Assembly: GCA_009827215.1 (NCBI GenBank)
Contig: WUAJ01000003.1
Location: 1 to 32,165, forward strand
Reading direction: 5' to 3'
Origin: Phycisphaeraceae bacterium
Lineage (GTDB): Bacteria > Planctomycetota > Phycisphaerae > Phycisphaerales > UBA1924
DNA length: 32,165 nt
How positions within the stretch are numbered: position 1 is the stretch's first letter; the number at the start of each line of letters is the position of its first letter. Under the pieces are notes generated by a model, which saw nothing but the letters and a program-made list of their open reading frames with translations, did not search any database and was not told where the DNA came from. Below are positions 1 through 32,165 of the stretch, one piece after another. The position numbers and the translations under genes were made by a program.

Positions 1-1
1 A

Positions 2-202
2 CAAGCAGCTGGTGCAGCTGTTCTAGCGATGACCAACATAGTCTGCATCAACCTCAGCTCCGCCGCGATCCTGCTCGCACAAGGTGTGCGTCCCACAACC
101 TGGTACGACAAGGGACGCGCCAACAAAGCGACCATCACCGCGCTCATCACCTGGACCATCGCGCTGGGGATCCTCGCCGTGCTGATTGTGTACTTCTGGT
201 AA
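2..202 (+). CDS. C-terminal fragment of a hydrophobic membrane protein, probably DUF389 family (5' truncated by window)
   Basis: Frame 2 is open from the window edge to TAA at 200-202: QAAGAAVLAMTNIVCINLSSAAILLAQGVRPTTWYDKGRANKATITALITWTIALGILAVLIVYFW*; TNIVCINL...QGVRP resembles DUF389 proteins. Confidence 0.6.
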   Translation, partial: QAAGAAVLAMTNIVCINLSSAAILLAQGVRPTTWYDKGRANKATITALITWTIALGILAVLIVYFW

Positions 203-1291
203 CTAGTCCGAATCGCTCGACCGCTCGCGCCGGAACACGATCTTGATCGACACCTCGATCAGATCATCCCCCTCGATCTCGTCGATCTGCTTGCCCTTCG
301 CTTTCCACTGATAGATCGCGTTGAGCAACGGCTCATCCACCCCCGAAAACCCCGACGAATACACCACACGCCGATCGCGTAGAAACTCCGCCTTCGCTAC
401 TTTCCCCTCGCGATTGAAATAGATCAGCACGATCGGATTCTTCGGGACCGCCGACATACGGACCGTAGAGCTGTAGCGCGGACGCACCGTGATGATCTCG
501 AGCCCCTTGCCCGCGATCGGCGCGTTGGGTTTGTACGGATCCACATCAAGCGCCCGCTTAATTCGCGTAGCGACCACCTCCCGCTCCGACAACACACCAG
601 GCGCTCCAACTGGTCTTTCTGTATCAGGCTGTGTGGCACTTTCTGAAGCTTCCGACTGTTGTTGAGCAGATTGCTCAGATGTCGATTCCGCTTCAGTATC
701 AGTTGGTTCATCCATCGGCTGTTCGGCTGACTCTTCAGCCGTCGCGATCACAACCCCTTCACCCTCATCGACTGGAATCTGCTCAAGCACAGGTTGGACC
801 GCTGGATCAATGATTGGATCGACAACCTCGTCATCGACCTGCGCTTCTTCCTGTTCCTCGATTTGTTCCTGAACCAGCTCTTCCGTTTGCTCAACCACTT
901 GCATCGGATCTTCATTGTTCTCGATCGGTTGCTGCTCCGGCACAGCTTGGGTTGGTTCGGTGATCTGCTCCTCACCCACCGCTGTGGTTTGCGCCGCTTG
1001 TTCAGTTTCCGAGATCGCCGCCTCGCCGCGCACTGCTTCGCGCTGCTCGATCCCGAGCCAATCGATCGATGCTGACTGTGCTTCGTTGAGACCAAGCCGG
1101 AGTTCTTCTTCCTGCTCAACTTGCTCGATCATCTCCTGAGGAGCCATCGATGCAAACGAATCGCCTCCACTCCCAGGAACTCCTGTCCACAGCAGCACCA
1201 ACACCACAAGCATATGCAACAGCAGACTCAGCGCCATCGATCCCGACAACGCCCCACGACGATGATCAAGCTCGATCAATCCCGCGCTCAT
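203..1291 (-). CDS. TonB-like energy transducer: N-terminal TM helix, long Glu/Gln-rich linker, C-terminal TonB-like domain
   Basis: ORF 362 aa; ALSLLLHMLVVLVLLW TM near N-terminus, acidic/Gln-rich spacer, basic C-terminal domain; ATG overlaps the exbD stop (ATGA). Confidence 0.65.
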   Translation of the reverse strand: MSAGLIELDHRRGALSGSMALSLLLHMLVVLVLLWTGVPGSGGDSFASMAPQEMIEQVEQEEELRLGLNEAQSASIDWLGIEQREAVRGEAAISETEQAAQTTAVGEEQITEPTQAVPEQQPIENNEDPMQVVEQTEELVQEQIEEQEEAQVDDEVVDPIIDPAVQPVLEQIPVDEGEGVVIATAEESAEQPMDEPTDTEAESTSEQSAQQQSEASESATQPDTERPVGAPGVLSEREVVATRIKRALDVDPYKPNAPIAGKGLEIITVRPRYSSTVRMSAVPKNPIVLIYFNREGKVAKAEFLRDRRVVYSSGFSGVDEPLLNAIYQWKAKGKQIDEIEGDDLIEVSIKIVFRRERSSDSD

Positions 1292-1707
1292 CAGTCTGCT
1301 CCCCCGTCTTCCCTCCCCAGAATCGAGAACGCGCCCAACCCCGCGCCTGTCAATCGATCCGCGAGTTCGATCAGCACCCCAGAGCTCGACCCCACATCCA
1401 CCGCAAGCACAATCGGAGCTTCGGACTGTTCCTCCCGCGCCGCTTGCACCATACCCACCACCGATTCCATGTCCGCTTCTTCACGATTGACCAGAAGCCC
1501 ACCATCATCAAGAACCGCGATGGTAATTGGTTCCACCCGCTCCGCCGCCGTCCCAGACGCGAGCTCAGGGAGATCCACATTGAGCACATCGGCGCGCACC
1601 ATCATCACAATGGAAACCACAAAGAACGTCAGCAACAAAAACACAACATCAATCATCGGCGTCAGCTCAACACGCACCTCATCAACATCTCGCCGCAGCC
1701 GTCTCAT
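1291..1707 (-). CDS. exbD: ExbD/TolR family biopolymer transport protein
   Basis: MRRLRRDVDEVRVELTPMIDVVFLLLTFFVVS is an ExbD/TolR signature; start placed at 1707, overlapping the upstream stop. Confidence 0.85.
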   Translation of the reverse strand: MRRLRRDVDEVRVELTPMIDVVFLLLTFFVVSIVMMVRADVLNVDLPELASGTAAERVEPITIAVLDDGGLLVNREEADMESVVGMVQAAREEQSEAPIVLAVDVGSSSGVLIELADRLTGAGLGAFSILGREDGGAD

Positions 1708-2942
1708 CACGCACCCCCTCCATCCGCGACCGGACGCACATACTCGCGCCCGCCCCACTTCGTCGGAGTCCCCGTCTCCAGATCCTGCGCTGCTTGTCTA
1801 AAGATCTTCCCAACCAAAAACGACCCAAACCAGAACCCAAAGACCTGCCCAAACGGCGCATGACTCATCCGCAGCATCAATCCCACAGCAACAAACCACG
1901 CAAGCACTCCAGCACCACCCACAATCCCCCCGCCGATCTGCGTCACCGGATTCCCGAGCCAAATCGCGAGCACCATGCACGCAACCGACATATCAGGGAG
2001 TAGCGCATTGAGCACAGGCACACGCACCGAGTACCGCTTGAGCCGACCCGCCTCACGATTCGCCGATTCTGTATAAATCCGCTTCCACCCACGCACAAAC
2101 TCTTCCCAGCTCCCGTACATCCCGCAGCGCAGGATCCCATCCGCCATCAGCAATCCCCCACGCTTCCCGCGATACTTGAGCAGCAGCGCAAACGCGATAT
2201 CCTCAAGCACCGCCCCCTTGACCGCCTCGTGCCCACCGATGTCCTGGTACGCATCCGATCGAAACAGCATGAACTGCCCGTTCGCAAACGGCCGCTGACG
2301 CTCCCCGTCCGTATTCACCCTCAGCAACGGATACTGACGCGCCAGCTCAAACGCCGCCGCGGGCTGCACCCACTTCTCAAACCACTGCTCCCCCTCCAGC
2401 GTGCTCAGCAGACTCAGCATGTCCAAGCCGCGATCATTCGCCAGCGCCACCGTCGCACGAACGCACGCCGGATCAAACCACGTATCCGCATCGCTAAACA
2501 GCAGCACATCCGCGTCCCGCGCCCCGTTCGAGCGCGTCACACCGCTATGCGCCGCGTGCACCTTCCCGGCCCAATCATCCGGACACTCCGTGATCTCCAC
2601 GATCTCAAACCGATGATCCCCATCAATCGCCTCAAGCGCGACCCCCTTCGTGTCGTCCGTGCACCGATCCAGCGCCAGCACGATGTTCAACCGATCGTAA
2701 TCCTGCGCCTTGAGCGAACGGATCAGCTTCGCGATATTTCCCGCCTCGTTATGCGCCGGAACCACGATGCACACCCGCTCTTCCGGAGGCGTCCGATCCG
2801 CGATCGAGATCCCGTCCCTCGCTGTGGGAAGCATACGATTCGTCTTGACAATCGCCGCGGTCACCGCCCCCCAGTACACCAGCGAAGCCACCGCCCCCAG
2901 CAACAAAACAAACATCACAACATCAAGCATCAAGGTAGGCAT
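1707..2942 (-). CDS. Glycosyltransferase family 2, membrane anchored
   Basis: VCIVVPAHNEAGNIAKLIRSLKAQ...VLALDRCTDDT...LLFSDADTWF; N- and C-terminal TM segments; ORF extends to TTG at 2963, ATG at 2942 preferred. Confidence 0.85.
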   Translation of the reverse strand: MPTLMLDVVMFVLLLGAVASLVYWGAVTAAIVKTNRMLPTARDGISIADRTPPEERVCIVVPAHNEAGNIAKLIRSLKAQDYDRLNIVLALDRCTDDTKGVALEAIDGDHRFEIVEITECPDDWAGKVHAAHSGVTRSNGARDADVLLFSDADTWFDPACVRATVALANDRGLDMLSLLSTLEGEQWFEKWVQPAAAFELARQYPLLRVNTDGERQRPFANGQFMLFRSDAYQDIGGHEAVKGAVLEDIAFALLLKYRGKRGGLLMADGILRCGMYGSWEEFVRGWKRIYTESANREAGRLKRYSVRVPVLNALLPDMSVACMVLAIWLGNPVTQIGGGIVGGAGVLAWFVAVGLMLRMSHAPFGQVFGFWFGSFLVGKIFRQAAQDLETGTPTKWGGREYVRPVADGGGA

Positions 2943-3018
2943 AGCGTCTTGGAATCCTTCCAACCAATCCTAGGGACGCAAGCTCCATCCCCCCACCACT
3001 ATTTCAGTTTCGCCCGTA

Positions 3019-3046
3019 TTGACTCCATAATCAGCCGCCCTAGCAT
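3019..3046 (+). promoter_or_regulatory. Candidate sigma70-type promoter upstream of the 3104 ORF
   Basis: TTGACT - 16 nt - TAGCAT. Confidence 0.3.
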
Positions 3047-3103
3047 TCACGCTATGGAATCCGACCAGAAATCACCATCCTCCCAAGCGGACGGGCCGAT
3101 GCG

Positions 3104-3640
3104 ATGCCATTGCCCCTCTTGCTCCAACTCGTCTCCACGAGCGCGATCGTAGCCGGATCGCTCTGCGCCATCCTCGCGTACCTGCGAGGTGCCAAATCAC
3201 ACAAACAATCACTCAACGCCCAGGTCTTCCTCAACCTGACGGAGCGTCACGCATCGCTGATCGCGTTCCGCAGACTTGACGCCGACCTCCGCCTCAACGA
3301 CCATTGGCAAGGCGACCTCGAAACCGCCGTCGCGATCCGTGAGTACTTCGACCTGCTCGCCCACGAGCACGCGCTTGTGGACCTCGGAATCCTCGACCAG
3401 CAGGTCTGGAAGATCTGGCAGCCCGACATCACGCGCATCGTCAACACCCAGCTCGTCTCCGAGGTCTGGAACAAACGCACGCGCCACCTCCACCGCGCCA
3501 GCCCCGACTTCGTCCGCTACATCGACACGCTCATGTCCCACCAGCGAGGGGTCTTCTGCGATGGACACACCGGGAGCACCGTCCGCGTAGCCGACAAGCG
3601 CCATCGCTCGCCGCAATCCACGCAAATCTCCCCCGCCTGA
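3104..3640 (+). CDS. Hypothetical protein with N-terminal TM segment (DUF4760-like)
   Basis: ORF 178 aa: MPLPLLLQLVSTSAIVAGSLCAILAYLRGAKSHKQSLNAQVFLNLTERHASL...; start codon uncertain. Confidence 0.55.
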   Translation: MPLPLLLQLVSTSAIVAGSLCAILAYLRGAKSHKQSLNAQVFLNLTERHASLIAFRRLDADLRLNDHWQGDLETAVAIREYFDLLAHEHALVDLGILDQQVWKIWQPDITRIVNTQLVSEVWNKRTRHLHRASPDFVRYIDTLMSHQRGVFCDGHTGSTVRVADKRHRSPQSTQISPA

Positions 3641-3687
3641 CGCACCCCCTGTTTCCCCCTACAATCTCAGCAGATCGGAGCAACCAC

Positions 3688-4152
3688 ATGCTGGTCCAAA
3701 TGGAACTCTCCAGAATCCTGATCCACGAGCGCAAAGCCGAGCAGCTCATCGAGCTCCGCGAAGCGGATCCGAACCTCGACGCTCCACGCGCCTTCCCCAT
3801 CGTGATCGGGATCGTCGAAGCCGCCGCGATCGGACGTCGTCTCGAAGGCATGGAACTCCCACGCCCCATGACCCACGACCTGCTCGCATCGACCATCACC
3901 GGACTCGGCGCAACCCTCGAAGCGATCACCATCACCGACCTCATCGACGGCGCCTTCATCGCCCAGCTCTCAATAGCCCGACCCGACGGCCACCTCGTCC
4001 ACATCGACGCCCGCCCCTCCGACGCGATCGCGCTCGGAGTCGCGACCAATGTCCCGATCTTCGCGGACGAATCCGTCATCGAGCAAGCATGCGTGATGAC
4101 CCCGCCAAATGACGACACCGACGAAGATTTCAACGAATCCAGTCGTCATTAA
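3688..4152 (+). CDS. Bifunctional nuclease (BFN/DUF151) domain protein
   Basis: FPIVIGIVEAAAIGRRLEG...RPMTHDLL...HVDARPSDAIALGV-type motif (HIDARPSDAIALGVATNVPIF). Confidence 0.85.
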   Translation: MLVQMELSRILIHERKAEQLIELREADPNLDAPRAFPIVIGIVEAAAIGRRLEGMELPRPMTHDLLASTITGLGATLEAITITDLIDGAFIAQLSIARPDGHLVHIDARPSDAIALGVATNVPIFADESVIEQACVMTPPNDDTDEDFNESSRH

Positions 4153-4249
4153 CAAACAACCTGAAAGTGACAACGTCGCTAACACAATCTGAATAGTTGA
4201 GTGAGTTTTTCGTGTGCACATACACTCAAGGTTGATTCAGAATTAATCC

Positions 4250-4277
4250 TTGTACCAGATCTCAATTCTTGTAAAAT
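4250..4277 (+). promoter_or_regulatory. Candidate promoter of the PEP-CTERM-like gene
   Basis: TTGTAC - 16 nt - TAAAAT in an AT-rich intergenic stretch. Confidence 0.35.
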
Positions 4278-4329
4278 CAAATCGACCGACACCCGTTTAT
4301 TGGTAGTTCATTTGGAGAAGGAGAAAGAT

Positions 4330-5037
4330 ATGAAACACATCCATTTATTATCCGATCGCACGAAACTGATCCCAACCATCGTTTGTGCGATGTCGATCGC
4401 AGGCACAGCACACTCGAGCGTCACTTTCACAAACCTCGACAGGACAATCACTGTCCCCGGAAGTTCAGATTCCAGCAGTGATCTCTTCACACAGTTCGAT
4501 AGCGAGGTCCATTACACCGAAGATACAGGCGGGGTCTTTGCTCCGGCATCTTCAAACGCCTCCCAGACCTCATTACTCGATAACGCAACACAAACGCTCA
4601 CTTTCGATGGCTCTGCATCTGCCGGCGGAGGAGCCATTAGTGGTTCAAGCTCGTCGAATACCCTGTTTCTTGATTTCTCAATCGGAGCCGGCATGTCCGC
4701 CGAGATGATGTTGACCGGCGAGATCTTCGGCCGTGACGGGGGAGGGATCGATCCTGGATCTTCTGGAGGAATCGGAACCGCAAGGATTCAGCTCTTCCAA
4801 AATGGCGGTCTGATCTACAACAACTTCTCAGGTACCGCCGGCACCACCATCGTCAACGATCTCCTCACTCTCGATACTGGAACCTACGAACTCAGCATTG
4901 TTTTAAACGCGAGTGGTATTCCACAGACGGGTTCCGGATTGGGCCGAGCAGACCTCACCGTCGAGTTCATTCCAACCCCAGGCACCGCAACCATCGCACT
5001 CGCCTTCGGCCTCATCTCCACCCGCCGCAGACGATAA
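4330..5037 (+). CDS. Secreted protein with PEP-CTERM-like C-terminal sorting signal
   Basis: Signal-like N-terminus MKHIHLLSDRTKLIPTIVCAMSIAGTAHS; C-terminus PTPGTATIALAFGLISTRRRR; SD GGAGAAGGAGA upstream of 4330. Confidence 0.7.
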   Translation: MKHIHLLSDRTKLIPTIVCAMSIAGTAHSSVTFTNLDRTITVPGSSDSSSDLFTQFDSEVHYTEDTGGVFAPASSNASQTSLLDNATQTLTFDGSASAGGGAISGSSSSNTLFLDFSIGAGMSAEMMLTGEIFGRDGGGIDPGSSGGIGTARIQLFQNGGLIYNNFSGTAGTTIVNDLLTLDTGTYELSIVLNASGIPQTGSGLGRADLTVEFIPTPGTATIALAFGLISTRRRR

Positions 5038-5066
5038 AGCTTCTACCTAGTTCCAAATACCCAAGG

Positions 5067-5096
5067 CACCTCTCAATCGAGAGGTGTCATTCTTTT
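5067..5096 (+). terminator. Intrinsic terminator
   Basis: CACCTCTC-AATC-GAGAGGTG perfect 8-bp stem followed by TCATTCTTTT. Confidence 0.75.
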
Positions 5097-5099
5097 GTA

Positions 5100-5888
5100 T
5101 CAATGCTCCGCCCCAACAATGTCATTAGTTGACGCACAAGTGCTACCACCGCATTCAGGACAGGCCGTCACATCTTCTAGACCAGCGAGGTCATACCCAC
5201 AGGATTCGCACATGTGTTCTGGGAGCACCTTACGGCGCCCAAGTACAGCCCAAACAAGCAATGACCCCATTGTTAAGAGATCGAATACCAATGAAAATGA
5301 GGTGTATTCAAACATATCAAACGCATAGAAGATAACAACATCCCCTGGTGGAAAATCATTGGTCTTGTGGATCCAAACTGCGTTGAACAAAGTGAGCACA
5401 ACAGCCAATCCCCACAATACAGCAACGAGTTTGCATCGAGTCAGAAATACCAAGACGACAGCTGTTAAAGCAACTCCAAGAACTTCGAGCAACTGGAATC
5501 GATAAAAATTGAATCCAAATCTTGCTCGCCCAAGTGCCAAGTTGCCTTCGAGCGCCACAACAAACCAAAAAGTACAAAGAACAAAGATAAGTAGCTGAAT
5601 AGACGAACGAAACCGATATGGTGCGATTTTCATTGCGAGCAGTACCGATGCTCCTGTCACAATACTCACAGATATCCCAAAGATGCTGAAACCCAAATAT
5701 GGCAATCTGATGACAAACAACATCATTGAATCGACACCAAATGCCGAAACAACGAGCTTCATTAGTTCATAACGAAGCTCGACCCCAGCAAACATCGCCA
5801 CGACAAGAGCAATCAATATCACTGCTGACACACACCCCACCCAACCAAAGCCGAGAAGGGGGTCCTTGATGTGCTTCCTCTTGCGCAT
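5100..5888 (-). CDS. Multi-TM hypothetical protein with C-terminal zinc ribbon
   Basis: Several TM segments then CESCGYDLAGLEDVTACPECGG. Confidence 0.65.
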   Translation of the reverse strand: MRKRKHIKDPLLGFGWVGCVSAVILIALVVAMFAGVELRYELMKLVVSAFGVDSMMLFVIRLPYLGFSIFGISVSIVTGASVLLAMKIAPYRFRSSIQLLIFVLCTFWFVVALEGNLALGRARFGFNFYRFQLLEVLGVALTAVVLVFLTRCKLVAVLWGLAVVLTLFNAVWIHKTNDFPPGDVVIFYAFDMFEYTSFSLVFDLLTMGSLLVWAVLGRRKVLPEHMCESCGYDLAGLEDVTACPECGGSTCASTNDIVGAEH

Positions 5889-5937
5889 AACTGAACCATC
5901 CTATACGCGACTTCCTTTATACCTATAATCCCCTCCC

Positions 5938-7263
5938 ATGCCCGCCCCCACTTCATCTAACCTCCCACCCTTCGATGCCGCCGTCGCGGCTCCCGTGTAC
6001 CTCACGCGTGACATCCCAGGAATCGGAGGCACCATCAAAAACCGTCCCGACGACTTCCTCGTCACCGAGCTCCCGCTCTACCAACCCGCAGGGCACGGCG
6101 AGCACATCTATATGCTCATCGAAAAACGAGGACTCTCCACGCTCCAGCTCCGCGACATCGTCGCGCGTCACTTCAAAGTCGGGAAGCGATCCATTGGGCA
6201 CGCCGGACTCAAAGACAAGCACGCAATCACGCAGCAAGTCATCTCCGTCCACACGCCCGGGAAGACCCCTGAGGACTTCCCGTCGCTGCGCCACGACAAG
6301 CTCACCGTCCAGTGGGTCGATCTGCATACCAACAAACTCAAGCGTGGACATCTTGCCGGGAATCGCTTCTCGATCCGCGTGCGTGATGTCGATCCAACCG
6401 CCGTGCTCCACACGAACCGCGCCCTCCAACAACTCGCAAAGCAAGGCGTCCCCAACCGATTCGGACCCCAGCGCTTCGGACTCATCCAGAACAACCACGA
6501 GATCGGTCGCGCCCTGATCCTCGGCGATCACCAACACGCGATCGACCTCCTCCTCTCCCCACACCCACTGGCGCCCAAATCACAACACGACGCGCGCGAG
6601 TTGTACAAGGCAGGAAACTTTACCGCCGCCCGAGAAGCACTCCCCAAAGTCTTCAACATCGAGCGCCGCGTCCTGTCCCGCCTTGCCCAAGACGCCGACC
6701 CCCAAACCGCGATCACGGCGATCGACCAGACCGCGTTCGGCTTCTACATCTCCGCGTTCCAATCCGCGATTTTTAACCAGGTCCTCAACAACCGAGTCGC
6801 GGACGGCACCCACCACAAGCTGCTCCCCGGCGATCAGGGATTCCTGCTCAACTCCCGCCGAATGTTCCATGTGGAACAATCGGATCTCGAAAATTCGGAG
6901 ACCGCCGCTCGCCTCGAATCAGGCGAAATCAGTCCCTCAGGCCCGATGTGGGGCACCACGATGCCGAGGGCAACTGGGGAAATTGACGCGATTGAACTCC
7001 AAGCCCTTGCAAACACGGGAGTATCGACGAAAGATTTGGAATCGTGTGAGTCACGCGATCACCCCCAGATGATCGGAGGGGATCGCAGGCCGCTGAGGAT
7101 TCCGGTGATCGATCCGGAAGTCGAAGGCGGCGTCGACGAGCACGGCGCATACATCCGATGCGCGTTCGAGCTCCCACGCGGATCGTTCGCGACGACGGTG
7201 ATGGACGAAATCATGAAAGTCACTCCCGGCTCTACGAGTACTGACGACCACGCAGGAGAATGA
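5938..7263 (+). CDS. truD: tRNA pseudouridine synthase D (TruD)
   Basis: KNRPDDFLVTELPLY, GKRSIGHAGLKDKHAITQQ, NRFGPQRFG, SGPMWG motifs of TruD. Confidence 0.93.
   Translation: MPAPTSSNLPPFDAAVAAPVYLTRDIPGIGGTIKNRPDDFLVTELPLYQPAGHGEHIYMLIEKRGLSTLQLRDIVARHFKVGKRSIGHAGLKDKHAITQQVISVHTPGKTPEDFPSLRHDKLTVQWVDLHTNKLKRGHLAGNRFSIRVRDVDPTAVLHTNRALQQLAKQGVPNRFGPQRFGLIQNNHEIGRALILGDHQHAIDLLLSPHPLAPKSQHDARELYKAGNFTAAREALPKVFNIERRVLSRLAQDADPQTAITAIDQTAFGFYISAFQSAIFNQVLNNRVADGTHHKLLPGDQGFLLNSRRMFHVEQSDLENSETAARLESGEISPSGPMWGTTMPRATGEIDAIELQALANTGVSTKDLESCESRDHPQMIGGDRRPLRIPVIDPEVEGGVDEHGAYIRCAFELPRGSFATTVMDEIMKVTPGSTSTDDHAGE
6863..6878. promoter_or_regulatory. parS-like ParB binding site inside truD
   Basis: TGTTCCATGTGGAACA, one mismatch from TGTTCCACGTGGAACA. 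Confidence 0.6.
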
Positions 7264-7264
7264 A

Positions 7265-7909
7265 ATGAGCGATGACATCCGGCATATCTGTTTCGACTGG
7301 GGCGGGGTCATACTCAAAATCTGTCGTACTTGGGAAGAAGGCTGCGCTAGCGCCGGCATCGAGAAGAAGACCAAGAAAGCCGGGACGGCGTGCTACAAGA
7401 AGATGCGCGCCATCGAGCCGCGCTACCAAACAGGACAGATGAGCGACAAGGCGTTCTTCCGCTCGATCTCCAAAGCATGCGATGAGGCGTACTCGATCGA
7501 CGATGTTGCCGCGGTCCATCATGCGTGGTTGCTCGACGAGTACGAGGGGATGGGCGAGCTGATCGACGAGCTCAACGAGTACGCGGATCTGACGACTGGA
7601 TTGTTCTCCAACACGAACTCGCTTCACTGGGATCGGATGGAAGAGGAATCTCCGAGCGCGTTCATCATCGAGCACAAGCACGGCAGTCACTTGTTCGGAC
7701 TCGCAAAGCCGGACGAAAAAGCGTTCGCGGCCTACGAGCGCCGCGTCAATGCGGCGGGGTCGCAGATCCTATTCTTCGATGATTCCCCTGAGAATGTCGC
7801 GGGGGCTCGCGCCTTCGGCTGGAACGCGGAGCAGGTCGATTTCAAGAAGTGCACCGCGACCCAGGTTCGTGCGCATCTTGAGCGGCTGATGATTCTCGAA
7901 CCGGCATAA
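7265..7909 (+). CDS. HAD superfamily hydrolase
   Basis: ICFDWGGVIL N-terminal motif; KPDEKAFAAYERR; ILFFDDSPENVAGARAFGW. Confidence 0.85.
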   Translation: MSDDIRHICFDWGGVILKICRTWEEGCASAGIEKKTKKAGTACYKKMRAIEPRYQTGQMSDKAFFRSISKACDEAYSIDDVAAVHHAWLLDEYEGMGELIDELNEYADLTTGLFSNTNSLHWDRMEEESPSAFIIEHKHGSHLFGLAKPDEKAFAAYERRVNAAGSQILFFDDSPENVAGARAFGWNAEQVDFKKCTATQVRAHLERLMILEPA

Positions 7910-7950
7910 TCATCCACCATTGGCTATTTTGAGTTGTTAGGTTATTCTGC

Positions 7951-7980
7951 TTGACATTTACTTGTTGCAACACATAATAC
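7951..7980 (+). promoter_or_regulatory. marR promoter with embedded operator
   Basis: TTGACA (7951-7956), 18-nt spacer, TAATAC (7975-7980); palindrome TGTTGCAACA at 7963-7972 in the spacer. Confidence 0.6.
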
Positions 7981-7983
7981 AGC

Positions 7984-8487
7984 ATGGCTACGCAAAATAC
8001 AAAAACAGATTCTCGCTCTCGGCTCGCGGTTGAGCTTGGGAAGAAGAACGCGTTCACGATGCGTGAGCAGGAGGCGTATCTGAATCTGGTGCGGACGATG
8101 AGCGTGCTGGGGCGCGACTTTGCGCAGTTGTTTAAGAGCTTCGGCGTGTCGGAAACGCAGTACAACGCGCTGCGGATTATTGCGGGAGCCGGGAAGCAGG
8201 GCATACGGATGGAATCGATCGGGGAGCGGATGGTGGCGCATGATCCGGACACGACTCGGCTCGTGAATCGCTTGCTCGATGCGGGGTTTGTCGTCAAGGA
8301 GAAGCTCGAGGACGATCGCAGGTGCTCTGTCGTGCGGATCACTGGTGAGGGGCGGGCGCTGCTCAAGCGGATGCGGGGCAAGGTGGACCAGCTGCACAAG
8401 CAGCAGCTGGGGCACATGAAGGCGGGTGAGCTGGATCAACTCAACAGGTTGCTGGTCCTTGCACGCGATGGGGCAGAAACTGAATGA
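7984..8487 (+). CDS. MarR family transcriptional regulator
   Basis: Winged-helix pattern RIIAGAGKQGIRMESIGERMVAHDPDTTRLVNRLLDAGFVVKEKLEDDRRCSVVRITGEGRALL. Confidence 0.88.
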   Translation: MATQNTKTDSRSRLAVELGKKNAFTMREQEAYLNLVRTMSVLGRDFAQLFKSFGVSETQYNALRIIAGAGKQGIRMESIGERMVAHDPDTTRLVNRLLDAGFVVKEKLEDDRRCSVVRITGEGRALLKRMRGKVDQLHKQQLGHMKAGELDQLNRLLVLARDGAETE

Positions 8488-8509
8488 TCTGATTTTATTT
8501 GGAATAATA

Positions 8510-8523
8510 TGTGTTGCAACACA
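8510..8523. promoter_or_regulatory. Second copy of the marR-locus operator
   Basis: Perfect palindrome TGTGTTGCAACACA; shares 12/14 positions with the site at 7961-7974. Confidence 0.6.
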
Positions 8524-8579
8524 CTTTATACAGGTAACACTCCACGGCACTCGCTGGAGCACAGGAAAGGAGCGGCATC

Positions 8580-9293
8580 ATGACCAAGACAAACGCACAA
8601 CTCAGGTTTTGGGACGGCGCGACGCGCGGGCGGACGCAGATTGGCTGGCTCGACGGGTACCACTCGTTCTCGTTTGGTCGGTACATGGATCCGGATCGGA
8701 TGGGGTTTCGTTCGCTCCGGGTGATTAACGATGACAAGATCAAGGCGAGCCGCGGGTTTGGGATGCATCCGCATCATGAGATGGAGATCCTGACCTGGGT
8801 GCTCGATGGGAAGATCAAGCACGAGGACAGCACTGGTCAGCATGGCGAGATCGTTCCCGGCGATCTCCAGCTGATGTCTGCGGGCAGGGGGATCCGCCAT
8901 AGCGAGTTCAATGGTCTGGATGATGCGACGACGCATCTGCTGCAGATCTGGATCGAGCCGAGCGTTGCGGGGGTCGAGCCGGGATATCAGCAGACGTCGT
9001 TTGATGCGGCGGGTCGAGCGGATCAATGGCAGCTGCTCGCGTCTCCTGCTGCTCGCGATGGGTCGCTGAAGATTCACGCGGATGCGGAGGTCTCGGTTGC
9101 GGACCTGAGTGCTGGAAGCATGATCGGAGCGATTGTCCCTGACGGTCGGCATGGGTATGTCCATGTGGCGCGCGGGAAGGTCTTGGTTGATGGCAAAGAA
9201 CTCACGGGTGGTGATGCGTTCTCGTTTGAAGCGGGACGCGTTGACATTGAAGGAATCGAGGGCAGCGAGTTGCTGTTCTTTGAACTGGCATAA
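8580..9293 (+). CDS. Pirin family / YhhW-like bicupin (quercetinase-like)
   Basis: GFGMHPHHEMEILTWVLDGKIKHEDSTGQHGEIVPGDLQLMSAGRGIRHSEFN. Confidence 0.9.
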   Translation: MTKTNAQLRFWDGATRGRTQIGWLDGYHSFSFGRYMDPDRMGFRSLRVINDDKIKASRGFGMHPHHEMEILTWVLDGKIKHEDSTGQHGEIVPGDLQLMSAGRGIRHSEFNGLDDATTHLLQIWIEPSVAGVEPGYQQTSFDAAGRADQWQLLASPAARDGSLKIHADAEVSVADLSAGSMIGAIVPDGRHGYVHVARGKVLVDGKELTGGDAFSFEAGRVDIEGIEGSELLFFELA

Positions 9294-9324
9294 ACACACA
9301 CGAACCACACAAGGAGAAAGCACT

Positions 9325-9690
9325 ATGAGCACTGGTACAGAAACACAGGTCGGGATCGAATCGCTTCTGGGATACATCCGCGAGGGGCGGATCATGGACG
9401 CGATGAAGGAGTTTTATGCGGATGATGTGGTGATGGAGGAGCCGGCGTATGGGAAGACTGTGGGGCTCGCGGCGAATCTTGAGCGCGAGCAGCAGTTTGT
9501 GGATTCGGTCGCGGAGTTCACGAGCTTCGAGACTCCCAAGGTCATGGTCGGCGAAAATAGCTCGGCGTACGAGAACTCGATGAGCTGGAAGAGCACGGAT
9601 GGTCAGGACATCCAGATCGAGCAGGTCGCGGTTCAGGAATGGCGCGATGGGAAGATTGTGAGCGAGCGATTCTACTACGCGACGAGTTGA
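9325..9690 (+). CDS. SnoaL-like / NTF2-like fold protein
   Basis: MSTGTETQVGIESLLGYIREGRIMDAMKEFYADDVVMEEPAYGKTVGLAANLEREQQFVDS; SD AAGGAG before ATG. Confidence 0.75.
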   Translation: MSTGTETQVGIESLLGYIREGRIMDAMKEFYADDVVMEEPAYGKTVGLAANLEREQQFVDSVAEFTSFETPKVMVGENSSAYENSMSWKSTDGQDIQIEQVAVQEWRDGKIVSERFYYATS

Positions 9691-9696
9691 GCTTGG

Positions 9697-10716
9697 TTAT
9701 TGAGACAGCTCGTCGTAGACGGCGCTGATGGCGCGGGATTTGATTCGTTCGAATCCCAGTCCATCCATGAAGTCCCAATGCATTTCGGCGACGGCTTCCT
9801 TTGTGGTGCCGGCGTCGATTTGTTTTTGGACTTGTTCGATGAGTTGGCTCATGTAGTCGAGTTGTGATTGGATGATGGCTTTGGTTCCTGGTTGGCCGTG
9901 TCCTGGGATAACTGTGGTTTTGGAGTCGCAGAGGGCGAGTGTTCTTTGGAGTGAGTTCACCCATCCCTTGGCGGTGACTCCTGCGGATGGGTCGAAGAAT
10001 GGGTGGAGTCCTGCGAAGACGAGGTCTCCGGTATGGATCACATTGTCGTTCTCGAAATGAACGACGAGGTCGTTGTCGGTGTGTCCGGCGCCGAAGTGGT
10101 GAAGGGTGATTTCGGTTGAAGGGATTGTGGTGACGGCTTTATCTACGGCGGTGGTTGGGGTGATGGTTTGGTTGGTCCAGCTCGACGCTTTGGAAGAGAT
10201 TTGGTGTGCGATTGATTCGAGTTCTTCGGAGTCGCTGTATTGCTTTGCTTGGTCCACGGCGTTTTGGGCGGTTTGTTTGAATCGATCGAGCTGGGATTGG
10301 ATCCGTGGGATGGCGTTCTTGTGTGCGTAGGACGCTTTGGCGTGTGGGATGATGGCGCCGTTTCCGGCGGTGTGGTCGCCGTGGTGGTGGGTGTTGATCA
10401 GGGTGAGGGGCGGATGATCCGCGGCGAGGATTGTGTGGGCATCATCAAGGATCGCGCCGGCGAAGTGTGGATACTTGGTATCGATGAGTGTGCAACGGTC
10501 TTCGCGGAGGTGGAGCAGGACATTTCCTCCGGTGTTGAGGTCTACGAAGGCGTAGTGGTTTGGCTTGATCTGGTACCACTTGAGCAAGGTTTGTTTATTG
10601 TCTACTAGTGAGCGGAACGCTGAAGCGATCGCCGGGGATGTGATGGCGAGGGTTGAGGTGGTTGCGGCGAAGAGTTTGAGGGCGTCGCGGCGCGAGAGGG
10701 CTGATTGAATGGTCAC
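9697..10716 (-). CDS. MBL-fold metallo-hydrolase with Tat-like signal
   Basis: SRRDALKLFAATTSTLAI signal; THHHGDHTAGN; HFGAGHTDNDLVVHF; GDLVF; PGHGQ. Confidence 0.87.
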   Translation of the reverse strand: MTIQSALSRRDALKLFAATTSTLAITSPAIASAFRSLVDNKQTLLKWYQIKPNHYAFVDLNTGGNVLLHLREDRCTLIDTKYPHFAGAILDDAHTILAADHPPLTLINTHHHGDHTAGNGAIIPHAKASYAHKNAIPRIQSQLDRFKQTAQNAVDQAKQYSDSEELESIAHQISSKASSWTNQTITPTTAVDKAVTTIPSTEITLHHFGAGHTDNDLVVHFENDNVIHTGDLVFAGLHPFFDPSAGVTAKGWVNSLQRTLALCDSKTTVIPGHGQPGTKAIIQSQLDYMSQLIEQVQKQIDAGTTKEAVAEMHWDFMDGLGFERIKSRAISAVYDELSQ

Positions 10717-10763
10717 CGTATGCTCCTTTGTGCGTGGTCTTGCTGTGCTAGGATAGGGGCGCT

Positions 10764-10819
10764 CTGGGAATGGTCCCTCGGCGTGTGTGTAACTCCGATC
10801 GCTCGGCGATCATTCCCAG
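10764..10819 (+). promoter_or_regulatory. Structured 5' leader of efp
   Basis: CTGGGAAT (10764-10771) pairs with ATTCCCAG (10812-10819); inner hairpin GATCGC-TCG-GCGATC (10797-10811) directly adjacent. Confidence 0.45.
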
Positions 10820-10832
10820 GAAACTGATATCT

Positions 10833-11399
10833 ATGAAAGCAAACGAACTGCGTCCGGGCATGGCGGTGAACTACAGCGGGAAGTTGTATGTTGTTGCGAA
10901 GCTTGCACATACGAAACCCGGCAAGGGGCCGGCGTACATCCAGATCAAGATGCGTGCTGTGGATGGGTCTGGGATGACAGAGAAGCGATTCCAAGGCTCG
11001 GATGTGGTTGATGGTGCGACACTTGATCGGCGTGAGATGGAGTTTCTCTACGGCGACGGTGAGGGCGGCGGGACTTTCATGGATATGGAAGACTACGACC
11101 AGGTCGAGTTGAGTCAGGATCTGCTCGACGACGCGTTGCTCTACATGTCTCCGAACTCGAGCTGCACTGTGCTGTTCCACGAGGGGAATCCGGTTGCGAT
11201 TGAACTGCCTTCTGCGGTTGTAGTCACTGTGACCGAAACACCTCCTGGTATCAAGGGCGCGACTGCGACGAATCAGCTCAAGGAAGCTGAGTGTGATACT
11301 GGATTGAAGACGCGCGTGCCGCCGTTTATCTCCAATGGCGAGAAGATCCGTGTATCGACTGAAGACGGGTCGTACATGGCGCGCGTGAAGGACGAGTAA
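10833..11399 (+). CDS. efp: Elongation factor P
   Basis: MKANELRPGMAVNYSGKLYVVAKLAHTKPGKGPAYIQIKMRAV...; C-terminal EGNPVAIELPSAVVVTVTETPPGIKG...ATNQLKEA. Confidence 0.92.
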   Translation: MKANELRPGMAVNYSGKLYVVAKLAHTKPGKGPAYIQIKMRAVDGSGMTEKRFQGSDVVDGATLDRREMEFLYGDGEGGGTFMDMEDYDQVELSQDLLDDALLYMSPNSSCTVLFHEGNPVAIELPSAVVVTVTETPPGIKGATATNQLKEAECDTGLKTRVPPFISNGEKIRVSTEDGSYMARVKDE

Positions 11400-11401
11400 A
11401 G

Positions 11402-11938
11402 ATGAGCACGCTCGAACCCAATCTCGTGTTGATTGGGTTGCGCGGTTCTGGTAAGTCCACCATCGGTGCTCGGCTTGCCGAATCACTCGGACGCGACTTT
11501 GTCGATCTCGATGACTCGACGGCTCGCGTTTTGGACTGCGCTGGCGCCGGAGAAGCGATCGCGAATCATGGGATGGACGCGTTCCGCGCTGCGGAGCGAA
11601 CGGCTCTGTACCAGGAGTTACAGACCAATGGACGCGTGATCGCGCTTGGGGGTGGGACCCCCACTGCTGAGGGGTGCGTGGGACTGCTCAACTCGAGTGA
11701 ATGTCGCGTGATCTATCTCAAAGCGCAACCAAGCACGCTGCGGACACGCTTGAGCAGCACGGACAACACGGATCGCCCCTCGCTCACGGGCGGCGATGTG
11801 CTTGATGAGATCGGGACGGTCTACGAACAGCGTGATCCGTTGTATATGCAGATCGCAGAATCGGTCGTGCACACCGATGGAGTGAGCGAGGACTCGACGG
11901 TTGTGGCGTTGATCGCGCTGGCGAGAGCGGAGTCCTAA
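11402..11938 (+). CDS. aroK: Shikimate kinase
   Basis: LVLIGLRGSGKSTIGARLAESLGRDFVDLDD Walker A and shikimate-kinase DxD; VIALGGGTP. Confidence 0.9.
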   Translation: MSTLEPNLVLIGLRGSGKSTIGARLAESLGRDFVDLDDSTARVLDCAGAGEAIANHGMDAFRAAERTALYQELQTNGRVIALGGGTPTAEGCVGLLNSSECRVIYLKAQPSTLRTRLSSTDNTDRPSLTGGDVLDEIGTVYEQRDPLYMQIAESVVHTDGVSEDSTVVALIALARAES

Positions 11939-12570
11939 CTATTTGCGGCGTGGACCGCAGCGCAGAGTTTGGCAATCTTGGTGTGGTCTTTGATTCCCGG
12001 CTCGGATTCGACGCCGGATGAGATGTCCACGGCGTAAGGCTTGAGGGTCTTGATGACCTCGGTCACATTGGATTCATCCAGACCTCCGGCGATGATGATC
12101 CGCTTTGTATAGTTCTCTATGAGTGGTGCGAGCTGGGACCAATCGAACGCTTTGCCTTCACCTCCATCGGAGCCGTCGATGAGGAGGGCGTCGACCTCGG
12201 CAACCTTTGACCAACGATCGAGCTGGGATTGGATGGTGACCTGTTCGTATTTGAATGCCTTGATGACTCCGGGTCCGCACTGCTGGACGAGTGAGACAGG
12301 TTCTTTGCCGTGGAGTTGGAAGGAGTGCGCGGGACAGGTTTGTTCGAGGTCACAGAACTCGTCGAGGGTGAGGTCGCGGGAGACTCCGATCGCGGAGACC
12401 ATCGGTGGTAAGTTGAACATGATCGCGGCGGCGTCATCCGGATCGATGAAGCGCGGGGTGTCTTTGACGAAGATGAATCCGAGCGCGTCGGCGCCGTTGT
12501 CCACGGCGGCTTGGGCGTCGGCGATGTTGGTGATGCCGCAGATTTTGATTCGTGTGCGATGGTGAGTCAT
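11935..12570 (-). CDS. trpF: Phosphoribosylanthranilate isomerase
   Basis: RIKICGITNIADAQAAVDNGADALGFIFVKDTPRFI...; IIAGGLDESNV; DISSGVESEPGIKDH. Confidence 0.93.
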   Translation of the reverse strand: MTHHRTRIKICGITNIADAQAAVDNGADALGFIFVKDTPRFIDPDDAAAIMFNLPPMVSAIGVSRDLTLDEFCDLEQTCPAHSFQLHGKEPVSLVQQCGPGVIKAFKYEQVTIQSQLDRWSKVAEVDALLIDGSDGGEGKAFDWSQLAPLIENYTKRIIIAGGLDESNVTEVIKTLKPYAVDISSGVESEPGIKDHTKIAKLCAAVHAANS

Positions 12571-13724
12571 TCTTGTTTGCTCCGGATGGCATCGAGTTCG
12601 GATTGGGCGAGAGCTTTGATGTCGTCGTCTGAGGTGTTGGCGATGAGGTTTTTGAGGATGTCGAGGGCTGCGTCAGGGTTGTTGAGATCGTTTGCGTTGA
12701 TGCGGGCGCGGAGGATGCAGATGACATCGCGTTCGGTATCGTTGGGGTAGTCCTTAAGCAGTGCTTGGTACGCGTCGAGTGCTTCCTGACGCTGATTGGT
12801 TTGATAAAGATGATTGGCGATCTGGTACTGCGCATCGCGATGCATCGTGGTCGGGTACTTGGGATCATCATTGAAGTACTGGACCATCGCGAGGTAGCGA
12901 TCTGCAGCATCTTCGACATTGCCTTGCGTGAGGCGTTCTGAGATCTGTGCTCGGCGTGCGGCGAGTTCGGCGACCATTGGATCCTGTTTCGATTCGGTCT
13001 TGTAGGGTTTCGGAGTGGAGTTGCGTGACGCGGCTTTGAAGGCGCGTTTGCGGTTCTTATGCTGGAGGATGGAGAAGAGGTCGTAGCTCGGTTCGCGCGC
13101 GAGGATCTTGGTCGCAAGGAGGAAAATTGCGGTGGAGATTCCTATCGCGTATCCACCAAGATGTGCGGCGTTTGCGGTGCCGTTGTTGGGTTGGAAGGTT
13201 TGGGAGAAGAGATCGATGACGATCCAGAGTCCGATGAGCCACCACGCTGGCGCCATGAGGAACTGGATGAGGATGAAGAACCAGAGCACGCGGATGCGTG
13301 AGTTGGGAAACAGCACAAGGAACGCGCCGGTCACGGCGGCGATCGCTCCCGATGCGCCGATCGCGGGATGGTTGGACACAGCGACATGAATGAGTCCCGA
13401 TCCGATCGCGCCGACGAGGTAGAAGATGGTGAATCCGATGCGTCCGAAGCGATCCTCGACTGGGGGTCCAAACACGAAGAGCGCGAGCATGTTGCCGGCG
13501 ATGTGCCAGAAGTCGGCGTGGAGGAATGCGGAAGTCACGGGTCCCCAGGGTGTGAGGTCGTGTCTCCAGACTTGTCCGAAGTTCAAGAATCGTTCGACGA
13601 GCTGGGGATCCGAAGATTGGAGAATGATCTGGAGGACGAATACCACCAGATTCAGGGCGATGAGCACAGGGACAATGCGTGTCCTGCGAGCAAGGGGGCG
13701 GTTTGTACCCAGAGGGATGAGCAT
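12567..13724 (-). CDS. Rhomboid family intramembrane serine protease with C-terminal TPR-like extension
   Basis: FLHADFWHIAGNMLALFVFG, GASGAI (Ser), AHLGGYAIG (His); C-terminal ~150 aa of helical repeats. Confidence 0.9.
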   Translation of the reverse strand: MLIPLGTNRPLARRTRIVPVLIALNLVVFVLQIILQSSDPQLVERFLNFGQVWRHDLTPWGPVTSAFLHADFWHIAGNMLALFVFGPPVEDRFGRIGFTIFYLVGAIGSGLIHVAVSNHPAIGASGAIAAVTGAFLVLFPNSRIRVLWFFILIQFLMAPAWWLIGLWIVIDLFSQTFQPNNGTANAAHLGGYAIGISTAIFLLATKILAREPSYDLFSILQHKNRKRAFKAASRNSTPKPYKTESKQDPMVAELAARRAQISERLTQGNVEDAADRYLAMVQYFNDDPKYPTTMHRDAQYQIANHLYQTNQRQEALDAYQALLKDYPNDTERDVICILRARINANDLNNPDAALDILKNLIANTSDDDIKALAQSELDAIRSKQE

Positions 13725-13780
13725 CGGGGATGGTACACGGTTGAGCGGGGCGAGGGAGTGGTGTGTTGCCTATAGTTACC

Positions 13781-13832
13781 ACCCGGTATCTGGAGACGCT
13801 GAGAGAGCGTGGCATTCCAGATCGAGCCGGGT
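13781..13832 (+). ncRNA. Candidate structured 5' UTR element upstream of gltA
   Basis: Nested stems ACCCGG/CCGGGT, ATCTGGA/TCCAGAT and ACGCT-GAGAG-AGCGT, about 30 nt upstream of the ATG at 13866. Confidence 0.5.
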
Positions 13833-13865
13833 CTTTGAGCCGATTTGTAGTCGAAAGGATGCTGT

Positions 13866-15008
13866 ATGAGCACCGCGGAAAGCACTTTCTCCAAGGGTCT
13901 TGAGGGCGTCGTTGCCGCACAGACCGAGATGTCGTTTATCAATGGCACCGAAGGGGTATTGGAATATGTCGGGATCGCGATCGGTGATCTGGCATCCAAG
14001 AGCTCGTTCGAGGAGACGGTGTTCCTGCTCTGGAATAAACGGCTCCCCACCGCTGCTGAGCTTGAAGCGTTCAACGCAGAACTCCGTGAAGACTACACGA
14101 TGACCGATGCGCTCAAGGAGCGGATCAAGGCGTGTCCTGTTGATGCGGAGCCGATGCATGTCATCCGCACGATGATCAGCTCGATGGCGATGGATGATCC
14201 ATCTCCGAATGAGAACTCGGTCGAGGTCGCTCGTCACAAGGCATTGAACATCCTTGCGACTGCTCCGGCAATCGTCGCGGCGTTTGATCGTCATCGCCGA
14301 GGATTGGACATTGTCGATCCGGATCCGTCACTGAGCTTTGCGGCCAACTTCCTGTACATGCTCAATGGCGAGAAGCCGACTGATGCGATGGTTCGTGCGT
14401 TTGATATCTGCATGATCACGCACGCGGATCACGGATTGAACAACTCGACCTTCGCGGCTCGCGTGGTCATCTCAACTTTGTCGGATATGTACTCGGCGAT
14501 CACCGCTGCGGTTGGCTCGCTCCGCGGTCCGCTCCACGGCGGCGCGAACGAGGGCGTGATGAAGATGCTCAACCAGATCTCAGATGTGGATTCTGTGGAG
14601 AGCCATGTGATGAACATGATCGCGAATAAAGAACGCATCATGGGATTCGGTCACCGCGTCTACAAAGCGAAGGACCCTCGTGCTGCGGAACTGATGACGC
14701 TCGCGAAGCAACTCGCCGAAGACACGGGCAACATGGACTTGTACAATAAGTCGCACGCGATCGAGCTCGTTATGGAGCGTGAATACGCGGCGAAGGGGAT
14801 CTATCCGAATGTCGACTTCTACTCCGCGACCACATACCACTGCATCGGCCTGAAGCTTGATTTGTTCACTCCGATGTTCGTGCTCGCACGCATCGCGGGT
14901 TGGGCGGGGCATGTGATTGAGCAGCTCGGCGATAATCGTCTGTATCGTCCAACGACTGATTATGTTGGACAGCACGCAGTGCCGTATGTTGCGATCAAAG
15001 ATCGTTGA
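13866..15008 (+). CDS. gltA: Citrate synthase
   Basis: GSLRGPLHGGANEGVMKML, GFGHRVYKAKDPRA, PNVDFYSATTYHCIGLKLDLFTPMFVLARIAGWAGHVIEQ. Confidence 0.96.
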   Translation: MSTAESTFSKGLEGVVAAQTEMSFINGTEGVLEYVGIAIGDLASKSSFEETVFLLWNKRLPTAAELEAFNAELREDYTMTDALKERIKACPVDAEPMHVIRTMISSMAMDDPSPNENSVEVARHKALNILATAPAIVAAFDRHRRGLDIVDPDPSLSFAANFLYMLNGEKPTDAMVRAFDICMITHADHGLNNSTFAARVVISTLSDMYSAITAAVGSLRGPLHGGANEGVMKMLNQISDVDSVESHVMNMIANKERIMGFGHRVYKAKDPRAAELMTLAKQLAEDTGNMDLYNKSHAIELVMEREYAAKGIYPNVDFYSATTYHCIGLKLDLFTPMFVLARIAGWAGHVIEQLGDNRLYRPTTDYVGQHAVPYVAIKDR

Positions 15009-15035
15009 ATTGAAAGCTGTTTGAGACTTTGCAAG

Positions 15036-15059
15036 CCGCGGTTTATGCCGCGGTTTTTT
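15036..15059 (+). terminator. Intrinsic terminator of gltA
   Basis: CCGCGG-TTTATG-CCGCGG-TTTTTT; lies partly inside the last codons of the convergent channel gene. Confidence 0.8.
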
Positions 15060-16080
15060 GATACTCTGGGAAGTAGCGTTCGACGGCGGCGAGGTCTTGA
15101 TTCTGTCCAGCAATAAGAAGGTAATCTCCGTCGAGAAGAACATGCTCCGTTCCTGGACGCATGTTGTATTGTCCGTTGGCATTCCGTGATGCGATGTAAG
15201 CGATGCTTGGGAAGTTTTGTATGAGATCAGAGATGGAGAGTCCTGCTCGATTGTTTTCGTTGGTGATTGGGATCTCTCTGAAATGGAGTTTCTTGTCACC
15301 TTCGTGATGGGAGCCGTAAACGACTTCGGCTACCGATGGACGGAGCATACTGTCTGCAATCCCTTCTCCGCCGTAGCGTGTTGGGCTGATGACGGAGGTT
15401 GCTCCGGCGCGGGTGAGTTTGTTGATGGAGTCCTCGTCCTCGGCTCTTGCGGAGATGATGATTTCCGGCGCGAGGGCACGAGCGGTTAGGCAAATCATCA
15501 CATTGGCGGCATCTGAGGATGTCGCGGCGGCGACGGCGTATGCGCGGAGGATCCCGGCGTCGTGGAATGCTTTGTCGTGCGATGCGTCTCCGATGATGGC
15601 GATGATCCCACGGTCACGTGCTTGCTTGACGAGTTTTTCGTCTCGATCGATCGCGACGATGGGGATGCCTTGCTCGTCGAGTCGTTGGATGACATGGAGT
15701 CCGGTTCGTCCTAGGCCGCAGACGATGCAGTGGTTGCTGAGCTTGTTGGCTTTGGTGATCATGCGTTTCTCCGTGTCGATTGCGTTGGTTGCGGCGTACT
15801 GGACGATCTGGCTGAGTGCGTAGGAGACAGAACCGATGCCTCCGATCATGAGGAATGCGGCGAATCGCTGACCGGTGATGCTCATCTCATGGTCGTCATA
15901 CCCAACTGTGGTCAGGGTGTAAAGGGTGAAGAAGAAGGAGTCCCACACACCCCAATGCTCGATCCATGTGAATCCGAGCGTACCAATCGTGAGTACGCTG
16001 ATGCAAAGCACCAAGGCGCGTGCGATGGGCGAATCCAATCGGAGTAGGAAACGCTTCGATTGCGTCCGGTATTGAGACAT
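15043..16080 (-). CDS. Potassium channel family protein with TrkA-N (RCK) and TrkA-C domains
   Basis: LYTLTTVGYDD pore loop; HCIVCGLGRTGLHVIQRLDEQGIPIVAIDRDE Rossmann motif; C-terminal TrkA-C-like region. Confidence 0.88.
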   Translation of the reverse strand: MSQYRTQSKRFLLRLDSPIARALVLCISVLTIGTLGFTWIEHWGVWDSFFFTLYTLTTVGYDDHEMSITGQRFAAFLMIGGIGSVSYALSQIVQYAATNAIDTEKRMITKANKLSNHCIVCGLGRTGLHVIQRLDEQGIPIVAIDRDEKLVKQARDRGIIAIIGDASHDKAFHDAGILRAYAVAAATSSDAANVMICLTARALAPEIIISARAEDEDSINKLTRAGATSVISPTRYGGEGIADSMLRPSVAEVVYGSHHEGDKKLHFREIPITNENNRAGLSISDLIQNFPSIAYIASRNANGQYNMRPGTEHVLLDGDYLLIAGQNQDLAAVERYFPEYQKTAA

Positions 16081-16131
16081 GTTGGGTGTATCGGACCCCA
16101 GGATTGGGGGCTTTATCCAAGGCTCTGATGT

Positions 16132-16560
16132 TTAGATATTTAGCTGCGCGAGGATTGCGTCAAGGAGCAGGCGGGTTCTGGATTCGGAGTCAGGATCAAT
16201 GTTAATCGTGATTTTGACCCCTCCTGAAGGCTGTGTCGAGGTGTTGATGTGGACACGGTTGTACGGCGCATCAGGTTGTGAGAGGGCGAGGAGTTTCCCG
16301 CCTTGGGGTGAAGCGGTAGATTTTTTGATCACATGCCCTTGTCGGAGGAGCTCGTTTTTTGCGGCAATCAGGACAGATTCGGTGCGGACTCCCGGCGGGA
16401 GCTCGGCTTCAAGGGTACCCCAGAGGTAGGAGGCTGAGATTGGGGTTTGGCCTTGCCATGCCGTGGACTTGCGCATGGCGGGAACTGATTCACAGGCTGG
16501 GAGCAGCACGAGCGAACAGATCCCGATCAGCAAGATGGCTGCTTTGGTGGTCGTTTGCAT
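16132..16560 (-). CDS. Small lipoprotein (DUF3568-like)
   Basis: MQTTTKAAILLIGICSLVLLPACES lipobox LLPAC; track ORF continues to 16818 but the upstream part is not protein-like. Confidence 0.65.
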   Translation of the reverse strand: MQTTTKAAILLIGICSLVLLPACESVPAMRKSTAWQGQTPISASYLWGTLEAELPPGVRTESVLIAAKNELLRQGHVIKKSTASPQGGKLLALSQPDAPYNRVHINTSTQPSGGVKITINIDPDSESRTRLLLDAILAQLNI

Positions 16561-16717
16561 CAGTGAGCAATCGGTTATCTGGACTTCGCTTCTGTAAGTT
16601 GGGCTGAAAATGGGTGGATGCAGTGGATGGGGTTGACCTGTCGTTGGATCGTGCCTTTGATAGGGGCCCGGCGGTTGTGCCGGGAGTTGGTAAGTCCTTG
16701 AAGTGAATGGAGCCCTG

Positions 16718-16891
16718 ATGGCGATTCGGATCAAAACGCGTGGGAATGAGAGTGCGGAGCAGATGATGCGTCGCTTCAAGAAGCTCTGCGAAAAAGAGGG
16801 GCTTGTCAAGGATATCAAGCGTAAAGAGTACTACGAGAAGCCTTCGGAGCGTAAGCGTCGTGCGGCAAAGCGTGGTCCATCGCGGGATTGA
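16718..16891 (+). CDS. rpsU: Ribosomal protein bS21
   Basis: MAIRIKTRGNESAEQMMRRFKKLCEKEGLVKDIKRKEYYEKPSERKRRAAKRG. Confidence 0.92.
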   Translation: MAIRIKTRGNESAEQMMRRFKKLCEKEGLVKDIKRKEYYEKPSERKRRAAKRGPSRD

Positions 16892-16918
16892 TCGCGGTGT
16901 GATGATTTGAAAGAACGA

Positions 16919-16945
16919 CCGTTCCAGAAATGGAACGGTTTTTTT
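16919..16945 (+). terminator. Intrinsic terminator of rpsU
   Basis: CCGTTCC-AGAAAT-GGAACGG-TTTTTTT. Confidence 0.9.
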
Positions 16946-17140
16946 GTCGAGATTCGATCTCGATCGCCGTTTTTTGAATAAATGCTCGGATTTTTGGTAA
17001 GCGGGCACTAGAATCGTGACCCCATTTTGGGGAATCAAAAGTTTGTGAAAACTTCACGGTACACACCCTTTTCCTGTCGTTGACATGGGTGACACACAGG
17101 ACAAGCAGGAATATCACCACCACCCAGAGGCACGCACATC

Positions 17141-19843
17141 ATGAGTATGCAACTCATTCCAACAATGGCATCGATCAGCGATCTCCCGCTGCCGTACTGG
17201 CTTGCGCCGTTCGGCGGTGTGCTCGCGCTGTTGACTGCTAAGGCATTCCACGGCTCGGTCATGAAAATGTCCGAAGGTGACGAGAACATGATCCAGATCG
17301 CTCAAGCGGTCCGCGACGGTGCGATGGCGTACCTCACTCGTCAGTACAAGGTCGTCGCGGGCGTGTTCGTGGCGCTGATCATCTTCCTCGGACTGATGTA
17401 TGTCATGGGACTGCAGAGTCAGTGGGCACTGATCGGTGTTCCTGTCGCTGGTATCTTCTCAGGTCTTTGTGGCTGGTTCGGGATGCGGATGGCGACCAAC
17501 GCTTCCGCTCGTACCACCTTTGCTGCAAAGCAATCGCTGAATGAGGGTCTCAAAGTCGCTTTCCGTTCCGGTGCGGTCATGGGACTCGTTGTTGTGGGCT
17601 TTGCGCTCCTCGATGTTTCGTTCTGGTTCTTTGTCTTCAATGCGACCGGACTCGCTGGCGACCTTGCTGGTCTGACCACAGTTATGCTCAGCTTCGGTAT
17701 GGGTGCATCAACACAGGCGCTCTTCGCGCGTGTTGGTGGTGGTATCTACACCAAGGCCGCGGATGTTGGTGCTGACCTTGTTGGTAAGGTTGAAGCTGGT
17801 ATTCCTGAGGATGACGCTCGTAACCCCGCAACGATCGCGGACAATGTTGGTGACAATGTTGGTGATGTTGCAGGTATGGGTGCTGACCTCTACGAGTCGT
17901 ACTACGGCTCGATCCTAGCGACGATGGCGCTTGGTGTTGCTGCGGCATTCTCCTTCGGGACGCTCTCTGATGCTGAATCCGCAAGTCTTGCGATGAAGCT
18001 CGCGGTTGCTCCGATGGCGCTCGCGGGTGTTGGTATTCTCTGCTCGATTCTTGGTGTGTTCGTGGTGAAAGCGGACGAGAACGCGAGCTTTGCGAAGCTG
18101 CTCAAAGGCCTGCACATGGGTGTGTATGTCGCTTCGGGATTGATTATCGTTGGAGCGATCGGATTGCTCTGGTTCCTGCTCGGCAACGACTCGACTATGG
18201 CTGGCATCCTCCCTTGGTGGCGTTTGGTAGCCGCGATCGTCATTGGACTGATCTCCGGTAATGTGATCGCATACGCGACTGAGTACTACACCAGCTACGA
18301 GCACAAGCCAACTCAGCGCATTGCTGAGCAGGCGCTTACTGGTCCTGCGACTGTCATCATCGCTGGTATCGCAGAAGGCATGAAGTCCACATGGGCATCA
18401 CTCCTCGTTGTTGTTATCGCGATCATCGGTGCGTTCGCAGCAGCCGGTGGCGGCGAGAGCTTCCTCCTCGGTCTCTACGGCGTGGGTATCGCGGCGGTCG
18501 GGATGCTCTCGACGCTTGGTATTACACTCGCGACTGACGCGTACGGTCCGATCGCGGACAACGCGGGTGGCAACGCAGAAATGACTGGTCAACCTCCGCA
18601 TGTTCGTGAGCGTACTGACATGCTCGACTCACTTGGGAACACCACGGCGGCGACTGGTAAGGGCTTCGCGATTGGTTCGGCCGCTCTCCCAGCGCTCGCA
18701 CTCTTTGCGGCGTACATCCAGATCGTTCAGACTCAGATCACTTCGCAAGCTGAGGGCTTCCTTGATAAGGGCGCTTACCAAGTCTCCGCTGAAGATGGCA
18801 TGGGTAAGGCGATCTACCAAGGATACGGCAAGTTCGCGGTCATCACTCTCGACGGCGAAGAAACATACCTCGACGGCGGCATGCTCCTCTCTATGCACGG
18901 CGAAGAAGCTGATGATGTCGAGTTTGCAAAGGAGGGCGAGTACGCGGTTGTTTCCCATATGGAATCCCACTACGAGATCGCTCCGAAAGACGGCGGTGCT
19001 TGGAGTGCAACCATCGTCTCATCCAAGGAAGGCTCGGTGCGTGATGTGCTGAACTTCTACAATGTTTCGCTTGCGAATCCGAAGCTCCTCGGTGGCATCT
19101 TCATCGGTGTTCTCCTCGCGTTCCTCTTCTGTGCGTTGACCATGAATGCGGTCGGTCGTGCTGCGTACGCGATGATGGGTGAGTGCCGTCGTCAGTTCGG
19201 TTTCATCCGCGAGGCGCTGCGTCGCGGTGGTATGGCTGAAGATGAGCTTGCGAATCCAGACAACTGGCCGATGGAAGGTGTTGATCTTGATGGTCACCAC
19301 TACCCTGACTACGCGAACTGTGTGTCGATCTCGACCACTGGTGCTCAGAAGGAAATGGTCATCCCATCCGCTCTGGCAATCATTGTTCCGATCCTCGTGG
19401 GTCTGACCCTCTCGGTTCCAGGTGTGATGGGTCTGCTCGCGGGCGGACTGACCTCAGGCTTCGCGGTCGCGGTCTTCATGGCCAACGCTGGTGGTGCTTG
19501 GGATAACGCGAAGAAGCTTCTTGAGTCCTACGGCAAGACCACTGCTCAAGAAATGGTTGACGGCAAGGGCAACTCGGACAAGGTTCCGGCTGCTGTGCGT
19601 GAGTCCATCATGACGCGTGCACAAGAAGCGGTTGCTGCAGGTCGTGGCGACGAGATCGTCTACGGCAAGGGATCGGAAGATCACAAGGCGACTGTTGTTG
19701 GTGACACGGTTGGTGATCCGTTCAAGGATACTTCCGGCCCTGCACTCAACATCCTGATCAAGCTGATCTCAATCGTTTCGGTTGTGTTTGCTGGTCTGAT
19801 CGTTGCGTTTGGCGATGTGATGGGCGGCTTCATCGGTATCTGA
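17141..19843 (+). CDS. hppA: Membrane-bound ion-translocating pyrophosphatase with an extra ~90-110 aa soluble insertion
   Basis: DVGADLVGKVEAGIPEDDARNPATIADNVGDNVGDVAGMGADLYESYYGS; GNTTAATGKG; DTVGDPFKDTSGPALNILIKL. Confidence 0.96.
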   Translation: MSMQLIPTMASISDLPLPYWLAPFGGVLALLTAKAFHGSVMKMSEGDENMIQIAQAVRDGAMAYLTRQYKVVAGVFVALIIFLGLMYVMGLQSQWALIGVPVAGIFSGLCGWFGMRMATNASARTTFAAKQSLNEGLKVAFRSGAVMGLVVVGFALLDVSFWFFVFNATGLAGDLAGLTTVMLSFGMGASTQALFARVGGGIYTKAADVGADLVGKVEAGIPEDDARNPATIADNVGDNVGDVAGMGADLYESYYGSILATMALGVAAAFSFGTLSDAESASLAMKLAVAPMALAGVGILCSILGVFVVKADENASFAKLLKGLHMGVYVASGLIIVGAIGLLWFLLGNDSTMAGILPWWRLVAAIVIGLISGNVIAYATEYYTSYEHKPTQRIAEQALTGPATVIIAGIAEGMKSTWASLLVVVIAIIGAFAAAGGGESFLLGLYGVGIAAVGMLSTLGITLATDAYGPIADNAGGNAEMTGQPPHVRERTDMLDSLGNTTAATGKGFAIGSAALPALALFAAYIQIVQTQITSQAEGFLDKGAYQVSAEDGMGKAIYQGYGKFAVITLDGEETYLDGGMLLSMHGEEADDVEFAKEGEYAVVSHMESHYEIAPKDGGAWSATIVSSKEGSVRDVLNFYNVSLANPKLLGGIFIGVLLAFLFCALTMNAVGRAAYAMMGECRRQFGFIREALRRGGMAEDELANPDNWPMEGVDLDGHHYPDYANCVSISTTGAQKEMVIPSALAIIVPILVGLTLSVPGVMGLLAGGLTSGFAVAVFMANAGGAWDNAKKLLESYGKTTAQEMVDGKGNSDKVPAAVRESIMTRAQEAVAAGRGDEIVYGKGSEDHKATVVGDTVGDPFKDTSGPALNILIKLISIVSVVFAGLIVAFGDVMGGFIGI

Positions 19844-19866
19844 GTCCGCTCAGTTCTTTGATCCTC

Positions 19867-19898
19867 AAAGCCCCGATGCTTCGGCATTGGGGCTTTTT
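19867..19898 (+). terminator. Intrinsic terminator of hppA
   Basis: AAAGCCCC GATGC-TTCG-GCATT GGGGCTTTTT. Confidence 0.88.
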
Positions 19899-19931
19899 CA
19901 TGCGCCGTCGCAAGGGGGTGGGTACGAAAAT

Positions 19932-19956
19932 GGCCACCCCCATTTGGGAGGTGGCC
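19932..19956. other. Strong hairpin (possible minus-strand terminator)
   Basis: GGCCACC CCC-ATTT-GGG A GGTGGCC; on the minus strand followed by ATTTTCG. Confidence 0.5.
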
Positions 19957-19963
19957 GTAGGAT

Positions 19964-19986
19964 GCTGATTCTCATCAGCGGTTTTT
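19964..19986 (+). terminator. Second plus-strand terminator-like hairpin
   Basis: GCTGAT-TCTC-ATCAGC-GG-TTTTT. Confidence 0.55.
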
Positions 19987-19994
19987 CTGACAGT

Positions 19995-20054
19995 GGGCTA
20001 CGCCGGAGCACATCATGTTCTCCGTCGAGCGTGTGCTCAGTGGAGGCGTAGCCC
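19995..20054. ncRNA. Long two-tier stem-loop of unknown function
   Basis: GGGCTACGCC (19995-20004) pairs with GGCGTAGCCC (20045-20054); inner GAGCACA (20006-20012) pairs with TGTGCTC (20032-20038). Confidence 0.5.
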
Positions 20055-20078
20055 CTTGGTACAGACTGAATCGTTCAC
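20037..20078 (-). CDS. Candidate 13-aa micro-ORF (VNDSVCTKGLRLH) with exceptionally strong Shine-Dalgarno
   Basis: Minus strand AAAGGAGGTGATTCA-GTG-AACGATTCAGTCTGTACCAAGGGGCTACGCCTCCAC-TGA; GGAGG is 7 nt before GTG; GTGA overlap with an upstream ORF stop. Confidence 0.35.
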   Translation of the reverse strand: MNDSVCTKGLRLH

Positions 20079-20387
20079 TGAATCACCTCCTTTGAGTACA
20101 TGGTTTGCCTCAGCCGTCGCGGATCAGTTGGCCGCCGCCGAGTGTTCTTTTCCCCGCGCCGTCGCTCGGGGCTCATCGCCCGACTCGTCCTGAGCCGGTC
20201 GTCGTGGTGTTCTCCGGATTCACTCGATGCTTTTGGCAGGAGCGGCGCCCGGCGAGCAATCACGATGTAGTCATCATGCATACTTTCGGCGATTGTGCAA
20301 ATGCGGATGCAATGAAATCCTCCGCTCGGCTCAAAACCGGCTTTGGATGGTCAAAATACGGGGTTGCATGCGCGATTTGGATGTGGA

Positions 20388-20573
20388 TTAGTCTTCGAAC
20401 TCGTCGAAGGCACCACGCTGAGCTTGGTCGTCGATGTATTCTTGGAAGTCACCCATCTTGTAGGAGACGAAGCAGAAGACATGATGGAGGGTGAGCCATT
20501 CGATGTCAGACTTGTCTTCGTCGAGGTCCTTGCGGATGGTGTTGAGTTCAGCGAGGAGGGTTTCGGCTTTCAT
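20388..20573 (-). CDS. 61-aa conserved-looking hypothetical protein
   Basis: MKAETLLAELNTIRKDLDEDKSDIEWLTLHHVFCFVSYKMGDFQEYIDDQAQRGAFDEFED; begins 13 nt after the znuB-like stop, GGAG before the ATG. Confidence 0.7.
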   Translation of the reverse strand: MKAETLLAELNTIRKDLDEDKSDIEWLTLHHVFCFVSYKMGDFQEYIDDQAQRGAFDEFED

Positions 20574-20586
20574 ATGGATGCTCCGT

Positions 20587-21453
20587 TCATGATCGGATGG
20601 CGATGGTTTTGATGATCAGTGTTGCGAGGTAGATGATGCTTTGCGCGAGGACGATCGCGGGACCGACGGGGTAGTGGGCTTTGAATCCCAGAAGGAGTCC
20701 GAATCCCGCGCCGGCGAGGGCGATGAGGATCGCGTAGGTGAACGCGGGTTTGAGTTTGGCGGTGAGGTTGAGAGCCGCGGCGCCGGGGAGGACGAGGATC
20801 GCGGCGGCGAGGACGACTCCCGCGATTTGCATGGACATGACGATCGCGATCGCGAGGGTTGCGAGGAAAGTGTTGGTGAGTCGCTTGGAGTTGAGGCCGT
20901 AGGCGTCCATTACGGGTTGATCGAAGGCCCAGAAGATGAGCTTGCGGCGGATGAACCAGGTGAAGGTGAGGATTGCGAGCGATGCGATGATCGCGATGGT
21001 CGCTTTGTTCCAGTCGGTGTTCAAGATGTTTCCGAAGAGGATCTCTTCGATGATGTGGTGTTCGTCCTCGTGACCATGCGCGGCGTGGCCGTGGTCGTCG
21101 TGGGCGTGTCGGGACTCGGCGACGGTGAAGAGGATGAATCCCAGCGCCATGGACGCGGAGAGGACGACCCCGATCGCGGTGTCAGTGCGTCCCTTGTGCG
21201 AACGCGAGAGGGCGGCGATCCAGAGCGCTGCGAGGATCGAGAACGCGACGACGATGGTGAGTTGTCCGATCGCGCCGGCGGTGGTTGCGCCGTGGAGACC
21301 TAAAAACAGGGCAATCCCGACCCCTCCGAACGCGGCGTGGGAGATCCCTTGTCCGATGAAGGCGAGTCGTTTGAGGACGACGAAGATACTCAGAGCGCCT
21401 CCCATGAGCGAGATCATGAGCGCGGAGATGATGATGGGGGCGAGGTTGTTCAT
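20587..21453 (-). CDS. Metal ABC transporter permease (ABC-3/ZnuB family)
   Basis: MMGGALSIFVVLKRLAFIGQGISHAAFGGVGIALFLG-type N-terminus, His-rich loop, QIAGVVLAAAILVLPGAAA. Confidence 0.9.
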   Translation of the reverse strand: MNNLAPIIISALMISLMGGALSIFVVLKRLAFIGQGISHAAFGGVGIALFLGLHGATTAGAIGQLTIVVAFSILAALWIAALSRSHKGRTDTAIGVVLSASMALGFILFTVAESRHAHDDHGHAAHGHEDEHHIIEEILFGNILNTDWNKATIAIIASLAILTFTWFIRRKLIFWAFDQPVMDAYGLNSKRLTNTFLATLAIAIVMSMQIAGVVLAAAILVLPGAAALNLTAKLKPAFTYAILIALAGAGFGLLLGFKAHYPVGPAIVLAQSIIYLATLIIKTIAIRS

Positions 21454-22358
21454 TGATTGCCCTCGCTATTGTTGGTGTTGTTTTCGTCTGTATGGTCACA
21501 GCCGCAGGGATTGTGTGAGGGGTCATCGCAGTCTTCCGCTCGGTGTGCATCGATGTGGATGTCTCCGAAGACTCCGGCTACATCGTGGGCGAAGACCTGC
21601 GCGAGGACCGCTGGGTTGAGACCTTCCGGAGCATCGTGGAAGTGGAGCGTGCGCGAGAGGCACGCGATCCGGTCGGCGACGGCGGCGATCGCTCTCATGT
21701 CGTGGGAGACGACGATGACGGTCAGTCCGAGTCGTTCCTGGAGGGTGTTGATGAGTTGACCGAAGCGTTGTTGTCCGGCGATGTCTACGCCGACCATTGG
21801 TTCGTCGAGGACAAGGAGCTTGGGTTCGATCGCGATGGCTCGCGCGATCATGGCGCGTTGGAGTTGTCCTCCAGAGAGCGCTCCGATGGGACGGTCCGCT
21901 AGGTCCTGGAGATCGACGAGCTCGAGCGATCGGTCGATCGCTTCGCGGTCCTCGACTGATGGCTTTGCCCACGGCTTGCGATGACATGTCCGCGCCAGGG
22001 ACACGACCTCGCGGACGCTGATCGGCCAATCAAGATCGGCTTCGATGCGCTGGGGGAGGTATCCGATGAGTCCGCGGTTGCGGGCTTTGGTCGGTGTGTT
22101 GTTGAAGATGCTGATGGAACCTTTGGAGGGCTTGAGGATGCCGAGGATGAGTTTGATGAGTGTGGATTTGCCCCCGCCGTTGGGTCCCAGGATGCCGAGC
22201 TTGGTTCGGGGTTGGATGTTGAGGTCGATGGAGTCGAGCGCTTGGACGGCACTGCTATCGATCCCGGTCGCGGGGTAGGTGTAGGACACGCCTTGGATCC
22301 GCACGGCGGGCTCTGATGCGGTGGCGGATTGAGAAGCGACGTTGAATGCTTGGGGCAT
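21450..22358 (-). CDS. Metal ABC transporter ATP-binding protein (ZnuC family)
   Basis: GILGPNGGGKSTLIKLILG, LSGGQLQRAMIARAIAIEPKLLVLDEPMVGVD; ATGA overlap with permease. Confidence 0.92.
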   Translation of the reverse strand: MPQAFNVASQSATASEPAVRIQGVSYTYPATGIDSSAVQALDSIDLNIQPRTKLGILGPNGGGKSTLIKLILGILKPSKGSISIFNNTPTKARNRGLIGYLPQRIEADLDWPISVREVVSLARTCHRKPWAKPSVEDREAIDRSLELVDLQDLADRPIGALSGGQLQRAMIARAIAIEPKLLVLDEPMVGVDIAGQQRFGQLINTLQERLGLTVIVVSHDMRAIAAVADRIACLSRTLHFHDAPEGLNPAVLAQVFAHDVAGVFGDIHIDAHRAEDCDDPSHNPCGCDHTDENNTNNSEGNQ

Positions 22359-22364
22359 TGCGGA

Positions 22365-22607
22365 TTATTGAGAGGGGTTGGGATGGGAGCAAGTCGGATC
22401 GGAGGGAGTTGACGAATCTTGATCCTTGGTGGGTTCTTGGTTGTTGGCTTTGCTTGGATCAAAGTCGTCGTCATCGTCGAAGACGGCCCTCAGTGCTGGG
22501 GTGTCCAGATCGTCGAACTGTCCTGATCGAGCGGCGATGATGAACGCGGCGAGACCGAGTCCGGCGAGGAGTAGGGCGGCCGGGATCATGATGAGGATGA
22601 CGGACAT
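22365..22607 (-). CDS. ccoS: cbb3-type cytochrome oxidase assembly protein CcoS
   Basis: MSVILIMIPAALLLAGLGLAAFIIAARSGQFDDLDTPALRAVFDDDD. Confidence 0.85.
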   Translation of the reverse strand: MSVILIMIPAALLLAGLGLAAFIIAARSGQFDDLDTPALRAVFDDDDDFDPSKANNQEPTKDQDSSTPSDPTCSHPNPSQ

Positions 22608-25075
22608 CAGCGTTGCTCCGGTTTGGGAGTTGTATTCTTGCCCGCTCGTGTGCAGATGGCGACGACGGTGAGGGAGCTGATGGGCATCAGGATCGCGGCG
22701 AGGAACGCATTGATGAATCCAGCGATCGCGAGGCTGGCGGTGGTGGTGTTGTAGGTGAGCGAGAAGATCAGGCAGAGGCGGATCGTGGACATCGTGGAGC
22801 GGGAGAGGTCCACGAGATAGACGATCGGGGTGACTCCGGGATGGACGAGGTAGACATCCGCGGCTTCGAGGGATGCCTCGGCGCCGCCGTGGACGGCGAT
22901 CCCGACATCCGCGGATGCGAGCGCGGCGGCGTCGTTAACGCCGTCTCCGACCATGACGACTGCGGTGCGGTCGCTGGCGCGGGCGTCTTTCTGTTCTTGG
23001 ATCCGGAGTGCTTTGGATTCTGGGGTGACGGCGCCCTCGTGGTTGTCGATCCCGACTTCGTGAGCGATGGATTCGACGATTCTTGGGTGGTCTCCGGAGC
23101 AGACTGCGAGGTTCCATCCGCGTTTGAGGAGCTGGGTGATCGCGGGTTTGGTGTCGCTGCGGAGCTGGTCCCCAACTCCGATGAGCGCGGACTGTTGTGT
23201 AGAGTGGTTGTAGACGAAGATCGGCGTGAGGGCACGATCGAGCAAGCGGACGAGCTTGGGCTGGAGGTCATCTGGGACTGCGACTCCAGTGAGTTGCGTG
23301 ACATGACTCACCGATCCGATGGTGATGCGCTCGTTGTTGACGGTTCCCTCGATGCCTTGTGCGGTGGTTTGCTTGATATCGCTCGCGGATGGGAGGTCAT
23401 CTCCGAACGCGGATGCGATGGCGCGGGCGATCGGGTGGGTTGAGAATTGTTCGATCGCGGCGGCGGCTTGGAGGAGTCTTTGGTCACCATGGGAATCGAC
23501 GACGGTACTAGTGCCGCTTGTGAGGGTTCCGGTTTTGTCGAGGAGCATGGAGCCGGGTCTTGCGAGTTGTTCGAGGACGACGGCGGATTTGATGAGCATC
23601 CCTGCTCGAGCGGAGCGTCCGAGGGCGACGGACATGGCCATGGGTGTTGCGAGTCCCAGGGCGCAGGGGCAGGTGACGATGAGTAGCGCGGTCGCATGCT
23701 CGATCGCGATCCCGATGGAATCAAGCGCAGTCCAGAGAGCAACGGTGGCGATCGCGAGGATGATGACGACGATCACGAAGTATCCCGCGATGCGATCGGC
23801 GGCTCGGACGACTGGAGACTTGTGCTCCGAGGCGCTGGCAACGAGCTGCATGAGCTTCCCGACTCGCGTGTGCTCCCCCACTGCTTGGACGCGGACGGTG
23901 ACTGGGGAGCTGAGGTTTGTTGCGCCGGCGAGGGCTTGATCGCCGGCATCGGATTGGACTGGGACGGATTCTCCGGTGAGCAGCGCGTTGTCAATCGTGG
24001 TTGATCCATCGGTGATGATGCCGTCAGCGGGGAAGGACTCTCCAGCGGCGACGCGGACGGACATTCCCGCTTCGATCGTGTCGATGGGGACGCGTTTGGT
24101 GTTGCCCTCGTCGTCGATGAGCGTGGCGCTGCTTGGGGTGAGCGTGAGCATGAGCTCGACGGAGTCGGAAGCGGCGCGTTGTTGTCGGTGCTGGATCCAG
24201 CGTCCGACGAGGAGCAGGAAGACGAGTACGGAGACGGAGTCGAAGTAGATCTCTCCGACGCCTCGGATGGTGTTGAGGGTTCCCCAGACTCCGGCGGTGA
24301 GTAGCGCGAGTGCGATCGGGATATCGAGGTGCGCGGTGCGTGTTCGCAGCGCCGCGAGCGCTCCGGTGAAGAAGATGCGTCCCGGCCAGACGAGGACGAC
24401 GATGCCGAGGGCCATGGAGTACCAGCGGAAGGTGGTGCGCCAGAAGTCTGAGATCCCTGAGAACGATCCGCCGTAGAGCGCGATCGCGAGGAGCATGATG
24501 TTCCCGGCGAGCGCTCCGGCGACGGCGACGCGGATGAGGAACTTTCGATCCTCTTTGACGCGGATCGCTCGTGCTTCTTTCCCGCGTGCTGGATGCGCGG
24601 CGTATCCGAGCTTGTCGAGTGACTGCGCGACTTTGGAGAGCTTGATGGTATCGGGGTTGTAGCGGACGCAGACGGTCCGGCGTCGGATGTTGGCGCGGGC
24701 GTCGATGACCCCATCGGCAACGCGCGGGAGGCGCTCGATGAGCCATACGCATGCGGCGCAGTGCATGCCTTCGAGGAGGAGTTCGACTTCGGAGGTGTGG
24801 TCGTCGGACTGGGTGACCCAGGTGCTGGTGAAGGCGGGATCGTCGAGTTCTTCGTAGCTGCTTCCTGTGCTCGCGGCTGGTTCGGCATTGGGATCGACGG
24901 CGGAACGGACTCGGTAGTAGTTTTCGAGTCCCGCGCCGTGGAGGACCTTGTAGACGGTTTTGCATCCGTTGCAGCAGAACTGGTGCTCTGCATCGGGTTC
25001 GTAGAGTCCTTCTGGGACGGGGAGGCCGCAGTGGTCGCAGTTGGTTTGTGTGATGGTTTCGGAGTCAGCAGTCAT
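22607..25075 (-). CDS. ccoI: Heavy-metal P-type ATPase, CcoI/FixI copper transporter for cbb3 biogenesis
   Basis: CDHCGLPVPEGLYE...FCCNGCKTVY; GMHCAACVWLIE; TCPCALGLATPMAMSVALG; DKTGTLT; MVGDGVNDAAAL. Confidence 0.94.
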   Translation of the reverse strand: MTADSETITQTNCDHCGLPVPEGLYEPDAEHQFCCNGCKTVYKVLHGAGLENYYRVRSAVDPNAEPAASTGSSYEELDDPAFTSTWVTQSDDHTSEVELLLEGMHCAACVWLIERLPRVADGVIDARANIRRRTVCVRYNPDTIKLSKVAQSLDKLGYAAHPARGKEARAIRVKEDRKFLIRVAVAGALAGNIMLLAIALYGGSFSGISDFWRTTFRWYSMALGIVVLVWPGRIFFTGALAALRTRTAHLDIPIALALLTAGVWGTLNTIRGVGEIYFDSVSVLVFLLLVGRWIQHRQQRAASDSVELMLTLTPSSATLIDDEGNTKRVPIDTIEAGMSVRVAAGESFPADGIITDGSTTIDNALLTGESVPVQSDAGDQALAGATNLSSPVTVRVQAVGEHTRVGKLMQLVASASEHKSPVVRAADRIAGYFVIVVIILAIATVALWTALDSIGIAIEHATALLIVTCPCALGLATPMAMSVALGRSARAGMLIKSAVVLEQLARPGSMLLDKTGTLTSGTSTVVDSHGDQRLLQAAAAIEQFSTHPIARAIASAFGDDLPSASDIKQTTAQGIEGTVNNERITIGSVSHVTQLTGVAVPDDLQPKLVRLLDRALTPIFVYNHSTQQSALIGVGDQLRSDTKPAITQLLKRGWNLAVCSGDHPRIVESIAHEVGIDNHEGAVTPESKALRIQEQKDARASDRTAVVMVGDGVNDAAALASADVGIAVHGGAEASLEAADVYLVHPGVTPIVYLVDLSRSTMSTIRLCLIFSLTYNTTTASLAIAGFINAFLAAILMPISSLTVVAICTRAGKNTTPKPEQR

Positions 25076-25078
25076 TGA

Positions 25079-25903
25079 TTAAGGATCATTGGAAGCATCC
25101 GTTGAAGATTCTGATTCTTCGTCCATCGGGAGTCCGAGTTCGCAGAGGGGGCAGGTCTCGTCGGGGTTTGTAGGGACTGCGGAAGGATTGTCTGCGATGC
25201 CGAGCGTTTCGGGGGACATTTCTGGCGCTTGGAGTCTTCCCATCGCGGTGAACGCGCCGACGAGGACGACGGCGCAGGCGCTGATCGCGGGGATCTTGGC
25301 GTGGAGTGGTCCGGCGAGCATCTGGATTCCGGCTCCGAGGGTCGCCATCACAGGTAATGTCCCGAGCCAGAACACGGACATGGTGAGTCCGCCCCAGATT
25401 GGCGAACCTGTTCCCGCAGCGGTGAATGCGAAGGCGTAGAGCCAACCGCATGGGAGGAGGGTGGTCAATAGTCCGATGGTCAGGGCGCGTTTGAATGGGG
25501 TCAGGTTGAACGCGAGGCGCTGTCCTTTCTCGACGGCTCTTTGCATGAACTTGGGGGCACGAACATGCTTGATGCGCACGCCTTTGATGCGCGCGAGTGC
25601 GATGAGTCCGAATCCGATCATGAACACGCCTGCGAAGATCGCGGCGGCGCGTTGGACGCCGACGAATGAACCCCCAAAGTCCAGCGCTTGTCCGATGGAT
25701 CCGGCGATGACTCCGAGGAGGGTGTAAGTTGCGAGTCGTCCGCCGTGGTATGCGGATTGGAGTTTGAGCTTTTGGGATCTGGATTGTTGTCCGTCGGCGC
25801 CGAGGGCGAAGAGCATGAGTCCGCCGCACATGCCGGCGCAGTGGAGCGATCCAACGAGGGATGCGGTGAGGACAGTCGCGATGAGGATGAAGATGGGGTC
25901 CAT
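25079..25903 (-). CDS. Sulfite exporter TauE/SafE family membrane protein (cbb3-assembly associated)
   Basis: LVGSLHCAGMCGGLMLF...YHGGRLATYTLLGVIAGSIGQAL; LLPCGWLYAF. Confidence 0.87.
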   Translation of the reverse strand: MDPIFILIATVLTASLVGSLHCAGMCGGLMLFALGADGQQSRSQKLKLQSAYHGGRLATYTLLGVIAGSIGQALDFGGSFVGVQRAAAIFAGVFMIGFGLIALARIKGVRIKHVRAPKFMQRAVEKGQRLAFNLTPFKRALTIGLLTTLLPCGWLYAFAFTAAGTGSPIWGGLTMSVFWLGTLPVMATLGAGIQMLAGPLHAKIPAISACAVVLVGAFTAMGRLQAPEMSPETLGIADNPSAVPTNPDETCPLCELGLPMDEESESSTDASNDP

Positions 25904-25906
25904 GGG

Positions 25907-26437
25907 TTACCCCTCGAGCTCAAGCGATTTGATGACGAGGGCTTGCTCGCCGGCGTGTCGGATCGAGATTCGATATTCCCAGAGCCCGTTCGTGTGCATG
26001 CCTTGGAGACGGGATTGGTATTGACCTGCGCCGCCGTGCTGGAGGATGTTGGTGAAGGTATCGCGTGCGTTGGACTGCGCGAAGCAAGTGATCTCCACGA
26101 GTGAGTCTTCGATCGGATTGTTGTCCTGATCGAGGATCATGACGGAAACGAGCCGTGATCCGACGGGATCAAGGACTGGCGATGCACTGACACGGACATC
26201 CCATCCGAGACGATCAGCGGTGTTGAGCATTTTCTTTTCGCTGTCCCAGTCAAGTGAGCGGGCGTAGTAGTCGGGTTCCACGGCGTGTGATCCCTTGCGA
26301 GCCCCCATCACTCCGGTGGTGATGATGAGTGTTGCAGAGAAAACGAACATAAGAACGATCGCGACGGGCCAATGGAGTCCCTTCTCAAAGAATGTGCGGT
26401 TGTCTTTTTGAGTGCTGTTGGTTTGGTTGTTACCCAT
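25907..26437 (-). CDS. ccoH: FixH/CcoH family protein
   Basis: WPVAIVLMFVFSATLIITTGVMGARKGSHAVEPDYYARSLDWD. Confidence 0.8.
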   Translation of the reverse strand: MGNNQTNSTQKDNRTFFEKGLHWPVAIVLMFVFSATLIITTGVMGARKGSHAVEPDYYARSLDWDSEKKMLNTADRLGWDVRVSASPVLDPVGSRLVSVMILDQDNNPIEDSLVEITCFAQSNARDTFTNILQHGGAGQYQSRLQGMHTNGLWEYRISIRHAGEQALVIKSLELEG

Positions 26438-27875
26438 CGGAGTTGCTCTCTTCCGGAGTGATTGTAGGTTCGCGGTATTTCGGGCCTTTCATCTCGAAGA
26501 CCATGTCTTTGGAGAACTCTTGGCCGTCGGAGATGTTGATGGTGATCTCGATCTGTCCTGAGGTGAAGACTTGAGGGTCCGCGACGATCGGGAACTTCTG
26601 TGAGCCTTCTTTTCCAGGCTCGACGGTGAGGATGCCGTATCCATCTCCGACATGAACCCCTGCGGGATCGGTGATCGAGAGTGTGTACTCGGTGGGTTCC
26701 TCAGAACGGTTGGTGATGCGTGTGCGGAGCTGGTTGGTGATCTCACCTGATGGGAGTGTGTAGAACGGCAGACCCGCTTCGCGTCCGATCCATACTTCTG
26801 AGGTGCCTTTGGTGCTCAGGACATACAAGAATCCTGCGAAGACGAGCAGGAGGATCGCGGGATATACGAGAATGCGTGGACGGATAAGGTGACGGACATT
26901 GCCTCGCACGGCGTTCTCGGATGAGTAGCGGATCAATCCTCGCGGACGACCGATCTTGTCCATGATGGTGTTGCACGCGTCGATGCACTGGGCGCATCCG
27001 ATGCACTCGAGCTGTGGTCCCATGCGGATGTCGATCCCTGTGGGGCAGGTCTGGACGCACATGGTGCAGTCGATGCAGTCTCCGAGCACTGGGAGCGAGA
27101 CGTCGGACGAATCGGCGTCTTGAGTGGGCTTGCGTCGTTTCTTGCCTCGTGGTTCGCCGCGGGATTGGTCGTAGGTGACGATGAGCGAGTCTTGGTCGGT
27201 GAGCGCTCCTTGCATGCGTGCGTAGGGGCAGACGACGCAGCAGACCTGCTCGCGGAAGAACGCGAAGTCGAACATCATCAATCCGGTCGTCACGGCGACG
27301 ATCAGAAACGCTACTGGGTGGTTGAATGGTGATCCGAAGATCCAGTCGTTGACGGTCGAGGCGCCGACGAAGTAGGACAAGAAAGTCTGCGCGAGGTGCA
27401 GCGAGATCGCAAAGTACGCGATGTACATGAGCACGCGGCGGAGCCCGATGTTCTTGGGTTTCTTGCGTCCCGGACCTCCGATGAAGAGGCGCTCGATGGG
27501 ACGGTAGAGGAACTCCATATAGACAGTCTGGGGGCACATCCATCCGCACCACACGCGTCCGAAGAGCGCGGTGACGAGGAAGATGGTGAAGAACACCATG
27601 ATCATGAAGAGACCGAAGAGCAGCGTGTCTGTTGGGAGGAAGGTCTTCCCGAAGAAGGTGAACTCGCGGGTTCGGATGTCGAGGAGCATCGCGGGTTTGC
27701 CGTTGATCGGGATGAACGGGAGGAGGGAGTAGGTCGCGATGAGGAAGTACGCGACGGCGCGGCGCCAGTTGAGGAACTTGCCCGGCGAGAGCCTTGGACG
27801 GATCCATCGGCGTGATCCGTCATCGTTGAGCGTGGACAGGACCCGTTCGTTGGGTTTCAGAAGTGACTCAGACAT
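26430..27875 (-). CDS. ccoG: cbb3 oxidase accessory protein CcoG (RdxA/FixG), ferredoxin-type
   Basis: GRVWCGWMCPQTVYMEFLYRPIERL; CIDCTMCVQTCPTGIDIR; CIGCAQCIDACNTIMDK. Confidence 0.93.
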   Translation of the reverse strand: MSESLLKPNERVLSTLNDDGSRRWIRPRLSPGKFLNWRRAVAYFLIATYSLLPFIPINGKPAMLLDIRTREFTFFGKTFLPTDTLLFGLFMIMVFFTIFLVTALFGRVWCGWMCPQTVYMEFLYRPIERLFIGGPGRKKPKNIGLRRVLMYIAYFAISLHLAQTFLSYFVGASTVNDWIFGSPFNHPVAFLIVAVTTGLMMFDFAFFREQVCCVVCPYARMQGALTDQDSLIVTYDQSRGEPRGKKRRKPTQDADSSDVSLPVLGDCIDCTMCVQTCPTGIDIRMGPQLECIGCAQCIDACNTIMDKIGRPRGLIRYSSENAVRGNVRHLIRPRILVYPAILLLVFAGFLYVLSTKGTSEVWIGREAGLPFYTLPSGEITNQLRTRITNRSEEPTEYTLSITDPAGVHVGDGYGILTVEPGKEGSQKFPIVADPQVFTSGQIEITINISDGQEFSKDMVFEMKGPKYREPTITPEESNSDG

Positions 27876-27912
27876 CTATGAGACTCCCGCTCTCCTTTGC
27901 TGTCCTGCTGCA

Positions 27913-27944
27913 GTGGGAAACGATGTGATGGCGTTTCCACCATC
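27913..27944. promoter_or_regulatory. Intercistronic hairpin(s) between ccoP and ccoG
   Basis: GTGGGAAACG (27913-27922) / CGTTTCCAC (27932-27940); overlapping alternative GATGGCG-TTTC-CACCATC (27927-27944). Confidence 0.5.
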
Positions 27945-27960
27945 GCATCAGGGTGTGTGA

Positions 27961-28557
27961 TTAACCGCCTTGATCTGCGGAGATTGGTTCTGGGAATGGG
28001 GCGATTTCTTCGCCTTCTACGCCGCGTGGACCTTCGAGCATCTGTCCACGGAGTGATGCGACATATCCGACGACGAGTGCGATCTCATTCTCGTCGAGGA
28101 GGTTCACATTCGCGGGCATCGCTCCGTTCGCAGCGCCGTTTGTGATCACATCGATCATCCCTTCAAGATCCGTGAGGTTCTTGTAGTGGTTGTCGGTGAG
28201 GTTTGGTCCGATGAGTCCCTGTCCGTTTTTGTCGTGGCAGAGCACGCATGTCCCGGCGTAGACGGAGGCACCTTGCTCGAGCCAGTTCTCGTCACCCATG
28301 ACGGTGCGGACCTTGGTGATTGGATCATCGATGGTCATGAGCTGCGCGAACTGTTTCTCGATCGCGATCTGGCGTGTGTTCTCGAGTCGTGTGATGCGAT
28401 CGGGGATGAGCGGGGTCATGTGCCAGACGATGACATAGATGACGGACCAGATGATGGTGCCCCAGAAGATGAGGTGCCACCATCCTGGAGTGGGGTTGTC
28501 GTACTCCTGGATGCCGTCGTAGTTGTGGTCGAGCAGTTCTGGATTCTTCTCAGCCAT
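27961..28557 (-). CDS. ccoP: cbb3 oxidase subunit III (CcoP-like), apparently monoheme
   Basis: DNPTPGWWHLIFWGTIIWSVIYVIVWH N-terminus; single CVLCH heme motif. Confidence 0.88.
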   Translation of the reverse strand: MAEKNPELLDHNYDGIQEYDNPTPGWWHLIFWGTIIWSVIYVIVWHMTPLIPDRITRLENTRQIAIEKQFAQLMTIDDPITKVRTVMGDENWLEQGASVYAGTCVLCHDKNGQGLIGPNLTDNHYKNLTDLEGMIDVITNGAANGAMPANVNLLDENEIALVVGYVASLRGQMLEGPRGVEGEEIAPFPEPISADQGG

Positions 28558-28767
28558 GGGATGCCCCCTTGCCTGCTGGGTTGTGGATGTTGTCGGTGGA
28601 ACTCAGGTCGTAATCATCTTGGAGCGGGAGATTCGCTTGTCGATTGCTCTCGATCCTCGGCGTGCGGAGCACGGACCACATGATCAGCACGAACGCGACG
28701 AGGAAGAGGATGAGCGAGATGATCGGATAAATATCCAGATTCATGTTGGAGACGATGTCTGTGAAAC

Positions 28768-28771
<4 letters not shown>
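28550..28771 (-). CDS. ccoQ: cbb3 oxidase small subunit CcoQ-like
   Basis: Single-TM 73-aa protein located between CcoNO and CcoP. Confidence 0.7.
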
Positions 28772-31077
<2,306 letters not shown>

Positions 31078-31207
31078 TGTTCTTCTCCAGACTTCGTCCT
31101 GTGTGTGTGATTGGGGTACCGAACTCCAACCAACTTCCAGTGTAATTTCCCGGATTCGTTTTTGGCTTTGTCGGGCGTCACGCGCTCAAGAAACCAAAAA
31201 TGGATCC

Positions 31208-31250
31208 ATACGAGATCCGTATCGTATAACAGGAATCGTTCCTGTGTCAA
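31208..31250 (-). promoter_or_regulatory. Promoter/operator of the ccoNO cluster
   Basis: Minus-strand TTGACA (31250-31245), spacer holding ACAGGAA-CGA-TTCCTGT (31245-31229), -10-like ATACGA/TACGAT, second IR ATACG-N5-CGTAT (31208-31222). Confidence 0.5.
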
Positions 31251-31523
31251 CGATTGTGGCGTATTTTGATACATATATCCAGAATTACAGAAAAATCATC
31301 AAATGATGATACAGAGGCATGATTCGGTTCCTGTTTCGCGTGAAGTGTTCGATTTGGAGCCGATTTTTGCACACCCGTGCGTTCCTGCATCACGGTAATC
31401 AAGACCACACTTTCGGTGCATTCTCGGAGCTCTCCGAACGGTTGTAGGATAGATAAGTCCATCATTTACACAACATTGGCACTCTGGCACGGCGGAAGGG
31501 AACGAGGGGTCGATCTGTTCTCA

Positions 31524-32165
31524 ATGAACAGTGTTGAGCAATCATCGGGTTGTGGATTGATTGAGCGTGAAGGCGGGTTTGGGGGTGATTCGCCATTGAC
31601 CATCTCGCACTTACGGATGCTCGGATCAAGCGTCCAGAGTGCTCGTCCAGTACGCAAGGCTTCTGGGTACGCTCGGATGTCGGGATGGATGACATTGCTC
31701 GCAGGCGGAATGAGTGTGTTGTTCTCGATCGGATCGTTGCCTGGGATGATCCTGGGATTGGCGCTCGCGGGATTCGGAATGCGTGAACTCGGCCTGGCGC
31801 GCCGGATAGATCGGCTTGATGGCTCGGCACCGGTATGGCTCGCAATCAATCAGTTGATGTTGGGCGCGGTGCTTATTGCATACGCCGTGTACAAAGTCGC
31901 GACCTACGACAGCTCTGACTCGATGATCGCGGGATCCCTTGCATCGGACCCAACGATCGCGTCTTCACCAGAACTCGCGGGAACGATGGATCAACTCACG
32001 CAGATCGAGTACCTGCTGAGCATGGGGATCGCGGGCGTGCTTGTCGTTGTCGCGTTTGTCGTCCAAGGCGGTACGGCTTTGTACTACATCACCAAACGCA
32101 AGCGAGTCAACGAGCTGCGCACACACTGTCCAGAATGGGTGCTGCGGGTGCACGAGGTGATGAGT
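31524..32165 (+). CDS. Integral membrane hypothetical protein (3' truncated by window)
   Basis: Open from ATG 31524 to the window end: MNSVEQSSGCGLIEREGGFGGDSPLTISHLRML...GWMTLLAGGMSVLFSIGSLPGMILGLALAGFGMRELGLARRIDRLDG...; three or more TM segments. Confidence 0.65.
   Translation, partial: MNSVEQSSGCGLIEREGGFGGDSPLTISHLRMLGSSVQSARPVRKASGYARMSGWMTLLAGGMSVLFSIGSLPGMILGLALAGFGMRELGLARRIDRLDGSAPVWLAINQLMLGAVLIAYAVYKVATYDSSDSMIAGSLASDPTIASSPELAGTMDQLTQIEYLLSMGIAGVLVVVAFVVQGGTALYYITKRKRVNELRTHCPEWVLRVHEVMS

Follow-up and report, generated by a model that had tools for sequence, protein, structure and literature searches.

A short stretch of DNA upstream of a citrate synthase gene (gltA) can fold into a hairpin, and the locus raises the question of what that hairpin does. 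The preliminary description of the sequence proposed a possibly cis-regulatory leader of three nested stems, with a pseudoknot that could gate translation. The window (the whole stretch that was analyzed) is 32,165 nucleotides long. It is from a Phycisphaerales MAG of an uncultured planctomycete, and the relatives used for comparison are likewise Phycisphaerales MAGs. The gene at 13866..15008 (+) encodes citrate synthase. It contains 380 amino acids and matches Pfam PF00285 with an E value of 7.7e-128. In many genus members, the start of the divergent rhomboid-family gene could be recognized ahead of gltA. The features of the locus are listed in Table 1.

Table 1. Coordinates of features around the gltA leader, numbered from the first letter of the window
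Feature	Position	Strand	Sequence, basis or remark
Divergent rhomboid-family membrane protease gene	12567..13724	-	Pfam PF01694
-10-like promoter box	13769..13776	+	CCTATAGT (TATAGT 13771-13776); conserved upstream of gltA
Predicted 5'-terminal stem-loop	13781..13832	+	RNA folding; conserved in sister species G006
Outer stem	13781-13787/13826-13832	+	ACCCGG 13781-13786 / CCGGGT 13827-13832
Middle stem	13788-13794/13816-13822	+	ATCTGGA 13788-13794 / TCCAGAT 13816-13822
Inner stem	13796-13800/13806-13810	+	ACGCT / AGCGT; loop GAGAG 13801-13805
3'-side bulges	13823-13825; 13811-13815	+	CGA; GGCAT; RNA folding
Shine-Dalgarno of gltA, outside hairpin	13854..13859	+	AAAGGA; sequence
Proposed pseudoknot partner, not supported	13859..13863	+	ATGCT; 3/5 pairs lost in G006

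The divergent gene has a feature of its own. A TACCAT sequence (a TANNNT box) lies a few nucleotides before the ATG of the rhomboid gene (window 13724-13745, minus strand). Many genus members retain a GTACCAT- or GTACGATC-like stretch at that position. This sequence pattern suggests that the rhomboid gene mRNA may be leaderless.

The promoter of gltA was examined in an alignment covering the 19 genus members in which the gltA upstream region is complete. All 19 carry a (G)CCTATA(G/A/C)T box, or CCTATGAT or GCCTATGAT, before gltA, at 75 to 129 nt from the ATG. Related -10-like boxes were present in most other family members examined. A sigma-70 scan found no -35 match upstream of gltA. Given the position of the box and the standard spacing of 6 to 8 nt downstream, transcription is predicted to start at 13782-13784, which is the foot of the hairpin and would make the hairpin the extreme 5' end of the mRNA. 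A stem beginning within a few nucleotides of the transcription start would be consistent with the conserved box. Nothing about the box points to a start downstream of 13832, which the preliminary description had named as refuting its proposal.

The minimum-free-energy fold of the 52 nt at 13781-13832 is the hairpin, at -27.6 kcal/mol. The stem sequences and coordinates given in the preliminary description were all exact, as were ATGCT and the ATG at 13866. Its three nested stems were correctly placed; with extra U-G pairs they fold as a single long stem that is bulged twice on its 3' side (CGA and GGCA). The fold of 13781-13868 had a z score of -2.0 (8 of 200 shuffles were equally good), and the first 60 nt past the predicted start had a z score of -3.1 against shuffles. 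The 5' UTR thus contains a stable stem-loop (z -2 to -3). With the flanks included (13725-13900), z was only -0.6, which is unremarkable. The fold exceeds chance expectation but is not exceptional. We also ranked it against 143 regions upstream of roughly predicted genes on a 400-kb contig of the sister species, where the strongest 52-nt folds averaged -16.2 +/- 4.6 kcal/mol. The window hairpin would rank about second in this set, and the sister species' own gltA leader ranked eighth. The gltA leader is only among the strongest few percent of folds locally. Its own genome, which is 86% complete, contains the hairpin a single time; a DNA search there found no second copy.

Only the sister species (G006), whose citrate synthase is 96% identical, shares the hairpin. 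Its copy lies equally far from the ATG. The two sequences differ by 10 substitutions in 52 nt. Of these, 6 affect unpaired positions (14 in total) and 4 affect paired positions (38 in total; Fisher P 0.016), and the bulges and loops change fastest. Three of the stem changes (13790 C to T, 13796 A to G and 13806 A to G) each replace a Watson-Crick pair with a G-U pair. The fourth, at 13832, breaks the terminal pair. The chance of three of four stem changes keeping a pair is P 0.06 to 0.20, depending on transition bias. No double compensatory change was found in the stems between the two species. On this comparison, retention of pairing lends modest support to the structure.

In the other genus members, the stretch from the promoter box to the Shine-Dalgarno region is unrelated in sequence and could not be convincingly aligned with that of the window. 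A covariance model of the hairpin, run over 21 genus genomes, returned the two gltA leaders and one chance-level match (E 4.7). The covariation in homologous leaders by which the preliminary description proposed to check its RNA did not appear: outside the window the hairpin was recognizable in G006 only, and there were no double changes.

The tendency to fold is shared more widely. In eight members (G017, G019, G001, G005, G020, G018, G014 and G002), the first 38 to 50 nt fold to within 0 to 2 nt of the predicted 5' end. Over the first 60 nt, gltA leaders had a mean z of -1.79 (n=19), and seven lineages, grouped by eye on leader similarity and not by tree, had means between -1.2 and -2.8. The controls were weaker. 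Generic upstream regions gave -0.48 +/- 1.22 (n=136); they were taken at a fixed offset, as genes with a TATANT box numbered only two, too few to use. Elongation factor P (EF-P) leaders gave -0.66 and H+-pyrophosphatase upstream regions -0.53, both loci having been located by tblastn. Pairing at the 5' end is weak or absent in G010, G015, G008, G009 and G012, so the hairpin is not essential and is a tendency rather than a rule.

The two control genes also have upstream elements in the window. The EF-P leader (10764-10819, plus strand; start codon 10833) contains a 12-bp stem, CTGGGAATGGTC (10764-10775) with GATCATTCCCAG (10808-10819), that overlaps the beginning of the AGGAAA Shine-Dalgarno (10818). 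G006 keeps this stem with a compensatory T-A to C-G change (CGGGAATGGTC/GATCATTCCCG), and it is present in G017 too. It may be a better candidate than the gltA hairpin for controlling translation. Upstream of the H+-pyrophosphatase gene (17141), at about 17070-17140 (+), a block TGACACACAGGA...CACCACCACCCAGAGGCACGCACA lies just before the start codon. It is nearly identical in G000, G006, G001 and G005 and less so in G019, and it is more conserved than the gltA leader.

These results fit best with the known 5'-terminal stem-loops, since the stem closes the predicted 5' end and there is no terminator, no occlusion and no conserved core. The gltA hairpin would then be a fast-evolving 5'-terminal stem-loop that protects the mRNA from 5'-end-dependent decay by RNase E or RNase Y, and we give this reading a probability of about 0.5. 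The gltA mRNA would start at, or 0 to 2 nt from, the base of a bulged hairpin of roughly 50 nt. Next would come about 30 nt with little pairing, which include the Shine-Dalgarno. The hairpin would keep the 5' end double-stranded, which may hinder both removal of the 5' phosphate and 5'-end-dependent entry of RNase E or RNase Y. The housekeeping gltA mRNA would live longer, with its ribosome site left free. RNase E/G and RNase Y scored above cut-off in nine of nine genomes tested, and RNase J in none of the nine. The presence of RNase E/G and RNase Y makes 5'-end protection plausible.

It is possible that the hairpin has no function: the inverted repeat, in a short intergenic region between divergent genes, may have arisen by chance or be drifting neutrally, and the two sister species would share it through common descent. 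Its sequence is conserved in no more than one sister species, the shuffle P is about 0.01 to 0.04, and equally strong folds occur in about 1 to 5% of the sister genome's upstream regions. The avoidance of stems by the substitutions argues against this, as does the better folding of the genus gltA leaders than of the three control sets. A palindromic operator for a regulator, acting in the DNA and overlapping the promoter and start region, is improbable. The inverted repeat does sit right at the predicted start, within a divergent promoter region, but the arm sequences are unrelated between lineages that share the promoter box, and the three G-U changes preserve RNA pairing and not DNA palindromy.

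The pseudoknot was rejected on the evidence of the sister species. In the window, GGCAT and ATGCT are complementary over 5 bp, one of them G-U. In G006 the bulge reads GAGTT, and three of the five pairs are lost although ATGCT is kept there. ATGC adjoins the Shine-Dalgarno, where GAAAGGATGC is retained in G006, G001, G005, G017 and G019. It is kept (as GGATGC) in the last four despite unrelated sequence in the hairpin region, so its conservation does not argue for a pseudoknot. About 21 nt separate the end of the hairpin from the Shine-Dalgarno, which is not occluded and is roughly as accessible as its counterparts in relatives. Of the earlier proposal, the structured 5' leader stands, given the promoter box, the retention in G006 and the stem-loops in the genus; the regulatory part does not. 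The leader matched no known riboswitch class, and the preliminary description had recognized none; an Rfam search gave no match at the gathering threshold or at E values up to 10. No terminator was found in a scan, and a literature search turned up no report of a riboswitch for citrate synthase in planctomycetes. A ligand- or protein-responsive RNA (riboswitch, thermometer or autogenous-protein site) is very improbable and the riboswitch reading unsupported: a structured leader before a metabolic gene and a GGCAT able to pair with ATGCT speak for it, and the broken pseudoknot, the fast-changing bulges and loops, the lack of a conserved core in the genus, the Rfam result, the missing terminator and the open Shine-Dalgarno region speak against it.

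The leader hairpin is real and has modest support; it is of a familiar kind. A broader form of the protective reading is that genus gltA transcripts share a position-conserved, sequence-free 5'-cap hairpin that is selected only for blocking the 5' end and determines how long this central-metabolism transcript survives in bacteria that possess RNase E as well as RNase Y. We consider this doubtful. To our knowledge, post-transcriptional control in Planctomycetota is little studied. If true, protection by the gltA hairpin would provide an example of 5'-end mRNA protection in this phylum. It would also warn against taking a strong leader hairpin for a riboswitch when its sequence is not conserved.

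The gltA leader resembles metabolite riboswitches and other Rfam cis-regulatory leaders in being a structured 5' UTR before a metabolic gene. Unlike them, it has no conserved core covering orthologous leaders (the hairpin is recognizable in G006 only), no expression platform and no Rfam match. Hairpins at the 5' end are known to protect mRNAs and to impede RppH and 5'-end-dependent RNase entry, and stabilizing 5'-terminal stem-loops include the ompA and papA leaders in E. coli and the aprE leader in B. subtilis (review PMC3997798). Unlike these, the present case concerns gltA in Phycisphaerales, the stem is long and bulged, and we infer both the start and the stabilization. Like them, the gltA hairpin sits at the predicted 5' end, and the stretch after it, which includes the Shine-Dalgarno, is open. 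It likewise has no ligand core or sequence motif, and the genus encodes RNase E and RNase Y.
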